Notes under the pieces: generated by a model
The model's database searches: none
What the model was told of the DNA's origin: nothing
Seen by the model: only the letters and a program-made list of their open reading frames with translations
Shown: in pieces, positions 1 through 64,000 of the stretch
Position numbering within the stretch: the first letter of the stretch is position 1
How the letters are laid out: the number at the start of each line of letters is the position of its first letter
Program-made: the position numbers and the translations under genes
Assembly: GCF_000317145.1 (NCBI RefSeq)
Contig: NC_019697.1
Span: 2,356,001 to 2,420,000 of the forward strand
Reading direction: 5' to 3'
Origin: Chamaesiphon minutus PCC 6605
GTDB taxonomy: Bacteria; Cyanobacteriota; Cyanobacteriia; Cyanobacteriales; Chamaesiphonaceae
Length of the DNA stretch: 64,000 nt

Positions 1-1687
1 CATTTGTCTTCAAACCAATTTCAAATCCGTCCCCAGTTTCTGGTTTGAGATTGGCATTAGGAATCGCAGTATATTGTTGAGCAAAGTTAGTGAATGAAAT
101 TGCCGCATCATCATAAGGTGGACTCCGAAATCCTCGCGCATATTGAGCGGTAATTGATGTTTCAGGACTGAGTTTATAGACAACACCAATTTTTGGAGAA
201 ATCGCCGAAGCCGTTAACTCTCTAACCTCATCGACACGCCCACTCAGAACGCCAACCCGCCGAAAATCAGCATCGTTCGAGTTGGGATTGAGGTTGTAAT
301 AATCATAACGAACAGAAGGAATGATACTCAATCGACCGTTAGCTAACTCGATTTCATCTTGGAGATAGATCCCCAAGCGGGTAGTCTTAGTTGGTGGGAA
401 AGTCCGATTTGGAAAGGCTTCGCCGCCGACATTTTTGGTTTGGGTAGCTGTAGTGAGGTTAAATTCAGTATTGTCGCGGGATCTAATCGTATCTGTGACA
501 TTTACTTCTATTCCATACACCAACTTTTGACGAATATCGTTACCACCGAGATTAGTTTCTAACTGAATATCTCCACCCACAATGCCCTGACGGAAGGTAT
601 TAAATGGCGTGCGTCGCCGCAGTGAAGTTCCGGCGGCACTACTAACCGTCCGCAATTCGGTAGACTCTTCGGTAGTATTGGCATTTTGATAATAGATATT
701 CGATCTAATCTTCTGAACGCCGCTCCCAGTCGGATTACTATATACATAGCCCAAACTCACGCGCCCGCGAGTGTTATTATCGTCAGCCGTCTGACTCGTG
801 CGGTTGACTGTTTGCCCCGGCGCACCCGGTAAAGCTCCCAGGCTACTATTAACCGTTGTCAACGTCCGCCTGTCGAATAATTCGCCTGTCAAAATGAGCT
901 GATTTTGGGGATTGAGTTGATAAGCAACCTTCCCCACCAGATTATTACCCGTCACAGTTTGAGGATTTGCCGCAATATTGCCCAGATTGCTCGTCTCGCG
1001 TCCATCTTGGCGGGTATAACAAATAGATGTGCTAATATCGCCGCGTTTATCGGCGAGGACGATATTTTGACTCAGGTTGCGACTCGCGCCGATATATGTC
1101 GCCTTTACCTGCTGGCTAATATTTCTGCCCTGCAAATAATCTTCAGGATCTTTGGTGGTATAAGCTACCACACCGCCGAGCGCATCGCTGCCATACAAAC
1201 TCGATGCCGAACCGCGTAAAATTTCGATTCGTTTGATACAGTCAAAATCGACTAAATTGCGATTGGTATTCGTCATCCCCAGAATATCTGGCAATCTAAT
1301 CCCATCGACTAACATCAATACCCGATTGCCCTCAATCCCCCGAATATTCACGCTGCCATTGCCAGCTCTAGCCGGACGATTATCTACCGATACTCCTGGC
1401 TCGTACCGGATTGTATCGCCCAAATTGCGAACGAAATTTCGATCCAAATCTTGCCGATCCTGTACCGATACCGTACTGGGGGAATCCTTGAGCGCGCGGC
1501 GGGTACGAGTGCCGATGACGGTGATTTCTAGTTCTGTGTCTGCTTGTGGCTCGACGGTGGCGTTGGGGATATTGACTTGCGAGACTAGTTGGGGTAACAA
1601 CTGAGGCTGAATGGCTGTCTGGCTCAAACCGCTTGGCACGCCAAATAATAGCCAGAGGCTATTGCCAAGGAGTAAATAACGTTTCAT
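1..1687 (-). CDS. TonB-dependent siderophore receptor, 3' end outside window
   Basis: Outer-membrane receptor that binds a ferric siderophore and imports it using TonB energy. The frame is open from the ATG at 1687 to the window edge. The N-terminus is MKRYLLLGNS followed by a hydrophobic stretch, a likely signal peptide. A TonB-box-like ELEITVIGTR segment follows, then a plug domain with VNIRGIEGNRVLMLVDGIR. Near the left edge the frame reads NLKPETGDGFEIGLKT, a pattern common in the late beta-barrel strands. The C-terminal strands are missing, so about 560 residues are seen of perhaps 750-850. It is the last gene of the minus-strand iron island, downstream of the ABC transporter genes, but has its own 366-base upstream gap. 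The substrate cannot be told from sequence. Confidence 0.9.
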   Translation of the reverse strand, partial: MKRYLLLGNSLWLLFGVPSGLSQTAIQPQLLPQLVSQVNIPNATVEPQADTELEITVIGTRTRRALKDSPSTVSVQDRQDLDRNFVRNLGDTIRYEPGVSVDNRPARAGNGSVNIRGIEGNRVLMLVDGIRLPDILGMTNTNRNLVDFDCIKRIEILRGSASSLYGSDALGGVVAYTTKDPEDYLQGRNISQQVKATYIGASRNLSQNIVLADKRGDISTSICYTRQDGRETSNLGNIAANPQTVTGNNLVGKVAYQLNPQNQLILTGELFDRRTLTTVNSSLGALPGAPGQTVNRTSQTADDNNTRGRVSLGYVYSNPTGSGVQKIRSNIYYQNANTTEESTELRTVSSAAGTSLRRRTPFNTFRQGIVGGDIQLETNLGGNDIRQKLVYGIEVNVTDTIRSRDNTEFNLTTATQTKNVGGEAFPNRTFPPTKTTRLGIYLQDEIELANGRLSIIPSVRYDYYNLNPNSNDADFRRVGVLSGRVDEVRELTASAISPKIGVVYKLSPETSITAQYARGFRSPPYDDAAISFTNFAQQYTAIPNANLKPETGDGFEIGLKTN

Positions 1688-2053
1688 GATGGAGATGTTG
1701 TTTTTTAGTGCTGGGTAGAGTGCGTTGCCAAAGCTTCCCCAATAGCAAATCTTTGCTCATTGAGTCGAGGTAAGCGATTGCACTGTATCCATTTTTGTAA
1801 TTAGTTTACAGTAGTTGCTAATTATTATCAAGAAGCCTGTTGTAAATATTTGAATCGATCGCCAGCTAAAAATATTTCAGTCCCTTTGAACGCTAGAGTT
1901 ATTGGCTACCGATCGATCCTTGCCCAGCTCCTCAGTTGCAGGAGGCGAAAGAGCGAATCAGATTCTCCACAGGAGAGGCTACGCCAACGATCGCATAGAG
2001 CCAGATCTAAACCAAGAATATTTAGGAGATCTCTAAGCTAATTATTGAAAGTA
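1688..2053. other. Intergenic region upstream of the receptor
   Basis: No convincing gene. It probably holds the receptor promoter. A weak Fur-like AT-rich motif (GCTAATTATTATCA) lies at about 1817-1830. Around 1970-2000 there is a copy of the short repeat GAGAGGCTACGCCAACG, which recurs elsewhere in the window. A plus-strand open frame of 63 codons here has a composition and repeat content that do not suggest a protein. Confidence 0.5.
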
Positions 2054-2287
2054 TTATTCAATAGAGCGATCTTCAGGCGGATAATACAATTCCGCTCTCA
2101 AAACCCAGCCTGTTTGTTGCTGCACGTAAGCGTGGGTACTCATGCCTTGCTGCTTCGCCGTTCGAGCGACTTGCCGATAATCCCAACCCATCAGTTCGCA
2201 CAGTTGACGCTGCCGCAACCCTCGATCCGGCTCAAATCGTTCGCGGCGCGTGGGCTTTGCCCAATCTAGATTTTGGTGGGACATCAT
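2054..2287 (-). CDS. Small hypothetical protein in siderophore operon
   Basis: A 77-residue soluble protein that I do not recognise. It is rich in Arg and Gln, with an ending of mixed charge. The segment LRQRQLCELMGWDYRQVARTAKQ looks helical and could be a small helix-turn-helix-like unit (LCELMGWDYRQVARTA), but this is inference only. It starts with two Met codons directly after the stop of the FecE-like ATPase gene, with a one-base gap, so it is probably translationally coupled to it. A role linked to iron uptake is suggested only by position. Confidence 0.6.
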   Translation of the reverse strand: MMSHQNLDWAKPTRRERFEPDRGLRQRQLCELMGWDYRQVARTAKQQGMSTHAYVQQQTGWVLRAELYYPPEDRSIE

Positions 2288-2288
2288 C

Positions 2289-3077
2289 CTACTGAATTCC
2301 GGCTAACGGACAAATCTGCAAACCTACGGGAGTATCGATAATCGCCACATCTACCCCAAATACCTCCGCGATCGTTTCGGGGGTAATTACCATTGCAGGA
2401 GTGCCCACGGCGATGAGAGAGCCATCTTTAAGCATCGCCAACCTGTCGCTATATCGAATTGCGAGGTTCAGTTCGTGGAGGACGGTAACGATCGTTAATT
2501 CTTGTTGCTGTTGCAAGTCTTTGAGGAGCGTCAACAATTCTAACTGATAGCGCAGATCTAAATAAGTAGTGGGTTCGTCGAGTAATAACACTTTGGGGTT
2601 TTGAGCCAGAGCTAAAGCCAGAAATGCCCGTTGACGTTCGCCACCAGAGAGATCTTCAACCGATCGATCCGAAAACTCCACTACCTGTGTTAATATCATG
2701 GCTCGATCGACTTGCGCTCGATCTACTCCACTCAATTCCCACTGATACCAAGGTTGATGCGGAGTTCGCCCCAAACTAACTAATTGCCTGACGGTTAAGC
2801 CACTCGGTACCGTTTGTTGCTGGGGCAATAGAGCCATCTTCTGGGCGACAATATTCGGGGCTTCGGTATGAATTGCCTTACCATCGAGCCAGACAATCCC
2901 TTGTTGGGGTGAGAGTAAACGACTGAGGAGTTTGAGTAGGGTAGATTTACCAGATCCATTACCACCCAATAAACTCAACCATTCACCGCGATCGAGTTGC
3001 AAATTTAATTGATGAATAATCGATTTTGTTTGATACCCACCAGTCAAATTTTCGGCAATTAATAGAGATTGATTCAT
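2289..3077 (-). CDS. Iron-siderophore ABC transporter ATPase (FecE/FhuC type)
   Basis: Cytoplasmic ATPase subunit powering uptake of iron chelates across the inner membrane with the FecCD-type permeases of the same island. Walker A GGNGSGKS lies at residues 38-45, signature LSGGERQ at 143-149, Walker B VLLLDEPT at 163-170 and the H-loop His near 201. The length of 262 residues is normal for the family. The order of gene and permease (3186-4211) on the minus strand, with a 108-base gap, fits a fecCDE-like arrangement. FhuC and BtuD subfamilies are not separable by eye, but the neighbouring receptors and flavodoxin genes argue for iron. Confidence 0.92.
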   Translation of the reverse strand: MNQSLLIAENLTGGYQTKSIIHQLNLQLDRGEWLSLLGGNGSGKSTLLKLLSRLLSPQQGIVWLDGKAIHTEAPNIVAQKMALLPQQQTVPSGLTVRQLVSLGRTPHQPWYQWELSGVDRAQVDRAMILTQVVEFSDRSVEDLSGGERQRAFLALALAQNPKVLLLDEPTTYLDLRYQLELLTLLKDLQQQQELTIVTVLHELNLAIRYSDRLAMLKDGSLIAVGTPAMVITPETIAEVFGVDVAIIDTPVGLQICPLAGIQ

Positions 3078-3185
3078 GTCAATTATTTTAGCGATTTACC
3101 ATAATGTGTGCGACGGATCGATCGCCATGAAATCCGGCATTTTATAATTCCTTGAAATCTACTAAGATCGAGCGGTAACTCATCA

Positions 3186-4211
3186 TCAAAGCCGACTAGC
3201 TTGACGTTGATATAATAACCAAATAAATACTGGCGAACCGCATAGAGCCGTCACCACGCCGACAGGCAACTCAACCGATCCCATCCGCGCCAACAGATCT
3301 GCCAACGTCAGTACCAACGCCCCACCGATCGCCGATAGTGGTAATAACCAGCGATAATCGTTACCAACCAACATCCGAATCCCGTGGGGAACAATTAACC
3401 CGATAAACCCAATCAAACCCGCCACACTTACCGCGCTCCCCGCGAGTAAACTAGCTACCAGTCCGATCGCGAGTCGAGTGCGTACCAAAGATACACCCAA
3501 ACTCATCGCCAACTCATCCCCCAGACTGAGGAGATTAATCGATCGACCTAATAAACACCCCGCTAATAAGCCTACCACCACGTAAGGACTCGCCACTTGA
3601 ACGATCCACCAACCGCGCCCATTCAGACTGCCTACCAACCAATTTAACGCCGACTGGAGCCGACTTTCATCGTTTAAGAGCAGCATCATCGTCTGCATCG
3701 CCCCAAATAGCGAACTAACGGCAATCCCCGCGAGTACCAACCGCTCGGCGGTAATCGTCCCCGCCCGATAGCCTAAAATATAAACGATCGCGGCTGTCCC
3801 CATCGCCCCCAACCATGCGCCTAAAGGTAGATACACCGAGGCAACCGAGAAGGTAATACAGGCGATCGCCACTAACCCCGCACCTGCCGAAATCCCCAGC
3901 ACGAACGGATCGGCTAAACTATTGCGGAGCATCCCTTGTAATAAACCGCCCGACATCCCTAAAGCGGCTCCGACGATCGTTGCTGCTAAAATACGCGGTA
4001 ATCGCAAATCCCAGATAATTGTCTGATTCTGAGCTAAACCTCGATCGCCTAAAGCTTGCCAGACTTCATGTAGGGTCAAAGGTACAGAGCCTTGACAGAG
4101 TGAGAATAGCATTCCGATAATTAGTACTATCGATAATCCGAGGGTAATTGCGGGTTTAGCATCGAGCTTTTGACGACTCGATCGCGGTGGTACGTGAATT
4201 AGCTTTGACAT
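3186..4211 (-). CDS. FecCD-family iron transport permease
   Basis: Integral inner-membrane permease for iron-siderophore import, 341 residues with about nine to ten hydrophobic segments. Family hallmarks include LRLPRILAATIVGAALGMSGGLLQGMLRN, NPLADP-like SLADPFVLGISAGA, and GLIGFIGLIVPHGIRMLVG near the C-terminus. It is one of two FecCD proteins in the window; the other is at 6943-8037. FecCD permeases often act as heterodimers, so these two likely form one channel with the ATPase at 2289-3077. Their genes are now separated by the isi genes. Transcription probably continues into the ATPase gene. Confidence 0.92.
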   Translation of the reverse strand: MSKLIHVPPRSSRQKLDAKPAITLGLSIVLIIGMLFSLCQGSVPLTLHEVWQALGDRGLAQNQTIIWDLRLPRILAATIVGAALGMSGGLLQGMLRNSLADPFVLGISAGAGLVAIACITFSVASVYLPLGAWLGAMGTAAIVYILGYRAGTITAERLVLAGIAVSSLFGAMQTMMLLLNDESRLQSALNWLVGSLNGRGWWIVQVASPYVVVGLLAGCLLGRSINLLSLGDELAMSLGVSLVRTRLAIGLVASLLAGSAVSVAGLIGFIGLIVPHGIRMLVGNDYRWLLPLSAIGGALVLTLADLLARMGSVELPVGVVTALCGSPVFIWLLYQRQASRL

Positions 4212-4305
4212 TCGTTCGAGTTAATTAGAATTTTTCGTGCTTGTTATCTAGCTTGAAGCACGATCGAGTGGCTAAACTTACTAGTTTGCATCCAATCATT
4301 CATTC

Positions 4306-4533
4306 CTACTGAGGTTGATAATCTCGACAATCGATTGCCTCTTCCGAGCAAGCTAGATGGGGATTGACAGTACATTTGAGATAGCAACTATTTGTAAAGT
4401 ACTTACACTTATGGCAAGGGACTTGATGGAGCCGTTTGACATAAATAAATCCTGTCTTCCAATGATGGGCAATCTTCCAACAAGCTGTAAAAATTGTGCC
4501 CCAGACCAGCAGCAAACATATTAAAATCAGCAT
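4306..4533 (-). CDS. Small Cys-rich membrane-anchored protein downstream of isiC
   Basis: A 75-residue protein with an N-terminal membrane segment (LILICLLLVWGTIFTACW) and a C-terminal cysteine-rich tail: HQVPCHKCKYFTNSCYLKCTVNP, then a later Cys pair in ACSEEAIDCRDYQP. Spacing of the cysteines suggests metal or Fe-S/Zn binding. Small proteins of this layout are conserved beside iron-stress genes in cyanobacteria as far as I recall, but no function is known to me. Its start lies one base after the isiC stop, so the two genes are very likely one operon and translationally coupled. Confidence 0.75.
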   Translation of the reverse strand: MLILICLLLVWGTIFTACWKIAHHWKTGFIYVKRLHQVPCHKCKYFTNSCYLKCTVNPHLACSEEAIDCRDYQPQ

Positions 4534-4534
4534 A

Positions 4535-5272
4535 TTAATTTAACTCCATCTGTACAAAGCGATCGAGTGCCATAGTTGGTTCAACTTTCTGCCAAAAACA
4601 TTGAATTCGATAACTTAGTAGTTCAAAATGAATGTGATGAAAAAAGTGTCCTCCAGTCGAACTGCGCCAAATTTCATCTGTGGATTTGAAGTAAGTAGTC
4701 CAACCATATAGAGCTGGTGAAGCGATCGCTGGATCGTCTTGACTACCACAAACGAGCAACGGCATTTCTACGCCACTTTCATCTAAGATATCCAATTTGA
4801 ATAAAGAGTGATTCGATGGTGCTTCGACTAAATCTCGATCGAGTCGATCGACCAAATCGCTAACATGTCGGGCGCAAGCATCGGGAAATAAATTACTAGA
4901 AACTAACTTCAAAACACAGTGACGATTGGATGGTAAAGATTGTAACTGAGCATAATAGTAAGAATGCCAATTTATTCCTGGTTTAACTGCAACACTTAGC
5001 AATACTAATGAGGTCACTCGATCTGGATACAACCTAGCATAATTTAAAGCAACTACACCACCAATGCCATGACCGAGCAGATGAACGGGATCTGGAGAAT
5101 TTGCTAAGTATTCATGCAGCAAGTTAACTGCTTTATCGATCGAACTACCTTCATCTAATGTTTGATAGTATTCCCAAAACTCAATTTTGACTACTTTAGA
5201 TAAATTGTTGAGTAAGCGACGATGAAAATATTTGAGGCTGGGGCTAGCACTAACCCAGATAAATTTAGACAT
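4535..5272 (-). CDS. isiC: Alpha/beta hydrolase of the iron-stress operon
   Basis: An alpha/beta-fold hydrolase of 245 residues following flavodoxin, as in the isiABC arrangement of other cyanobacteria. The nucleophile elbow region reads LLGHGIGGVVALNYARLYPDRV. The usual Gly-x-Ser-x-Gly is GHGIGG here, so the nucleophile position is Gly, not Ser. A late acid-like segment is LVCGSQDDPAI and a late His cluster is GGHFFHHIHFE. Loss of the catalytic Ser suggests a non-hydrolytic or altered role, and IsiC's substrate is in any case not known to me. It is separated from isiB by a MITE-like repeat of about 210 bases. Confidence 0.75.
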   Translation of the reverse strand: MSKFIWVSASPSLKYFHRRLLNNLSKVVKIEFWEYYQTLDEGSSIDKAVNLLHEYLANSPDPVHLLGHGIGGVVALNYARLYPDRVTSLVLLSVAVKPGINWHSYYYAQLQSLPSNRHCVLKLVSSNLFPDACARHVSDLVDRLDRDLVEAPSNHSLFKLDILDESGVEMPLLVCGSQDDPAIASPALYGWTTYFKSTDEIWRSSTGGHFFHHIHFELLSYRIQCFWQKVEPTMALDRFVQMELN

Positions 5273-5388
5273 GTTAGAGTTGGGAGTTGAGGATTGAGAG
5301 TTGGTAAAGGCGATCGCTAATCAAATTTATGATGTCTAAAAAATGGTGATAAAATCCCACCATTACATACACTCTAATTCAATTTATT

Positions 5389-5605
5389 TAGAGGATGTCT
5401 AAAAAGTCTAATTGCTTCGTTTGCAGTGGGTAAATCCCCCTGTCTTGTCGCACACAAACGGGAGGGAACCTCCCGTTCGATGCGCCGCTAAATCCCCCTT
5501 TTTAAGGGGGACTACGAGTCTGGTTCCCCCCTTTTTAAGGGGGGCTAGGGGGGATTTTCTAGGGTTTAAGCTTAACGGAATTGAGTTTTCAGACATCCTC
5601 TTAGA
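5389..5605. repeat. MITE-like element between isiB and isiC
   Basis: Terminal inverted repeats of the form GAGGATGTCTRAAAA lie at about 5391-5405 and, inverted, at 5587-5600. Inside are palindromes of the CCCCCTTTTTAAGGGGG type around 5498-5560. A second element with a related end (GGTGTCTGAAAAG) is at 16079-16222. Short frames on both strands inside it are products of the repeat. It splits the isi operon and could make a strong RNA hairpin. Confidence 0.7.
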
Positions 5606-5610
5606 GTCAC

Positions 5611-6117
5611 TTATGCAAATTCTTTTTTAATTTGAGCGACCCAAACTTTAATTCGATCGTCAGTGAGTTCGGATTGATTATCTTCATCGATCGCCAAACC
5701 GACAAATTTACCATTTTTTACTGCTTTGGATTCACTAAAATCATATCCATCTGTCGGCCAATACCCGATCGTCTTACCACCACGATCTGAGATCTTGGCT
5801 TCCAAAATTCCCACGGCATCCATGAAATTATCTGCATATCCCAACTGATCTCCAGTACCGAAATAAGCAACAGTTTTACCACTAAAATCCATGCTATCTA
5901 GTTCTGGGAAGAAACCTTCCCAATCACTCTGTAGTTCGCCAATGTCCCAAGTCGGTGAAGCGATAATTAATTTGGTGTATCCATCGAAATCACTGACACT
6001 TACTTGAGACATATCATGAAGCTCGATCTCACCATCCCCAAATTCATCTCGAATCATTTCGGCAATACTTTCAGTTTTGCCAGTTTGAGTACCAAAAAAA
6101 AGTCCGATTTTTGACAT
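5611..6117 (-). CDS. isiB: Flavodoxin, long-chain
   Basis: FMN-binding electron carrier that replaces ferredoxin in photosynthetic electron transfer during iron shortage. The N-terminus MSKIGLFFGTQTGKTES holds the phosphate-binding loop (residues about 9-17). IASPTWDIGELQSDWEGF supplies the first aromatic FMN contact (Trp), and YFGTGDQLGYADNF the second loop with the Tyr. The 168 residues, with the insertion typical of long-chain flavodoxins, match the cyanobacterial family. It lies 57 bases downstream of a decayed isiA. Iron control through the Fur-like box upstream of that remnant is likely, and any native isiAB transcript would now start from that promoter. Confidence 0.97.
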   Translation of the reverse strand: MSKIGLFFGTQTGKTESIAEMIRDEFGDGEIELHDMSQVSVSDFDGYTKLIIASPTWDIGELQSDWEGFFPELDSMDFSGKTVAYFGTGDQLGYADNFMDAVGILEAKISDRGGKTIGYWPTDGYDFSESKAVKNGKFVGLAIDEDNQSELTDDRIKVWVAQIKKEFA

Positions 6118-6174
6118 GTATTTAATTCCAAGATAATGAATGTATTCCCAGCAAATCTTCCTAAAGCCTAAAGT

Positions 6175-6779
6175 CTAATTAACCAACCGAGCGCGATAAG
6201 CGTGCCAGAGATGTCCGACTAAAGCAGTAATAGCTAAGAAAAATTGACTTGCAGCGGCAAAAGATCGATCCCATAAAATTTCACCGGAAAAGCAGTAGTA
6301 TTCAACCCCACAAAAGCACAGCTTACTAACGCCATAAATGCCAAACTACCCATGAGAAATCGGGAGAAAGTGATTTCCACCAAATTTCTCAGTCTTTTCC
6401 CAATTCCTGACTCAATGAGGGCTAAATCCTGTCACTAAAAAAGGAATATTTTGCAATAATGGACTAGTCAAGTTAGGAGTTTTATCCTGTCCGCCAGCCC
6501 CGACTCCAAAACCTACTGTTGCCAAGTGTGGGAGCAAAATTAGCCCTTGTTGGAACATCGGCTGGGGTCGTAGTGGGAAAGCTCAAAGATGGTCATCGAT
6601 TCCGCCCACAGTAAGATTAGCCCTGCGTGGGCGATATGCGCTCCTAAGAGTCGCCCCGACAAATTTGTCAGTCTGGCATTCCCCGCCCACCAAGGAGCGA
6701 TTCTCCAGAGGAGAGGCTGTGCCTAACGGCAGGCTATCGCCAACGCCAACGGGGCTGGATTTACTGCTGTTGCTGTCAT
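6175..6779 (-). pseudogene. isiA: Degenerate isiA / CP43-like chlorophyll-binding protein gene
   Basis: Pieces of a CP43/IsiA-type antenna protein are readable on the minus strand in several frames. After the ATG at 6779 comes TATAVNPAP. A repeat-derived insert with stop codons follows. Next is [26 protein letters not shown], at about 6600-6680. Downstream, after a frame change, is [22 protein letters not shown], and the end reads SQFFLAITALVGHLWHAYRAR before a TAG at 6175. Only about 600 bases remain of the roughly 1 kb expected, with internal deletions, frameshifts and an inserted short repeat. A functional IsiA cannot be made. Its place before isiB is the ancestral isiAB order, so the promoter may still drive isiB. 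Confidence 0.82.
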
Positions 6780-6851
6780 CGCTATACCTCAATCGAATTA
6801 ACTTATTGATTATTTATTTCAATAAGCTTTTCAAAATAGTATCACAACTAT

Positions 6852-6872
6852 TGAGAATTAGTATCATTAATT
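6852..6872 (-). promoter_or_regulatory. Fur-box-like palindrome before the isiA remnant
   Basis: TGAGAATTAGTATCATTAA resembles the 19-bp Fur box (GATAATGATAATCATTATC), with TGA and TCA arms in symmetry. It sits about 75 bases upstream of the old isiA start and so probably controls the isiB operon. The divergent neighbour on the left side is none; the FecCD gene at 6943 ends here. Confidence 0.5.
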
Positions 6873-6942
6873 AGAGGTTAAGTTTTATAAACAATCGATC
6901 TTCGAGCTACCACCGTGAACCACTAGCCATCGGACGCTGTTT

Positions 6943-8037
6943 CTAAAAAGTCTTTTGCTGCGATTGTTTAAGAATAATCCAAGCAATAATCGGTGTGCCA
7001 ATTAGTGCCGTTACTGAATTAATCGGTAACACAGATCGACCTCCAGGCATTTGAGCGATAATATCTGCTACCAGTGCAAAACTTCCCCCCACGAGACTCG
7101 CCGCCGGGAATAACCAGCGCAAATCGGCGGTTCGCAATAATCCTCGACACAAATGGGGCACGGAAATGCCAATAAAGGCGATCGGGCCACAAAAAGCGGT
7201 TACGATGCCAGCTAAGAGTGAAGAACTAACTAGTACCAGTAGGCGTAACCGCTCGATCGAAATTCCTAGACTTTGCGCTTGGGTTTCCCCCAATAGCAAC
7301 GGATTCAGCGACGGCGCGACGAGAATTGCCAGGATTAAACCACTCAAAATGCCGATACTCATCAGCGGTAACTGCTCCCAAGTCACCCCGCCAAAACTAC
7401 CCGTCGTCCAATTGAGATAGGATTTGACAGGCTCGGCGGTACTAAAATAGAGCAACAGCTCCACCATCGCCCCAGTACCATAGCCAAACAACAGCCCCAG
7501 CACGAGTAAACTTGTCGAACTCTGCACTCGCCGCGCGACGATAATTACTAACCCTGTCACGATGCCCGCGCCCAAACAAGCAGCAACGATCGTACTATAA
7601 CGCCCGATCGCGCCCAAACTAGCTAAACTGATACCAAATAGTTGCGTCCCTAATATTACTAAAGCTACGCCCAAACTAGCACCCGCACTAATCCCTAGTA
7701 CAGATGGCCCTGCCAAAGGGTTATTAAATAAGGTTTGTAGTTGCAATCCACTTGTCGATAAAGCGGCTCCAGCTAATATGGCGGTAATTGCTTTAGGCAA
7801 TCGAAATTGGATGATAATATCGCTCCAAGACTCTTTTTGGGGAATGCCACCGAGTAAAATAGTGACGACATCACTTAGAGGAATAGATACCGAACCCATT
7901 GCTAAACTAGTCAATAAGATCGGAATTGGTAGGATGAATAACAGTCCTAAAACAATCTGATGACGCTTTATTCTCGGCCTTTTTAATGTCGCTGGCTGTC
8001 GGTCGATCTGTTGTGGTGGTGCTGGATTAATTGGCAT
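6943..8037 (-). CDS. FecCD-family iron transport permease, second subunit
   Basis: Inner-membrane permease of 364 residues in the FecCD/BtuC family. A long polar N-terminus (about 25 residues) precedes the first membrane segment. Hallmarks are FRLPKAITAILAGAALSTSGLQLQTLFNNPLAGPSVLGISAGASLGVAL and the GPIAFIGISVPHLCRGLL loop near the C-terminus. The C-terminus ends in a soluble KQSQQKTF tail. It is likely the partner of the permease at 3186-4211, fed by the binding protein at 8875-10098. A plus-strand gene now lies between it and that binding protein, so it must have its own promoter within a very short region (29 bases to 8067) or within the neighbouring gene. Confidence 0.92.
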   Translation of the reverse strand: MPINPAPPQQIDRQPATLKRPRIKRHQIVLGLLFILPIPILLTSLAMGSVSIPLSDVVTILLGGIPQKESWSDIIIQFRLPKAITAILAGAALSTSGLQLQTLFNNPLAGPSVLGISAGASLGVALVILGTQLFGISLASLGAIGRYSTIVAACLGAGIVTGLVIIVARRVQSSTSLLVLGLLFGYGTGAMVELLLYFSTAEPVKSYLNWTTGSFGGVTWEQLPLMSIGILSGLILAILVAPSLNPLLLGETQAQSLGISIERLRLLVLVSSSLLAGIVTAFCGPIAFIGISVPHLCRGLLRTADLRWLFPAASLVGGSFALVADIIAQMPGGRSVLPINSVTALIGTPIIAWIILKQSQQKTF

Positions 8038-8066
8038 GAATTCTCGATCTTCGATCGGTTGATTAG

Positions 8067-8774
8067 TTGTTTTTTCCCATTAACAAGGAGTATGTGACGA
8101 TCCTGATTCAACGTTACTTGGTGCCAATGCTTGCTTGTCTCCCGCTTTCTGGCCGCAGCAGCCAGATCGTAATGCTGTTAACATGTCAAGCCTCTAATGC
8201 TCGGCAGCATTTTGAAACTGGACAAACAACATTTAAGTTACAGTCTGTTGCACTCGGCATCGGCATCGCCATTGCTATCGGCTTGCAAGGCACCATTGCG
8301 GCGGCGGCATCGGGCTACGGCACGCGGCAACGGCCAGCACCTTGCCCAAAGGATCGCACCGCGCCGACTGCCGGACCACTGAGACTGGAACAAGCGAAGG
8401 CTCACTTTCGCTGCACCAATGAAGGCGAAGTGACGTTGGCTGCTGAGCGGTCGATTTTGTTTCTGGTCGGGGATCTCGACATGCGGCTGGCGAACAAGCC
8501 GCGAACTGTGAGGGCAAACGATATCATTGGCTATCAATCGGGTCTCAAGGGTCACATTGAAATCAGCCGCGAATCGCCAGTCTACGACATAAAGGCTAGC
8601 TACCGAGAGACAATCTGCCACAGCCATGGCTACGAGCCGGGACCCTCATGCACGACATCCTTTCATTCGATGAGTGCTGGCCTGTGCTTCCGTGACACCA
8701 TGGGCGACTGGTATTGCCGCTTGCACCGTGATAGCTGGCGTACCAAGAAGCCAGTGAGCGACACCAGCCGCTGA
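8067..8774 (+). CDS. Hypothetical secreted protein
   Basis: Unrecognised protein of up to 235 residues, running against the iron genes. The 5' end is uncertain: the frame opens at 8067, but internal ATG codons at 8127 and 8172 are alternatives. The segment LQSVALGIGIAIAIGLQGTIAAAASG is a probable signal peptide core and would fit a later start. The mature part has at least eight Cys residues (for example in PCPKDR, FRCTNEG, ETICHSH, GPSCTTS, GLCFRD, WYCRL), suggesting disulfides in an exported protein. Codon use is richer in G+C than neighbouring genes, and the frame interrupts the otherwise uniform minus-strand iron operon, which may point to acquisition. Confidence 0.6.
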   Translation: MFFPINKEYVTILIQRYLVPMLACLPLSGRSSQIVMLLTCQASNARQHFETGQTTFKLQSVALGIGIAIAIGLQGTIAAAASGYGTRQRPAPCPKDRTAPTAGPLRLEQAKAHFRCTNEGEVTLAAERSILFLVGDLDMRLANKPRTVRANDIIGYQSGLKGHIEISRESPVYDIKASYRETICHSHGYEPGPSCTTSFHSMSAGLCFRDTMGDWYCRLHRDSWRTKKPVSDTSR

Positions 8775-8832
8775 GTGGCGGTTCTCGGGGATTGCCTTTT
8801 TTAGAGAACATAGGTAATTGGTGGTTGAGATC

Positions 8833-8860
8833 GTTGGGTTTCATGTTCATTCAACCCAAC
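8833..8860. other. Hairpin between convergent genes
   Basis: GTTGGGTT and AACCCAAC arms flank a 12-base loop between the stops at 8774 and 8875. There is no clear T-run, so a terminator role is only possible. Confidence 0.3.
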
Positions 8861-8874
8861 CTATGGGTTGTTAT

Positions 8875-10098
8875 TTAATTCAAAGGTCGATAATAAACAA
8901 ATTGATGTTTTGGTAGTAATTCTGGATGCAAGGCTTTAACTAAATCTGCCAATACCAAATCGGGATTTGCGGTTCCGCCTTCCCAGAAATCATTACCGCC
9001 AGTTGGATTCATTCTTGCAGTGGGATTAAATAATTTGGCATTTTTTACTGCGCTAAATTTGGCATAACGTCGATCGCTATTAATTACATCATCAACACTG
9101 CGCCAAGCTTGACTACTATTAATCCAAACTTCCGCTGTCTGCGCTCGATCTAATACCTGCTCGAAACTCAGCTTTAAACTCCCTGTCGATCGATCTTCTT
9201 TCCAGATATAATTTCCACCAGCATCAGCAATAAATTTTGCTGAGTAACTATCACCACCAGGAATATACCAAGTCCCCCGACTATCAAAGCCAGAGAAAAC
9301 GGTGGGCTTGTTTTTGGCTTGGCTGGCAATTTTAGCGATCGAGTTATATCTACTTTCCATCTGACTAAATACCTGCTCTGCTTCAGTCTCTCGATTAAAA
9401 AATAGTGCCATAAATTTCAACCATTCCGCCTTGCCCAAAGGTGAAGACTCCATATATTCGGCAATAATCGCAACGGGTAAACCTGCTTCGATTAATTTGG
9501 GATGACTATCCGATTTAGGATTGCCCACACCATAAGTCGTGACTAGTTCGGGTTTAATTTCTAAGACTTTCTCGACATTAGTATTATTACTCCTGCCTAC
9601 TTCTTGCAATTTCCCTGTTTTAATTTTTGCCACTACACTAGGTGTATTAACTTGGTTAAAGTCGCTAACACCGATTAATCGATCGACTAAGCCCAATTTA
9701 TCTAATAATGGTAAATGAGTTGTAGACATCGATACCACCGAATTGACTGGCACCTGGACGATTTGAGATTTATCAAACCCCGATGGAATTGGGGTATTGC
9801 ATTGTACCAATACATATTGAAAGGTGGTGTCGGCATTTCGCCAGGGATTCTTAACCGATACCACCTTATAGTTACGATGATATTCAACGGTAAAACCTTT
9901 GGCTTGGGTTACTTTGACTTTATTGGGAAAATAATCTACTTCTCGATCGTAAACAGTGGAGCATTTAGCAACTGAGCTAGATTTAGATGATTTAGTTTGA
10001 GGATAATTACAGGCTGATATAGATACCCATATTAGCAAGCTGAATAACAGTACACCTCGCATACTTTTAATTTTGTGTTTGACTCCTTCACGCGACAT
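8875..10098 (-). CDS. Iron-siderophore ABC transporter substrate-binding lipoprotein
   Basis: Periplasmic lipoprotein of the FepB/BtuF class that delivers a ferric chelate to the FecCD permeases. The start at 10098 is chosen because GAGGT lies about 8 bases upstream and a lipobox (LLIWVSISAC, Cys30) follows; longer upstream reading lacks a ribosome site. The segment VVSMSTTHLPLLDKLGLVDRLIGVSD and later KPELVTTYG and GGNYIW are typical of class III binding proteins. An N-terminal extension of about 90 residues (to about YVLVQCNTPIP) precedes the usual fold. Length is 407 residues. Neighbours are a thioredoxin-fold ferredoxin gene and a TonB receptor upstream on the same strand, a set likely induced by iron shortage. 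Confidence 0.9.
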   Translation of the reverse strand: MSREGVKHKIKSMRGVLLFSLLIWVSISACNYPQTKSSKSSSVAKCSTVYDREVDYFPNKVKVTQAKGFTVEYHRNYKVVSVKNPWRNADTTFQYVLVQCNTPIPSGFDKSQIVQVPVNSVVSMSTTHLPLLDKLGLVDRLIGVSDFNQVNTPSVVAKIKTGKLQEVGRSNNTNVEKVLEIKPELVTTYGVGNPKSDSHPKLIEAGLPVAIIAEYMESSPLGKAEWLKFMALFFNRETEAEQVFSQMESRYNSIAKIASQAKNKPTVFSGFDSRGTWYIPGGDSYSAKFIADAGGNYIWKEDRSTGSLKLSFEQVLDRAQTAEVWINSSQAWRSVDDVINSDRRYAKFSAVKNAKLFNPTARMNPTGGNDFWEGGTANPDLVLADLVKALHPELLPKHQFVYYRPLN

Positions 10099-10230
10099 AT
10101 CTACCTCAAAAAAATGATATCTACCGAAACAGACTGAAAGATTAGTCCGCGCACCATCCGGACTTTGCAACATTAGCCACGACTTTCAATCGTAGGCATT
10201 CTGTAGATATCAAATTGGTTCACTTATTAC

Positions 10231-11151
10231 TTAATCCGGTTGTGGATATAAATTACGTTCTACCTTGCGATTTTCGACGACATGTTCGGTAATAATTTCC
10301 TTCGCTACATCTGGAGTCACCCGCGCATACCAAGTATGTTCTGGAGCGCGATTCTCATTCTGAGAGGCTACGCCAACGTCACCCGAATAAAATACGATTG
10401 GCCCCATTTTACAGACCTCTAGACAGCCAGAAGTTATTAATTCAATGTTTTCTAATCCTGACTCTGCTAACTGCCGTTCTAGAGCCTCATGCACCGATTT
10501 CCAGTCACGTCCGGCATTGCAACGAGTAGAGCGACATACCGATATATATGGACAATTTAAAGGATTAGATTCATAGGGAATATCCATCGTGCCCAATACA
10601 TAAATCTGCCGTAACTTGTCGTACAATCCTAACTTGGCTAGATTGGGCTTATGCTCTGGTAATAAATCTTCCGCTTCGCCAATAAAAGCATTAGGTAAAA
10701 ATAATGTCATCATTTTTACTCCCGCTCCATTCCAGAATTGAATTCCCCAGCTTCGCGCTTCACCTTCTGCATTCAATCGCCGATACAAAGCGGCTCGACT
10801 CACCCGCCGTACTTGACGCAAAGATTCGGGAGTACGCCCAGTTGCACCGCCCTGATTTTCCGCCACACATAAGTGCATGTGCCAGCTTTCGGTAACTACC
10901 GTTAGATAGCCATCATAAATCCGACAAATTTTCGGTGGAGCAGTGAATTCTAATTCTAAAACACTCCCATCTACCATGTGTCCCAAGCCCACTTCTTGCC
11001 AATGTTCTTGGAATAGTGAGTGTAAAAGTGGCCCCAATACATCTAGATTAGTTGAAAAATCTTCATACTCGATCGAATTACCATTATAGGTATCTTCTCG
11101 TTCTACTTTCTGTAATGGTGTCACCCGACGTTCAAAAGTTGTAGCTGTCAT
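10231..11151 (-). CDS. Two-domain protein with C-terminal thioredoxin-like [2Fe-2S] ferredoxin
   Basis: A 306-residue soluble protein. The start at 11151 follows GAGGA, 8 bases upstream; a longer frame to 11265 overlaps the receptor gene and lacks such a site. The N-terminal half has a small domain (LHSLFQEHWQEVGLGHMVDGSVLELEFTAP ... WHMHLCVAE) of unknown function, perhaps chelate or heme related. The C-terminal third has a thioredoxin-fold ferredoxin ligand pattern at Cys206, Cys211, Cys243 and Cys247 (CRSTRC and CLEVC). This suggests reduction of an imported iron chelate or electron delivery, by inference. At 10362-10378 a repeat sequence GAGAGGCTACGCCAACG is read in frame within the coding region near residue 260. 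Confidence 0.75.
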   Translation of the reverse strand: MTATTFERRVTPLQKVEREDTYNGNSIEYEDFSTNLDVLGPLLHSLFQEHWQEVGLGHMVDGSVLELEFTAPPKICRIYDGYLTVVTESWHMHLCVAENQGGATGRTPESLRQVRRVSRAALYRRLNAEGEARSWGIQFWNGAGVKMMTLFLPNAFIGEAEDLLPEHKPNLAKLGLYDKLRQIYVLGTMDIPYESNPLNCPYISVCRSTRCNAGRDWKSVHEALERQLAESGLENIELITSGCLEVCKMGPIVFYSGDVGVASQNENRAPEHTWYARVTPDVAKEIITEHVVENRKVERNLYPQPD

Positions 11152-11164
11152 CAAATTATCCTCT

Positions 11165-13300
11165 TTAAAATTTCCAATCGATCCCAGTCCGAAATGTCCT
11201 CCCGGCATCAGGAAAGCCAGCAAACAGTTCGTACCTCTGGTCAAAAATATTCTGGACGCTAGCATTGAGGGTTACACTGCGATCGCTATTCATTGGTGCG
11301 ACAAAATTAAAATCAAAACTAGTAAATCCAGATAAAAACTCTGTGTTTGTATTATTGGTAGGATAACCACTGAGCGAATTTAAAGCTAGCGAACTATACC
11401 AACCAAAAGTATTTTCATAAGATACCCCCATACTCAATTTATCCGCACCTGCAAACCGCAGCTCTTTTCCCACTACTGCTAAGTTCGTATCTTTTTTAAT
11501 CTGAGGATTGTTGAGAGTATAATTAACAAATCCATAGAAATTTGGAGCCAGCCTTGCATTTAATGATGCTTCGATCCCCTGCGTCTGTACCTCACCAATA
11601 TTAGTAAAAGTTCCCGATATGCCATTGACAGGTGGTTGAATACTTTGGAATGCAATGACATTACTAATATTGTTCTGAAATGCCGTCAACCGTAATAGTC
11701 CAAAGTCACCCAACTTTTGGTCTACACCGACATCGAAACTATTCCCAATTTCGGGTAATAAATTAGGGTTGCCAATGAATGTAGTATCGACAGAAAACAG
11801 ATTTGATAAAGTCGGAGTCCGAAAATTCCGAATATAATTGGCACGAAGAGTTGTCGCCGAATTCAGATCCCATTTAATGCCCAGTGCGGGAGAAGTCGCG
11901 CTACCATTTGTCAAGCTACTAAAATCTTGCCGTAGCCCTGCTGTCGCTCGTATCTGCGGATTGAGATCGACATTGTACTGAGCGAATAATGCACCCTGAG
12001 AAATAGTGCCATCATAACCAACTGTCTGAGTTCCAAGCGCAATATTATTAGTAGTATTTCGATTATTAGTATTGCGATAATCAAAGCCGTAAGTAATATT
12101 TTGAGTTGGCGTAATCTGCCAATTGTGCTGAGTTTGAATGCCTAACGTTTTTTGTTTATTATCAAATTGGCGCAGAACTTGGGGCGTTACTGTCTTGACA
12201 ACTTGTCCGTTGGTAACAGATAGTGATTCGGCAAAAGCAGTACGGTTATCAAAGCGGGTACTCAAATTATCATAATAAACTCGCCCGGTCAGGGTAGAAT
12301 CATTACCATTACCGAGTTTTTGGTCTATCCCCACATCGAATAAAATTTGGTCGGTATACTTCCGATTAGCATCGGTGAGCGTATTAAAAAATCCCTGTCC
12401 GAATTGGGGAGTAGGAATCGGTACGCCACCTGGCGATCCTTGATTTTTGAACAGGAGTATACTGTTGAAACTTAATTTTGTGCGATCGCTCAGATCGACA
12501 TCTGCTCGTACTCGTAAGTTATCATATTTAACATCATTATTGACGCGCGTACCTGAAAAGTTGGCAGCAGGAATCGAATAAGCATAGTTATTATTCGCCT
12601 GAATCAGATCGTAACCAATCAGCCAGCCAATATTGCCATCTCTTTTACTGGCATTGACACCGAACTTGGTATAGCCGAGATTCCCGACTTCGGCTTGAGT
12701 GCTAAAGGTCAGTTTGTCGCTAGTTGGGCGACTAGTCACGATATTAATAATACCGCCGATCGCGTCCGAACCATAGAGGGTAGATCCACCGCCAGGTAAC
12801 ACTTCAATTCGATCGACGATACTCGTCGAAAATTCACTCAGATCGAAACCCCCAGAACCCAAGTTATTAATCGGGCGACCATCCAATAATATCAATACCT
12901 GTGTCCCGTTACTGCCTCGAATAAATTGATTGCTCAGGACATTTACTTCGGTTCCCACCGTTCCCGCGCCCAAAATCCCTGGTAAAGATTGAAGTGCTTC
13001 GCGCACCGTGCGCGCTCCTTGCGCTTTAATTTCGTCTTTATTGATAACGTAAGCTGGGCGGGTAGAATCTTTGAGCGTACCTTCTTTACGGAAGGGTGAG
13101 TAGATGGGTTTATTTAATAAACGCTCGCCATAGATGTTGATTTCTAGCTCTTCGACTTTTTCTGGGGCTGCTGCTGGCGGTGGTGGTGGCGGGGGTTCTT
13201 GAGCAAGGCTAGATTGCTGGATATCAAAACTGAACCTCAGCAACACAGTAATAATGAGGCTTTCAACCAGACGGAGATAAGGAATAGTTTTAGCGGACAT
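11165..13300 (-). CDS. TonB-dependent outer-membrane receptor
   Basis: Complete TonB-dependent receptor of 711 residues. A signal peptide (ITVLLRFSFDIQQSSLAQ) is followed by a poly-Pro linker at about residues 36-43 and a TonB-box-like ELEINIYGERL. The plug domain has TVREALQSLPGILG, FIRGSNGTQVLILLDGRPIN and RIEVLPGGGSTLYGSDAIGGIINIVT. The 22-strand barrel ends with the usual terminal aromatic residue (WKF). It is likely first in the operon with the ferredoxin-domain gene, whose start is 14 bases beyond this stop, and the binding protein. A Fur-like box lies about 70 bases upstream. The ligand could be a ferric siderophore or another metal chelate. Confidence 0.95.
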   Translation of the reverse strand: MSAKTIPYLRLVESLIITVLLRFSFDIQQSSLAQEPPPPPPPAAAPEKVEELEINIYGERLLNKPIYSPFRKEGTLKDSTRPAYVINKDEIKAQGARTVREALQSLPGILGAGTVGTEVNVLSNQFIRGSNGTQVLILLDGRPINNLGSGGFDLSEFSTSIVDRIEVLPGGGSTLYGSDAIGGIINIVTSRPTSDKLTFSTQAEVGNLGYTKFGVNASKRDGNIGWLIGYDLIQANNNYAYSIPAANFSGTRVNNDVKYDNLRVRADVDLSDRTKLSFNSILLFKNQGSPGGVPIPTPQFGQGFFNTLTDANRKYTDQILFDVGIDQKLGNGNDSTLTGRVYYDNLSTRFDNRTAFAESLSVTNGQVVKTVTPQVLRQFDNKQKTLGIQTQHNWQITPTQNITYGFDYRNTNNRNTTNNIALGTQTVGYDGTISQGALFAQYNVDLNPQIRATAGLRQDFSSLTNGSATSPALGIKWDLNSATTLRANYIRNFRTPTLSNLFSVDTTFIGNPNLLPEIGNSFDVGVDQKLGDFGLLRLTAFQNNISNVIAFQSIQPPVNGISGTFTNIGEVQTQGIEASLNARLAPNFYGFVNYTLNNPQIKKDTNLAVVGKELRFAGADKLSMGVSYENTFGWYSSLALNSLSGYPTNNTNTEFLSGFTSFDFNFVAPMNSDRSVTLNASVQNIFDQRYELFAGFPDAGRTFRTGIDWKF

Positions 13301-13369
13301 GGATCTGTTTATCTGGAAGGATTACGGCTTAATTTCGGTAGCTGGGTGAGTCGATCGAGCTTGATATTA

Positions 13370-13388
13370 TGAGAATGGTTATCATTCC
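13370..13388 (-). promoter_or_regulatory. Fur-box-like palindrome upstream of TonB receptor
   Basis: TGAGAATGGTTATCATTCC is palindromic (GAATG...CATTC) and close to the Fur consensus. It lies 70 bases before the receptor start at 13300, in the usual place for an iron-repressed promoter. Confidence 0.65.
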
Positions 13389-13553
13389 CACAATATATCA
13401 TCAAAACTGAGAGTCGATCGATCCTAAAAAAATAGTTGCTAAAAATTATCACTAAAAGTAAAGAAAAACTTCTAGTAATTAACGTCAGTTCGGGTTAAGG
13501 ATATTGGCTTCGTTCTTGACCCACCGCCGATTAAAATCGGGGCTAATAGTGCA

Positions 13554-13599
13554 AAGTCCGCCTGCGCGGACTAATATCCTAGTCCGCGCAGGCGGACTT
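13554..13599. repeat. Perfect 19-bp inverted repeat (AAGTCCGCC family)
   Basis: Arms AAGTCCGCCTGCGCGGACT at 13554-13572 and the complement at 13581-13599. It could form a stable hairpin or cruciform. A related palindrome AAGTCCGCCTATGCGGACTT is at 16051-16070. Confidence 0.85.
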
Positions 13600-13707
13600 C
13601 GCATCATGAGCAGAGACTTCCAGTCTCTAGGCTCTTCTTATCCCGAACTGAGGTTAATTAGCTTGAGCTAACATCCTAAAGACAAGTACTGTAATGATGA
13701 ATTTTGC

Positions 13708-14109
13708 CTAGATGCTTATAGGTATCTCAATGCTAGGAACGATCCCAATTACGCTTTTTCTGAGTCGTTCGGGACGCTCCGACCATTTCATCGTGCCGTC
13801 TGGCTTGCTGTGGTAGAGACTAGCACACTCCAAAATTGACTGAGATACCTCAGCTAAAGCAGTACGATCTAGATCGCCAAATAGATAAGTCGATTTACCA
13901 GCCGCAGCAAAAGCGACGACGCAGGGACGATTGCACGCGCCCATACATTTAACTGGTTTGACCTCAAAGTCTTCAGCTAATGGGTTTGTGGCTAATTGGG
14001 TCGTTAATTCTTGGTGCAGTAAATAACCGCCGCTATTGCCGACTTCTCGGCCATTTTGCCAATTACCAGCGCAAGATTGACACACGAAAATTGTGTGTTT
14101 GTCGTTCAT
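13708..14109 (-). CDS. DUF1636-family predicted metal-binding protein
   Basis: A 133-residue cytoplasmic protein with five Cys at positions 10, 13, 55, 59 and 63 (VCQSC and CMGACNRPC). This is the layout of DUF1636 (COG5469), a thioredoxin-like family with a probable metal or Fe-S site. Such genes tend to sit by cobalamin, CobW or zinc-response genes, and here a CobW-like gene diverges from it. The shared 311-base upstream region carries two Zur/Fur palindromes, so metal-dependent repression is likely. The biochemical role is not known to me. Confidence 0.8.
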   Translation of the reverse strand: MNDKHTIFVCQSCAGNWQNGREVGNSGGYLLHQELTTQLATNPLAEDFEVKPVKCMGACNRPCVVAFAAAGKSTYLFGDLDRTALAEVSQSILECASLYHSKPDGTMKWSERPERLRKSVIGIVPSIEIPISI

Positions 14110-14323
14110 AATATTTTTCCCCTCTGTGCCTCGCAGAATATAAATTGGGATTTATCGAATCGGCGGGTGTTCTGACTAATCGAGTTCGTACCTCGAAACA
14201 CAGTTGCGGGACAGCGTTGGGTTTGCACCAAACTTTCCCCATTACTTTCGATCGACAATCTCGATCGAAACCGAATCTACTCTCAACACAGTAACATAAG
14301 TTGTCAAATCTGTTGATAGTTAA

Positions 14324-14338
14324 TGATAATTATTATCA
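14324..14338. promoter_or_regulatory. Zur/Fur-type operator, perfect palindrome
   Basis: TGATAATTATTATCA is a perfect 7-1-7 palindrome in the divergent region between DUF1636 and CobW-like genes. It matches the TGATAATNATTATCA form known for zinc/iron Fur-family repressors. Zur versus Fur cannot be told by eye; the gene content favours zinc. Confidence 0.7.
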
Positions 14339-14355
14339 AATTAAATCGATCTAGC

Positions 14356-14373
14356 GAGAATGATTATCATTCC
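14356..14373. promoter_or_regulatory. Second Zur/Fur-type operator
   Basis: GAGAATGATTATCATTCC, palindromic around GATTATC, lies 48 bases before the CobW-like start and 18 bases from the first box. Two boxes in tandem suggest tight metal-dependent control of both divergent units. Confidence 0.7.
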
Positions 14374-14420
14374 TTCTGTTTGTGATATGCTGGTAAAGTT
14401 TCCATATATATTCACAGTCT

Positions 14421-15194
14421 ATGGATCGGCATCCCATCTATCTAGTGACAGGGCCATGCGGTTCTGGCAAAACTACCTGGATTCACCAGCAGCTCACCAC
14501 CAGCACCAAACCTAGTGCTTATCTCTGTCTGGGAGCCGATGCTACCCCGATCGATCTCACCTACATTACAGCAACTTGCCCCCATGTCAAGCCGATTTCG
14601 GCGGGTGCATCTTGGACGCAGCTAGCCGAAATTCAACCGTTGTATGTGGAGATTGCCCCCCAATTAGATTTAGCTAAACTACAGTTACCTGTTGCGATCG
14701 AATCTTGTCAGCGAATTGCGATCGTCCCTAAATGTTTAGTCGAGAGCGAATATCACGATTGGGCGAGTCAAACCCTCATCAGTGAAGTCACTGAGAAAAA
14801 TATTGTGCTGACTGCATCGCCAAGATGGGGATTGACAGGAGAAGTCCTAGATCCCGCAAGTTTAAACGTATTTTGGGATGAATTAATTCAAGGAGCTTAT
14901 GGCGAAGTTGCCAGAGCTAAAGGTATTTTTGAGATCGTCGATGGTCGATCGTTTTATTTTAGTTTTGGGGTGGGTTATCCCGATGCAACTTACTTTGAAT
15001 TGCCATTACCGCCAGTCTTGACAGGCAGGCCGACACGATTTAGTGGATTGGAAGTTGTGGGAAATAACTTCCAACCGCAATTAATTACAGAAACGTTGGA
15101 AGAGTGCGGTTTAGACGATCGTGCCCTGGATTATTACCAAGCACAAATTAGATCCCAATTAGAAAACGAATCACCAGAAGAAGTAGCAGTATGA
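14421..15194 (+). CDS. CobW-like P-loop nucleotide-binding protein
   Basis: A 257-residue protein with a Walker A loop GPCGSGKTT at residues 11-19, near the start as in CobW/COG0523 G3E GTPases. I do not see the CxCC metal-binding motif of that family, and the C-terminal half (FEIVDGRSFYFSFGVGYP..., GLEVVGNNFQPQLITETLEECGL) only loosely recalls the CobW C-terminal domain. It may be a diverged metal chaperone or insertase. Two Zur/Fur-like boxes precede it. Its stop overlaps the ATG of the next phosphoesterase gene (ATGA type overlap), so the two are coupled. Zinc allocation during starvation is the best guess from context. Confidence 0.65.
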   Translation: MDRHPIYLVTGPCGSGKTTWIHQQLTTSTKPSAYLCLGADATPIDLTYITATCPHVKPISAGASWTQLAEIQPLYVEIAPQLDLAKLQLPVAIESCQRIAIVPKCLVESEYHDWASQTLISEVTEKNIVLTASPRWGLTGEVLDPASLNVFWDELIQGAYGEVARAKGIFEIVDGRSFYFSFGVGYPDATYFELPLPPVLTGRPTRFSGLEVVGNNFQPQLITETLEECGLDDRALDYYQAQIRSQLENESPEEVAV

Positions 15195-16000
15195 AAATAG
15201 CAGTGATGTCTTGTATTCACGGTAACTATGAAGCTTTGAATGCGGTGTTATCAGACATCGATAAACAGCGGGCAGAAAAAATTTTTTGTTTGGGCGATCT
15301 CGTCGGTTATGGCCCACATCCGAATGCAGTTGTCGAGATGATTCGATCGCTAGATATTCCCACAGTCCAAGGTTGTTGGGATGAAGATATCGTCGAAGGT
15401 TTGAATGCTTGCGAATGCAGTTATCCATCAATTTTGGCGGAAAAACGGGGCAAGAAAGCACATGAATGGACGAACGACCAAATTCATCCTGAAGTGCGAG
15501 AATATCTGGCGCAATTACCGTTAAGCTTGCGCGAGGAGAATCTTTGCTTCGTACATGGAAGCCCTCACAATCAACACGAGTATTTGATGCCAGAAGTGAA
15601 TGCTTTTACCGCATTAGAACGGGTAATGGCGACGGGTGCCGATGTGCTATTTTGCGGACATACTCATGTTCCCTACGTGCGGACGCTCGATGCTGGGCAG
15701 TTGGCGGTTAAGGTGAAGCAGCCAGAGGGGAATAGCACCAAGCAGTTTACCGCACCGCTGAAACAGATTATCAATGCTGGTTCTGTGGGCGAACCACGTC
15801 ACGGTCGTCCGAACGCGACTTATGTAATTTACGACACGGACGATAAATTAACGACGTTGCGGGAGGTAGAGTATGATTATCAGCTTACCTGTCAGGCGAT
15901 TATCGATAACGGGCTACCCGCTATTTTTGCATGGCGGTTGGCGCAGGGTTTGGAATATGCCGAACGCGCCGAAGATCCGACTCATGTGTGCGAACGATAG
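15191..16000 (+). CDS. Metallophosphoesterase with Cys substitutions at metal ligands
   Basis: Calcineurin-like phosphoesterase of 269 residues (COG0639/YfcE-like). Motifs in order are MSCIHGN (usual SDIHGN), GDLVGYGPHPN, VQGCWDED (usual GNHDE), FVHGSP and FCGHTHVPYV, plus NAGSVGEPRHG near the end. The first metal-ligand Asp and the Asn of GNHD are both Cys here. This could retune the site from Fe/Mn to zinc, or make it a zinc-storing or sensing protein, by inference. It overlaps the CobW-like gene by four bases and probably shares its Zur/Fur control. The GHTH motif is intact, so catalysis is not excluded. Confidence 0.85.
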   Translation: MKIAVMSCIHGNYEALNAVLSDIDKQRAEKIFCLGDLVGYGPHPNAVVEMIRSLDIPTVQGCWDEDIVEGLNACECSYPSILAEKRGKKAHEWTNDQIHPEVREYLAQLPLSLREENLCFVHGSPHNQHEYLMPEVNAFTALERVMATGADVLFCGHTHVPYVRTLDAGQLAVKVKQPEGNSTKQFTAPLKQIINAGSVGEPRHGRPNATYVIYDTDDKLTTLREVEYDYQLTCQAIIDNGLPAIFAWRLAQGLEYAERAEDPTHVCER

Positions 16001-16078
16001 GGTTTCGTCTCGCGAAATAGTCAGCGGTTGAAACCGCCGCTAGTGATGCGAAGTCCGCCTATGCGGACTTTGCACCAT

Positions 16079-16224
16079 GAGAAGGTGTCTGAAAAGCATA
16101 GATCTAAATCCCCCCAACCCCCTGAAAAAGGGGGAGTAAGAGTCTTAGTCCCCCTTTTTCAGGGGGATTTAGGGGGATTAACAACCGACGATCGGAGCCA
16201 ATAAGACTTTTCAGACACCCTCTG
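16079..16224. repeat. MITE-like element with GGTGTCTGAAAAG ends
   Basis: Inverted ends GAAGGTGTCTGAAAAG (16081-16096) and CTTTTCAGACACCCTC (16207-16222) enclose mirrored CCCCCTGAAAAAGGGGG palindromes. The ends resemble those of the element at 5389-5605, so both belong to one family. It lies between the two phosphoesterase paralogues. Just before it is the AAGTCCGCC palindrome at 16051-16070. Confidence 0.75.
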
Positions 16225-16287
16225 AGCGACGATTTCAATCGTGCGGCGATCGAAGATCGGTACAAGTAAATAATAAATATAATCCAG

Positions 16288-17007
16288 ATGTGGGCGATCG
16301 CGAGTGGAATTGAAGGTAATTTAGCTGCATATGAGGCAGTAGTGGCAGACTTGCGGAAGTCGCGCCAGGAAGTGGAGAATTTCTATTTATTAGGCGATAT
16401 TATCGGCCCAACCGCCGAGAGTAATCGGCTGATTAAAAGAATTCAGCAGCCGCGTAATGGGGAGCCAACACCGCTAGTTTGTCAGGGTTGGTGGGAAGAA
16501 CAAATATTGATTCTTCATGCCTTGGGGCGGACGGGAGAACCGACAGAATTAATCGATCAATATGGGATCGAGATGACAAAAACACTCTGGGATGCGATCG
16601 ATGCAACTACTCTAGAATGGGTGCGATCGTTAGAGTTTGGATTTGTCGAACTAGATTGCTTTTTAATTCATGGTAGTTCGCTCTCAGTTAGCGATGAATT
16701 GACACCGACGATCGATCCGATTCATGCGATCGATCGGTTATCGCGGATGGATGCGAATCAATTATTCTGTGGTTGATCGGGTTTGGCTTTTGAATATCAA
16801 ATTGAATCTGGCAGTCTGAATAGTCAAGTTCAAACATTAGATAAACTAACCGATCCAACTCCGACGATATTAAGTCCACAGCGAATTGTTGGGGTGGGTT
16901 CTGTAGGAAAGATTGAAGGTAAAGCTAGCTACACGATCTATCATCCAGGTAGTAATAAGTTAGAATTTAAAACGGTTCGATATGGAGCTAAAAAGGGCTT
17001 TGGTTAA
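16288..17007 (+). pseudogene. Degenerate phosphoesterase-like paralogue with in-frame TGA
   Basis: A paralogue of the preceding gene. It reads MWAIASGIEGNLAAYEAVVAD (matching SDIHGN), YLLGDIIGP, CQGWWEEQI (matching GNHDE), FLIHGSS and then LFCG at the GHTH position. A TGA at 16774-16776 follows, after which the same frame continues SGLAFEYQIESG and RIVGVGSVGKIEGKASYTIYHPG to a stop at 17007. Nearly all metal ligands are lost, so it was already a pseudoenzyme before the stop arose. The TGA could come from a CGA by one transition, or be a sequence error. If translation stops there, a 162-residue product results. The uninterrupted downstream frame suggests the stop is recent. Confidence 0.75.
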
Positions 17008-17564
17008 AGACGATAGATAAGTACTAAGCTGTCGAACATTTAAATCACATATGAGATTTTTTGAAAGCGGGGAGCGATGTGCGCTCGTCTGGTTTCCAGA
17101 CGGGTTAGCACATCAAGACAGCGGGGAGTCTTGTCTCGCTTGCTTGGTGCAACACATGCTCCTCCAATCTCCGCGTGATTGCATCCGCTTTCCCGTCGGG
17201 TTTCCCGACGTTGGCGTTGGCGGAGCCTGCCGTAGGCATAGCCTCTGCGTTAGCAGATACGCGAGCCGCCGCTCCCCACTCCCCGCTCCCCGCAAAATAG
17301 TAGCCTTATTTACTTCGTAGACTATTATCAGCATGGATAGCCATCCTTAGTAGCGAATATCGGCTCTTCTCAAGTAGAGAAATTACTAGCCGAAAAATAT
17401 TGATAGTCTCGATCTTTTTCTGAACTCACAAATTTATTTTATGAGTTAACTAAAATCTCTGATGAGTTAAAAGCTCTCTAGGAATCGATCGGTATCTAAG
17501 TTGACAGATGAACGAGTGCGATACTGAATTAATAGAGACAGGAAAAAGTATCGGAGAGCTTGTC
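17008..17564. repeat. Repeat-rich intergenic region
   Basis: At about 17060-17300 the sequence is a mosaic of short repeats: GCGGAGCCTGCCGTAGGCATAG, GCGTTAGCAGATACGCGAG, TCGGGTTTCCCGACGTTGGCGTTGGCGGAG and GGTTTCCAGACGGGTTAGCACATC. Related pieces recur at 40745-41000. Open frames on both strands here are repeat products. The final 200 bases before 17565 hold the likely promoter of the binding-protein gene, with no site I can name. Confidence 0.65.
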
Positions 17565-19034
17565 ATGAATATAAAAAGATCGCCTCGGAGAAAGTTTTTA
17601 TTTTCCATCTCGTTGTTTTCTTTAAGTTTAATTACTGCTTGCTCTACTGGCGTTGCCAGCAATCCTGTTGACACAGGGAGTTCTTCGAGTGGAAAAAAAG
17701 TAATTCGGATTGCGATCGCCACTCAAGATCAGACTATTAATACAGCAACGGGCGGCCCTATTATTCGCGAGGAAAAACTTCTGGAAAAGTATTTACCTAA
17801 GACAGGTAAGTATCAGAACGTCGAATACAAAATTGAATGGTCGAGTCATACCTCTGGCCCCCCAATTAACAACAAAATGTTGGCAAATCAAGTTGATATT
17901 GGCATGATGGGAGATTTCCCCTTAACCATCAATATGAATACTTTTAAAGAAAAAGGGGCTGGGGTAAATAGTCTTTATATTGCTACGCTATCTACGGGTG
18001 CAACTGGAGCGGGAAATGCCATCATGGTGCCCAAAGATAGTCCGATCCAAAGCATTGCCGATCTAAAAGGTAAGCAAGTGTCTGTACCCTTTGGTTCGGC
18101 TGCCCATGGCATGTTATTGGGGGCATTAAAGAAAGAAGGTATCGATCCTGAAACCGAAATCAAACTAGTCAGCCAAGCTCCTGAAGTTGGGGGAACTAGC
18201 CTCAAGACTAATAAGATTGATGCCCATGCCAACTTTGTACCGTTTGGTGAGCTATTTCCCTTGCGCGGATTTGCCCGCAAGATTTTTGATGGTGCAGAGC
18301 TAGGTGTGCCCACATTTCATGGTGTGGTGGTGCGTTCGGATTTTGCCAAGGAGAATCCTGAAATAGTAGTGGCTTATCTGAAAGCTCTGTTAGAAGCCAA
18401 CAAAATGGTGCGCGAACAGCCAGAAGCAATGGCCACCAAAATGGAGAAGTGGACGAGTGTAGAAAAAGAAGCAGTTTATATGTTTCTAGGTCCTAATGGT
18501 CTTCAACAGGTTAGTCCAGCTATTTTGCCCGTTCATCGTCAAGCCTTAACTAATAGTGTGGCGATGCTCAAACAACTGGGTAAATTAGATGCCAAAGTCA
18601 ATGCAGAAGAGTTAACTAAATTGGCTGATGATAGTTACTTGAAGCTGGCAGCAAAAGAACTAGGAATGGATTATGACAAGATGGCTAACAAGGATGAAAA
18701 ATCCGCGATTACAGGCGCAGATGCGGCAACTAAGCAAGCAATTGGCGATCCCAAACTAGCAGCTCAGATTTGGGTCAAAGGTGAAGATAAAGTTAGAAAC
18801 TTTGCTTCGATCGAGAATATGATTGCCGATCTGAAGAAGCTTAAAGCCGAGGGGAAGCAAACTGGCAGTACGGTATTTGTCCACGATCGCAATCGAGGCT
18901 GGAAGTTGGTTGCTGACAATTCTTTCTTTGTGCGGAAGGGTAACAACATATCAGCATTTTTGACCGAGAAAGCTGCGAAGTCTTATGCTAATAGTCAGGC
19001 AGGTTCTAAGGTCTTAGCTTTTAAATCACTTTAG
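17565..19034 (+). CDS. Sulfonate/taurine-type ABC substrate-binding lipoprotein with NosL-like C-terminal domain
   Basis: Periplasmic lipoprotein of 489 residues. The start at 17565 is favoured by a GGAG upstream and by the lipoprotein signal that follows (lipobox ending SLITAC, Cys26). Residues about 45-330 form an NMT1/SsuA-type binding domain with YKIEWSSHTSGPPINNKMLANQVDIGMMGDFPL and KGKQVSVPFGSAAHGMLLGALKKEGI. The last 90 or so residues (DKVRNFASIENMIADL ... VFVHDRNRGWKLVADNSFFV ... SAFLTEKAAKSYANSQAGSKVLAFKSL) resemble NosL, a Cu-binding lipoprotein domain. The fusion makes it unusually long. Permease and ATPase genes follow. The domain is homologous to the C-terminal half of the LysR regulator at 20931-22919. 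Confidence 0.85.
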   Translation: MNIKRSPRRKFLFSISLFSLSLITACSTGVASNPVDTGSSSSGKKVIRIAIATQDQTINTATGGPIIREEKLLEKYLPKTGKYQNVEYKIEWSSHTSGPPINNKMLANQVDIGMMGDFPLTINMNTFKEKGAGVNSLYIATLSTGATGAGNAIMVPKDSPIQSIADLKGKQVSVPFGSAAHGMLLGALKKEGIDPETEIKLVSQAPEVGGTSLKTNKIDAHANFVPFGELFPLRGFARKIFDGAELGVPTFHGVVVRSDFAKENPEIVVAYLKALLEANKMVREQPEAMATKMEKWTSVEKEAVYMFLGPNGLQQVSPAILPVHRQALTNSVAMLKQLGKLDAKVNAEELTKLADDSYLKLAAKELGMDYDKMANKDEKSAITGADAATKQAIGDPKLAAQIWVKGEDKVRNFASIENMIADLKKLKAEGKQTGSTVFVHDRNRGWKLVADNSFFVRKGNNISAFLTEKAAKSYANSQAGSKVLAFKSL

Positions 19035-19170
19035 GATTCTGTTCCTGTGGAGCAGAAAAAAGATGATGTTTATACTAAGATTTGCCAGGAGTTCATACTT
19101 ACCGACAAATCACTATAAGCATCATTACTAGATTCAAGTTCTTATTTAATCTGTATTGTGGAGACGATCG

Positions 19171-20055
19171 ATGTCTAACATACCTTCTGGCCAAGTGCGG
19201 CCGATCGGACCTTGGGATAGCTTGACCCTCAAGAACCCCTTTAGAAAATCTGCGGGTGCAGTTAAAGAACCTTTTTCGGCACGGCAGCGCAATCAGCTAT
19301 TGAGACGGATGCTCTCGCTGGTATTATTCTTTGGGATTTGGCAAATCCTGTGCCTGGTGAAGTTTAACTTGTGGATTAATTTTTCCTTCTTGCCTTCGCC
19401 GATCGAAGTATTTGGGGCGACGGTTAAGTTTTTTTCTAGCAATGCCATGATTCACATTCAATCGAGTGCGGGTCGGGTATTAGCTGGATATTTCTTTGCC
19501 ACTATTTTGGGTGTAAGTTTAGGGATCTTAATTGGCTGGTTTCAAAAATTAGAAGATCTGGTGTTTCTGCCATTAGAGTTACTGCGCCCGATTCCGGCTG
19601 TTGCTTGGATTCCCTTAGCTATTCTGATGTTTCCCGATGCTGAATCGGGGATGATTTATATTACGTTTATTGGGGCATTTTTTCCGATCTTGATTAGCAC
19701 GATTAAAGGTGTCGAAGGTGTGGATATGTTACTGCTACGGGTTGGGCAATGCCTGGGTGCCAGACAGTGGGATGTATTTAAGGACATTGTGGTACCAGGG
19801 GCGATGCCGAGTATTGCCAGTGGTTTAGTGATTGGGATGGGTAACTGTTGGTTTTGCTTAGTGACTGCGGAAATTTTGGCGGGACGTTATGGGATTGGCT
19901 ATATCACTTGGGAATCTTATGTGACTTCTAACTATCCACCGATCGTGATGGGCATGTTACTAATTGGCTTAATGGGTTCGCTTAGCTCCTATTTAGTCGA
20001 GCACGTAGTTCAACTGCTGATGCCTTGGCGGGTGACTAAAAAGAAGACTGCTTGA
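19171..20055 (+). CDS. ABC transporter permease, SsuC/TauC family
   Basis: Inner-membrane permease of 294 residues. The ATG at 19171 has GGAGA about 7 bases upstream, better than an upstream TTG. An N-terminal polar tail precedes about six membrane segments. The conserved EAA loop reads GQCLGARQWDVFKDIVVPGAMPSIASGLVIGMG, typical of BPD permeases for sulfonates, taurine, nitrate and similar anions. The substrate is set by the preceding binding protein. It belongs to a probable operon with the genes at 17565 and 20104. Confidence 0.92.
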   Translation: MSNIPSGQVRPIGPWDSLTLKNPFRKSAGAVKEPFSARQRNQLLRRMLSLVLFFGIWQILCLVKFNLWINFSFLPSPIEVFGATVKFFSSNAMIHIQSSAGRVLAGYFFATILGVSLGILIGWFQKLEDLVFLPLELLRPIPAVAWIPLAILMFPDAESGMIYITFIGAFFPILISTIKGVEGVDMLLLRVGQCLGARQWDVFKDIVVPGAMPSIASGLVIGMGNCWFCLVTAEILAGRYGIGYITWESYVTSNYPPIVMGMLLIGLMGSLSSYLVEHVVQLLMPWRVTKKKTA

Positions 20056-20103
20056 GTTCAAATATATATTTCGTGGGGGTCGAATTTTGACTAGTGAGGA
20101 TTT

Positions 20104-20922
20104 ATGAAGTTGGTTGATAATAATCTCCAATCGCAGGTCAAAGGCTTAGTAGAAGTTGATAATTTATCGGTAGGTTTTCATCGCGATGGAGTATTTACAT
20201 CAGTTTTGGACTCTGTTAATTTCACGATCGAACCAGGTGAGTTTGTCTGTCTGTTAGGGCCTTCTGGCTGTGGTAAATCGACGATCTTAAATACGATCGC
20301 TGGATTTATTAAACCTTCAATGGGTAATGTCTCCGTCGATCGACAAACAATTACTAAGCCTGGAGCCGATCGCGGCTTTGTCTTTCAGCAATACTCTTTA
20401 CTACCTTGGAAAACAACATTTCAAAATGTGGAATTTGGGCTGAAGGTGCGCGGTGTCCCCAAGCCAGAACGGCGAGAATTGGTTGATTACTATCTCAATC
20501 GGGTGGGGTTGTCTAAATATCGTCATGCTTTTCCCTATCAAATGTCTGGGGGAATGCAACAGCGGGCGAGTATTATTCGCGCTTTGGTAAATTCGCCATC
20601 GGTGTTGTTGATGGATGAGCCGTTTGCGGCACTTGATGCCCAAACGCGGCACATGATGCAAGAGCTATTGTTAGATATTTGGCAAGATTTGAAATCAACG
20701 GTCGTTTTTGTGACCCACGATATTGAAGAGGCGGTATTTTTAAGCGATCGCATTTTTGTGATGGGAGTTAACCCCGGACACATTAAAACAACGGTAGATA
20801 TTGTGCTAGAACGTCCCCGGCATGTGGATCTGATGTTAACACCAGAATTTATGCAATTAAATCACCAGGTTTTTGCGCTGATTCGGGAAGAAACGCTCAA
20901 AAGTATGGCGCATGAAATTTGA
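20104..20922 (+). CDS. ABC transporter ATPase, SsuB/TauB family
   Basis: ATPase of 272 residues. Walker A GPSGCGKST is at residues 52-60, signature MSGGMQQRAS and Walker B LLMDEPFAALD follow, and the H-loop is in FVTHDIEEAVFL. These features are characteristic of the nitrate/sulfonate/taurine ATPases. It starts 48 bases after the permease stop and completes the three-gene transporter. Its stop faces that of the LysR-type regulator, eight bases away, so the operon and regulator converge. Confidence 0.95.
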   Translation: MKLVDNNLQSQVKGLVEVDNLSVGFHRDGVFTSVLDSVNFTIEPGEFVCLLGPSGCGKSTILNTIAGFIKPSMGNVSVDRQTITKPGADRGFVFQQYSLLPWKTTFQNVEFGLKVRGVPKPERRELVDYYLNRVGLSKYRHAFPYQMSGGMQQRASIIRALVNSPSVLLMDEPFAALDAQTRHMMQELLLDIWQDLKSTVVFVTHDIEEAVFLSDRIFVMGVNPGHIKTTVDIVLERPRHVDLMLTPEFMQLNHQVFALIREETLKSMAHEI

Positions 20923-20930
20923 ACGACGCA

Positions 20931-22919
20931 CTAAGTCTGGTGGAGAAATTCCGGCTGAATCCAGCGTTCGAGATCGATCTGCGTTAAATTTTGGTTATTG
21001 GGAATCTTGCTCAGTCGATCGATATGGAGTGCGATCCAGTCTGGACGAATGACGGTTTCGGAAAAGAAGCGGGCGGTTGGGGTTGATTGGTAGGCACCAG
21101 TGAGGATTTCTGTCACTAAATCTAGTTCCAACCGCGTCCATTGCGCCACCTGAGCGGGAGCAGATGGGGTATGGTGATACCAATATTGAGCCGCTTTGAG
21201 AGCTTGGAGATAGGCAACGACAACTTCTGGATAGCGATCGGCTAAATCGTGATTAACCACCACGCCATAAAATGAAGGGAGGCGATCGAGATTGTCATCG
21301 ATGAGATGACGAAATTTACCCTGACGGCAAGCCACATCGTGAAACGGGGCAAAATGCGCATAGCTATCGGCTAAATGCAGGGGAAAGTTAAAGCCTTTGA
21401 CGGCTTGGATGCTATCGAGGGAAATCAAGTCCACCTCATCTAGCAGGTGGGCTGCTTGTAGCGATCGCATTACCATTCCATGGGCGGAAGATCTCAACGG
21501 TACGGCGATCGTTTGCCCGCGTAGATCGGCGATCGTTTCCACTTTTGATTGGTGGGGAACGATGAAGGCATTGCCAGAACCATCGGGATTACTAGAAACA
21601 AAACTAACTAGACGAGTGTTGTATCGATCTGAATCGGGATCGGGTAAAGCACTGAGCAGGAGTGGATAGTCGCCTAAGATCCCAATATTTAACTTCCCTG
21701 AATCCAGCCCAGTCACAATTGGTGCGCCCGTAGCAAAATCCTGCCATTCAATCTGAAATTTGGTACCGCTGTAACGACCGTCTTGCGGTAAAAAATGCGA
21801 TAGTAGCTGCAAGCGTTGGACGATCAACCCGGCGGTGACGGCTGGGATTGTGCCATTTTGAATCCCAATCGAGAGGGTAATTGTTTCTGGACGGTGGTGA
21901 CTACTCGATCGCAGGGCAAAGCTGGGCGATCGCATCTGGATTGGCCGATCTTTCGATGGAGCGGAGGATTTTCGATCGCTTTGTAACAATTCTATGAATT
22001 TCTGAGCGGGTGTTAAGTCGGCTGCTCCCCGCAATGATTTAGGTGACTTATGGTGGTGTAAATTATGGACATCACCAATGCCCTTGGGGGTCAGCAAAAA
22101 TATATTGCCTGATAAAGCAAATTCCTGGAGCGAAATCGCTACCAAGTTGCCAGTTTGACAATCCAACTGAAATTCAAAATTAGAAGCAAAGCCTAAATAG
22201 GCACCTTGAGTGAGATAGACGCGCATCAGGCTCGTGGTATCCACCGTTTCCACATGGGGAAAGTCTGCCCAAGAAAGACCAATTTCGGCTAAGCGAGCCT
22301 CCAATACTTGGCGACTAGGGGATTCTGGACTGGAGATCGCCCAACGATGCTGTTTTAGATCGTTCAGACTCACCCACTTTTTGGTGACGAGGGGATGACT
22401 GGGGGAAACAAACAGCGCATAGTGAATCGGTGCGATCGCGATCGATGAAATTTCGGCAACATCGGCAAAACTCAGATCGGAGCAGCCCAGATCGATCTCG
22501 TTATTTGTCATGCTCCGATATAACAATTCGGGCGAATCAAAAATATGACACTGGGTTTGTAAATTTGGGTATTTTTGGCGATAGGCAAATAATTTTGCGG
22601 GCAACCAACCATTGCCGATATCGGCAGTACAGCCAATTTTAAGTGTACCAGATTTACCTTTGCCAATCCGCTCTATTTCTTGCAATAGATCGTTCTCAAC
22701 TTCAATTAATTTGGGTCCATGTTTGAGCAAAAATTCTCCCACGCTTGTTAATTGAATTTTGCGGCCTAGTCGGTGAAATAATGGAGTCCCCAGCTCTGTC
22801 TCTAACGATTTAATTTTGGCACTAACTGCTGGCTGGGTGAGATTGAGCACATCAGCAGCTTCCGTAAAACTCAAGTGGCGAGCTACTTCCAAAAAGACCC
22901 GAATCTGATAAACTTCCAT
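20931..22919 (-). CDS. LysR-type regulator fused to an SsuA-like binding-protein domain
   Basis: A 662-residue regulator, twice the usual LysR length. Residues 1-65 are the LysR winged helix (FLEVARHLSFTEAADVLNLTQPAVSAKIKSLE). Residues about 90-315 are a normal LysR effector domain. After a basic linker, residues about 346-640 form a second ligand domain like NMT1/SsuA proteins. This part matches the lipoprotein at 17565: FLPQDGRYSGTKFQIEWQDF, LNIGILGDYPL, and AVPLRSSAHGMVMRSLQ. No signal peptide separates them, so the domain is cytoplasmic and probably senses the substrate the transporter imports. It diverges from the flavoprotein operon at 23216 and converges with the transporter operon, so it likely controls one or both. 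Confidence 0.92.
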   Translation of the reverse strand: MEVYQIRVFLEVARHLSFTEAADVLNLTQPAVSAKIKSLETELGTPLFHRLGRKIQLTSVGEFLLKHGPKLIEVENDLLQEIERIGKGKSGTLKIGCTADIGNGWLPAKLFAYRQKYPNLQTQCHIFDSPELLYRSMTNNEIDLGCSDLSFADVAEISSIAIAPIHYALFVSPSHPLVTKKWVSLNDLKQHRWAISSPESPSRQVLEARLAEIGLSWADFPHVETVDTTSLMRVYLTQGAYLGFASNFEFQLDCQTGNLVAISLQEFALSGNIFLLTPKGIGDVHNLHHHKSPKSLRGAADLTPAQKFIELLQSDRKSSAPSKDRPIQMRSPSFALRSSSHHRPETITLSIGIQNGTIPAVTAGLIVQRLQLLSHFLPQDGRYSGTKFQIEWQDFATGAPIVTGLDSGKLNIGILGDYPLLLSALPDPDSDRYNTRLVSFVSSNPDGSGNAFIVPHQSKVETIADLRGQTIAVPLRSSAHGMVMRSLQAAHLLDEVDLISLDSIQAVKGFNFPLHLADSYAHFAPFHDVACRQGKFRHLIDDNLDRLPSFYGVVVNHDLADRYPEVVVAYLQALKAAQYWYHHTPSAPAQVAQWTRLELDLVTEILTGAYQSTPTARFFSETVIRPDWIALHIDRLSKIPNNQNLTQIDLERWIQPEFLHQT

Positions 22920-23215
22920 AATGTTTACAGCAGTAATAATTTATTTGTAATCGTTTCATTTAATGACGGATTGGATTGATTCAATGATTTTATCGATCTA
23001 TCAAATAGATCGATGAATGATTTCTCGAACTTGTTGCATAATGAGGGTATGAAATGCATAATCGCAGATTTAGCAGAGATTAAATGTCTCTATACAAACA
23101 TTATCTTCGCCAGATCTGGATTCCATCATTTTTTCTGTATTATTAGCAACTTTTAACGGATAAGTTTTCCACCGATCGGATGCGACTTTCTTTGCACAAC
23201 TAGGAGGATTTCAAA
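22920..23215. promoter_or_regulatory. Divergent control region with an 8-bp palindrome
   Basis: Between the LysR-fusion gene and the flavoprotein operon. ATCGATCT and AGATCGAT arms at 22992-22999 and 23007-23014 enclose seven bases. A LysR-type operator is plausible here, but GATCGATC-like words are common in this genome, so the call is weak. AGGAGG at 23203-23208 serves the flavoprotein. Confidence 0.45.
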
Positions 23216-24919
23216 TTGGAAACACAATGGCTCAAGACAGATGTTTTGGTGATTGGCGGTGGTACAGCCGGAACGATGGCCGCCATCAAAGCCAAACAAG
23301 CTAATCCAGATGGCGATGTTTTGGTGCTAGAAAAGGCTAACATCCGCCGGAGTGGGGCGATCGCCATGGGTATGGATGGTGTCAATACGGCGGTCATTCC
23401 TGGCAATTCCACGCCAGAGCAGTATGTCCGCGAAATTACGATCGCTAATGATGGGATTCTCAATCAAAATGCGGTTTACCAAACTGGCAAGTTGGGTTTT
23501 TCAGTCATTCAAGAGCTAGAAGAATGGGGGGTGAAATTCCAGAAAGACACCCAGGGTGACTACGATCTCAAGCAAGTGCATCGAGTCGGTAAATATGTAT
23601 TGCCCATGCCAGAGGGCAAGGATCTCAAGACAATTTTGGCACGTCAAGTCAAACGCCACAAAGCGAGGGTAACTAATCGCGTCATGGCCACCCGCGTACT
23701 GGTACAAGATGGTCGGGCGATCGGGGCAATTGGGTTCGATGTCCGCAGTGGTGACTTGGTAATTATTCAGGCTAAGGCGGTAATTCTCTGCACGGGAGCC
23801 TGTGGTCGTCTGGGATTACCTGCTTCAGGCTATCTGTATGGCACCTATGAGAACCCAACTAATGCAGGTGATGGCTACTCGATGGCTTACCATGCTGGTG
23901 CCGAACTGAGCAATATTGAATGCTTCCAAATCAATCCGTTGATGAAGGATTACAATGGCCCCGCCTGTGCCTATGTCGCTAGCCCATTTGGAGCCTATAC
24001 TGCAAACGCTGAAGGGAATCGCTTTATTAGCTGCGACTACTGGAGCGGACAAATGATGCTAGAAGTATGGAAAGAATTGAACTCTGGTAAAGGGCCAATT
24101 CAGCTTAAAATGACCCACTTGGACGAGAACACGATCGCCGAAATCGAATCGATTTTGTGGGCAAATGAACGTCCGAGCCGAGGTCGATTCCATGAAGGTC
24201 GGGGTGAAAACTATCGCACTAAGGGCGTGGAAATGAATATTTCCGAAATCGGACTCTGTAGTGGTCATAGTGCTTCTGGGGTGTGGGTCAATGAAAAGGC
24301 TGAAACTTCTGTCCAAGGACTGTATGCAGCAGGCGACATGGCCAGTGTCCCCCACAACTATATGATTGGAGCATTTGTATTTGGTCGGATTGCTGGTGAA
24401 AATGCAGTGGAATACGTCCAAGGTTTAGAGCATCTCGATCCCGATCCGGAATTTGTAGCAACCGAGAAAGCTCGCATCTACGCGCCACTCGATCGACCGA
24501 ATGGGATTCCCCATACCCAAGTTGAGTACAAATTGCGCCGCTTGGTCAATGATTATCTCCAACCACCCAAATCGGCTAACCGGATGGAAATCGGCTTGAG
24601 TAACTTCGTCAAATACCACGCCAGTCTCGACGAAATGGGCGCACAAGACCCCCACGAACTGATGCGCTGCATGGAAGTTCATTTTATCCGCGATTGTGCG
24701 GAAATGGCCGCCAGAGCGTCACTGTATCGCAAAGAAAGCCGCTGGGGTCTGTATCACTATCGTGTTGATTACCCAGAGAAAAACAACGAAGAATGGTTCT
24801 GCCACGTCCACCTCAAAAAAGATGAAGCCGAGCAAATGGTGTTATTCAAACGCCCGATCGAACCTTACATCGTCGATGTCAATGTCGAAACAGAAGTCTA
24901 TGATGTTGCAGTTCGCTAA
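23216..24919 (+). CDS. AprA/fumarate-reductase-type FAD flavoprotein
   Basis: A 567-residue FAD-dependent oxidoreductase of the succinate dehydrogenase/fumarate reductase/adenylylsulfate reductase A superfamily. The start is TTG at 23216, seven bases after AGGAGG. The FAD motif VLVIGGGTAGTMAAIKAK is near residues 10-27, followed by RRSGAIAMGMDGVNTAV, and VQGLYAAGDMASVPHNYMIGAFVFGRIAGENA near residue 380. The absence of a signal peptide places it in the cytoplasm. A two-cluster ferredoxin gene follows after 39 bases, as in aprAB. Its substrate is unknown. True dissimilatory APS reductase is not expected in a cyanobacterium, so a role in organosulfur or sulfite oxidation is inferred from the transporter and exporter nearby. 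Confidence 0.85.
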   Translation: METQWLKTDVLVIGGGTAGTMAAIKAKQANPDGDVLVLEKANIRRSGAIAMGMDGVNTAVIPGNSTPEQYVREITIANDGILNQNAVYQTGKLGFSVIQELEEWGVKFQKDTQGDYDLKQVHRVGKYVLPMPEGKDLKTILARQVKRHKARVTNRVMATRVLVQDGRAIGAIGFDVRSGDLVIIQAKAVILCTGACGRLGLPASGYLYGTYENPTNAGDGYSMAYHAGAELSNIECFQINPLMKDYNGPACAYVASPFGAYTANAEGNRFISCDYWSGQMMLEVWKELNSGKGPIQLKMTHLDENTIAEIESILWANERPSRGRFHEGRGENYRTKGVEMNISEIGLCSGHSASGVWVNEKAETSVQGLYAAGDMASVPHNYMIGAFVFGRIAGENAVEYVQGLEHLDPDPEFVATEKARIYAPLDRPNGIPHTQVEYKLRRLVNDYLQPPKSANRMEIGLSNFVKYHASLDEMGAQDPHELMRCMEVHFIRDCAEMAARASLYRKESRWGLYHYRVDYPEKNNEEWFCHVHLKKDEAEQMVLFKRPIEPYIVDVNVETEVYDVAVR

Positions 24920-24958
24920 CTAGAAATTATTCACGATCGGGAGTACCAAAAAATTATT

Positions 24959-25186
24959 ATGGCTTTAACTACACAACGAGTTGACGTACCCGTGATCGTC
25001 GATGAGTCTAAGTGCTTGGACAAATGTGTCGCTTGTATTGAAGTTTGTCCCCTGGATGTATTGGCAAAAAACCCAGAAACCGGGAAAGCCTACATGAAAT
25101 ACGATGAGTGCTGGTTTTGCCTGCCCTGTGAAAAGGAGTGCCCCACCAATGCTATCACTGTCAAAATTCCATTTTTACTACGCTAA
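24959..25186 (+). CDS. 2x[4Fe-4S] ferredoxin, AprB-like
   Basis: A 75-residue ferredoxin with two full cluster motifs: Cys19, 23, 26 and 30 (CLDKCVACIEVCP) and Cys51, 54, 57 and 61 (CWFCLPCEKECP). The first motif is irregular (C-x3-C-x2-C-x3-CP), as seen in AprB-like subunits. It most likely takes electrons from the flavoprotein encoded 39 bases upstream. It lies between that gene and the HEAT-repeat gene, 14 bases before the latter's start, so the genes are probably co-transcribed. Confidence 0.92.
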   Translation: MALTTQRVDVPVIVDESKCLDKCVACIEVCPLDVLAKNPETGKAYMKYDECWFCLPCEKECPTNAITVKIPFLLR

Positions 25187-25200
25187 GGGAGGCCAGCATC

Positions 25201-26163
25201 ATGGATAGTGAATTGGCACAATGGGTAGAAATGTTGCAATCGCCCAATGTAGACGATCGCTTAGTGGCGGTGAAAACCTTGCAACTGATTGGCGATGAAG
25301 AAATCCTCGCCCCATTATTGGTAGCGGTACAGGATGAAAGTCCGTTGGTGCAGAAATTAGCCGTCACCACCCTCTGGGAATTAGCGAATCCCGCCGCAGT
25401 CCCAGCCTTGCTAGAATGTCTGGCTTCACCAGTAGAAGAGGTACGCAACGAAGCTCGATCGGCCTTAAGCGAACTAATCGTCCCCGATCATTTGTTACTC
25501 CTACTCGATGCTTTATTGCGTGACGACATCAATCTCCAACTGAATATCTTATTCCTGTTGCGGAAGATTCATGATGCCCAGTGTCTCCCCTATGTGATGC
25601 CGTTTTTTGAATCTCCTCTGCCAGAATTGCGGGAAGCGGCAATTACGACATTAAGGTATCTCAATCAAGTAGAACGTTGTCAACCAGCTCTAGCACTGAT
25701 GTCCGATCCGGATGCAGCGGTGCGCCAGACAACAGCCTTGACGCTCGGTCATTTAGCCGATCCTGAAGTCGTCCCGCTGCTCTGCCAAGCAGTGACTGAC
25801 GATCCAGATTGGGAAGTACGGCGCAATGCAGCGAAATCCTTGACTACCCACGCCAATCCAGACGCGATCGAAGCTTTGGAAACAGCCGCGATCGACGACC
25901 ATTGGCAAGTCCGCAAGTTTAGCCTCCAAGCACTGCAAAAGATTCCCGCTGCCCACACTCTGCCACTATTCATCCAAGCCTTAACCGATGAATATTCGGA
26001 TGTCCGGCGCGAAGGGGCGATCGCGCTCAATATCTTAAACGATCCGGCAGCACTGACACCGCTCCAACAAGCTCTCGACGACCCCGATCGGGATGTGTGT
26101 ATCTTTGCCCAGCGCGCCATCCAAAGTATTCAACATAGCCTCCAAGAAACTTCTAATGCCTAG
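25201..26163 (+). CDS. HEAT-repeat protein
   Basis: A 320-residue all-helical protein of about nine HEAT/PBS-lyase-like repeats, for example LVAVKTLQLIGDEEILAPLLVAVQDESPLVQKLAVTTLWEL and VPLLCQAVTDDPDWEVRRNAAKSLTTHANPDAIEAL. The start at 25201 follows GGGAGG by eight bases. No lyase-specific residues are recognised, so it is more likely a scaffold for the flavoprotein, ferredoxin or Fe-S carrier. It sits in the operon between the ferredoxin and Mrp-like genes and overlaps the latter by eight bases. Confidence 0.85.
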   Translation: MDSELAQWVEMLQSPNVDDRLVAVKTLQLIGDEEILAPLLVAVQDESPLVQKLAVTTLWELANPAAVPALLECLASPVEEVRNEARSALSELIVPDHLLLLLDALLRDDINLQLNILFLLRKIHDAQCLPYVMPFFESPLPELREAAITTLRYLNQVERCQPALALMSDPDAAVRQTTALTLGHLADPEVVPLLCQAVTDDPDWEVRRNAAKSLTTHANPDAIEALETAAIDDHWQVRKFSLQALQKIPAAHTLPLFIQALTDEYSDVRREGAIALNILNDPAALTPLQQALDDPDRDVCIFAQRAIQSIQHSLQETSNA

Positions 26164-27262
26164 TCATTCCTCGCCATTTCATAAAGCCGAACATGCTGTC
26201 CCACCGCCGCCCGATCCGCAGTCTGAAGCGAGGGAACTACAGGTTAAAGCTCTGCTCAAAACAGTTTTAGAACCAATTCTCAATACCGATATTGTCAGTC
26301 TGGGGATGGTGCGCAATCTGCGGATTGTCGAGGACTATATCTACCTGCGGCTCTATGTGGGCAAACATCAGCAGGCGTTAAAAGCAGAAATCCTGACGCT
26401 GTTATCTTCCTTGGAGTGGTGCAAAAAATCTTATGTAGAGCTATGTACGATCGCTGGTGTCCGTACGACGATCGCGGTTTCTAGTGGGAAGGGTGGTGTG
26501 GGTAAATCCACAACGGCTGTCAACTTGGCAGCGGCTTTACAAGCCCAGGGTAACAAAGTGGGCTTACTCGATGCCGATGTCTATGGGCCGAATGTGCCCC
26601 AAATGTTAGGGCTAGCTCAATCGGCAGTGCAGATCGTAGATACGCCCACTGGACAACGGTTTGTCCCCCTCGAAGCCCACGGTATTAAGGTGATGTCAGT
26701 CGGGCTACTGGCCGCCCCCGACCATCCCCTCGCATGGCGCGGCCCCGTTCTCCACAAAATTATCACCCAGTTTATTCAGGAAGTGGCCTGGGGTGATTTA
26801 GATTACCTCCTGATCGATTTACCCCCCGGCACGGGTGATGCTCAGATTACGATCGTCCAAGAAAGTCCGATCTGTGGCGTTATTTTAGTCACCACGCCGC
26901 AGCAGGTAGCCGTTGCCGATGTGCGACGCAGCATTCATATGTTCCGGCAGGTGGGTATTCCAGTTCTGGGCATTGTTGAAAATATGAGTTACTTACTCTG
27001 CGGCCATTGTGGAACGCCCAACCCGATTTTTGGCAGTGGCGGTGGGCAACAACTTGCCGACGAACTCCAAGCTCCACTATTAGGTCAAGTGCCCATTGAT
27101 GCCAAAATCTGCGCGGGGGGAGATATCGGCACACCCCTCACCCTGAGCGATCCAGACTCAGCCGTCGGCCAAGTCTTCACCACCATTGCGATCGCCCTCA
27201 ATACTACGTTTGCTACACCTAATCCGCTTACCCCACTGGCCGCCAGTGCTCTAGTTGCTTAA
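26156..27262 (+). CDS. mrp: Mrp/ApbC-type P-loop Fe-S carrier
   Basis: A 368-residue ATPase of the Mrp/NBP35 family that carries and inserts Fe-S clusters. The ATG at 26156 overlaps the HEAT gene stop; a longer frame from 26093 lies inside that gene and is unlikely. An N-terminal MIP18-like (DUF59) region spans about residues 28-100, with the P-loop SGKGGVGKST at about 110-119. DADVYGPNVPQMLGL and LLIDLPPGTGD follow. The scaffold motif reads LLCGHCGTPNPIFG (CxxC). Its presence in this cluster suggests a dedicated maturase for the ferredoxin. A housekeeping Mrp may exist elsewhere. Confidence 0.93.
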   Translation: MPSHSSPFHKAEHAVPPPPDPQSEARELQVKALLKTVLEPILNTDIVSLGMVRNLRIVEDYIYLRLYVGKHQQALKAEILTLLSSLEWCKKSYVELCTIAGVRTTIAVSSGKGGVGKSTTAVNLAAALQAQGNKVGLLDADVYGPNVPQMLGLAQSAVQIVDTPTGQRFVPLEAHGIKVMSVGLLAAPDHPLAWRGPVLHKIITQFIQEVAWGDLDYLLIDLPPGTGDAQITIVQESPICGVILVTTPQQVAVADVRRSIHMFRQVGIPVLGIVENMSYLLCGHCGTPNPIFGSGGGQQLADELQAPLLGQVPIDAKICAGGDIGTPLTLSDPDSAVGQVFTTIAIALNTTFATPNPLTPLAASALVA

Positions 27263-27313
27263 TCCATCGCGATCGGCCTGGGCTAAACATCATATTAATA
27301 GGGAGCCTCCAAG

Positions 27314-28333
27314 ATGGATATATCTTTACTGGCTCAAGTTTGGGGCTGGCTTGCTCACAAGAGTTATGGCATTTTGTTGACGATCGCCTTAGCGATCGCT
27401 GCCTATTTATTGCGGAATCTATCAATATTTCAGGTTTTTAGTCCACTGATTATCGCGATTCTACTCGGCATCATCTTGCGCAATACTCTAGGGATGCCAG
27501 CCTATTGCCAGCCCGGTGTAAGTTTTGCGATGAAGCGGCTGTTACGCTTGGCGATCGTCTTACTGGGGATGCAGCTCAGTCTCACACAAGTATTGGCGAT
27601 CGGCATCAGAGGGATCGGCCTAATTATCGTTACTTTGGTTAGCACCTTTGGTTTTACCTCTTGGTTAGGGCGAAAGTTAGGTGTGAGTAAGAGTTTAACC
27701 TATCTGATTGCCGCCGGAACTTCGATTTGTGGGGCTTCGGCTGTCATTGCCACTAGTACCGCAATCCAAGGTGACGATCGGGATACTACTTATGCGGTGG
27801 CGATCGTGACCATTTTTGGAACTCTATCGATGTTCCTGTATCCACTCCTGCCCACCTTATTGGGATTGACACCTGAAACCTTTGGGATTTGGTGTGGAGC
27901 TTCTATCCACGAAGTAGCACAAGTATTGGCGGCAGCCTATCAAGTTAGTCCGATCGGTGGTGAAATAGCGAGCATTACCAAATTAGCGCGGGTGTTATTT
28001 CTGGCCCCAGTAATTCTGTCGATCGGTTACACCTACTCTCATCGTCAATTACCATCGAGCAAAATGCGATCGGCAGCGATCGTCATTCCTTGGTTCATAT
28101 TTTATTTCATGTTGCTGATTATCCTCAACAGTCTCAATCTTTTCCCGCCGGACTTTAAAAGTGCATTCGCGCAGATCGATAAATTCTTACTCACAATTGC
28201 TATGGCAGCCATGGGGCTGGAAACAAAAATTACTCACCTCCAGCAAGTTGGACTAAAGCCACTATATTTAGGCGCATTATCTTGGTTATTTATCTCTGGA
28301 TTAAGCTATGGATTAATTAGAACTTTTTATTAA
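27314..28333 (+). CDS. YeiH/UPF0324-type putative sulfate exporter
   Basis: A membrane protein of 339 residues with about ten hydrophobic segments in the YeiH/UPF0324 (putative sulfate exporter) family. Recognisable parts are LLRLAIVLLGMQLSL, AAGTSICGASAVIATSTAIQGDD, GIWCGASIHEVAQVLAAA and AMAAMGLETKITHLQQVGLKPL. Members are often found with taurine or sulfonate catabolism, where they are thought to export sulfite or sulfate; this is a family-level idea, not proof. GGGAG lies 9 bases before the ATG. Its stop directly abuts the stop of the ABC-3 permease gene on the other strand (28333/28334). Confidence 0.9.
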   Translation: MDISLLAQVWGWLAHKSYGILLTIALAIAAYLLRNLSIFQVFSPLIIAILLGIILRNTLGMPAYCQPGVSFAMKRLLRLAIVLLGMQLSLTQVLAIGIRGIGLIIVTLVSTFGFTSWLGRKLGVSKSLTYLIAAGTSICGASAVIATSTAIQGDDRDTTYAVAIVTIFGTLSMFLYPLLPTLLGLTPETFGIWCGASIHEVAQVLAAAYQVSPIGGEIASITKLARVLFLAPVILSIGYTYSHRQLPSSKMRSAAIVIPWFIFYFMLLIILNSLNLFPPDFKSAFAQIDKFLLTIAMAAMGLETKITHLQQVGLKPLYLGALSWLFISGLSYGLIRTFY

Positions 28334-29185
28334 TTAGCGATTAAGATGGAATTGAAATCGCTGGGTGATAATACCTTGAGAGGGGCTAAATAATAATGCC
28401 AAAATAAATAAAAACGAAGATACAATGACGATTGCTGGGCCAGATGGTACATATTTGAGATGAAAACTAATATATACTCCACTTAAACTGGCAAATGCAC
28501 CAATAATTGCACCTACAATCATCATTTGATGTAACTCTTTTACTAGTAGATATGCTGTTAAAGCTGGCCCAACCAAGAGCGAAATCACGAGAATTACGCC
28601 GACTGCCTGCATACTAGCAATAATTGTTAGCGTAATTGCGGACATAAATCCGAGGTGAATAATGTTAACTGGTAAGCCCATCGCTTCAGCCCCAGTTCGA
28701 TCGAATGTGTAGAATAGCAATTCTTTATAAGATAACCAAACTGCTGTGATAATTAACGCGGTGACACTTGCCGTTCGATAGATATCAGTTGTCGTCGTCC
28801 CCAGAATATCCCCAAAGAGAAAACTATCTAGATCGATATTATTTCTGAGTACAGAAATCAGAATAATTCCAACCGAAAAAAAACTAGAAAAGGTTAAAGC
28901 CATCGCGGCATCAACCTTGACTCTCGATTGCGATCGAATCCAAGAAATAGTCCCCGCACCCATGATGCCAGAGATAAATGCCCCGATCGCAATATCGATG
29001 CCCAAGAAAAATGAAAGCGATAGTCCTGGCAATACAGCATGAGCGATTACATCTCCATACAATGCCATGCGTTGCACGATGAGATAACTACCCACAACCG
29101 GACATAAAATACCGACGAGAACCCCAATGGCGATCGCATTTCGCATGAATTCGTACTGCCAAGGCTCGATGAGAAAATTTAGCAT
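28334..29185 (-). CDS. ABC-3 family Zn/Mn permease (ZnuB/MntB-like)
   Basis: A 283-residue inner-membrane permease with about eight to nine membrane segments. Typical features are VVGSYLIVQRMALYGDVIAHAVLPGLSLSFFLG near residue 40 and VGVILVISLLVGPALTAYLL. The family imports Zn2+, Mn2+ or Fe2+. It starts 30 bases after the ATPase gene stop. No binding protein gene is adjacent, so it must lie elsewhere. The Fur/Zur-like box before the ATPase gene suggests zinc (Zur) or iron control rather than a manganese-only regulator. Confidence 0.9.
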   Translation of the reverse strand: MLNFLIEPWQYEFMRNAIAIGVLVGILCPVVGSYLIVQRMALYGDVIAHAVLPGLSLSFFLGIDIAIGAFISGIMGAGTISWIRSQSRVKVDAAMALTFSSFFSVGIILISVLRNNIDLDSFLFGDILGTTTTDIYRTASVTALIITAVWLSYKELLFYTFDRTGAEAMGLPVNIIHLGFMSAITLTIIASMQAVGVILVISLLVGPALTAYLLVKELHQMMIVGAIIGAFASLSGVYISFHLKYVPSGPAIVIVSSFLFILALLFSPSQGIITQRFQFHLNR

Positions 29186-29215
29186 ATTATGATTGATAAT
29201 TTGAATAGCTATCTG

Positions 29216-29962
29216 TTAACAGAATAAATCTGCGCCAGGATCGCGACTGCCACGCTGATGAAATGAGACACCATAAGCTTGTTGCAGATTAGCTGGAGTC
29301 ATTACCTGTGCGGGCGAACCATCGGCAATCAGACTTTGATTGAGCAGTAAAATTCGATCGAGTTGACTTAATGATTTTCCCCATTCATGGGTACTAACTA
29401 GCAAAATTTTACCCGCAGTTCGGAGTTCGGCAAAAACTTCCAGCATCACGGCTTCGGTTTTTTTATCGATGCCAGTAAATGGCTCGTCAAATAAGAATAA
29501 ATCTGCTTGTTGAGCGAGGGCGCGAGCTAGAAATACACGCTGTTGTTGCCCGCCAGACAGCTCCCCAATCCGCCGATCTTTGAAATCTAGCATCCCGACT
29601 CGATCGAGTGCCCCATTGACGATCGCCTTAGCTGCCGCACCCGGACGCCGCAGCCAGCCTAGCTGACGGGTGCGGGCCATCATCACCACATTCTGGGCGG
29701 TAATTGGATAATCCCAGTCCACCTGAGATCTTTGGGGCACATAGGCCACCCGTTCCAAATTCTGACACAAGGGACAAGTACAATATTTTATCGTACCCCT
29801 AGCGGTCGGAATCAGTCCCAACATTGCTTTGAGGAGTGTACTCTTACCCGCTCCATTCGGCCCAATTAGCCCCACCAGTTCGCCTGGTTCGATCCGGAAG
29901 TCAATTTGCTCTAAAGCGCGCACGCCACGGTAATTGACAGCTAATTGCTGAATCTCTAGCAT
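29216..29962 (-). CDS. ABC transporter ATPase for Zn/Mn (ZnuC/MntA-like)
   Basis: A 248-residue ATPase. Walker A is GPNGAGKST near residue 34-42, signature LSGGQQQR, Walker B LFLFDEPFTGID and H-loop STHEWGKS. A YCTCPLCQN insert (residues about 60-68) holds three Cys, possibly a metal-sensing site, and is unusual. RVAYVPQRSQVDWDYPITAQNVV is typical of metal-transport ATPases. It is the first gene of a two-gene unit with the permease. A Fur/Zur-type palindrome lies about 15-30 bases upstream of the ATG. Confidence 0.92.
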   Translation of the reverse strand: MLEIQQLAVNYRGVRALEQIDFRIEPGELVGLIGPNGAGKSTLLKAMLGLIPTARGTIKYCTCPLCQNLERVAYVPQRSQVDWDYPITAQNVVMMARTRQLGWLRRPGAAAKAIVNGALDRVGMLDFKDRRIGELSGGQQQRVFLARALAQQADLFLFDEPFTGIDKKTEAVMLEVFAELRTAGKILLVSTHEWGKSLSQLDRILLLNQSLIADGSPAQVMTPANLQQAYGVSFHQRGSRDPGADLFC

Positions 29963-29975
29963 GAAAGATTAATTA

Positions 29976-29990
29976 TGAGAATGATTATCG
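29976..29990 (-). promoter_or_regulatory. Zur/Fur-like operator before the Zn/Mn transporter
   Basis: TGAGAATGATTATCG is one arm-mismatch from the palindromic TGATAATNATTATCA form. It resembles the second box at 14356-14373 (GAGAATGATTATCATT). Position just upstream of the ATPase gene start fits repression. Confidence 0.6.
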
Positions 29991-30073
29991 CCAATCGATC
30001 TAAACAATAACATGAATTAACTTGCTTGGTATCCCCCGATTGCGGTAAGCGATCGATTTAGCCAATCTAAATA

Positions 30074-31555
30074 TCAATTACTAACATGCTCCAGATCTTC
30101 AGCCGTAATTAATGAAATAGTCCGATCGTCGATATTTGGGAGCGAATGGACGACTCGGTTGGCGTGTCGTTCGATGCTGCGCTCGAAGATCGTGCGGACG
30201 AAGCGTCCGTTACCGAAGGTGCGATCGAGCTGATGGCTGTAAGCATCCTCAAAGATGGCTTCTAGAGCCAGACGTGCAGATAGATCGAGCATATAATCGT
30301 GTTCGCGGCAGAATTTGGCAAAAATCTGAGTTAGTTCTGTCGGTGTATAGCGATCGAGATGAAACTGACGATGGAACCGCGATTTTAGACCGGGATTGGA
30401 TTTGAGCAGCTCCACCATTTCGCTACTATAGCCAGCCATAATTACCGCCAACCGATCGCGACTATCTTCCATGCGTTTGAGCAAAATTTGGATCGCTTCG
30501 TGTCCGAAATCATTATCGTAATCGCCAACCAAAATATGCGCTTCATCGATAAACAGGACGCCATCGAGAGCGCGCTCGATCGCATCTTCCACCCGCAGCG
30601 CGGTTTGACCGATATAGCCGCCAATCAAACCCGCACGATCGACTTCGATCGTGTGACCGCTCTTGAGACAGCCGAGTTGCTTGTATAACCGCCCTACCAG
30701 CCGCGATACCATCGTTTTACCAGTACCGGGAGGGCCGCACAAGCACATGTGTAATGACGTGTTGACGCGCCCCAGTCCGCGTATTTGGCGTTCGGTTTGG
30801 ACTTTGAGGAAGTTAGAAAAAGTCAGAAATTGCTGCTTGGTGCGATCGTGTCCGATTAGTGCGTGGAGATCGGCGAAGACGCGATCGAGAGTGTCGTTTT
30901 CGGGGGGATAGTGCTCGATGCAACTGGCTTGCAATTTTTTGTCGGTTTGGCTGGAGCCAGTATTCAATATCGTCGGCTCGGTGTTAGTCGAATCCGATTT
31001 AGTCTTGGCGGTAGCAATGACGATACTATGGACTTTGATTTTGAGCCGATTGTAGATAACTAATCCAAATGCCAGTCCTGGTAATAATATCTCCGCCGAT
31101 AGTTGTGAGACGCACAGACTATTAAGATAAAATTCGACAAGATCGTTGGTGCGGCGAATTTCTAAGACATCGATCCTATTTGGCTGGTGAACTTGACAGA
31201 CTATTTGGCCGCTAGCATATGTCGTCCAATTACCGTCTTGATTTCGCCTAATCTTAAAAAATCGATCTGAAATCGCAAAATCAATAAAGTTATTAACATC
31301 CGAAAGCCCCCAGACAATCCCATGTTCGCCATCTACGCCTTCGAGTTTTTCTAGCACCACATGCATGTGGAAATCTAGATTTGGATGAAAATAGTTACTA
31401 TCGAGATAGTTCCACGCCAGCCACGAACTGCGATCTCGCTTGTGCTCGAATACATAAGCGTTATCGCTCAATTCTGTGGCATATTCTGCCGAAGTACATA
31501 TCGACCAATTATGTCGATTATCTTGGAAATATTCTTCAAAAATAAGATGATTCAT
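30074..31555 (-). CDS. CbbX/EccA-type AAA+ ATPase with N-terminal beta-sandwich
   Basis: A 493-residue protein. Residues 1-180 look like an all-beta concanavalin/LamG-type domain (LAWNYLDSNYFHPNLDFHMHVVLEKLEG...GIVWGLSDVNNFIDFAI...NRIDVLEIRRTNDLVEFYLN). After a linker, residues about 225-490 are a CbxX/CfqX AAA+ module: Walker A GPPGTGKT at 274-281, pore-loop region GYIGQTA at 313-319, Walker B LFIDEAH at 334-340, and LKSRFHR as the Arg-finger area. It is not a usual CbbX because of the N-terminal domain. The next gene on this strand is upstream (pseudokinase-WD40), 63 bases away, so the two may act together. Remodelling of a protein complex is the inferred role. Confidence 0.8.
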   Translation of the reverse strand: MNHLIFEEYFQDNRHNWSICTSAEYATELSDNAYVFEHKRDRSSWLAWNYLDSNYFHPNLDFHMHVVLEKLEGVDGEHGIVWGLSDVNNFIDFAISDRFFKIRRNQDGNWTTYASGQIVCQVHQPNRIDVLEIRRTNDLVEFYLNSLCVSQLSAEILLPGLAFGLVIYNRLKIKVHSIVIATAKTKSDSTNTEPTILNTGSSQTDKKLQASCIEHYPPENDTLDRVFADLHALIGHDRTKQQFLTFSNFLKVQTERQIRGLGRVNTSLHMCLCGPPGTGKTMVSRLVGRLYKQLGCLKSGHTIEVDRAGLIGGYIGQTALRVEDAIERALDGVLFIDEAHILVGDYDNDFGHEAIQILLKRMEDSRDRLAVIMAGYSSEMVELLKSNPGLKSRFHRQFHLDRYTPTELTQIFAKFCREHDYMLDLSARLALEAIFEDAYSHQLDRTFGNGRFVRTIFERSIERHANRVVHSLPNIDDRTISLITAEDLEHVSN

Positions 31556-31618
31556 CTATTATTGAAACCTGCTACGGTGTTTTTGTAAATTAAATAATGT
31601 TTCTAAATTTAATCTCAA

Positions 31619-33079
31619 TTATAAACTTTTTTTCCAGATCTTAGCAGTTCGATCGCGACTGGCCGTAACGAGACACCCTGGAGATCGACAAATATCTATA
31701 GCTAAAACTTCAGCTTCATGAGCAGTTAAACATTCAATTTCTCGTCCGGTATCGATTTGCCAAAATTTGATATTGCCATCCCAACTAGTACTAATTAAAG
31801 AATCACCATCTTTACAAAAAGCTAACCCAGAAATCGTCCAGCGATGAGCCGATAAAGTTTTGGTGAGTTGGCGATGCTCTAGATCCCAAATATGAATCGA
31901 ACCATCATCGCCAGCAGTAGCGAGTAATTTACCATTGGGACTAAAGGCAAGAGCTTTGACAGCTTGAGTATGTGCGGTCAAAATACACACAGGTGTTTTG
32001 CTCTCCAGCCCCCATAACATCACCCGCCGATCGCTACTCACGCTCGCAAATTTCACATCACTCGCGATCGGATTAAAGGCGATCGCATTGACACTTAATT
32101 GATGAGTTTTGAGCGTAATTAAATTATCGATCGACTGCTCATCAGTTAGACCTAAATACCAAATTTTAATCGCCCGATCGCGACTTGCCGAGATCAGTAG
32201 TTTACCATCGGGACTAATTGCTAAACAATTAATCTTAGATTGCTGACTATCGATTGAGATTACTTCTGCTGCTGTTTTAACGTTCCATAATTTAATGAGA
32301 CCATCTTTACCACTACTATATAATAATCCCGATTTATGGGGATGAAAGACAATCGTGTCGATCGATTGTTGATGTCCGGTTAAAATCCCCAATCCTGCAC
32401 CCGTATCGATATCCCACAACCGAATCGTCGTATCTTCGCTACCTGTAGCCACCATTAGTAGATCGGGACTAATCGCGATCGTTTTAATGGCGGCAAATAA
32501 ACCAGCATGTCCGGTTAAAATATGACAGCATTCCCAACTCGATGTTGCAGGTAAAAGTGCGGGATAACAATCGCGGACAGCCGCCATCATTTCTCGCGCC
32601 GAACTAAATCGTAAATCGGCATCTAACTCAATCGCTCGATCGAGAATCGCGACTAATTGACGAAGATCGATTCTCGAAGTCGTCCGATCTATTTGCCAAT
32701 AATCTTGCCATACCCAACAGCGATTGGCAGTATCAAAAAGTTGAAATGGTCTAGTGCCAGTAAGTAGATAAATAGCAATCAGCCCGATACTATAAAGATC
32801 GGATCGATCGCTAATTTTTCCGTCGAGAATTTCGGGCGCACTAAATTCAGGATCGGCACGCAAATCGGCAGCGGGTAATATCTGCACCCGCACCGGATGT
32901 TCGGCAACAATGACTACGCGATCGGGTGTAATTTGACCGTGAATTTTGGGAGTATTTAGGCGCGATTGTAATAAGGCTACTAAGATCTCGATCGTCCGTT
33001 CGACGGGGATAATTCGATCGCTTTGAACGATTTGGGCAAGAGTGCGATCGGGCAAAGTTGCTGTGACGAGATCGGGCAT
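31619..33079 (-). CDS. Pseudokinase-WD40 repeat protein
   Basis: A 486-residue protein. Residues 1-175 resemble the C-lobe of a Hanks-type Ser/Thr kinase: FSAPEILDGKISDRSDLYSIGLIAIYLLTGTRPF. The glycine loop, the catalytic Lys and the HRD motif are absent (the loop reads HGQITPDRVVIV), so it is a likely pseudokinase. Residues about 187-486 hold seven WD40 repeats, each ending in forms such as TIRLWDIDTG, LIKLWNVKTA, SIHIWDLEHR and TAKIWKK, enough for a full propeller. Kinase-WD40 fusions are common in filamentous cyanobacteria, but this degenerate form beside an AAA+ gene is unusual. Confidence 0.85.
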   Translation of the reverse strand: MPDLVTATLPDRTLAQIVQSDRIIPVERTIEILVALLQSRLNTPKIHGQITPDRVVIVAEHPVRVQILPAADLRADPEFSAPEILDGKISDRSDLYSIGLIAIYLLTGTRPFQLFDTANRCWVWQDYWQIDRTTSRIDLRQLVAILDRAIELDADLRFSSAREMMAAVRDCYPALLPATSSWECCHILTGHAGLFAAIKTIAISPDLLMVATGSEDTTIRLWDIDTGAGLGILTGHQQSIDTIVFHPHKSGLLYSSGKDGLIKLWNVKTAAEVISIDSQQSKINCLAISPDGKLLISASRDRAIKIWYLGLTDEQSIDNLITLKTHQLSVNAIAFNPIASDVKFASVSSDRRVMLWGLESKTPVCILTAHTQAVKALAFSPNGKLLATAGDDGSIHIWDLEHRQLTKTLSAHRWTISGLAFCKDGDSLISTSWDGNIKFWQIDTGREIECLTAHEAEVLAIDICRSPGCLVTASRDRTAKIWKKSL

Positions 33080-33661
33080 TATTTTGGTATCAGATAAGAT
33101 GTGTTCTCGTTTGAATTTGGCATTAAATCTCGATCGGGATCTGCTGGATTTGTGGCGTAGATCTTACCCACCCCGCCCTACGGGCACCCCTCCGAGGAGG
33201 GGATTTTTCATCAGCCCTCTCTTTATAGAACCCATTTGAGATCTTTTTAAATTCTGGTGGAGAAGGGTGGGTTTTGTTTGATATCGAACAGTAACATCGA
33301 TATTTGCTTGCATAAACCCACCCCTACAGATCCCAAAAACGACACGATGACGCATTTTGCACACCAACCGTAGAGATCTCAAATGGGTTCTATAAAGGCT
33401 ATCCATTACCCACAGATTAATAACTCAACGTACTAAGTACTAATGCGAAGCGCGCTCAACCTCCCGCAGATCGACCCTTGTGCAGGGGAGTTTGAGGGGC
33501 GGCACCCCGCCCCTCAACGGGGGGGTTGGGGGGAGACCCCCCAAGTCCGGGTTCTACCACACCAGTAACTTAAAAAAGTACCAGTCCGAAATCTGTGGAT
33601 AATGAATAGCCCCTTTATGAAGGGGGGGGTTGGGGGTAAGCCCATCGAAAACGAAGTCAAG
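33080..33661. repeat. Intergenic repeats including a MITE
   Basis: Contains GC-rich runs such as CCCCTCCGAGGAGGGGATTTT and GGGGAGTTTGAGGGGCGGCA with AACGGGGGGGTTGGGGG, apparently decayed repeats, plus the MITE at 33221-33397. No gene is supported. It separates the pseudokinase-WD40 gene promoter from the flotillin-like gene. Confidence 0.6.
33221..33397. repeat. MITE with 24-bp perfect terminal inverted repeats
   Basis: The ends begin CTTTATAGAACCCATTTGAG (24 bases, 33221-33244) and repeat inverted at 33374-33397. The 177-base element has no transposase gene. A minus-strand frame across it is a product of the repeat. I see no clear target duplication. Confidence 0.85.
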
Positions 33662-35647
33662 TTAACTCTCGCTGTGTGGTTTAGGCTTAACTACAGACAC
33701 GATCGATGGAAGTTTGACACCATTGGCAATGGGAGATCCCCCAGCATCCTCAGCAATCCGAGGCAATCCAGTCGGTATGGTACTGGGATTTTGTGCCCAC
33801 ATCCCCAAGAGCGCATCGACTAAACCATTGCCCCCTGCGGCGGTATTTGTCACCGATACATTGGGCACGATGCGGACTTGACGTTCGCCGACAATTTGCA
33901 TCACTTGGAGCGAAGCATAAGCCTGTTCGCCCAGTGCGTCTACCCCAGCCTTATAAGCATCCGCTTTGGCTTGCCCGATCGATCGAATCCCTTCGGCTTC
34001 CCCTTCGGCGGCTTTGACTTTGGCGGCGGCTTCGAGTTCGGCGATTTGCACTCCTTGCTCGGCGGTGACGACTTGATTTTGAATCTCAGCCAGAGCGGTG
34101 GCGCGAACTAATTCCTGACGTTGCACTTGGGCGATGCGTTGGACTTCGTAGGTTTTTTCCTGCTCTTGGGCGATTTTGCGATCGGTTAAGGTTTGCATCA
34201 ATTCGGGCGGTGGTGTAATCATCCCGATTAAAGTATCTACCGCTTGGACGTCATACTGTTTGAGAGCTTGACGGATGTGTTCGGCGGCTTCGGCTTGGCG
34301 TTCGCTGCGCGCGGTGAGGAAGTCGAGAATCGTGTATTCCTGCGCGGCATTGCGGAAATAATTGGCCACGATCGGGCGTAAAACTTGGTCGATGAGGTTT
34401 TGCATCGAACCGAGGCGCGAGATGACTTTAGGGGCATCTAGGGCACCGATGTGGATGATTTGGAAGACCTCGATCTCGAAGGTAAAACCATCGTGGGAGA
34501 GCAGTTTCAGGGCTTGGAGTTCGGCATCGTAACCATGTTTGCCTGTGAACCGGGCGGTAAAATTGAGCACAACATTTGTGGTGGGGACGAGTTGGACTTC
34601 CATCACCTGTTTATTTAGGGGATGTTTCCCTGGATAAATCGGCTCCACCCACACCCCTTTGTCGCCCTTGCGGACGATATTCCCGTGGGTAAAGGCATCC
34701 CCACTGACATCAGAATGCGACGAACCTACATAGGAAATTACCACGCCGACATGTCCGATCGGCACTGTTGTCATAGCAATCTGTTCGACATGGACGAACC
34801 AGGGATTGAGATTCCAAGAGCCAGATAAAATTACTTGCTCCTGCAACCCGCGCCGCCCGCCAGCGGCGATAAATTTTTGAGCGTCTTGATAGTTATCGTG
34901 TTTGGGAATCGGTTCGCCTGCAATTTCGCCAGCTTCGATCGGTTTACCATCTAGCGTTGTAACTATCCCCACCCGTTCGGATTCAATTTGTTGGAGTCGC
35001 ATTTGGGCTGGTGTCATCCCATATTTGGCACAATTGACCGAGGTAATTACTTGAAATAAAGCAGTATTAATCCGATAATTACCCGTAGTCAGAATATCGA
35101 TTTGACGACCTTTTTCGCCACCATTTAACAGGAAGCTGCGGGCATCTTGAAATCTGTCGCAATCTAATCTTTTACCCAAAATTCGCTCGGCAGGAATTTG
35201 GGCACCATCATTAGCGACGATCAAACCGATTTCATCTTGCGGGATGGTAACTACGGGTTCCTTTTTGACGCTAAATTGCCAGGGAAAGTAACCAAAATAC
35301 CAACCAGGAGCAAGCGTATCGGCTTGCAGTCCCGCTTCCCCATTGATGGCGACTAGCCGTCCTGGTGGCAGATTTTTAGTAGAAAACTTCTTAGTCACGA
35401 TGCCGACTTCCGATTCGCCGACAGAAATTAAGCCCACAATCCATCCGATTTTGGGTAAGAAAATAATTAATAATACCCCGCTACCTATAAGCCAAATCCA
35501 CCCTGGTAAACCGGATTCTTGGCTAGTACGATCGACTCTTTCGATCGTAGGCAAGTTATTGCTGGTTTGAGCGCGAGCGGGTTGCTCGATTACTCCAGTC
35601 GCTAATATTAAGCCTACCGCGATCGCCAATAATTGCTTGAATAACAT
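33662..35647 (-). CDS. Flotillin-like SPFH-domain membrane protein
   Basis: A 661-residue SPFH/band-7 protein. An N-terminal signal-like segment (LLAIAVGLILATGVIEQPARAQ) and a membrane span (GLPGWIWLIGSGVLLIIFLPKIGWIVGLI) are followed by a long SPFH region. The region about 490-610 is an Ala/Glu/Gln-rich coiled coil (AQEQEKTYEVQRIAQVQRQELVRATALAEIQNQVVTAEQGVQIAELEAAAKVKAAEGEAEG) typical of flotillins. Flotillins organise membrane microdomains. It is longer than FloT, with a large extra section between residues about 110 and 350. No partner gene such as NfeD is adjacent. Confidence 0.85.
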   Translation of the reverse strand: MLFKQLLAIAVGLILATGVIEQPARAQTSNNLPTIERVDRTSQESGLPGWIWLIGSGVLLIIFLPKIGWIVGLISVGESEVGIVTKKFSTKNLPPGRLVAINGEAGLQADTLAPGWYFGYFPWQFSVKKEPVVTIPQDEIGLIVANDGAQIPAERILGKRLDCDRFQDARSFLLNGGEKGRQIDILTTGNYRINTALFQVITSVNCAKYGMTPAQMRLQQIESERVGIVTTLDGKPIEAGEIAGEPIPKHDNYQDAQKFIAAGGRRGLQEQVILSGSWNLNPWFVHVEQIAMTTVPIGHVGVVISYVGSSHSDVSGDAFTHGNIVRKGDKGVWVEPIYPGKHPLNKQVMEVQLVPTTNVVLNFTARFTGKHGYDAELQALKLLSHDGFTFEIEVFQIIHIGALDAPKVISRLGSMQNLIDQVLRPIVANYFRNAAQEYTILDFLTARSERQAEAAEHIRQALKQYDVQAVDTLIGMITPPPELMQTLTDRKIAQEQEKTYEVQRIAQVQRQELVRATALAEIQNQVVTAEQGVQIAELEAAAKVKAAEGEAEGIRSIGQAKADAYKAGVDALGEQAYASLQVMQIVGERQVRIVPNVSVTNTAAGGNGLVDALLGMWAQNPSTIPTGLPRIAEDAGGSPIANGVKLPSIVSVVKPKPHSES

Positions 35648-35839
35648 CTGTTTATGACCTCGTGTAAATATCCATTGACAAGGTTGTCAAGGATGCGGCG
35701 GTGGCTGAGTCGGCAACAGGGCAAGCCTGGGACAACTTATAGTTATTGCGTCCGCATCTGGATGTTTTATTGGGTAGACGAAGTTAAGTTATGCAATCTG
35801 GATGAGTGGATGGGCGATCTCGATCGAGCGATGCCATCG

Positions 35840-36928
35840 CTAGGAGTGCAGAAACTCCATGATATCCCCTTCTTGAACGAGATATTCCTTCCCTTCACTC
35901 CGCAGTAATCCTTTATCCTTGGCAGCTTGCATCGAGCCAGTTGCTACCATATCGGCATAGGAGATTGTTTTGGCACGAATGAAGCCCTTCTCGAAGTCGG
36001 AGTGAATTACTCCCGCAGCTTGCGGTGCAAACATCCCTGCTTTAATCGTCCAGGCGCGGGTTTCTTTTGGCCCCATGGTAAAATAGGTACGGAGTCCGAG
36101 CAGGTGGTAAGTAGCGCGAATCAGGGATTTTAAACCGCCTTCAGCTACGCCCAATGATTCGAGGAATTCGGCTTTCTCCTCTTCTGGTAGTTCCAAAAGT
36201 TCGGCTTCGACTTGAGCGGATACGAGCGTGACTTGGGCATCTTCTTTGGCTGCAACTGCGCGCACCTGTTCGACGAAAGCATTACCCGTGGCTAAGTCTT
36301 CTTCCGATACATTTGCAGCATAAATCATTGGTTTGCGGGTGAGCAAACCCAAACCTTTAATACTGTCGCTTTCTTCGTCGCTGAGTGCGACTTTGCGAGC
36401 TGGTTTGCCTGCATTTAAATCGACGAGCAGTTTTTCTAGAGCTACGACTTCGACTTGGGCTTCTTTACTAGTTCTAGCTGTTTTTCTGGCGCGATCGATC
36501 CGTTTCTCGATTTGGTCGATGTCGGCTAAAATCAGTTCGAGATTGATGACTTCAATATCTTGTTGGGGATTGACGACGCCTGAGACATGGATGATATCGT
36601 CGTCTTCAAAACAACGGACGACTTGCACGAGGGTATCTACTTCGCGAATGTGGGAGAGAAATTTACTTCCCAAACCTTCACCCTGACTGGCTCCTTTGAC
36701 TAATCCAGCGATATCGACAAATTCTACCCGCGTCGGGACGATGCTCTCAGAATTAACCATGTTAGCGAGGACTTGCAGCCGTTCGTCAGGAACGGAAACA
36801 CTACCGACATTCGGCTCGATCGTGCAAAACGGATAGTTAGCAGCTTCAGCTTTGGCATTGGCAACTAGGGCATTAAATAATGTCGATTTGCCCACATTTG
36901 GCAGTCCAACGATTCCGGCTCTTAGCAT
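35840..36928 (-). CDS. ychF: Ribosome-binding ATPase YchF
   Basis: Conserved Obg-family P-loop ATPase of 362 residues that associates with ribosomes and responds to oxidative stress. The G1 motif is GLPNVGKST at residues 8-16, G3 DIAGLVKGASQGEGLGSKFLSHIREVD and the C-terminal TGS domain ends YLVQEGDIMEFLHS. The FVDIAGLVKG motif with Leu after the DxxG is typical of the hydrophobic-residue HAS family. It is a housekeeping gene with no link to its neighbours here. Confidence 0.98.
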   Translation of the reverse strand: MLRAGIVGLPNVGKSTLFNALVANAKAEAANYPFCTIEPNVGSVSVPDERLQVLANMVNSESIVPTRVEFVDIAGLVKGASQGEGLGSKFLSHIREVDTLVQVVRCFEDDDIIHVSGVVNPQQDIEVINLELILADIDQIEKRIDRARKTARTSKEAQVEVVALEKLLVDLNAGKPARKVALSDEESDSIKGLGLLTRKPMIYAANVSEEDLATGNAFVEQVRAVAAKEDAQVTLVSAQVEAELLELPEEEKAEFLESLGVAEGGLKSLIRATYHLLGLRTYFTMGPKETRAWTIKAGMFAPQAAGVIHSDFEKGFIRAKTISYADMVATGSMQAAKDKGLLRSEGKEYLVQEGDIMEFLHS

Positions 36929-37403
36929 TTTTAGTCTTAGGTGATGACAACTTCCACGACTCGATTATAAGTCATTAGCTCCAGTCCCGCCAAACCGAGC
37001 GATTGACAATTAAGGCGTTGCCTCTCCTAAATAGCTATCATCTAATAATATATTGCCACGGAGCGCATTTCCGCTGTGGACAAAGGTTACCTCAAAACGT
37101 ATGGGTATGTAACTTTGCCACTAAGTGCCAAGCCAGGAGCCATAGCTGTCAGCCATGTTCGCAGTTTACGCTCATCCAATTAGAACTGGAGATCGAGCTT
37201 CTAACTCGATCGAGTATAAACCATTAATCAGCATTGCTGATTGGAGCTGCCATTGCCCATTTTTGGACTTTTTTCTCCCCGCATCCCCATTATTTCAGAC
37301 CCCGATCCAGCGACGCCCTGCTGTAGAGTGTAGGCAATCATTATGCGATCGAAATCCGCAGGATGCCCGCTTCTTTTATATTCAAACGCGCACAACTCTT
37401 GAT
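36929..37403. other. Intergenic region before MnmC-like gene
   Basis: The frame of the downstream methyltransferase extends to 37155, but without a convincing start or ribosome site. The extra N-terminal 83 residues have no family look. Otherwise I see no gene or clear signal here. Confidence 0.4.
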
Positions 37404-38291
37404 ATGTCCCAGCAGTTTAACCCTTGCATCACCGATGATGGTTCGTACACCTTTTTTTCCGAGGAGTTCGGGCAGACTTTTCATAGTAAATATGGTGCAA
37501 AGGAAGAGTCGATCTATAAATATGCGATTCCGACTTTATTATCCGAAAAAGCCAGTCGCGGTCATCTGCGGATCTTAGATATTTGTTATGGACTGGGATA
37601 TAATAGTGCCGCTGCGTTAGCCACGATTTGGCGATCGAATCCTAATTGCACGGTAGAAATTATTGCCTTGGAAATCGATCGATCTGTCCCCATTTCGGCG
37701 ATCGAACATCATCTATTAAACGATTGGGAAGAGCCAATTCCCTCATTATTAACTCAATTAATCCAGATGGAATCGATTCTCGTTCCGAGAGGCTCCGCCA
37801 ACGAGACAGCGCGATTGAATGCCCGGTTGATTTTAGGCGATGCGCGACAGACGATCGTCGATCCGCTCGATCGAGGATTTCAAGCCGATGCAATTTTTCT
37901 CGATCCATTTTCACCAACTGCTTGTCCGCAATTATGGACGATCGAATTTATCGATCGAGTGGCTAAATGTTGTGCTTCAGATGGCATAATTGCGACATAC
38001 TCATGCGCATCCGCCGTCCGGACTGCGATGGTAGAAGCTGGCTTATTTGTTGGCGATACTAGTCCCGTTGGGAGAAAATCACCCGGCACGATCGCAAGTT
38101 TTAATGCGGCCCAAATTACCCCATTATCGCAACAAGAACGCGAACATCTCCAGACGCGTGCTGCAATTCCTTATCGCGATCCTACGTTGTCTGATTCGAT
38201 GGCTAAAATAATTATTCGGCGCGAATTGGAACAGGATGATTGTGGATTAGAAACTACTTCGCAGTGGAAGAAACGGTGGAGGAAGAATTGA
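37404..38291 (+). CDS. MnmC-like SAM-dependent methyltransferase
   Basis: A 295-residue protein similar to the methyltransferase half (DUF752) of MnmC, which finishes the mnm5 modification at the tRNA wobble uridine. It starts with MSQQFNPCITDDGSYTFFSEEFGQTFHSKYGAKEES, then LRILDICYGLGYNSAAAL (SAM loop, about residues 58-75). ALEIDRSVPI follows, then DAIFLDPFSPTACPQLWTIEFI with the catalytic-type DPFSP. The FAD oxidase half is absent, as in other cyanobacteria. At 37787-37803 a GAGAGGCTCCGCCAACG repeat is read in frame (PRGSANETAR). Confidence 0.88.
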   Translation: MSQQFNPCITDDGSYTFFSEEFGQTFHSKYGAKEESIYKYAIPTLLSEKASRGHLRILDICYGLGYNSAAALATIWRSNPNCTVEIIALEIDRSVPISAIEHHLLNDWEEPIPSLLTQLIQMESILVPRGSANETARLNARLILGDARQTIVDPLDRGFQADAIFLDPFSPTACPQLWTIEFIDRVAKCCASDGIIATYSCASAVRTAMVEAGLFVGDTSPVGRKSPGTIASFNAAQITPLSQQEREHLQTRAAIPYRDPTLSDSMAKIIIRRELEQDDCGLETTSQWKKRWRKN

Positions 38292-38400
38292 TAAAAAGAT
38301 AGGGAGAGTTAGCAAGAAATGGTAGCTTCAGTTCTGCCGCATAGTACTAGTTAGAGATTAACTCTTACCGATAGGGCGATCGCACCGATCGGGTAATTTT

Positions 38401-38595
38401 TCAAGTGCCTTCCATCCAATCGTAGATTCGATCGAGTTGTTCTATCGTCACTAGGCCATGTTGCCACAAAATCATTGGTAGCGGGCCAGGATTGTGTTCT
38501 ACGTGCTTGAGTGCGACAGACATCGACGAAGCTGAAATAGCTAAATCCTCTTGTAAAAATTGAATTAATTTTGGTAAATTTGTAGATAAAATCAT
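38401..38595 (-). CDS. DUF2949 small protein
   Basis: A 64-residue soluble protein of the cyanobacterial DUF2949 family. It reads MILSTNLPKLIQFLQEDLAISASSMSVALKHVEHNPGPLPMILWQHGLVTIEQLDRIYDWMEG and is all-helical with a conserved PLPMILWQYGLVTIEQLD-like core. Function is unknown. It is a single gene here, between the MnmC-like gene and the TerB fusion gene. Confidence 0.85.
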   Translation of the reverse strand: MILSTNLPKLIQFLQEDLAISASSMSVALKHVEHNPGPLPMILWQHGLVTIEQLDRIYDWMEGT

Positions 38596-38773
38596 TGCTG
38601 TATCTCTGGCTAAATTTTAAAAATGTATTTACATGTGTTGTTGAAGGTTACTCTTTAAAGGCTAAGCGGTAAGTCTCAACTGTTTTTATATTTATTCGTA
38701 ACCTAGCCGTTGGGGGCGACTAAATTCCTCAATTGTTAGATTAGTATTATTTTGTGAGGAAATCGTGAGGATT

Positions 38774-38805
38774 TAAAAAAAGATCCAAATTCTCAGGTTT
38801 GGATC
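38774..38805 (-). terminator. Rho-independent terminator of the TerB-fusion gene
   Basis: On the minus strand GATCCAAACCTGAGAATTTGGATC forms a hairpin followed by a run of seven T. It lies about 40 bases beyond the stop at 38843. Confidence 0.8.
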
Positions 38806-38842
38806 GTTAGTGAATTGCCAATACTTCAGTTAGCTCTCGTAG

Positions 38843-39496
38843 TTACACGCAATACGCTGAGACATCTTCGCCGCATTCATCAGCGAGATAGGAAAGGGCG
38901 CGGAAGCGCAAACCGACAGTTTGGTCGTAGAGTGGATTGAGTTTACATAAGGGCGGAATATGCACGATTTTGTGCCCGAATAGCGTAATATCTCGCTCGA
39001 ACGGGCATTGAGAGGGAATAAATTTGCACAGCAACCGCGCTAATTTGGGGTCTTGGATTTCTAAGCCATCCAGCCATGCTCGCACTGGCAATAAAACATC
39101 ACTTGTGGAGGTATTGGCGAGATCTAATTCTGCGGTATTCGCACTCAGCAGCGTACTTTCCAAAGCTGTCAAAACTTGGGCATCTACATTAAGAGCTTGG
39201 TGAAATTCGCGCAATAAAGTTGCCTCTAAAGGTGAATACATACCATCGGCTACAGCTACCATCATCGCCGTCCGCAAGAAATTTTCGGCAGTTTGGGGGT
39301 CGTTCCCAAAACTGGCAACTAACTCAGCGGTACTAATCGGTTCGAGAGAGTTAACATCGATGCCTGGAGCTAGTTCGGTTTGAGTCAGGTCGATAATAGT
39401 TGTGCGTTCGGCAGCCGTAAAGTCGCCATCAGCCCAAGCAATTGCGAGTAAACCTCTGAGCCAAACATGGAGTTGCGTGTCAGTATAACCAGTCAT
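38843..39496 (-). CDS. TerB-like domain fused to Mo-nitrogenase C-terminal domain
   Basis: A 217-residue protein. Residues about 5-120 form a TerB-like helical bundle (LLAIAWADGDFTAAERTTIIDL, AVADGMYSPLEATLLREF). The last 85 residues match the Mo-dependent nitrogenase C-terminal-like domain: VRAWLDGLEIQDPKLARLLCKFIPSQCPFERDITLFGHKIVHIPPLCKLNPLYDQTVGLRFRALSYLADECG. This fusion is seen in many cyanobacteria and does not by itself mean nitrogen fixation. Conserved Cys residues suggest metal binding. A terminator follows at 38774-38805. Confidence 0.88.
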   Translation of the reverse strand: MTGYTDTQLHVWLRGLLAIAWADGDFTAAERTTIIDLTQTELAPGIDVNSLEPISTAELVASFGNDPQTAENFLRTAMMVAVADGMYSPLEATLLREFHQALNVDAQVLTALESTLLSANTAELDLANTSTSDVLLPVRAWLDGLEIQDPKLARLLCKFIPSQCPFERDITLFGHKIVHIPPLCKLNPLYDQTVGLRFRALSYLADECGEDVSAYCV

Positions 39497-39527
39497 AATG
39501 TATGTTAACTCACAATAAATCTACTAA

Positions 39528-40685
39528 TTAAAACATATCTGCTGGATCTGCTGCCCGCAATTTACGAACGGCGATCGCGCCAGAGATGGTACACATAATC
39601 ATTGTTAAGATTAAGACGGTAGTAGCACGACCGACGGTCATTAATAGCGGCAGACTAGTCGCATTGCGAGTCAGGGTATATAGTCCGGTTGCTGCTAACA
39701 TGCCAGGGAAAAACCCAACGATCGAGAGAATAATTGCTTCTTGAAAGACGACAGTCAGCAGATAAAAATCTGTATAACCCATCGCTTTGAGGGTGGCATA
39801 TTCAGATAAGTGATCGGCGACATCGGTATAGAGAATCTGATAAACAATTACAATCCCAACGATAAATCCCATGATCGTACCGAGGGTAAAAATAAACCCG
39901 ATCGAGGTACCACTTTGCCAGTAACTTTTCTCGAAGTCGATGAATTGTTCTTTGGTCATTACCTTGACATCTTTAGGTAAATATGCATCGATCGCGGTTA
40001 CTGTCGCTTGGACATCAGCACCTGGTTTTAATTTAATCACACCGACGTCAATCAATCCTCGATCGCGATTTTTGAACATCCGAGCGAAGTTGGTATCGCT
40101 AGTCATCAGGTTGCCATCGGCACCAAAGGAGGCACCGAGGGTAAATAAACCGCCAACGTCTACTTTTCGTCCGTCTATTTCGGTTTGTACGCGTTGTCCT
40201 GAGTTAAATATTTTGGGAATGGGGCCAAATTGTTCGCGCGATTTTTCGTCGAATAGATAGGTGTCTGGCAATTGCATTTTAGCAATGTTTTCAGCAACGC
40301 CTGGGAGTTGGAATAGTTGTTTATCGGCTGGATTGAAACCAATAATCATGATCTGGCGGGTATTCTTTTCGACGGGATTTTTCCAGATGCCAAAGCCGAG
40401 GTAGATGGGTGTGACTGATTCGACGTCTTTGAAGGCGAGAGATTGATAGAGTCGGCGTCTAGGGAAGGATTTCATGGCAATTAATGCCGTGGATTGGGGG
40501 CTGACGAGGAAGACGTCGCCTGTGACGTTGGTATGGAATTTGACGGCACTATCGAAGAGGGCGTCGCGAAATCCGAGTTGCATGAACATGAGGATGTCAG
40601 CGAAGCTGATGCCTGCGATGGCGACGAGGAGGCGGATTTTTTCGTGGCTGAGTTGCAACCAGGCGAGGGGGATTTTTTTAAACAT
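39528..40685 (-). CDS. devC: DevC-type ABC exporter permease
   Basis: A 385-residue permease of the FtsX/MacB superfamily. One N-terminal membrane segment (IRLLVAIAGISFADILMFMQLGFRDALFDSAVKFH) leads into a large periplasmic domain, then three C-terminal segments. It belongs to the DevC family, which with the DevB adaptor and DevA ATPase forms an efflux pump linked to TolC for glycolipids or other compounds. The devB gene (41670-43103) is upstream on the same strand, but a 984-base repeat region now lies between. A separate promoter or long readthrough is needed. Confidence 0.92.
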   Translation of the reverse strand: MFKKIPLAWLQLSHEKIRLLVAIAGISFADILMFMQLGFRDALFDSAVKFHTNVTGDVFLVSPQSTALIAMKSFPRRRLYQSLAFKDVESVTPIYLGFGIWKNPVEKNTRQIMIIGFNPADKQLFQLPGVAENIAKMQLPDTYLFDEKSREQFGPIPKIFNSGQRVQTEIDGRKVDVGGLFTLGASFGADGNLMTSDTNFARMFKNRDRGLIDVGVIKLKPGADVQATVTAIDAYLPKDVKVMTKEQFIDFEKSYWQSGTSIGFIFTLGTIMGFIVGIVIVYQILYTDVADHLSEYATLKAMGYTDFYLLTVVFQEAIILSIVGFFPGMLAATGLYTLTRNATSLPLLMTVGRATTVLILTMIMCTISGAIAVRKLRAADPADMF

Positions 40686-41669
40686 TATATTAGGTGCTCT
40701 GTCTTAGCTTTAACAGTGGTGCTTTGTGAAGATTTCTGGTGCTAGGAGAACCCGGATCTGGGGGAGCGATGCGCGTAACTCCTACGGAGTGGCTGTGCCT
40801 ACGGCAGGCTACTCTTCGAGAACGCTTCGCGAACGCCAACGCCAACGTCGGGTCTCCCGACGGTTTAGCACATCAGCGACGCAGCTCCCTTCGGGAAGGC
40901 TCCGCCAACGACCTGGAGGTTGTGTGCGTCAGCGGCTCGCAGCCGGGAGGTTTCCTCCCGGATTATGCGGATGCGCTCCGGTCGGGTTTCCCGACCATGG
41001 AAGCGCACCAAGCAGCGAGACAAGACAAGACGGCTCCCCCCAGACCCCCCGTTGAGGGGCAGGATGCCGCCCCTCAAACTCCCCTGCATAAGGGTCGTTC
41101 GCGTAGCGTCTCCGTTAGGAGAATCTGTACCAAGTGTAGTGCATTCACTCCATCCTGGGGTTTAGTTGGGGGTTATGAGATCGGAGCGATCGCAATTTCT
41201 AGAATTAACGTTGAGATCTTTACCCCTCCCAACCTCCCCTTATAAAGCTACCGTGTATACACAAGTCTGGAGGGAAGCGAAAACCCTAGAAATCCCCCTG
41301 TCTTGTCTCCCTAATCCGTCGGGGAACCCGACGTTGGCGCAGCCACTCCAAAGGAGTTACGGGAGCCGCTAAATCCCCCTTTTCAAGGGCGGATCTTAGC
41401 CCCCTTTTTAAGGGGGTTTGGGGGATTTAGATCTAGAAACGAAGTCAATCAGACTTGTGTATACACGGTAGCCTTATAAAGGGGAGGAGCCGATCCCTCA
41501 TGTGAAGCCGTAGCTTAGAAAAACTCTATATCTTAGTACTAGATTCTTCCTCCCGTTAAAGGGCGAGTTGGGGTAAAATCCCCTCCTGGGAGGGGTGCCC
41601 GTAGGGCGGGGGGGGTAAAGATCTCCGCAGTAACTCAAACTAACTGAACTATCCCCTATTCCCTATCCC
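40686..41669. repeat. Repeat accumulation between devB and devC
   Basis: About 980 bases without a gene. The section 40745-41000 is a mosaic of short repeats (GGCTGTGCCTACGGCAGGCTA, CGAGAACGCTTCGCGAACGCC, GGGTCTCCCGACGGTTTAGCAC) like those at 17060-17300. Further on are CCTCCCCTTATAAAGGGG palindromes and a MITE at 41247-41473. Frames across it on both strands are repeat products. Confidence 0.7.
41247..41473. repeat. MITE with 22-bp perfect ends, inside a palindrome
   Basis: Ends starting GCTACCGTGTATACACAAGT (41247-41268) recur inverted at 41451-41472. TTATAAA flanks it on both sides (41240-41246 and 41474-41480), a possible 7-base target duplication. Removing it rejoins CCTCCCCTTATAAAGGGGAGG, itself a repeat palindrome. 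The interior has CCCCCTTTTCAAGGG-type arms like the other MITEs. Confidence 0.8.
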
Positions 41670-43103
41670 CTACTTAGTGTTAATCGTGACCGCAATTTTA
41701 GAATTGGTTAGCCCCTTCACAACAGTGCTGTCACTAGGATCGATCGCGATTTTGACTTCGACGACGCGGGAGTCAGAATCGGCGGCAGGATCGGTATTGA
41801 GGACATCTTGTTTGCCGATTTGGAGACCGATCTCTTTGACTGTGCCTTTGAGATTTTGAGTGAATGCGCCCGATTCACTCTTGATGGTGGCGGATTGTCC
41901 GACTCTAAGTTTGCGGACGTCGCTTTCATAAACTTCGGCTACGGCTACCATTTGACTGGTTTGTCCCATTTCGACAATGCCATTAGTACCGGGAGCTTCA
42001 CCCGCACGGGCATGAACTTTGAGGATTTCGCCAGCGACGGGGGAGCGGACGAAGGCATCGGTGAGTTCGGCTTGGGCTTGGCGGACGGTGGCTTGGGCGC
42101 GGGCGAGTTCGGCTTGGGCACCTGCGACGTCTACGGGGCGGACTTCGGCGATTTTATTGAGGGTGGCTTGAGCGGCGGCGATTTGTTGGTTGGTAGTGGC
42201 TACGCTAGTATCGTAGTTGGCTTTGGCTTCAGCGAGTTGTTGTTGGGCGGTGCTGGTAAGTTTCTGTTGGGTGGCTTGATTTTCGATTATCTGTTGGTTG
42301 AGGGTGGCGACAGTCTGGTTGTATTTGGACTGAGCTTCGGCGATTTGTTGGCGGATGGTTTCGACTTCGAGCCGTTTGGCATCGAGTCTAGTGGCTTCGA
42401 TCGCCCGCTCGGCGTACAGTTGTTGAAAGCGTTTATAGTCTACTTCGGTATTTCTCAATTGCGATCGCAGTCGCCGGAGTGTTGCCTCTTGAGTGGGTTT
42501 TTCGCCCGCTAATTGTGCCTTGAGGGAGGCAATTCTGCCAGCTTGGGCGGCAGGTTCCCATTTGAGCTGGGCTTCGAGGCGTGCTTTGGTAGCCACGTAA
42601 GTATCGCGATAGCCTTGAAGTTGGCTTTTGAGTCGATCGATTTCGGCTCTTTGGGCACCGATTTCTCCTTGTTTGGCTCCCGCTTTGACTTTATCGAGAT
42701 TGCTTTGCGAGACTCTGACATCTTCTTGCGCTTTTAATAAGGCTGCTTCTAAGCGTTGCCGATTATTAAGGACGGCGATTACTTGTCCTTTGCTAACTCG
42801 ATCTCCTTCTTTGACTAATAATTGCGAGATGATGCCCTGTCCCATCTGGGCACTAGGTGCGGAGACTTTGATGACTTCGCCCAAAGGTTCCAACCGTCCT
42901 AGTGAGGTAACGGCGGTGGCTTCTACTGGTTTGGGAGCAGGTTTGACAGCTTGCTTGGCGGCTGGTGGCTGGGTAAACGTGCCAGCCAAGTGCAGTCCGG
43001 CTGGCAACAGCAAGAGCGCGGCGGCGGTTGCACCAATGGCAACCCAGCGGGTAACAGGATCTAGGCTCTTGAATTTATCGACTACAAAGTTATCTTGTCC
43101 CAT
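41670..43103 (-). CDS. devB: DevB-type HlyD-family membrane fusion protein
   Basis: A 477-residue periplasmic adaptor linking the DevCA transporter to an outer-membrane TolC-type channel. It has one N-terminal membrane anchor (VAIGATAAALLLLPAGLHLAG), a barrel-sandwich half (APSAQMGQGIISQLLVKEGDRVSKGQVIAVLNNRQ) and a long Ala/Gln/Arg-rich coiled-coil hairpin over about residues 125-345 (QEDVRVSQSNLDKVKAG, QRAEIDRLKSQLQ). The hairpin is followed by the second lipoyl half and beta-barrel (VRSPVAGEILKVHARAGEAPG). It diverges from a TetR-type gene, sharing a 180-base upstream region, and is likely repressed by it. Confidence 0.93.
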   Translation of the reverse strand: MGQDNFVVDKFKSLDPVTRWVAIGATAAALLLLPAGLHLAGTFTQPPAAKQAVKPAPKPVEATAVTSLGRLEPLGEVIKVSAPSAQMGQGIISQLLVKEGDRVSKGQVIAVLNNRQRLEAALLKAQEDVRVSQSNLDKVKAGAKQGEIGAQRAEIDRLKSQLQGYRDTYVATKARLEAQLKWEPAAQAGRIASLKAQLAGEKPTQEATLRRLRSQLRNTEVDYKRFQQLYAERAIEATRLDAKRLEVETIRQQIAEAQSKYNQTVATLNQQIIENQATQQKLTSTAQQQLAEAKANYDTSVATTNQQIAAAQATLNKIAEVRPVDVAGAQAELARAQATVRQAQAELTDAFVRSPVAGEILKVHARAGEAPGTNGIVEMGQTSQMVAVAEVYESDVRKLRVGQSATIKSESGAFTQNLKGTVKEIGLQIGKQDVLNTDPAADSDSRVVEVKIAIDPSDSTVVKGLTNSKIAVTINTK

Positions 43104-43283
43104 AGCTTGCGAGTTGCCTCTGTTGTGTCCCGTAGTAATTTACTTACTCGTTAGTTAGTTTAACCCATAAATAAAATATATGTCAATTCAGTTACAATTG
43201 CTAGACCCTATGCCATAATGGGATTGTAGATACCGTTTTATACTTACCATTTAGTCAGCTCATCTATTGCATCATTTTAGATA

Positions 43284-43928
43284 ATGCCCGTAATCAACAA
43301 GCAAAAGACTACAAAGACAGCCACCCTCACCCGCAATGCCGAAGCGACAAAAACCCAACTCTTGGATGCCGCCGAAGCGGAGTTTGCCGTAACTGGTTTG
43401 ATTGCCGCCCGATTGGAAACGATCGCGGCAAAGACAGGTGTCACGAAGGCTACGATCTACTATTATTTTCCAAGTAAGGAAGAATTGTATCGGGCGGTGT
43501 TAGGGCGATGTTTGACCGAGGCTTTAGAAATCATGGAGCAACTCCAACTCGATTGCTTGCCCCCCGATGCTGCCTTAGTTACATTGCTGGAGCAAATACT
43601 CTGCTGCATGTCGGAAAACCCCCGCATCGGCAGTATTCTCTCGCTCGAAGCGATTCAAAATAAGGGTAAATATTACCCGAAACAATTGGGTAATTTGCTC
43701 TATGGCACTATTATCGAGATTTTGGAACGGGGAATGATGACGGGCGAATTCCGCCCACTCGAACCCAGACATACAGCGGTAAATATTGTCGGTACCTGCG
43801 CTTTTTATTTCATCGCTCAAGAAAATCTCAAGTATATGTGGCCGGGTAAACGTTTGCTTGGCAAAGATCTACTCCAATGCCATAGTCAAGAATCGATCGA
43901 TCTGATTATGGCAGGAGTGAGAAATTAG
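43284..43928 (+). CDS. TetR-family transcriptional regulator
   Basis: A 214-residue regulator. The N-terminal helix-turn-helix reads TQLLDAAEAEFAVTGLIAARLETIAAKTGVTKATIYYYFPSKEELYRAVL, typical of TetR. The C-terminal helical domain that binds an inducer has no family name I recognise. It diverges from devB, and probably represses the export genes; a palindromic operator in 43104-43283 is not obvious to me. Confidence 0.92.
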   Translation: MPVINKQKTTKTATLTRNAEATKTQLLDAAEAEFAVTGLIAARLETIAAKTGVTKATIYYYFPSKEELYRAVLGRCLTEALEIMEQLQLDCLPPDAALVTLLEQILCCMSENPRIGSILSLEAIQNKGKYYPKQLGNLLYGTIIEILERGMMTGEFRPLEPRHTAVNIVGTCAFYFIAQENLKYMWPGKRLLGKDLLQCHSQESIDLIMAGVRN

Positions 43929-43980
43929 TTGATAGTTGATAGTTGATAGTTGATAGTTGATAGTTGATAGTTGATAGTTG
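43928..43980. repeat. Seven-base tandem repeat (GTTGATA)n
   Basis: Seven full copies of GTTGATA plus a partial copy follow the TetR stop. The copies are identical, so the array is probably recent and variable in length. It reaches to about 33 bases from the narM start. Confidence 0.95.
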
Positions 43981-44012
43981 ACAAATGCTAACCGTCTCCC
44001 GATCCAAAGTTA

Positions 44013-44465
44013 ATGACATATTTTAAGTTTGAAGCTGATTTTGTTGATTCTTTGCGCTGTATTCCGATGATCGTGCGGTTGAAATTGGATACTTGTGGGG
44101 TGAAGTTAAAGTTGGCGGAATGGAATCGATTTACGCAACCTGAGTGTCAACAATTAGTCGAGCTACCATGCGATCGAGAACCGGAAGTTACGGCTTATCG
44201 AGAGTATGTGAGTCGATTAATTGCTCAACATACCGGACATGCGGCTAGTTTACTCCCGATCGATCCGCAGCCGCCGTGGTCTAACGATCTCGAAATTCCA
44301 GAAAGCGTCACAACTAAAGCCATGGAGGAAGGTGTAAAGATCGATCGATCTCAGTGGGCAAGTCTGACAACGATTCAAAGATTTGCATTAATTAAATTAA
44401 CTCGCTCTCAACACGAAAATAACAACTTTTTACCAGCAATCAAAGAATTCGGACTGTTGACTTAA
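44013..44465 (+). CDS. narM: Nitrate reductase-associated protein NarM
   Basis: A 150-residue protein of the nitrate-reductase-associated family, needed for making active ferredoxin-nitrate reductase in cyanobacteria. Matching parts are FKFEADFVDSLRCIPMIVRLKLDTCGVKLKLAEWNRF, CDREPEVTAYREYVSRLI, and IDPQPPWSNDLEIPESV, ending ALIKLTRSQHENNNFLPAIKEFGL. The nitrate permease cluster is about 8 kb downstream, but no narB is in the window. A GTA-N8-TAC NtcA site is not seen upstream. Confidence 0.9.
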   Translation: MTYFKFEADFVDSLRCIPMIVRLKLDTCGVKLKLAEWNRFTQPECQQLVELPCDREPEVTAYREYVSRLIAQHTGHAASLLPIDPQPPWSNDLEIPESVTTKAMEEGVKIDRSQWASLTTIQRFALIKLTRSQHENNNFLPAIKEFGLLT

Positions 44466-44702
44466 GTAAGCTGGGTCAAATATTTATCAGGTGGAAAATG
44501 TATGAATCTTAGATGGTGGGCAGTGCCCACCCTACTGGGACGACAAGCTTAAAAATGTGGGTAAAGCGATCGCTTAAAGTATTACTGGTTGTATTTTTTA
44601 CGGTTCTGAATGCCCACAATTTTAAGCGTGTCGAGCCACTACTTAAACTACTTAAACTTACAGCTACTAGTCCCTATCCCCTATCCCCTATCCCCTAATC
44701 AA

Positions 44703-45461
44703 ATGCTAACATTTAAACCGAAAGCACAAGATTTAGTAAATATCGACAGTGGTAACCTTAACGATATCGTCGTTGATGTGCAACATCTCAATCACTATTT
44801 CGGCAAAGGTAATCTTAAAAAGCAAGTCTTGTTCGATATCAACCTCCAAATCGGTAAAGGTGAAATCGTGTTGATGACGGGGCCATCTGGTTCTGGTAAA
44901 ACTACTCTGCTAACGCTATCGGGTGGATTGCGATCGCCTCAAGAGGGTAGTATGAAAGTATTGGGCGTGGAAATGGTGGGTGCGAGCAAACGCAAAGTCA
45001 TCGAAGTGCGGCGAAATATCGGTTATATTTTCCAAGCTCATAACCTGCTCAAATCGCTAACGGCACAGCAAAATGTCCAGATGGCGGGACAACTGCACCC
45101 ACAGATGAGTAGTAAAGAAATTAAAGAGCGTGCTACCCAAATGCTCGATGCGGTAGGCTTGAGCGAGCGGAAGTCATATTACCCCGATAACCTGTCTGGG
45201 GGTCAAAAACAGCGTGTGGCGATCGCGCGTGCCCTAATGAGCCATCCTAAGCTGGTATTAGCTGACGAACCAACTGCTGCTCTAGACAGTAAATCGGGAC
45301 GCGAAATCGTCGAGATCATGCAGAAATTGGCCAAGGAGCAGGGGACGACAATCTTGATGGTGACTCATGATAACCGGATTTTGGACGTAGCCGATCGCAT
45401 CGTCCATCTCGAAGATGGTTGTCTGGCGCAAAATGACGTCCTCACTGTCAGCGATAGTTAA
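44703..45461 (+). CDS. devA: DevA-type ABC exporter ATPase
   Basis: A 252-residue ATPase of the LolD/MacB/DevA group. Walker A is GPSGSGKTT at about 60-68, signature LSGGQKQR, Walker B LVLADEPTAALDSKSG and H-loop VTHDNR. A long N-terminal region (FKPKAQDLVNIDSGN...) precedes the usual start, and ATG 44703 is chosen because a longer frame lies in repeats. In most genomes it follows devBC; here it is on the other strand, 4 kb from devC, after TetR and narM. Confidence 0.93.
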   Translation: MLTFKPKAQDLVNIDSGNLNDIVVDVQHLNHYFGKGNLKKQVLFDINLQIGKGEIVLMTGPSGSGKTTLLTLSGGLRSPQEGSMKVLGVEMVGASKRKVIEVRRNIGYIFQAHNLLKSLTAQQNVQMAGQLHPQMSSKEIKERATQMLDAVGLSERKSYYPDNLSGGQKQRVAIARALMSHPKLVLADEPTAALDSKSGREIVEIMQKLAKEQGTTILMVTHDNRILDVADRIVHLEDGCLAQNDVLTVSDS

Positions 45462-45499
45462 TTTGCTCTGGTTATCACTACTCTAACGGCATGTTTGGA

Positions 45500-46222
45500 T
45501 TAGAAATAACAATTAACAATCAGACAATTAATCACATTTTCTGCTGGATTTCCAACTTTCAAAACCGAAAAAATTTCATCTATTAGTACGGTCGAGTTAG
45601 CTGAGTCGGACGAATTTTGACAAATTAAAGATTGGATTTGAGATTGGATTTGTTGCTGGCAGATGCTGGCCACTGGAGCGTCAAACTTTATCCTAGATGT
45701 TTCGTTTGGTGCTGTAGAACTCACAAAAGCGATCGTCGCACGACGATCGCTAATCATCCATGTCTGGATATTATCTAAACCTGTTTCCGCTGCGCTGTCG
45801 CGATCGAGAATGTTCGCAGAGCCACCCGCAAATAGTAGCGGGTTTTCTTTCTCGGCGACTAACGACAGGACTGGAGTTGCCGATGGCTGAGACTCATGAC
45901 AACGTTCTAGCACCGATCTAATATTACTTTTACAAATATTTTCGCCCAACAATTTAGAGAGCACTTTCCATAATCTGGCAGCAATTTGTTTGATGTAATC
46001 CAGATCGTATGAATAGCGACTAGCGATCGATTTATAAGTACTACCTTTCCATATATGCAAAACGATCGTTGATTCTAGATCGTTGAGTTTGCGGTGTTGC
46101 GATCGATCCAGCAGACGATCGATCGATCTAATTGCTTGCTGTCCAGTCATCATGATATTCAGTTGTAAAGAAATTTTTAATCCGTTCCGATCGATCTCGA
46201 TCTGTTGATTTTTCTGTGTCAC
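45500..46222 (-). CDS. Orphan vWA-MoxR-associated-type HTH protein
   Basis: A 240-residue protein with an N-terminal HTH-like part (RKLNDLESTIVLHIWKGSTYKSIASRYSYDLDYIKQIAARLWKVLSKLLGENICKSNIRSVLER). This resembles the effector-associated N-terminal domain of cyanobacterial NB-ARC, WD40 and vMAP proteins. The C-terminal half has no domain I recognise. In larger proteins this domain is linked to NTPase and repeat domains; here it is alone, perhaps a remnant or a stand-alone adaptor. The start at 46222 has no strong ribosome site, and MMTGQQ at residue 24 is an alternative. Confidence 0.6.
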   Translation of the reverse strand: MTQKNQQIEIDRNGLKISLQLNIMMTGQQAIRSIDRLLDRSQHRKLNDLESTIVLHIWKGSTYKSIASRYSYDLDYIKQIAARLWKVLSKLLGENICKSNIRSVLERCHESQPSATPVLSLVAEKENPLLFAGGSANILDRDSAAETGLDNIQTWMISDRRATIAFVSSTAPNETSRIKFDAPVASICQQQIQSQIQSLICQNSSDSANSTVLIDEIFSVLKVGNPAENVINCLIVNCYF

Positions 46223-46379
46223 AGCATCGATCGCGCCGACAGGCTCTACACAGCGAATTTTTTATTTATGTATCCAGAGTATATCAGCAGTATTTATTAC
46301 TGCGTGTCGTTCATAATACAAAAATTCACATATTAGTAGATTAATAACTCACTTTTACTCACCGACAACTCGATCTACT

Positions 46380-46411
46380 GGGTATAGGATGATAGTCATC
46401 AGTCTATACCC
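46380..46411 (+). promoter_or_regulatory. Palindromic hairpin just before the haloperoxidase start
   Basis: GGGTATAG (46380) and CTATACCC (to 46411) enclose a second perfect palindrome, GATGA-TAG-TCATC. It ends nine bases before the ATG at 46421 and so covers the ribosome-binding region. It could be an operator or a translational control hairpin. Confidence 0.5.
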
Positions 46412-46420
46412 CAGCAGTCG

Positions 46421-47746
46421 ATGAGTATTCTAAATATCAACGATCTAGCCCTGCAACTAGTAGCCCTCGATTTTAGCGATGAGCATTCACCGAACAATGT
46501 CGGACCAACAAAAACTTCTCGCGCTTTAGCCATCATTCACCTGGCTGCCCATGATGCCTATGCACAAGTAACCAAAAAGTTTAAGCCCAGACTTGAAGAC
46601 ATCCCTGCCCGTCCATCAACTCTAGATACTAGCGAAGCTACAGGCTCTACTGCGCTACTCTGTGCTGGTTTCCGTGCCGCAACACTACTTTATCCCGACT
46701 TTAAAGAATTCATCGACACAACAGCAGCAAATTTTTTCAATCCTAATGATGGAGATTGTTGTAGCAACTTAGCCTGTAAATATGGCGAACAGATCGCCGA
46801 TGCCTGGATTGCCCACAGAATGAATGATGGCTCCTCAGCACCACAACTTGACACTTTATATAACCAAGCAGCCGGACGACATCGCCCCGATCCCCTGCGA
46901 CCACAGCAACAGACACTTGGACGCAATTGGGGATTGGTAAATCCGTTTGTGCTATCTAGTGTCTTTACAGATGCCTTTTTGAAAGCCCCACCACCTTTAG
47001 ATTGCCCTGAGTATGCAACAGCTTTTAATGAAGTAAAGAGAGATGGCAAGAACGATCTGCCCCAGAAAGCTCCAGACAAAGCAGTTATCGGTATTTTCTG
47101 GGGTTATGATGGTGCCAATAAAATTGGCGTACCACCACGTCTTTACAACCAAGTTATTCGAGCGATCGAGGATTTTCAAAAACTCGAACACGATCGTCAA
47201 ATTAAGATATTGACTGCAATTAACGTGGCGATGGCAGATGCTGGAATTGCATCTTGGTATTGGAAATATCTATATGATGTTTGGCGGCCAGTTGTCGGCA
47301 TTCGCGAAGCTGATGCTGGCTGGGGTCCAAAAGGTCAGGGTGATAAAAATCCGGCGACAACAGGAGATCCATTCTGGTTGCCTTTAGGTGCGCCTAATAG
47401 CAACCCGATTAATCAACCTGCAAGCAATGGCACACCAAATTTTCCGGCCTATCCTTCTGGTCATGCAACTTTTGGAGCGGCTTGCTTTGAGACGGCTGCG
47501 GCCTTAATGGGGAAGACACCGGAAGAAATAAATGTGAAGTTTGTTTCCGATGAATTCGACGGTGTAACTACTGACAATACTGGAGCCGTCCGTCCCAAAT
47601 ATGAAGCAAATTTCTCCCTGCGCAAGGCGATTATGGATAATAATCAAAGTCGGATTTACTTGGGCGTACACTGGCAGTTTGATGCTACTGGTGGCGAGGA
47701 AGTCGGTAAGGCGATCGCTATCAAAGTTGCTGAAGCTTTCAAATAA
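46421..47746 (+). CDS. Vanadium-dependent haloperoxidase / PAP2-superfamily protein
   Basis: A 441-residue PAP2-superfamily enzyme. The vanadate-site signature is complete: K-x6-RP at Lys282-Arg289 (KYLYDVWRP), PSGH at 345-348, and S-R-x5-H-x3-D at 410-421 (SRIYLGVHWQFD). It probably oxidises halides with H2O2 to halogenate organics. No signal peptide is seen. It stands alone with its own terminator. The family also includes acid phosphatases with the same fold, but the length and spacing favour haloperoxidase. Confidence 0.85.
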   Translation: MSILNINDLALQLVALDFSDEHSPNNVGPTKTSRALAIIHLAAHDAYAQVTKKFKPRLEDIPARPSTLDTSEATGSTALLCAGFRAATLLYPDFKEFIDTTAANFFNPNDGDCCSNLACKYGEQIADAWIAHRMNDGSSAPQLDTLYNQAAGRHRPDPLRPQQQTLGRNWGLVNPFVLSSVFTDAFLKAPPPLDCPEYATAFNEVKRDGKNDLPQKAPDKAVIGIFWGYDGANKIGVPPRLYNQVIRAIEDFQKLEHDRQIKILTAINVAMADAGIASWYWKYLYDVWRPVVGIREADAGWGPKGQGDKNPATTGDPFWLPLGAPNSNPINQPASNGTPNFPAYPSGHATFGAACFETAAALMGKTPEEINVKFVSDEFDGVTTDNTGAVRPKYEANFSLRKAIMDNNQSRIYLGVHWQFDATGGEEVGKAIAIKVAEAFK

Positions 47747-47783
47747 ATTAATTTAAGTAACAAGACTATTTGGTTTAACTTTG

Positions 47784-47809
47784 TTCGATCCGAAGTTGTT
47801 CGGATCGAA
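47784..47809. other. Perfect hairpin after the haloperoxidase
   Basis: TTCGATCCGAA and TTCGGATCGAA flank GTTG, 37 bases after the stop. It lacks a T-run and may stabilise the 3' end. Confidence 0.6.
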
Positions 47810-47833
47810 TAAAGTCAATGTCTAATCATTATC

Positions 47834-47860
47834 AAGAGTAGCGATCGCTACTCTTTTTTG
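47834..47860 (+). terminator. Rho-independent terminator
   Basis: AAGAGTAGC-GATC-GCTACTCTT followed by T-rich sequence, about 90 bases beyond the haloperoxidase stop. A near-identical hairpin terminates the operon at 51753. Confidence 0.85.
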
Positions 47861-48085
47861 ATATAGATTAATGTTTTAGAATCATCGATTTACATCTTTA
47901 CATCCGTCATTATGTTCGCTATTCCTTTACAAAACTTTGCAAAACTTATGCAAAATAACTCACTTTTTCTCACTGACAATACATGCTATTTGAAAGTATG
48001 ATGCTGGCATCAAGCTTAGGCTTGAAGTCTATAACTCGTTTGTAATTATCAATCATTTTTTACTGTAACTAGCAGTATTAAAATA

Positions 48086-48961
48086 ATGAAAAAAGATAAA
48101 ATTAGTACTCGTGGTATTATTCTCTCAACTGTCCTGATTGCATTAGTTAGTGGTTGCCGCTCTAATGATGATTATAATAAATTAGGAATGGCGGGATCTA
48201 AGTATATTGATGCTGTCAATTTGCTATTAGAGGAAGCTGCCGATACTAGAATTAATTTAAGTTCGGAGCAGATTTTAGCTAACGATCGAGGCACAGTAAG
48301 TATTAATGACGCAGAATATAACAAATTTTCAAATTCAGATAGAGAGGGACTCAAAGAGATTAATAGAATTATCGAACATAATCTTCTCCTAAAAAGATAT
48401 TTTAGTTTGCTTCAGGAGCTGGCAAATTCAGATGCCCCACAAAAAGCTGAGGCCGAAATCGAACGAGTTGCTGAAAATTTAATTCAACTTGGTAAGGTGA
48501 TAGATGGAGATGGTACCACAACAACAGCTAGTAGTACTTTAGGATCTGGAGTTAATTTTATTGTCAAACTACAAATTCGTGCTGCTCTCAAACAGGAGCT
48601 AGAAAAACGAGGTAAATTAATTAGTAATGAATTAAAGATTCAGGAAGAGGCTTTGCAAAAAATTAATAGCAGATTACTGCAACAAAAAAGACTATTATCG
48701 CAATTACAAGAGAACCGATTAGTAGTTAGGTCGATTACAGCATCTATTCCAATCGGTAATGAAGATGGCTGGATAGCAATCAGACAAAAAGTTATCAAAA
48801 CCAATGTCATGTCCGAGAAGTTTAATAATGCTAGTTTGGCATTAAGTGATTTTAGAAAGATTTTCGAGTCTTTCTTAGAAGGCAAATCGGATCTTGCTGC
48901 CATTAATAATTTCTTGGTAGAAGTAGAATCATTTACGAAATTAATATCTGAGCGTAAATAA
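48086..48961 (+). CDS. Lipoprotein of unknown function, first gene of a five-gene unit
   Basis: A 291-residue predicted lipoprotein with a lipobox ending LVSGC (Cys24). The rest is mostly helical with coiled-coil heptads, such as LKIQEEALQKINSRLLQQKRLLSQLQENR. No known domain is recognised. Four genes follow closely on the same strand, and the set ends at a strong terminator. The gene may mediate envelope anchoring for its partners. Confidence 0.75.
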   Translation: MKKDKISTRGIILSTVLIALVSGCRSNDDYNKLGMAGSKYIDAVNLLLEEAADTRINLSSEQILANDRGTVSINDAEYNKFSNSDREGLKEINRIIEHNLLLKRYFSLLQELANSDAPQKAEAEIERVAENLIQLGKVIDGDGTTTTASSTLGSGVNFIVKLQIRAALKQELEKRGKLISNELKIQEEALQKINSRLLQQKRLLSQLQENRLVVRSITASIPIGNEDGWIAIRQKVIKTNVMSEKFNNASLALSDFRKIFESFLEGKSDLAAINNFLVEVESFTKLISERK

Positions 48962-49004
48962 GAAGCTTTATCACACATCGTTAATTTAAACATACATCAA
49001 AACC

Positions 49005-49355
49005 ATGAGTACATCACTAACAGATTTAGACAAACTACGAGATGAGGATATTGAGAAATTATTAGCTTTAGAAGTAGAGCTATATTCCTCTGCCAAGCAA
49101 AAATGGTTTGAGGACAACGCAGATCTAGACGAACAAACAGATTTTAAAAACAAACGAGTCGAGCTATCAACTAAGATTGCGGCGTTAGACACGATCCGAA
49201 TCAAGAAGATAGCAAATAAATTTGCAGCTAATCAAGAAGAATTGAGTGATGGGATTAAAAAGCTATCGGCCACAATCAAAGAGTTGAAAAACGCGATAGA
49301 AACTCTCAACCAAATCGGCACATTAATCGGCACTATCACTAGAATTTTAGTATAA
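49005..49355 (+). CDS. Small coiled-coil protein
   Basis: A 116-residue charged helical protein with no signal peptide (STSLTDLDKLRDEDIEKLLALEVELYSSAKQKWFED ... ELSDGIKKLSATIKELKNAIETLNQIGTLIGTIT). It probably forms an extended helix or oligomer. I do not recognise a family. It lies 43 bases after the lipoprotein and 36 bases before the next gene. Confidence 0.7.
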   Translation: MSTSLTDLDKLRDEDIEKLLALEVELYSSAKQKWFEDNADLDEQTDFKNKRVELSTKIAALDTIRIKKIANKFAANQEELSDGIKKLSATIKELKNAIETLNQIGTLIGTITRILV

Positions 49356-49391
49356 ACTATTTATCCTACTTGTAAACGTAACCAAACAGTC

Positions 49392-49802
49392 ATGACAATA
49401 GTAACTGATTTTCTCAAAAAGGTTGTAGAGTACAATACTCCCTCAGAGTGGAGAGAAAGTACAAAATTAATTACAGCTACGTTCCTGGCTATTAGCTCGT
49501 GGAGCTTACTAGGATGGCTGGCTTATTCACAATTTAAAGCTAGCGAATCGTTTGCTCTTCAACTTGCTGCCACTACATCTACTGACAAAGATCGGATCGC
49601 ACTGATTAAAGATGCTAATGAAACAGTTAATAAAACTGCTAGTTCTCTATATGCATTGTTAATTCCGATCGCCTCCGCTATTACGGGATATTTCTTTGTA
49701 TCTTCAGCCACCGCATCGCCTCCAAAAGAGCGCGATCGTCTGTCCGGATCGTTGCCATCAAATACTACTTCATCAAGCCTTGCACCAGATCCCAAGCTTT
49801 GA
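49392..49802 (+). CDS. Two-TM membrane protein of unknown function
   Basis: A 136-residue protein with hydrophobic segments LITATFLAISSWSLLGWLAY (about residues 25-45) and LYALLIPIASAITGYFFVSSA (about 95-115). The intervening and terminal parts are polar; the C-terminus is Ser/Pro-rich. It sits between the coiled-coil gene and the first hydrolase and may anchor the soluble partners. No family recognised. Confidence 0.7.
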   Translation: MTIVTDFLKKVVEYNTPSEWRESTKLITATFLAISSWSLLGWLAYSQFKASESFALQLAATTSTDKDRIALIKDANETVNKTASSLYALLIPIASAITGYFFVSSATASPPKERDRLSGSLPSNTTSSSLAPDPKL

Positions 49803-49830
49803 CAAAAATATTAATTGGAGCTAATCGAAG

Positions 49831-50778
49831 ATGGCAACAGATTATATTATCTTCGTTCACGGCGTAAAAACTAGAGAACGAGATCTATTCGAGCGAACGG
49901 CGAGCGAGATGTTTGCACGAATGAAACCATATTTACAATCCGATTCATCAAGAACTTTTAAGCCAATTACTTTATTTTGGGGAGATATCGCCGAGGATTC
50001 TACCAATCTAATTCTGAATGCACTCAAGGATTCGCCTACCTGGAGCCAGTTTTGGTTTCAAAAATTTCGGACAGAACAGGTAATTCCATTTGTCGGCGAT
50101 GCTGCTCTCTATTTGAGCCGTCATGTTAGCGTTCAGATTATTAAGCAGATGACGGCTCAAGCCATAGAACAAATGGGACTCGATCTAGAGGAAATCCAGC
50201 AGAAGTCAAAACCAGATGGCGATCGATTGCATCTAGTTACCCATAGTTGGGGTACGGTGATTTTATTCGATATTATGTTTGCAACTCGGTGGGAAGATGT
50301 CAGCCTCGATCCTGAGATTATTGAATTTGTCAATACTCTTCGCAGTTGCTTTTTTGGAGTTGGTAACCCAGAGATTAACGATCTAGGGATGCCGATCGCC
50401 AGTATTCATACGATGGGATCGCCAATTTCATTATTTAATCTACTCAATGCTTCTGGAGCGAAGAGTTTCAATCTTACACCCGAACTCAAGAATTTTCTGA
50501 GTTCTTTGTATCAAATAACTGGAAAACCTTTGCCGTGGTTTAATTATACTCATCCCGGCGATCCGCTCGCCTATCCATTAAAAGGTGTGATGGATTTATC
50601 GCTCGGCGATGCTAATAAATTTGTGACGCTCGAAGATATCATCGCGCCGACTAATTCTTGGTTGCAATTTTTCAACCAAAATATCATATCGATAATTCAA
50701 GGTGGCGAAGCTCATAATAGTTATTGGACTAACGAACTAGTCAGCCAAAAGATCGGACAGGTAATTCAGTCATGTTAA
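49831..50778 (+). CDS. Lipase-like alpha/beta hydrolase
   Basis: A 315-residue protein starting YIIFVHGVKTRERDLFERTASE, the oxyanion loop (HGVK) of esterase/lipases. The nucleophile is in HLVTHSWGTVILFDIM (HSWGT), and a late candidate His is in GGEAHNSYW. Similar hydrolases occur with signalling or defence partners, but no specific match comes to mind. It overlaps the next hydrolase gene by seven bases. Confidence 0.75.
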   Translation: MATDYIIFVHGVKTRERDLFERTASEMFARMKPYLQSDSSRTFKPITLFWGDIAEDSTNLILNALKDSPTWSQFWFQKFRTEQVIPFVGDAALYLSRHVSVQIIKQMTAQAIEQMGLDLEEIQQKSKPDGDRLHLVTHSWGTVILFDIMFATRWEDVSLDPEIIEFVNTLRSCFFGVGNPEINDLGMPIASIHTMGSPISLFNLLNASGAKSFNLTPELKNFLSSLYQITGKPLPWFNYTHPGDPLAYPLKGVMDLSLGDANKFVTLEDIIAPTNSWLQFFNQNIISIIQGGEAHNSYWTNELVSQKIGQVIQSC

Positions 50779-51668
50779 AAGATTGGGATGAGTATTATCT
50801 AGCTCGCATGAATGGCAAGCAAAAATTTGATGTGCGCGATGGTTGTCATCCGCTGATATTTAGATCTGGAGCTGCGAATCGCAATGCGATCGTGTTAGTA
50901 CATGGATTGACAGATTCTCCCCATTTTATGAGAGATATCGGCGAATATTTCTGTACGGAGATGGGTTTTGATGTGTATATTCCCCTCTTACGCGCTCATG
51001 GTTTGAAAGATCCTCAAGATATGCGAAATGCATCGGCGATCGAATGGAAAAAAGATGTCCAATTTGCGATCGCCGCAGCTAAAACCAGCGGTGGCAAAAT
51101 ATCGATCGGCGGATTGTCAACTGGCGGGACATTAAGCGTCGAGATGGCTCTAACCGATGGATCGATCGATGGCGGAGTTTTCCTCTTTTCTGCGGCTTTA
51201 GGTTTAGCTTCTCAGGCTGGCAATCTGGGTGAGATTTTGCTCAGAACCCCTTTAGCAGATATGCTCGATTTTTTTGATAATGCAGATCTAATTGATGATT
51301 CACCCAGTGGTAATCCCTTTCGATATGCCAAGATGGATATCGGTGGAGCGAAAGAACTCTCTACGCTCATCGCAAAATTGGATATTTTGACAGCGAATCC
51401 TCGATCTATCGTGCAGCCGTTATTTGCAGTGCATTCCGAAGCCGATACCACAGCGGATATCGATCTCGTCGCCAGACTAGTCAAAACATCTCCACACGCT
51501 CAAATGTTTAGAATTGGCAAAAACTTCAACGTCCCTCACGCCAGCACTGTACTCAAAAGTCCCGTGCGATCCCTTAATAATTCACCGTTGGAGCCGCACA
51601 ATCCTTTTTTCACAGACATGATGAAATCATTACATGCATTTGCGCTCGATCGACTATCTCATAGCTGA
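50772..51668 (+). CDS. Alpha/beta hydrolase (carboxylesterase-like)
   Basis: A 298-residue hydrolase. AIVLVHGLTDSPHFMRDIGEYFCTEMGFDVYIPLLRAHG is typical of carboxylesterase/monoglyceride lipase proteins. The nucleophile is in ISIGGLSTGGTLSVEMAL (Ser in GLSTGG). Acid and His candidates are in VHSEADTTAD and VPHAST. Two unlike hydrolases in one operon suggests processing of related ester or lipid substrates. The unit ends with the terminator at 51753. Confidence 0.85.
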   Translation: MLKDWDEYYLARMNGKQKFDVRDGCHPLIFRSGAANRNAIVLVHGLTDSPHFMRDIGEYFCTEMGFDVYIPLLRAHGLKDPQDMRNASAIEWKKDVQFAIAAAKTSGGKISIGGLSTGGTLSVEMALTDGSIDGGVFLFSAALGLASQAGNLGEILLRTPLADMLDFFDNADLIDDSPSGNPFRYAKMDIGGAKELSTLIAKLDILTANPRSIVQPLFAVHSEADTTADIDLVARLVKTSPHAQMFRIGKNFNVPHASTVLKSPVRSLNNSPLEPHNPFFTDMMKSLHAFALDRLSHS

Positions 51669-52208
51669 GGATCGTCCTCAGCCCGCACGCTCCGGTTGGC
51701 GTAGCCTCTAAGAATCAGAATCGAACCAACCACTTAAATATATCTATACATGGAGTAGCAATTGCTACTCTTTTTTTGTCGGTACGCTCGTGGAGTTTCG
51801 ATCTACCCTCTACCCTCTACTCTGCCATCTGTAGCCCTACTAAAGCGAATTGGTATTAAACGCTCTGCGCGCAAAGGTTTTAGTCGATCGATTCGTGGCG
51901 AGGACGATGCTGTAATCCCATGTGCTGCTGATTACAAAGGACAACTAATAAGAATACTTATAGATTTTATTCGATATTCTGTTGAAAAATTCATTGCCAT
52001 CCTCTATACATAGAGAAATAGATGAGATAAGCTTAGTTATTAATGGAACAAATCTATATATCGATTAATGGAATCAGTTAATAAGCCATCGATCGAAATG
52101 ATTTCATAGGAAAAATTCTATCGTTTGTAAATATCTAACTCTATCGACTTCAGTAACTCTCAAAGCACGGGCGACGAACCATTAAATATACATTCAACAA
52201 GGAATTAT
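51669..52208. other. Intergenic region before nrtA
   Basis: A repeat piece GGTTGGCGTAGCCTC is at about 51694 and a terminator at 51753. An 83-codon plus frame from 51762 reads low-complexity, repeat-like protein and I do not accept it. The last 190 bases hold the likely nrtA promoter; no perfect NtcA site (GTA-N8-TAC) was found. Confidence 0.5.
51753..51777 (+). terminator. Rho-independent terminator of the five-gene unit
   Basis: GAGTAGCAATTGCTACTC followed by T7, about 85 bases after the last hydrolase stop. Confidence 0.85.
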
Positions 52209-53537
52209 ATGGAACACCTAGTCAGCCAAATTTCTCGCCGTAAATTCATCCTGACCGCTGGCGCAACTGCAATGCTAGGATTGGGATTAAAGGGATGTAG
52301 CACTGCTCAAAACCAATCTTCAACAATTCAAATGGCAAATGTGAATGCTGGTAGTAGTGGAAACGAAACTACCAAGGCCAGAATTGGGTTTATCGGTCAA
52401 ACCGATGCCGCTCCATTAGTAATTGCTAAGGTCAAAGAATTGTTTGCCAAACATGGCGTACCGGACGTAGAACTAGTCAAACAACCTTCTTGGGGTGTAA
52501 CTAGAGATAATCTCCAAATTGGCTCGGCTGGGGGCGGTTTAGATGGGGCAATGGTGTTGAGTCCGATGCCTTATCACATCAGCATGGGCACGATTACTGT
52601 TAATAATAAAAAGCTGCCGATGTATTTGGTGGCGCGGTTGAATACTGGCGGACAAGGCATATCTGTAAGCAACCGTTATCAAGATGCTAATGTTGCCTTA
52701 GACGCTTCTAAAATTAAGGAAAGAGTCGATCGCGAACGAGCGGCTGGAAACTATCTAAGATTTGCCCATACTTTTAAAGGTGGCAATAGCGATTTAATAT
52801 TGCGCTATTGGTTGGCTGCGGGGGGTATCGATCCGAATAAAGATGTAATTAGTTTGGTGGTACCCGGCTCGCAATTAGTCCCTAATATTAAGGTCAATAA
52901 TATCGATGGTTTTTGCGTCGGCGACCCTTGGCACGTTCGATTGATCGATCAAAAACTGGGTTATACCGCATTAGTAACAAATGAGTTTTGGCAAGATCAT
53001 CCCGAAAAAGCTTTGAGTTTTCGGAGCGATTGGGTAGATCGTTATCCGAATGCAACTAAATCGATCGCCAAAGCTTTGATGGAGGCGCAGCAATGGTGTG
53101 ACAAGCCAGAAAATCGCATCCAAATGGCAACTATTATCTCCGATTCGGAATGGGCAAAAGTACCAGTTAAAGATGTCAAAGATCGGCTGACTGGCAGAAT
53201 TTATTATGGTAATAATCGCCCAGTTGTCGAAAATAGTCCGAATATTATGCGCTATTGGGATAACTTTGCCAGCTATCCCTTCAAGAGTCACGATTTGTGG
53301 TTCTTGACTGAAAACATGCGGTGGGGACAAATTTCGACAACTATCGATATGAAACAAGTAATCGATCGAGTCAATCGAGAAGATATCTGGCGCGCGGCGG
53401 CGAAGGAATTAAATCTACCAGCAGCACAGATTCCCGCTGATACTTCGCGAGGGGTAGAAAAATTCTTTGATGGCGTGAAGTTCGATCCAAATAATCCTAC
53501 GGCTTATTTAAATAGCCTACAAATCAAACAAGCCTAA
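52209..53537 (+). CDS. nrtA: Nitrate ABC transporter binding lipoprotein NrtA
   Basis: Periplasmic binding lipoprotein of the NrtA/CmpA family, 442 residues. A twin-Arg-like N-terminus (RRKFILTAGATAMLGLGLKGC) ends in a lipobox Cys. ARIGFIGQTDAAPLVIAKVKELFAKHGVPDVELVKQPSWGVTRDNL and GGGLDGAMVLSPMPYHISMGTI resemble NrtA more closely than bicarbonate-binding CmpA as I recall them. A later part, DPWHVRLIDQKLGYTALVTNEFWQDHPEKAL, is family-typical. AAGGA precedes the ATG by seven bases. Order with the next three genes is the standard nrtABCD. Confidence 0.92.
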   Translation: MEHLVSQISRRKFILTAGATAMLGLGLKGCSTAQNQSSTIQMANVNAGSSGNETTKARIGFIGQTDAAPLVIAKVKELFAKHGVPDVELVKQPSWGVTRDNLQIGSAGGGLDGAMVLSPMPYHISMGTITVNNKKLPMYLVARLNTGGQGISVSNRYQDANVALDASKIKERVDRERAAGNYLRFAHTFKGGNSDLILRYWLAAGGIDPNKDVISLVVPGSQLVPNIKVNNIDGFCVGDPWHVRLIDQKLGYTALVTNEFWQDHPEKALSFRSDWVDRYPNATKSIAKALMEAQQWCDKPENRIQMATIISDSEWAKVPVKDVKDRLTGRIYYGNNRPVVENSPNIMRYWDNFASYPFKSHDLWFLTENMRWGQISTTIDMKQVIDRVNREDIWRAAAKELNLPAAQIPADTSRGVEKFFDGVKFDPNNPTAYLNSLQIKQA

Positions 53538-53596
53538 TTCTCACGCCTTAGCATTACATTATTCAATCTTTACTTGTAATCTAGGAGAACTCAGTC

Positions 53597-54424
53597 ATGG
53601 CAAGAACGATCGCTCGTCCCCAAGCTAGCACTTTAGATCGACTATTGAGCAACCGAAAAACCCGCAAAGTAGTCGCTCCACTCATTGCGATCTCAGTAAT
53701 TTTAATTATTTGGCAGTTATTAACGTTAAGTCCCGATGCCAATTTACCCAGTCCCCTTAAAGTAGTCGAGCAAACTTGGGAATTGATTGTCAATCCGTTC
53801 TTTGATAAAGGAGCGACTAATAAAGGACTCTTTTGGCAGATTTGGGCAAGCGTCCAGCGGGTATTGCAAGGATTTACTCTAGCCGCGATCGTGGGAGTCT
53901 CGATCGGGATTATTATCGGTACTAATGAATTCTTATTCGATGCTTTCGACCCGATCTTTCAGATTTTACGAACGATTCCACCTTTGGCTTGGTTGCCGAT
54001 CGCGCTAGCTACTTTTCAACAATCCAATCCTTCGGCTATCTTTGTTATCTTTATTACTTCGATCTGGCCGATTATTCTCAATACGATCGCAGGCGTCCAA
54101 CAGATTCCACAAGATTATGTCAACGTTTCTAAAGTATTGCAATTATCTAGGAAGGAATACTTTTTGGATGTAGTTTTTCCCGCTACTGTTCCTTATATTT
54201 TTACTGGTTTGAGAATTGGTGTTGGTTTATCTTGGTTGGCGATCGTGGCTGCTGAAATGTTAATCGGTGGTGTCGGGATTGGCTTCTTTATCTGGGATGC
54301 TTGGAATGCAGCAAATATCAGTCAAATTATTATCGCTCTCATTTATGTCGGAGTAGTTGGATTGTTGTTAGATAAATCGATCGCATTTATTGCAACGAAG
54401 GTTGTTCCTGATGAGCAGAAATAG
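53597..54424 (+). CDS. nrtB: Nitrate ABC transporter permease NrtB
   Basis: A 275-residue inner-membrane permease of the nitrate/sulfonate family. It has six membrane segments and an EAA loop, VNVSKVLQLSRKEYFLDVVFPATVPYIFTGLRIGVGLSW. AGGAG lies seven bases before the ATG. It follows nrtA by 59 bases and precedes nrtC, with a repeat-filled gap of 342 bases between. It would carry nitrate, perhaps nitrite. Confidence 0.95.
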   Translation: MARTIARPQASTLDRLLSNRKTRKVVAPLIAISVILIIWQLLTLSPDANLPSPLKVVEQTWELIVNPFFDKGATNKGLFWQIWASVQRVLQGFTLAAIVGVSIGIIIGTNEFLFDAFDPIFQILRTIPPLAWLPIALATFQQSNPSAIFVIFITSIWPIILNTIAGVQQIPQDYVNVSKVLQLSRKEYFLDVVFPATVPYIFTGLRIGVGLSWLAIVAAEMLIGGVGIGFFIWDAWNAANISQIIIALIYVGVVGLLLDKSIAFIATKVVPDEQK

Positions 54425-54766
54425 CTATAGAAAAACATGTTTGCATTGCTAGAGGAGAGGGCGGGTTTGTTCATACATTTTTATTACTGACAATATCGCT
54501 AGCATAAAGCGGATGCAATCGCGCTGAGGTTTCCTCAGCGAGCGTTGCACCAAGCACCCGCCCCTACAAATCTATATCAATAGATTCATATTTGTAGGAT
54601 GTGTTATTGCGTAGCGTAACGCATCAATACACCAAATAGCAGCTCGGTAGGGTGGGCACTGCCCACCAAATAAGTTTCAGCATAGTAATAATGGTGGGCA
54701 TTGCCCACCCTACAAGTCTACGAGTCTAAGCATTGCCCACCTTACAAATATTCTAGGCACATAAAG
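54425..54766. repeat. Repeats between nrtB and nrtC
   Basis: Copies of GGTGGGCA(C/T)TGCCCACC palindromes at about 54650 and 54700, a broken one near 54730, and GGGCGGGT ... ACCCGCCC mirrored pieces at 54460-54575. Similar palindromes occur at 44513-44535, 56760-56822 and 57796-57812. There is no gene. Confidence 0.7.
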
Positions 54767-56740
54767 ATGAGTACTTTTGTTGCAGTTGACCAAGTTGGAA
54801 AGACATTCGATCTCGCGAATGGCGGTAGTTATATTGCCTTAAAAGGTATCGATTTAAACATGCGTAAGGGTGAATTTATTTCCTTAATCGGACACTCCGG
54901 TTGTGGTAAATCGACGCTCTTAAATATTATTGCTGGCTTAGATGGGGCGACTGATGGTGTGGTGGTGGTTGATGATACGCCCGTAACCAAACCAGGCCCC
55001 GATCGCATGGTAGTATTTCAGAATTATTCGCTACTACCGTGGTTGACTGTCCGCGAAAATATTGCGATGGCGGTGAATAAAGTACTGCAAGGTTTACCCA
55101 AAGCCGAGCGCGAACATATCATCGAAGAAAGTATCGATATGGTGGGTTTGCGGGCTGCTGTAGATAAGAAACCAGGGCAACTTTCTGGGGGGATGAAACA
55201 GCGAGTTTCGATCGCCAGGGCATTTTCGATTCGTCCAAAAGTATTACTGTTAGATGAGCCATTTGGGGCGTTAGATGCGCTGACTCGCGGTGGTTTGCAA
55301 GAACGGTTGATGCAGATTTGCGAGGAAAATCACGTCACGGCGGTAATGGTGACTCACGATATCGATGAGGCATTATTGTTGTCCGATCGAATTATCATGC
55401 TCACAAATGGCCCCGAATCCAAAATCGGGCAGATTTTAGAAGTTGATATTCCGCGTCCGCGCAAACGATTGGAAGTAGTCGAACATCCCAGCTATTATAG
55501 TTTGCGAAGTGAGATGATCTACTTTCTCAATCAACAAAAACGGGTTAAAAAAATTCGCGCCCAAAAGCAAACTGTTGTTGCCCGCCATGGTTTAGAAAAA
55601 GTTAATATTCAACTCGGATTTGTGCCGTTAACTGCTTGCGCGCCGCTAGCGATCGCTAAAGAAAAAGGCTTTTTTGTCAAACATGGTCTAGATGAGGTCA
55701 CATTGGCGCGGGAATCGAGCTGGCGGGGGATTGTGGATGGAATTAGCGGTGGTTACATCGATGCCGCTCAAATGCCTTCTGGGATGCCTGCATGGTTGAG
55801 TTTGGGTGGTAATAATGATGTGCCGTTACCAGTAGTCACTGCCCTGACAATGGCGCGTAATGGTAATGCAATTACCTTAAAAGAAGAGTTCTATCAACAG
55901 AATATTAGAACTCTCGATGACTTCCACACCTTTATCCTCAACACCCCAAATAAACGTCACAACTTTGGAATGGTACATCCATCTTCGATGCACAATTTAT
56001 TGTTGCGGTATTGGTTGGCGGCTGGTGGTATCGATCCCGATAATGATGTCAATTTGATGACGATTCCACCCGCGCAAATGGTCGTGGATCTCAAAGCGGG
56101 GACGATTGATGGTTATTGTGTCGGCGAACCCTGGAATTATCGGGCAGCCAGTGAAGGTAAAGGCTTTACAATTGCCTCCGATTTAGGCATTTGGAACGGT
56201 CATCCCGGTAAGGTATTGGGTGTCAGGGAAGATTGGGCAAATGCTTATCCAAATACGCATATTGCCTTAGTCAAAGCATTACTCGAAGCATGTAAATATT
56301 GTGCCGATCCGAATAATGTTAATAAAATTCGGCACCTGCTATCTCAAAAAGAATATCTCGGTATGAAGGCAGAGTACATTACAATTGCCGATCCGCTCAA
56401 GGACACTGGCATCCACGATCCGCACAAAGAATACGCTCATCCGCAGTTTTTTGGTGCTGGTTTAAATCGTCCCAGTCGTACCGAACAATTATGGATTATC
56501 ACTCAAATGGCGCGCTGGGGAATTACCCCATTCCCTCGTAATTGGGTCGAGATTTTGGAGCGCGTTTGTCGGACGAGTACTTTTAGTACCGGGTCGCGAG
56601 AATTGGGTTTTGATGTCGATTATGGTCTGAATGCAATCGAGTTATTCGATGGTGTACCATTCAATGCTAAAGATCCGATCGGTTATCTCAATAGTTTGAA
56701 AATCAAACGTCCGATTTCAGTTGCAGAAGTTATTTTATAA
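54767..56740 (+). CDS. nrtC: Nitrate ABC transporter ATPase-binding-protein fusion NrtC
   Basis: A 657-residue fusion. Residues 1-255 are the ATPase: GHSGCGKST (Walker A), LSGGMKQR, VLLLDEPFGALD and VTHDIDEALLLSD. Residues about 280-657 are an NrtA-like regulatory domain: GFVPLTACAPLAIAKEKGFFVKHGLDEVTLARESSWRGIVDGISGGYIDAAQMPSGMP. In NrtC this domain binds inhibitory ligand and shuts down uptake in ammonium-fed cells. The start at 54767 follows repeats. Confidence 0.95.
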   Translation: MSTFVAVDQVGKTFDLANGGSYIALKGIDLNMRKGEFISLIGHSGCGKSTLLNIIAGLDGATDGVVVVDDTPVTKPGPDRMVVFQNYSLLPWLTVRENIAMAVNKVLQGLPKAEREHIIEESIDMVGLRAAVDKKPGQLSGGMKQRVSIARAFSIRPKVLLLDEPFGALDALTRGGLQERLMQICEENHVTAVMVTHDIDEALLLSDRIIMLTNGPESKIGQILEVDIPRPRKRLEVVEHPSYYSLRSEMIYFLNQQKRVKKIRAQKQTVVARHGLEKVNIQLGFVPLTACAPLAIAKEKGFFVKHGLDEVTLARESSWRGIVDGISGGYIDAAQMPSGMPAWLSLGGNNDVPLPVVTALTMARNGNAITLKEEFYQQNIRTLDDFHTFILNTPNKRHNFGMVHPSSMHNLLLRYWLAAGGIDPDNDVNLMTIPPAQMVVDLKAGTIDGYCVGEPWNYRAASEGKGFTIASDLGIWNGHPGKVLGVREDWANAYPNTHIALVKALLEACKYCADPNNVNKIRHLLSQKEYLGMKAEYITIADPLKDTGIHDPHKEYAHPQFFGAGLNRPSRTEQLWIITQMARWGITPFPRNWVEILERVCRTSTFSTGSRELGFDVDYGLNAIELFDGVPFNAKDPIGYLNSLKIKRPISVAEVIL

Positions 56741-56864
56741 TACGCCCGATTCAACCATCTGTAGGGGCGGGTTCATGCTCAAAAAATTGTATTTATAGAT
56801 AATTTTAAATCAACCCGCCCATTCTCACCATTAACCAATCGACATTAAAAAAACACAGAAGATT

Positions 56865-57701
56865 ATGAAAGCATTTCAAGCAAGTCCTCAGAGTTTTCAA
56901 AAATTGGAGACTAAAGCTCCGTTTCTGCTAATTGAAAATGTTGCCAAAATCTATCCTACGGCTAAAGGGAATTATACAGTTTTAGAAAATGTCGATTTAT
57001 CTGTCAATAAAGGTGAATTTATTTGCGTTATTGGGCACTCTGGTTGTGGTAAATCAACCCTACTTAATATGGTTGGTGGATTCAGCCAACCTAGCGTTGG
57101 CAGGGTAGAACTAAAAGGCGAACCAATTCTCAAACCTGGCCCCGATCGAATGATGGTGTTTCAAGGTTATGCACTTCTACCTTGGAAAACTGCGTTTGAA
57201 AATATTTATTTAGCAGTTAATTCCGTCTTTCCACACAAATCTAAAGCAGAAAAAGTCTCGATCGTCCACGAGCATTTAGCCATGGTAGGATTGTCAGAAG
57301 CTGCCGATAAAAAGCCCAAACAATTATCCGGCGGGATGCGTCAACGGGTAGCGATCGCCCGCGCGCTTTCGATTCGTCCCGAAATCTTAATTTTAGACGA
57401 ACCTTTTGGAGCTTTAGACCAAATTACTAAAGAAGAATTACAAGAAGAACTGATGAAAATCTGCGGCGAACAAAATTGTACCGTTTTAATGATTACTCAC
57501 GATATCGATGAGGCATTATTTTTGGCCGATCGATTAGTAATGATGACTAATGGCCCCGCTGCAAAAATTGGTGAAATTCTGAGTATTCCGTTCGATCGTC
57601 CGCGAGATCGCGATCGAATTATGGAAGATCCAGAGTACTATAATTTACGCAATTATGCTCTCGATTTTCTCTATCATCGCTTTGCTCATGATGATGAATA
57701 A
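56865..57701 (+). CDS. nrtD: Nitrate ABC transporter ATPase NrtD
   Basis: A 278-residue ATPase, second of the pair with NrtC. Walker A GHSGCGKST, signature LSGGMRQR, Walker B LILDEPFGALDQITKEEL and H-loop ITHDIDEALFLAD. It lacks the fused binding domain. It closes the nrtABCD order. A copy of the GGGCGGGT...ACCCGCCC repeat lies between nrtC and nrtD. Confidence 0.95.
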   Translation: MKAFQASPQSFQKLETKAPFLLIENVAKIYPTAKGNYTVLENVDLSVNKGEFICVIGHSGCGKSTLLNMVGGFSQPSVGRVELKGEPILKPGPDRMMVFQGYALLPWKTAFENIYLAVNSVFPHKSKAEKVSIVHEHLAMVGLSEAADKKPKQLSGGMRQRVAIARALSIRPEILILDEPFGALDQITKEELQEELMKICGEQNCTVLMITHDIDEALFLADRLVMMTNGPAAKIGEILSIPFDRPRDRDRIMEDPEYYNLRNYALDFLYHRFAHDDE

Positions 57702-59040
57702 TTCAATTACTCGGTAATCGATCCTTTAAATTAAGAAACATGATATGCAGCACTTACTAGTTAAATATCGGCTATCATATAAATATAGAAAAGTAAGGTG
57801 GGCAATGCCCATCATTAAAATATCGGCGCATCCAGATAGCTCTCGATCGAGAGAATATACAAATAACACTTTTTAATAATAGTCAACTTCTGAGTTATAT
57901 GTTTTCACAGATTCCAGAACGGCAAATGCATGTGGTGCGGTGGATACTCACGATCGCATGGTTGCTAATTGTCGCATCATTGTTTTACGATCCTTGGACT
58001 TCAGTATTGACAGAGCCAAATCATCCTTGGAGTCCATTAAGGTTATCGGATAGCTGTATTTTGGTGCAGGGAAAGTGTCTGGTAGAGCAGCCTTATCCGT
58101 TGGCTACGACATTATTTTGGGGTGCGATCGTCCCTGCATCAATTTTTATTTTACTAGTTTTTGGACATGAAGTTTGGCGAAGGATTTGTCCCTTATCATT
58201 TCTGTCGCAAATTCCGCGCGCATTAGGCAAGCAGAGGCAATTCAAACGCGAAAATCCCAATACGGGAAAAGTTCGGTACGAGTTGGCAAAAGTCAAGTCC
58301 GATTCCTGGTTGGGAAAGAATTATCCGTATGTGCAATTTGGCTGGCTATTTGTCGGATTGTGCGGGCGGATTTTATTCTTTAATGCCGATCGATTGGTAT
58401 TAGCATTATGGATATTATTTACGATCGCGGCTGCAATTACCGTCGGCTATTTGTATGGCGGTAAATCGTGGTGTAATTATTTTTGCCCGATGGCTCCAGT
58501 GCAGCAGATTTATAGCGAACCTGGTGGTTTATTTAGCAGTAAGGCACATATTAGCGATACTTCAATTACGCAATCGATGTGTCGGACTGTATTGCCTGAT
58601 GGCAAAGAGCAAAGTGCTTGCGTTGCCTGTCAAAACCCTTGTATCGATATCGACTCCGAACGCGTTTATTGGGATAGCTTAAATAAACCAGAAGTATCGT
58701 GGCTGCGGTATGGTTATGTGGGCTTAGTTATCGGTTATTTCGTCTATTATTATCTCTATGCAGGTAGTTGGGATTATTATATTTCGGGCGCATGGGCGAG
58801 ACAAACAGACCAATTATCAACGCTATTAAGTCCAGGATTTTATATCTTCGGACAGGCGATAAATATTCCTAAAATAGTTGCCGTACCATTGACATTAGGT
58901 GCTTCTACTTTCATTGGCTATCGGGTAGGCAGATCGATCGAACAATCGGCAAAAGCTTACAGTCGCAAGCGCGATCTCAAGGTATCTCCAGATCTAATTC
59001 GGCATCGCGTTTTTACGCTATGTACGTTTTTTATTTTCAA

Positions 59041-59048
59041 CTTTTTCT
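59041..59048. repeat. 8-bp target-site duplication, left
   Basis: CTTTTTCT directly precedes the insertion element; the second copy is at 60476-60483. Confidence 0.9.
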
Positions 59049-60475
59049 GGTTCTCCAGTACCTAATGTGCTAAATCAATAATTGAATCTCCAAGTTAGCA
59101 AGCATCTGTTTCGGAAGTTGTTGAAATTAGTGAAGCCATAAGCAGTACGCTTGATGAGCTTAATCTTATTATTAATTCCCTCAACTACACCACTAGTAGT
59201 TCGCTCATCAAAGTAAGCAACTATCTCTGTTAACCATCGCGAGATTGTGCCACAACTATTTGGCAAATGCTGCTTGGCTCTTACCAGCCAATGTCTAATT
59301 TCAATAGTCCTCTCATCCACGATGTTGTTTTTTCCATTATCTCTCTCCATTTTTCTTTGAGTAGATGTGCTGCCCTAATGTTGGCAAATTCTTCTCTAAC
59401 CTGCTTGAGCTTCTCTTGTTCTTTCTCCTCTCTTAACTCTTTTTTCTTTTTTAGCAGCGCATATTTACTCGATTTTATTACTGCCAATTGCCGAGTGTAT
59501 TCATTCTTTTGCTCTAATGTCTTTGCGGATTTAAGTTTAGCCTCTATCGCTCTTTTTTCTTGTTTTCTCAGCTTATCTAACTCACTATTTATTTGCGCTG
59601 TTACATGAAATCTGTCTGCTACTACTTGAGCATTAGGCATCACTTCTATCGCTAAGCTTTTATACCCTTTCCATAAGTCTATGCTGACTTCTTCGATCCT
59701 TTCCAGTACCTCTGTCCCCCATCCTTTCAGGATTTTCTCTATTTCTTCACTCTTTCTGCTTTCGATTATTGCTAATAATTTTCCTCGCTCTATATCTACT
59801 AATACTGCACAATATTTTCCTTGTCCTTTTACCATTGCTATTTCATCTATTCCCAGTTTTCTTAAATCCGTTGGCTTTTCTCCGTTTAGCTCTGCTGCTG
59901 CGTCTTCAATTATTCTCTCTATTTCTGCTGTCGTCATTACTCCTGTTCTAGCTACGCTCTGAATATCTCCTTCTAGTGCTTCTGCTAGGATTTTTTAGCT
60001 AGTCTTGAAGTATATGTTCTTCTGCCTTTAACAAATTCTAGTTGTTCGCTAAATGGTTTTTGACATTTTTTACATTTAAATTGTCTTCTGTTTATTTCTA
60101 GGTGAACTTGCTGCTCTCCCCACGGCAAATCTTTTACTATGTATCTATTATTCTGATGTAAGCTACTACTCTTCGTTCCGCATCTATGGCATTTGCTTTC
60201 TTTCTTTATTGCTTCTACCTGTAAGATGATGCCTATTCCTTCATATTGTCGCTGCGACTCTACTCGCATTCCTTCTATTCCTAATAGCTCCGTTAGTAGC
60301 TTGAGTTCCTTTTTGTTGCCACTTGCCCTGCCCGCCGCTCTTCTTACTATTTCTTCCTCTCTTCATTATCTTGCTTTTCCTCTCCTCGTCAGCAGTTTTG
60401 ACATATTTATTTTATTTTCTTTCTCTTGTACTGCCTCGATTCTCATTTAATTAGCACATTAGGTACTGGAGAACC
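59049..60475 (-). mobile_element. ISL3-like insertion sequence, 1427 bp
   Basis: Perfect 25-bp terminal inverted repeats (beginning GGTTCTCCAGTACCTAATGT) lie at 59049-59073 and 60451-60475. Flanking CTTTTTCT repeats of 8 bases fit ISL3-type insertions. The only gene content is a transposase on the minus strand, broken by two frame changes. The intact ends and duplication show a recent insertion. Confidence 0.93.
59075..60269 (-). pseudogene. ISL3-type transposase, frameshifted
   Basis: Three reading frames together make one ISL3 transposase. The first (60269 to 59985) has the zinc-ribbon part CHRCGTKSSSLHQNN ... FKCKKCQKPFSE. It ends at a six-A run (LAKKS stop), where a minus-one shift would continue LAKKILAEALEGDIQSVARTGVMTTAEIER in the second frame. 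The second (to 59281) has the DDE core with LGIDEIAMVKGQGKYCAVLVDIERGKLL and DLWKGYKSLAIEVMPNAQVVADRFHV. After LLKLD a further shift leads to WLVRAKQHLPNSCGTISRWLTEIVAYFDERTTSGVVEGINNKIKLIKRTAYGF, ending at 59075. The A-run could be a programmed slip; the second break looks like a one-base deletion. Confidence 0.85.
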
Positions 60476-62254
60476 CTTTTTCTTTATCTTTGGCGGTCGT
60501 CCATTAGTACAATTAATGCCAATTTGGGGTCAATATGTTTACGAACTCACTCTAGTATTATTGAGTACGCTGTGGGTGTATAAAACGTGGCGACTCAGCC
60601 CCGATCTGTATTCGCGTGAGAATTTGGCAAGTCGGTTCCGCAAGCAGTTGGAGAAGTTACAACTGAATATTTCTCAATATGTAGAAGGTCGTTCTTTGAG
60701 CGAGCTGAATACTCATGAAGTTTATATTTTAGCTAAAGTTTTACCTGGCTTTACCAGAGAAAAGCGACATGCTGCTTATAAAGGGGTCGTGCGCGAAGCA
60801 TTGGAAGAAGGATATGCTAATTATTCGAGTAGTTTAGAAGTATTGCAACAATTGCGTCAAGAATTAGGCATTACCGATGACGAACACCGCGAGGTATTAG
60901 AAGAATTAGGAATTGAAGATCCAGAGTTGCTAAATCCCGCTCGTAAACGCAGTTTGGAGAATCAAATTCGCTTGACTGGCTATCGCAAATCGTTAGAACG
61001 ACTGATGCTATTGCAACGACAACAAGATCTGACGAATGCCGATCGCAGTCTCGATCCAAACTCTGTCGAAATCGATGCGCTGCGACGTCAATATTCGATT
61101 AGTTCTCAAGATGAAGATTGGATTTTGAGTGGAATTTCGCCAGAATCTGGTAGTTTGCGCCGAGCGGAATTCTTACTCGCTCAATTACCCGATCTGATTA
61201 CCTGCTTTCGCGGACTCAATCAACCAATTTTGCACAAACAACAAGCAGTTTTGACACTGCTCAAAAGTAGCATTCATCACAAGAAAGAACTAATAGTTCG
61301 CACTATTTTGGAAACACTTGCCAGCCTGAATAACGAGCGAGCGGCGATCTCTCTGGCTCAACAATTAGGCGATTTGGCTCCAGTAGTTTTACTAGAACTA
61401 TTAGAATCAGAAAATTGGCACGAGCGACTGCATCCAGAAATAATTGAGAAGCTAGCACCATTATCAGGAGGCACAAGTTCTTGCGCGATCGATTATTCGA
61501 GCGAAGAAACCTTAAAAACGTTAGCACCGCTGCTCGACGATCGCAATCCCCTCATTCAAACAGCTTGTCTATATATTACCGCACAACTCGATCTTACCCA
61601 AAGTCAAGCCATCGCGCGCAATTATACACACATTCAAACCTCACCATTACTACAAGAAACTGTCAAAATTATCTTGTCTGCATCTAAAGAGTGTCCGCCT
61701 CTAACTACATTTTCGCTATTAGAAAAAGTGGTGCATCTATTTAATAGTGACTTCTTTCATCGGATGCATAGTGAAACATTAATCTCACTATCCGAGCGTG
61801 CCGAAGTCAGAACCTTTGGTAATGATGAAGCTATTACCGAAGCTGGCGATACCTGTCGCGAACTCCTGCTATTAATTGAAGGCTCGGCAAATATTTTGTA
61901 TCATTTACCAAACCAAGAAGTCCGGATCGAGCGACTCAAATTAGGCCAAACACTCGATGAATTAGAAGTTTTGGCGCATAGCGACTCCAAGAATACGATC
62001 GTGGCTAAAGGCGATTTTACCCGTATTTTAGCAGTACCAGTCAATGCCTTTGACGATTTGCTCGATCGCGATCGGGATTTTGCAAGGCGCGTATTAGAAC
62101 TAGAAAGTCGTCAGTTGCAAAGATTTATGCGATCGCTGCAAACTATCTAAGCATGACTCACCGATCTTTGCTAGCATCGAAGTATAACTAAATTTAAATA
62201 GTTGTTGGCCAGCCAGCAACTATTTAGATGATTATTTTTTGGGAGTATCGATCC

Positions 62255-62629
62255 ATGTCGAGAAAGTATAGTACTCCTGGCTATCATCCGATTAAAAAAA
62301 TTAAAGTTATCTTTAAAGGCCTGCACATTGCCGTCATCACCGATTTTAGTGTTGCCTACAAACTAGTATTATCGATCCCGATCGCGATCGGGGCGATCGC
62401 GTTTCATAAATGGGTCGATCTGTCGTTGATTCTAATCGCAACCGGACTGATGTTACTGGGCGAATTATTAAACAGTGCGATCGAAATCTTGTGTGATTTT
62501 GTCGAACAGCAACAAAATCCCCAAATTGGCGCGATTAAAGATATCGCTGCTGCGGCTGCGGGGGTTGGGATCTTTGTGTGGATGGCGATCCTGATTATCG
62601 AAGGCATCCATCTTCTGACAATTGTGTAG
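62255..62629 (+). CDS. dgkA: Diacylglycerol/undecaprenol kinase, DgkA family
   Basis: A 124-residue membrane kinase of the prokaryotic DagK family with three membrane segments. The core motif LGELLNSAIEILCDFVEQQQNPQIGAIKDIAAAAAGVGIFVWMAILIIEG holds the active-site Glu residues, conserved Asn-Ser-Ala and the KD-AAAA motif. The start at 62255 has GGGAG nine bases upstream; an upstream ATG at 62228 is less likely. The family recycles diacylglycerol or undecaprenol for envelope synthesis. Confidence 0.93.
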   Translation: MSRKYSTPGYHPIKKIKVIFKGLHIAVITDFSVAYKLVLSIPIAIGAIAFHKWVDLSLILIATGLMLLGELLNSAIEILCDFVEQQQNPQIGAIKDIAAAAAGVGIFVWMAILIIEGIHLLTIV

Positions 62630-62725
62630 AAATGCTCGATCGCGGTGATATTTCGTAACTTGCGGTTGACATCCTGCTAGGCTAATAATATCTAGCTTAA
62701 AAATCGCATATTTAATTATTGCCCC

Positions 62726-63091
62726 ATGAAAACTGTCTCTGTAGCTACCACCAGCCAGATTAAAGAAGGTGAATTACTAGCTGTTAAAGTTGAGAATCAA
62801 AAAGTTCTCTTGACCAAAATTGACGATCGAATTTATGCAGTCGAAAATAAATGCCCTCACTTGGGAATGCCCCTAGCCAAAGGCAAAGTTTGCGATCGTG
62901 CGGTCACATGTCGGTGGCATGGTGCGAGTTTCGATCTAACTACTGGTGAAAATGTCAAGTGGGTAGATTCGTTTGTAGGAATCCCTTTACCAGAATGGTC
63001 GCATCAGGCTCTGAGCATCGGTAAATCTGCCCAAAGTATTAAAACGTATCCAGTGACTACCCAAGGCGATGAAGTCTCGATCTCAATTTAG
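62726..63091 (+). CDS. Rieske [2Fe-2S] protein
   Basis: A 121-residue soluble Rieske-type ferredoxin. The ligands are in NKCPHLGMPLAKGKVCDRAVTCRWHGASFDLTTGENVKWVD, a C-x-H ... C-x2-H set typical of NirD- and biphenyl-dioxygenase-type ferredoxins. No transmembrane anchor is seen. A role as electron carrier is clear; the partner is not identified here. Confidence 0.93.
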   Translation: MKTVSVATTSQIKEGELLAVKVENQKVLLTKIDDRIYAVENKCPHLGMPLAKGKVCDRAVTCRWHGASFDLTTGENVKWVDSFVGIPLPEWSHQALSIGKSAQSIKTYPVTTQGDEVSISI

Positions 63092-63131
63092 AGTTCGATT
63101 TGGGATTAATTAGTAATTAGACACAACCACT

Positions 63132-63190
63132 GGGTACCCACAAGGGGCACCCTTACAAATTGTCTGTAGGGGTGCCCCTTGTGGGTACCC
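63132..63190. repeat. Long hairpin repeat before the last gene
   Basis: Arms starting GGGTACCCACAAGGGGCACC (63132-63157) and its inverted copy (63165-63190), 26 bases with one mismatch, enclose seven bases. Outer arms ATTAGTAATTAG and CTAATTACTAAT extend the symmetry, making it MITE-like. Confidence 0.8.
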
Positions 63191-63292
63191 GAAGATCTAC
63201 TAATTACTAATATTTCAATACTGGGGCAAGAGGTGAGGATGGTAAGAGAGGGGATATGATGATGTCAGATTTTCCCATTCCCTCTTCTCAAT

Positions 63293-64000
63293 ATGACTGA
63301 TTCTCCATCCGAAGCTGGCGACTCGTCCTCAGAAAAACTACCGCCATCACCCACGATCGGTAAAATGAATTTTGCTACCAAACTCGCCTATGGAGCGGGG
63401 GATATGGGGGCGGCAATTACGGCGATTTTACTGTTATCTTATCTGTCGCCCTTTCTTACCGATGTCGCGCATTTATCGCCAGGATTGGCAGGGCAAAGTC
63501 AACTAGTCGGCAAGTTTTGGGATGCGGTTAACGATCCGATGGTGGGCGTATTGAGCGATCGCGGGCAGATTTTTAGCGATAAGATCCGCAAACGATGGGG
63601 AAGACGTTATCCATGGATGTTGTGGGGGGCGATTCCATTTGGGCTGTTTTTTGCATTGCAATGGATCGTCCCATTTCCCGAAACCAATCAATTAGGCTTA
63701 TTTGTCTTTTATACATTAATTTCGATCTTATTCAATACCTTTTTTACAGTCGTCAATTTACCATATACCGCTCTGACTGCCGAACTTACGGCAGACTATA
63801 ACGAACGCACCAGTTTGAGTACGTTTCGATTTACATTTTCGATCGGGGGTAGTATTATCGCCCTCCTAATTGCCCGCACGATCTTTCAACAACTTGCCGA
63901 TCCTGCTACCCAATATCTCACGATCGGCATAATTTGCGCCGTGCTGTCGGTATTTCCGTTGTTCTGGTGCGTATTCGGTACCGTTCGCCGCGCCAAAGCC
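63293..64000 (+). CDS. GPH-type (MelB-like) sugar:cation symporter, truncated at window end
   Basis: Start at ATG 63293; the frame stays open to the window end (236 codons). It has an N-terminal polar tail of about 30 residues, then FATKLAYGAGDMGAAITAILLLSYLSPFLTDVAHLSPG. FWDAVNDPMVGVLSDR and RWGRRYPWMLWGAIPFGLFF are the family hallmark of glycoside-pentoside-hexuronide transporters. The C-terminal half is outside. The substrate is unknown. Confidence 0.9.
   Translation, partial: MTDSPSEAGDSSSEKLPPSPTIGKMNFATKLAYGAGDMGAAITAILLLSYLSPFLTDVAHLSPGLAGQSQLVGKFWDAVNDPMVGVLSDRGQIFSDKIRKRWGRRYPWMLWGAIPFGLFFALQWIVPFPETNQLGLFVFYTLISILFNTFFTVVNLPYTALTAELTADYNERTSLSTFRFTFSIGGSIIALLIARTIFQQLADPATQYLTIGIICAVLSVFPLFWCVFGTVRRAKA

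Follow-up and report, generated by a model that had tools for sequence, protein, structure and literature searches.

Many cyanobacteria encode a metallophosphoesterase (MPE)-fold protein, here named A, that has a cysteine in each of its two metal pockets and forms an obligate trio with a shortened CobW-like protein, C, and an inactive MPE-fold protein, B. We propose, at a probability of roughly 40%, that A is a thiolate-rich metal carrier which is run by C and supported by B in a Zur-controlled three-part complex. The genes were analysed in a stretch of 64,000 nucleotides from Chamaesiphon minutus PCC 6605 (NC_019697.1, positions 2,356,001 to 2,420,000), hereafter the window, in which they have the following positions:

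14421 to 15194, plus strand: C, a 257-aa shortened COG0523/CobW-like P-loop protein without CxCC.
15191 to 16000, plus strand: A, a 269-aa MPE-fold protein with Cys8 and Cys62, one per metal pocket.
16288 to 17007, plus strand: B, an MPE-fold pseudo-enzyme in which SGIEGN, GWWEE and FCG.SG (FCGRSG) replace the metal motifs.

Protein A matched the Pfam family Metallophos_2 with an E value of 9.1e-24 (84.7 bits, cut-off of 27), which places it in the MPE fold. Metallophos_2 and Metallophos were the only Pfam domains present, and a DNA-binding domain was not found in this search. The closest solved fold to the AF2 model of A was 3rqz from Sphaerobacter thermophilus (Foldseek E value, 4e-20), and SapH (3qfm) was also near. 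Since the model (pLDDT of 74.4) was weak at residues 65 to 79, 124 to 138 and 258 to 269, distances between cysteines are not claimed. The MPE superfamily has the ligand motifs DxH, GD, GNH[D/E], H and GHxH. The translated open reading frame of A carries MKIAVMSCIHGN at the N terminus, QGCWDED at residues 60 to 66 and an intact FCGHTH, and the equivalents of the MPE motifs are C8-x-H10, D36, C62-W63, H122, H157 and H159. Three metal or catalytic positions are thus substituted (D8 to C, N62 to C and H63 to W), and five of the seven ligands (H10, D36, H122, H157 and H159) are retained. The initial annotation was right in reading SDIHGN as changed to SCIHGN and GNHDE to GCWDE with GHTH kept; beyond it go the additional loss of the catalytic His, further invariant cysteines, including a CxC, and the obligate trio. 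The codons concerned are:

15212 to 15214, plus strand: Cys8, the Asp of DxH in other MPEs, in the alpha pocket; Cys in 121/121 loci.
15374 to 15379, plus strand: Cys62-Trp63, the Asn-His of GNHD/E elsewhere, in the beta pocket and at the catalytic His; 121/121.
15410 to 15418, plus strand: Cys74-Glu75-Cys76, a CxC common to ars-operon MPEs of the Car1 type; 121/121 in A.

To define the conservation of these residues, genome_contigs was scanned with one genome per species (84,980 species), and 266 stretches with relatives of A were obtained, of which the best 80 were kept. These best 80 were all from cyanobacterial records, except for one metagenome-assembled genome labelled Gracilibacteria, and each was at least ~75% identical to the A of the window. 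Orthologues were picked by sequence similarity, so the best 80 of 266 favour close relatives; a sample of the phylum added distant ones, giving 121 A loci with 113 distinct proteins. C8, C62, W63, C74, C76, C155, C234 and C267 were invariant in all 121 loci and C33 was present in 118 of them; every locus had CxH in place of DxH and GCWD in place of GNH[D/E], and D36, H122, H157 and H159 were kept throughout. Homologues in the same gene context with the normal Asp and Asn, which would have spoken against the initial annotation, were thus absent among the 121. By comparison, the closest non-cyanobacterial relatives have retained Asp and Asn, and all 12 plasmid-borne outgroup proteins, 9 of them in ars operons, had these residues at the two ligand positions. 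The A sequences formed one clade in the tree (99/99 support), and mean column identity was 83% for A, 67% for B and 39% for C. Hence, A resembles the calcineurin-like MPEs (PF12850) in fold, GD, H122, GHTH and most ligand positions but differs from them, in every orthologue, by the changes of DxH Asp to Cys, GNH Asn to Cys and GNH His to Trp, and also by further cysteines that never vary and by a tail with a conserved HxC. Conservation in 121/121 loci excludes chance or a local oddity as the source of the Cys changes. A phage origin or spread of A was also rejected, since IMG/VR contained no relatives and phage records gave one distant match.

The co-occurrence of the three genes was determined in 194 genomes of the phylum, each at least 90% complete. 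Gene A was found in 43 of the 194 genomes, and both C and B were present in all 43; four more, weaker matches to A in one family were ordinary MPEs, as judged from one of them (L147). C occurred without A in two genomes (G005 and G074) and B without A in five (G074, G103, G113, G133 and G139), and these copies were fragments or fusions left by deletions. C, A and B are thus an obligate trio, with intact C found only alongside A and B. The raw Fisher p value for co-occurrence was 4e-44, uncorrected for shared ancestry. In three genomes a partner lay apart from A, with B on another contig in G064 and G072 and C about 20 kb away in G181; since the trio is complete in these genomes despite the distant partner, the association goes beyond physical proximity. 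The trio is missing from most of the sampled genomes and is, therefore, accessory.

The stop codon of C overlaps the start codon of A (ATGA), and the exact overlap was retained in 79 loci. C has the Walker A P-loop and CobW_C domain of the COG0523/CobW family: CobW_C was matched in 42 of 46 family members, and the P-loop GK was present in 106 of 112, the remaining 6 being without that region. The AF2 model of C (pLDDT of 87.8) had the Zn-bound YjiA GTPase as the top fold match (E value, 1.7e-7). C is like the COG0523/CobW zinc metallochaperones YjiA and ZigA in its P-loop, CobW_C domain and Zur-linked context. It differs in that neither the window protein nor the A2 consensus contains the CxCC metal motif, in having about 90 aa less than the CobW-CxCC neighbour (346 aa) and in being intact only with A and B. 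By eye, the base-specificity motif of C appears degenerate, and GTP hydrolysis may have been lost. C was interrupted in G011 and G181. B is related to A, with an hhalign probability of 99.9% (E value, 1.9e-32), and has only D36 and H122 left of the ligands. In the window, B contains an in-frame TGA at 16774 to 16776 (FCG*SGLAF), where three close Chamaesiphon relatives (L003, L004 and L005) have Arg and an open frame; this could be early decay, a strain polymorphism or a sequencing error. Short palindromic or inverted intergenic repeats were seen by eye at 13530 to 13600 and at 16038 to 16220, the latter between A and B, two genes that directly adjoin each other in many other loci.

The initial annotation had also pointed to Zur-like boxes upstream, and these are indeed real. 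They lie in the intergenic region between C and a divergent gene:

13708 to 14109, minus strand: DUF1636 gene (Pfam DUF1636, 8.9e-38), divergent from C.
14324 to 14338, strand not assigned: Zur-like box 1, TGATAATTATTATCA, a perfect 7-1-7 palindrome TGATAATNATTATCA.
14359 to 14371, strand not assigned: Zur-like box 2, AATGATTATCATT, a perfect AATGATNATCATT core of the RegPrecise cyanobacterial Zur box.

The palindrome TGATAATNATTATCA, which we take to be a Zur consensus, had two matches in the window at one mismatch or fewer, with 0.02 expected by chance; at two mismatches or fewer, it was found in the 4 kb upstream in 92 of 121 loci (2.2 expected). Zur-like boxes were also scored against the RegPrecise consensus for cyanobacteria, as quoted in PMC9337993, allowing up to 4 mismatches in 16 positions. 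By this measure, a box was present within 400 bp upstream of the P-loop of C in 50 of 91 loci (5.6 expected) and, at the same lax threshold, within 3.5 kb upstream in 84 of 87 loci (27 expected). The small-genome members L119 and L122 had Zur-like boxes as well. Among the neighbours at 113 loci, an FAD/NAD(P)-binding protein was the commonest (50), followed by COG0523 with CxCC (47), HemB (40), FolE (39), ZnuA (17), ZnuB and ThrS (13 each) and HisI (11); in Anabaena or PCC 7002, several of these families are known to be targeted by Zur (PMC6103462, PMC4628125). At least one of CobW-CxCC, FolE, HemB, ZnuA, ZnuB, ThrS and HisI was found in 58 of 80 long loci, and they were absent from the fetched stretch in the other 22, that of the window included.

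In PCC 7002, the locus on pAQ7 (L128, 28717 to 30488) has decayed: C ends after 147 residues, A has been lost, B consists of its second half only, and an unrelated open reading frame lies between. Judged by position and GTPase similarity, G0131 of this strain is the truncated C, and the "phosphoesterase" of the locus most likely represents the end of B. In the zur mutant of PCC 7002, G0131 was derepressed, together with the gene for the FAD/NAD(P)-binding protein, whereas two genes beside G0131 were not (PMC4628125). The latter are the broken B and the inserted open reading frame, and since A is missing, the trio is not intact there. Joint decay of the trio thus accounts for the published puzzle that G0131 was up and the adjoining genes were not. 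The transcriptome of PCC 7002 was, therefore, rejected as an argument against Zur control of the phosphoesterase, because the locus is without A and has only fragments of C and B. In the cyanobacterial Zur studies consulted, an incomplete part of the literature, the trio genes were unmentioned or present as a broken copy only, and in the open literature, again incompletely covered, no mention of them was found beyond the remark on PCC 7002 (PMC4628125).

A precedent for one of the two Cys changes is found in the eukaryotic enzyme Dbr1, in which the DxH Asp is likewise a Cys; this residue forms a stable Zn-Cys bond, which shields the neighbouring Fe (PMC10470207). Exchange of this residue (C14S) abolished activity, whereas with the Cys in its alpha pocket Dbr1 is active and has an Fe/Zn centre (PMC10470207, PMC4176325). 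By analogy, a metal-binding role for C8 of A is well founded. The DxH Asp is said to be conserved in all MPEs but Dbr1 (PMC10470207); A is a second MPE lineage with Cys at this position and has a Cys in the other pocket in addition. For the latter change, Asn to Cys in the beta pocket, we found no precedent. A further differs from Dbr1 in being bacterial, operon linked and Zur associated, and Dbr1 has retained the GNHE Asn and the catalytic His and possesses a recognition loop and a C-terminal domain of its own, the latter not found by Pfam in A. The noncatalytic protein Drn1 binds directly to Dbr1, which is a Cys-containing MPE (PMC10470207), and we propose, by analogy only, a similar pairing of B with A.

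If the carrier reading is correct, A would be a former binuclear MPE rebuilt for a thiophilic metal, Zn(II) being the likeliest, which C8/H10/D36/H159 and D36/C62/H122/H157 would hold; the CxC at residues 74 and 76 is near in sequence. Its partners in a fixed complex would be C, a CobW-like NTPase now devoid of a CxCC site, and B, an inactive protein of the MPE fold. At low zinc, Zur would release the operon, and the nucleotide cycle of C would gate loading of A and release of its metal towards client proteins, as in a split metallochaperone. In favour of this reading are the invariance of C8, C62, W63 and the CxC, the co-occurrence of the trio, the ATGA overlap, the Zur-like boxes, the zinc-starvation neighbours, the derepression of G0131 in PCC 7002, the Zn-Cys bond of Dbr1 and the likeness of C, itself without CxCC, to Zn-bound YjiA. 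That the trio is a new three-part zinc metallochaperone, in which a CobW-type NTPase gave up its metal site and leaves the carrying of the metal to a dead phosphoesterase with Cys in both pockets, is a tentative proposal and could well be wrong. If the trio does deliver zinc, it would show a CobW protein working without a metal site of its own and how cyanobacteria, small-genome ones included, cope with little zinc. The possible loss of GTP hydrolysis in C, the absence of the listed zinc genes at 22 of the 80 long loci, the nonsense codon in B of the window, the interrupted C of G011 and G181 and the accessory distribution of the trio argue against a carrier. The zinc-tuned site suggested by the initial annotation gains support from the invariant Cys pair, the Zur-like boxes, the zinc-starvation genes and the Zn-Cys bond of Dbr1 (PMC10470207); zinc as the metal of A remains putative, as does a role as sensor or store. 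The Zur-like boxes and invariant cysteines would also fit a zinc store or a sensor acting in regulation, but a store made only under zinc shortage makes little sense, the Pfam search gave no DNA-binding domain for a regulator, and the strict tie to an NTPase-like protein and a pseudo-enzyme would be left unexplained. We consider this reading very unlikely, and less likely than the two that follow.

A redox enzyme and a re-tuned hydrolase are both serious rivals to the carrier. As a phosphohydrolase, A would have its Fe/Zn or Zn/Zn centre re-tuned for resistance to oxidation or for work at low zinc and would act on a nucleotide or RNA; the five retained ligands, the active Fe/Zn centre of Dbr1 and the closeness of A in fold to 3rqz and to the Ap4A hydrolase SapH are in line with such an activity. 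However, the GNHE Asn and His of Dbr1 correspond to Cys and Trp in every sequence of A, and its partner B is without nearly all ligands. We regard a hydrolase as unlikely. The CxC pair of A suits a redox enzyme equally well as a carrier. Cys74 and Cys76 of Car1 are essential for arsenate reduction (PMC12124457), and the ars-operon MPEs of the Car1 type are 35 to 37% identical to A, and six of them carry the CxC in the corresponding position (74/76 or 75/77); a redox role of A is, therefore, possible. The C74-x-C76 dithiol of a Car1-like thiol-redox enzyme would reduce an oxyanion or an oxidised protein thiol or zinc site, and C8 and C62 would either bind a metal in a supporting role or take part in the relay. 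The FAD/NAD(P)-binding protein fits this activity, being the commonest neighbour of A and, in PCC 7002, the product of a gene that loss of zur derepresses along with C. On the other hand, the ars MPEs keep the Asp and Asn of the binuclear site, for which A has Cys and Cys, and the tree does not decide whether the CxC was inherited from a common ancestor. Also, the setting of A is zinc-starvation loci with a CobW-like partner instead of ArsR/ACR3, and no arsenic-resistance family was found among its frequent neighbours. With ligands and context both different, a simple arsenate reductase was rejected as the identity of A. We regard a thiol-redox enzyme as unlikely, to the same degree as a hydrolase. 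Two Bacteroidota ars operons (L127, 4001 to 5512, and L135, 3001 to 4493) contain tandem MPE pairs, one member with CxC and one without, which recall the pairing of A and B.

The window held further observations around the trio. A Zur/Fur-like box with 2 of 16 mismatches lies at 13370 to 13390, about 70 bp upstream of a TonB-dependent receptor gene (11165 to 13300, minus strand), and the receptor may, therefore, share the zinc control. A DUF7676 protein (10231 to 11265, minus strand), the C-terminal part of which is weakly like 2Fe-2S ferredoxins (NCBIfam, below the cut-off), is encoded close to a separate DUF1636 gene. Furthermore, a 662-aa LysR-type regulator (20931 to 22919, minus strand) has a C-terminal part that, by eye, is like the NMT1/SsuA-like binding protein encoded at 17508 to 19034, an apparent fusion of a regulator with a transporter-like sensor domain.

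Follow-up and report, generated by a model that had tools for sequence, protein, structure and literature searches.

Within the 64,000-nt stretch of Chamaesiphon minutus PCC 6605 DNA analyzed here (the window), five genes on the + strand occupy positions 48086-51668, with successive gaps of 43, 36 and 28 bp and a final overlap of seven bases between genes 4 and 5 (50772-50778). The first-pass annotation had described this tightly packed arrangement, framed by near-identical terminators, and had read its products as including a lipoprotein, a two-TM protein, a lipase-like and a carboxylesterase-like hydrolase; all these descriptions are borne out by the evidence given below. Gene 1 has the lowest G+C content of the 289 ORFs compared (0.344 versus a mean of 0.465), gene 2 lies in the 1st percentile of the same set, and genes 4 and 5 fall in the 12th and 36th percentiles, respectively.

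The upstream hairpin terminator (47834..47855, + strand) lies 3' of a haloperoxidase gene and consists of a 9-bp stem, a 4-nt loop and a T run, and its downstream counterpart (51752..51771, + strand) presents an 8-bp stem, a 4-nt loop and a T run. The pair constitutes a 24-nt direct repeat with two differences that leave the palindrome preserved, and the upstream hairpin has an MFE of -14.1 kcal/mol (z -4.95), the downstream one of -11.5 kcal/mol (z -3.54). The motif AGTAGCNNNNGCTACTCTTTTT is found twice in the window, against 0.08 matches expected, and exactly twice in the whole 6.76-Mb genome, with both copies flanking genes 1-5, which argues that the genome treats the five genes as one transcription unit. 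No Rfam elements were detected up to an E-value of 0.1. The gene preceding the unit resembles vanadium haloperoxidases (PAP2 just below cut-off, VCPO_N below cut-off), and in both relatives that harbor a close haloperoxidase (G393 and the sister-genus genome G396) the unit is absent behind it. The remaining neighbors in the window are transporters and an IS.

Gene 1 (48086..48961, + strand) encodes an all-helical lipoprotein of 291 aa with a signal peptide, in which the N-terminal hydrophobic stretch is followed by the motif LVSGC, which we take to be a lipobox according to the general rule for such signals; a comparable hydrophobic stretch and the cysteine are kept in 8/8 aligned sequences. 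Gene 2 (49005..49355, + strand) codes for a coiled-coil protein of 116 aa whose C-terminal helix is hydrophobic and conserved. Neither product has a family match in Pfam or NCBIfam, the solved-structure search with gene 1 returned no significant match, and its AF2 model, built on three sequences, is all-helical with a pLDDT of just 51.5. Counting the genome of origin in both cases, gene 1 is found in 8 of the 388 class genomes and in 2 of the 11 family genomes; the genus sample comprises 9 genomes, that of the window included. A search of contigs with gene 1 alone yielded no match, and the same search with a three-sequence alignment yielded two loci, one of them already known. In all ten distinct gene-1 loci, gene 2 lies directly downstream on the same strand (gaps of -8 to 71 bp), with leave-one-out HMM E-values of 1.2e-14 or lower across these loci and a best non-member at 0.012. 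Genes 1 and 2 are hence a conserved pair in scattered cyanobacteria, without a description in Pfam or NCBIfam. The weak PADLOC matches of gene 2 (0.00049 and 0.015), all to long MukB-like/LmuB models, were regarded as coiled-coil noise, and identities of the LegC2/C7 and MukB/LmuB types were rejected.

The third gene (49392..49802, + strand) encodes a protein of 136 aa with two hydrophobic segments, at about residues 26-44 and 85-104, that correspond to two transmembrane helices, and is present in 6 of the 388 class genomes. Gene 4 (49831..50778, + strand) codes for an alpha/beta-type serine hydrolase of 315 aa with the motif order of DDHD/phospholipase-A1-like enzymes (H-S139-W-G, HPGD244P and AH295xSYW). 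Taken alone, its sequence gives a weak Pfam DDHD match (E 0.0067; 17.0 bits versus a curated cut-off of 28.3; profile positions 7-65 of 258), yet the match recurs in 11/11 aligned family members (best 8.3e-7); the sister-genus homolog scores 17.7 bits, also below the cut-off. The HSWG motif is invariant in 11/11 members, with the first glycine of GxSxG replaced by T or A. Searches of solved structures with gene 4 produced no significant match, and its AF2 model without an alignment reached a pLDDT of 34. Relatives of gene 4 occur in 110/388 class genomes (E <= 0.001) and are usually solitary: BLAST revealed no gene-5 homolog near gene 4 in the 20 gene-4 loci examined, and none of the neighbor families common to these loci is a constant partner.

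The product of gene 5 (50772..51668, + strand; 298 aa) is an alpha/beta hydrolase (Pfam Hydrolase_4 at 2.2e-9, above cut-off), the best solved relative of which is bacterial monoacylglycerol lipase (2.1e-12 alone, 1.9e-18 with the family profile). Residues 21-207 align to the solved enzyme, including the core and the GxSxG elbow with nucleophile S116 in GGLSTGG. Along with S116, D225 and H256 are invariant in 6/6 aligned gene-5 sequences, the displayed solved-enzyme alignment ending at about residue 207, before both. The bacterial enzyme is described as having a Ser/Asp/His triad (PMC3829422); the Asp and His of bMGL are Asp-196 and His-226.

The first-pass annotation had proposed a single five-gene unit and had made it depend on the genes traveling together in other genomes. 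They do not, and the proposal is therefore not upheld for the whole set: genes 1-2 never adjoin genes 3-5 in the other genomes examined (0/9 of the other gene-1 loci by BLAST), and one conserved five-gene system was rejected, since its parts do not co-occur. The neighborhood search does recover sub-parts, namely the gene 1-2 pair described above and, in one sister-genus genome (G396), genes 4-5, which are adjacent and in the same order there, with a 41-bp gap and identities of 52% and 65%. This is the only case of gene 4-5 adjacency outside the genome of the window and it belongs to the same family, so that common ancestry, with no functional need for the pairing, could account for it. The gene-5 family is linked to a second lipolytic enzyme in 4/8 genomes (the window, G396, G217 and G317), in the last two through fusion of the gene-5 homolog to a Lipase_3-type domain (Pfam run on the G317 protein); no such link is seen in G275, G188 and G348, and the G235 locus is cut by a contig end. 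Phage and plasmid origins were also rejected: gene 4, gene 5 and the gene-1 family have no relatives in viral contigs, PHROGs matches are at 0.0067 or weaker, and plasmids provided no gene-1 match and one gene-4 match at 24% identity. Literature listings on oxylipins, Chamaesiphon and DDHD contained nothing on this unit.

The apparent patchwork raises the question of whether five unrelated accessory genes, with separate and minor roles in metabolism or the envelope, have simply come together by chance in one genome, as would befit a set that has been seen once and every part of which is found elsewhere without the others. We deem this unlikely, given the two conserved sub-pairs, the gaps of 28-43 bp with a terminal 7-bp overlap and the fusion of gene 5 to a lipase domain elsewhere; moreover, the genome-unique terminator pair frames exactly these five genes, and one transcription unit so framed is not predicted by a pure chance patchwork. 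Another explanation is that genes 4-5 liberate polyunsaturated fatty acids on which a lipoxygenase then acts, yielding oxylipins that serve as signaling or anti-grazer compounds. In G396 the two genes lie 89 bp directly 3' of a gene for an 826-aa lipoxygenase-like protein (Pfam Lipoxygenase 4.8e-10; Catalase below cut-off), the genome of the window contains a lipoxygenase match at a distance of about 0.9 Mb, and a haloperoxidase-like gene precedes the unit. Adjacency to a lipoxygenase is, however, confined to that single genome, its lipoxygenase has no relative in the other 20 gene-4 loci examined, and among the 11 family genomes, 4 with a lipoxygenase match and 3 with gene 4, both occur together only in G000 and G396, which makes such a supply route rather improbable.

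The idea that the unit might be a defense system finds no positive evidence in the window, and the sister genome offers an indirect hint. In G396, the gene-3 homolog, on the opposite strand about 7 kb from genes 4-5 in the same region, lies behind an NB-ARC/WD40 STAND-type protein and directly in front of a CBASS-type patatin (PADLOC match to phospholipase effectors at 4.5e-66), together with a class-3 lipase (Lipase_3); no lipase occupies the next-door position in the five other gene-3 loci. A stand-alone homolog of the STAND N-terminal stretch is located in the window at 45500-46222, 1.9 kb upstream of gene 1 (50.6% identity over 83 aa). It could be argued that genes 3-5 act as the membrane-attacking effector module of a defense or programmed-death system, whose sensor would be genes 1-2 or a regulator encoded elsewhere, and that upon a trigger the two hydrolases would degrade the cell's own membrane lipids; the patchy distribution, the odd base composition and published predictions tying alpha/beta hydrolases to conflict systems (PMC7159879 and PMC8195603) are in line with it. 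Conversely, no convincing PADLOC match was obtained for any of the five proteins (none at all for genes 1, 3, 4 and 5) or for the two upstream neighbors tested, nucleotide-signal enzyme and caspase matches are absent among the window proteins scanned, and no CD-NTase is present among genes 1-5. In a similar vein, no nucleotidyltransferase match was shown for the nine proteins scanned in the G396 island, where the WD40 protein is represented by its best 25 of 64 families. The gene-4 family is also widespread and solitary, like a housekeeping lipase, and the transporters, haloperoxidase-like gene and IS around the unit likewise count against this scenario. A signaling or defense role is possible, but the effector scenario seems to us unlikely, and its fuller version, in which genes 1-2 form an undescribed envelope sensor pair wired to gene 3 and the hydrolases in a modular self-membrane-degrading conflict system, very unlikely. 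In that version the effector set would have been swapped between related cyanobacterial loci, gene 3 being combined with patatin/lipase_3 or with genes 4-5.

Of the three roles suggested earlier, lipid processing is the best supported, and we favor, at roughly even confidence, the view that an accessory, operon-like cassette arose in this lineage by the joining of pieces that are normally apart (the gene 1-2 pair, gene 3 and the gene 4-5 hydrolase pair), a reading built on gene order, the pairings, the conserved catalytic residues, absence from relatives and the odd base composition of genes 1-2. The five genes would be transcribed jointly, and genes 4-5 would likely deacylate membrane glycerolipids in succession: gene 4, a putative cytosolic enzyme of the phospholipase/galactolipase-A type, would take one acyl chain off a diacyl lipid, and gene 5 the remaining chain, or it would clear mono-acyl products, although the choice of substrates is a guess drawn from the families that the two proteins resemble. 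The free fatty acids released might be recycled or oxidized to oxylipins. Gene 3 may hold or gate both enzymes at the membrane, anchoring or regulating them, and genes 1-2 would be a separate module joined upstream, made up of a helical lipoprotein in the envelope and a partner either cytosolic or peripheral to the membrane, and possibly linked to the hydrolases. The five-gene puzzle now consists of testable pieces, and the paired hydrolases, with their link to lipoxygenase or patatin genes, would reveal a source of free polyunsaturated fatty acids in cyanobacteria, for use in oxylipins or membrane self-destruction.

Several known systems provide a frame for this cassette. Gene 4 shares with the DDHD phospholipase A1 family (PF02862) a serine-hydrolase elbow, a conserved C-terminal histidine and the family-wide DDHD match, but it carries T-H-S-W-G in place of G-x-S-x-G and matches just the first quarter of the profile, the window protein remaining below the curated cut-off; its family is one of widespread cyanobacterial DDHD-like hydrolases without a close solved relative by sequence. 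Gene 5 resembles bMGL of Bacillus sp. H-257 and its Geobacillus relatives (Pfam Hydrolase_4) in its GxSxG elbow, has an Asp and a His that are invariant among its own relatives, and differs from the solved enzymes in being some 30-50 residues longer; the best alignment to a solved enzyme stops at about residue 207. The CapV-like patatin effectors of CBASS-type systems are akin to the unit in that one adjoins the gene-3 homolog in G396 and in that membrane-lipid hydrolysis is a plausible outcome of both, whereas the unit in the window has neither a patatin nor a nucleotide cyclase. LipA of Synechocystis (sll1969) is a class-3 lipase. The likeness to it is one of concept, LipA being described in PMC8583886 as an intracellular lipase that frees fatty acids from membrane lipids.

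In this genome, which its relatives mark as cyanobacterial, five open reading frames, all on the forward strand, lie at 48086-51668 as the first-pass annotation had stated, and the tight packing it described is borne out. Gene 1 (48086-48961, 291 aa), gene 2 (49005-49355, 116 aa), gene 3 (49392-49802, 136 aa) and gene 4 (49831-50778, 315 aa) follow one another at spacings of 43, 36 and 28 bp; gene 4 overlaps gene 5 (50772-51668, 298 aa) by 7 bp. The part types proposed also hold, with a lipoprotein (gene 1), a short coiled coil (gene 2), a protein with two hydrophobic helices (gene 3) and two hydrolases, of which gene 4 encodes a diverged serine hydrolase and gene 5 a Hydrolase_4 protein. The observation is confirmed, while the interpretation as a single signalling, lipid-processing or defence unit is supported in part only: neighbourhood searches in 388 class and 11 family genomes show that the five genes do not travel together. 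Genes 1-5 are best read as a patchwork accessory operon with a probable lipid-hydrolysing two-enzyme core, and this operon also holds a lipoprotein/coiled-coil pair that is conserved yet unexplained.

The hairpin terminators at 47834-47855 and 51752-51771, each followed by a T run, had been described as near-identical, and indeed have 22 of 24 nt in common, the two differences together turning G/C into A/T and leaving the palindrome intact. Both fold more stably than their shuffles (z -4.95 upstream and -3.54 downstream). The motif has two matches in the window (0.08 expected) and exactly two in the whole genome (6.76 Mb, three contigs), with none for the reversed control, and only four hairpins in a 364-kb genome sample combine a perfect stem of at least 7 bp with a T run, two of them being these terminators. 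Across 137 loci, no copy occurs in 132 and the five that match all span the window's own region. Genome-wide uniqueness, shuffle scores and locus scan together indicate that the frame around genes 1-5 is real and specific.

The individual genes are distributed unevenly. Among the 388 class genomes, gene 1 has matches in 8, gene 4 in 110 (at E <= 0.001, its own genome counted, many of them weak) and gene 5 in 114, yet besides the window only six (G275, G188, G217, G317, G235 and G348) have a gene-5 match that reaches 42% identity along most of its length, the remaining matches being generic hydrolases. In three genomes (G013, G033 and G115) gene 1 and a gene-4 match are both present, more than 1 Mb apart. 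Within the family, gene 1 occurs only in the window's genome and in G396, which belongs to a sister genus, gene 4 in three of the 11 genomes and gene 3 in two; the family searches used genes 1, 3 and 4 as queries, and gene 5 of G396 was found by reading beside gene 4.

Genes 1 and 2 constitute a module of their own. In all ten gene-1 loci (seven class loci, G396, the named record L082 and the window, with L081 and L048, the same place, counted once), gene 1 has a same-strand ORF of 114-146 aa right behind it, at a gap of -8 to 71 bp. BLAST alone detects gene 2 in four of the seven class loci, and a leave-one-out HMM recovers every such ORF (E 1.2e-14 to 1.8e-31; best non-member among 885 ORFs, 0.012). 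Gene 1 of G396 reads as two pieces, split by a run of undetermined bases. No BLAST match to genes 3-5 was found at the other nine gene-1 loci, one of which (L047) adjoins MobA/RepB and a ParA-like gene. A Pfam scan of gene 1 gave no match at E <= 1, and seven homologues yielded scattered families only (best 0.006); the AF2 model is all helical, at low confidence. Among 289 ORFs gene 1 has the lowest G+C and gene 2 stands at the 1st percentile, a skew that genes 4-5 do not share, and on this compositional ground genes 1-2 look like a separate addition, perhaps a later one. In another gene-1 locus, two truncated copies of a lipoprotein N-terminus (L050 6458-6625 and 7305-7475) lie upstream of the intact homologue, as though the module were prone to duplication and decay.

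Gene 3, present in six class genomes including the window's, keeps varied company: a nuclease-like gene (by eye) in G018, proteins of about 860 aa without Pfam match in two genera (G265 and G066; L055 3989-6568 and L057 3052-5667), a small RHH-type protein in G129 (RHH_3, 0.0013) and a small protein in G348 that is RHH-like by eye, with no Pfam match. These few loci suggest a membrane partner that is used in varied settings, including that of a patatin in G396.

A forward-strand haloperoxidase-like gene (46421-47746) lies upstream of the unit; its product matches PAP2 and vanadium chloroperoxidase below threshold. The gene is matched in four of the 11 family genomes, one just distantly, with close relatives in G393 (78%) and G396 (70%) and distant matches only (35% and less) in G397. 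Neither gene 1 nor a terminator-type hairpin lies behind it in G393 or G396, and, since the downstream flank differs, no clean empty site was found in the relatives compared. A very stable hairpin with no T run (47778-47815; 17 pairs, -24.8 kcal/mol, z -7.5) sits past the haloperoxidase stop codon, ahead of the first terminator. On the reverse strand, an IS transposase lies in two pieces at 59281-60269, of which 59281-59937 matches ISL3 and the adjoining 94-aa ORF resembles the N-terminal part of this transposase.

With regard to defence, PADLOC gave no convincing match for the five proteins. The patatin of G396 matches PADLOC effectors, which is a lead and not a test, and stands in a forward-strand row (L113 10972-17587), opposite genes 4-5, of an NB-ARC/WD40 STAND protein, a gene-3 homologue (44-50%), the CBASS-type patatin and a class-3 lipase, which is a candidate conflict island. 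In the window, an orphan 240-aa protein (45500-46222, reverse strand), which also adjoins the haloperoxidase in G393, matches the STAND N-terminus in its N-terminal part (50.6% over 83 aa), the ATPase being absent. Excerpts of PMC7159879 and PMC8195603 place alpha/beta hydrolases in predicted conflict systems, either beside caspases or joined to death-like domains; here, neither kind of partner was seen.

The case for a lipid-hydrolysing core is stronger. In G396, gene 4 (52%) and gene 5 (65%) are directly preceded by a reverse-strand lipoxygenase gene (L113 8194-10674, 826 aa, weak catalase-like match). Beyond the pair come an ORF of 155 aa, a P-loop protein and another protein that has hydrophobic stretches. 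Large proteins of G217 and G317 (851-885 aa; L110 2272-4827 and L109 4973-7630) combine a gene-5-like domain with a lipase-type domain (Lipase_3, 1.7e-7, in a scan of the G317 protein only), and about 220 aa at their N-terminal end match no Pfam family. No obvious lipase adjoins gene 5 in G275, G188 or G348, and the G235 locus is cut by a contig end. Gene 4 is elsewhere solitary: gene 5 is absent from all 20 loci fetched of its 30 best, and recurring neighbour families each appear in four loci. Residues H138-S139-W140-G141, D244 and H295 of gene 4 are invariant (11 of 11), and we infer that D244 may be the catalytic acid, further Asp residues being equally invariant. The probable lipolytic role of genes 4-5 draws on their resemblance to known families, on the conservation of catalytic residues and on the lipid enzymes encoded next to them. 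Release of free fatty acids from membrane lipids in cyanobacteria, by another lipase, is described in an excerpt of PMC8583886, and the invariant S116, D225 and H256 of gene 5 (6 of 6) appear in keeping with the Ser-97/Asp-196/His-226 triad of bMGL, as given in the excerpted text of PMC3829422.
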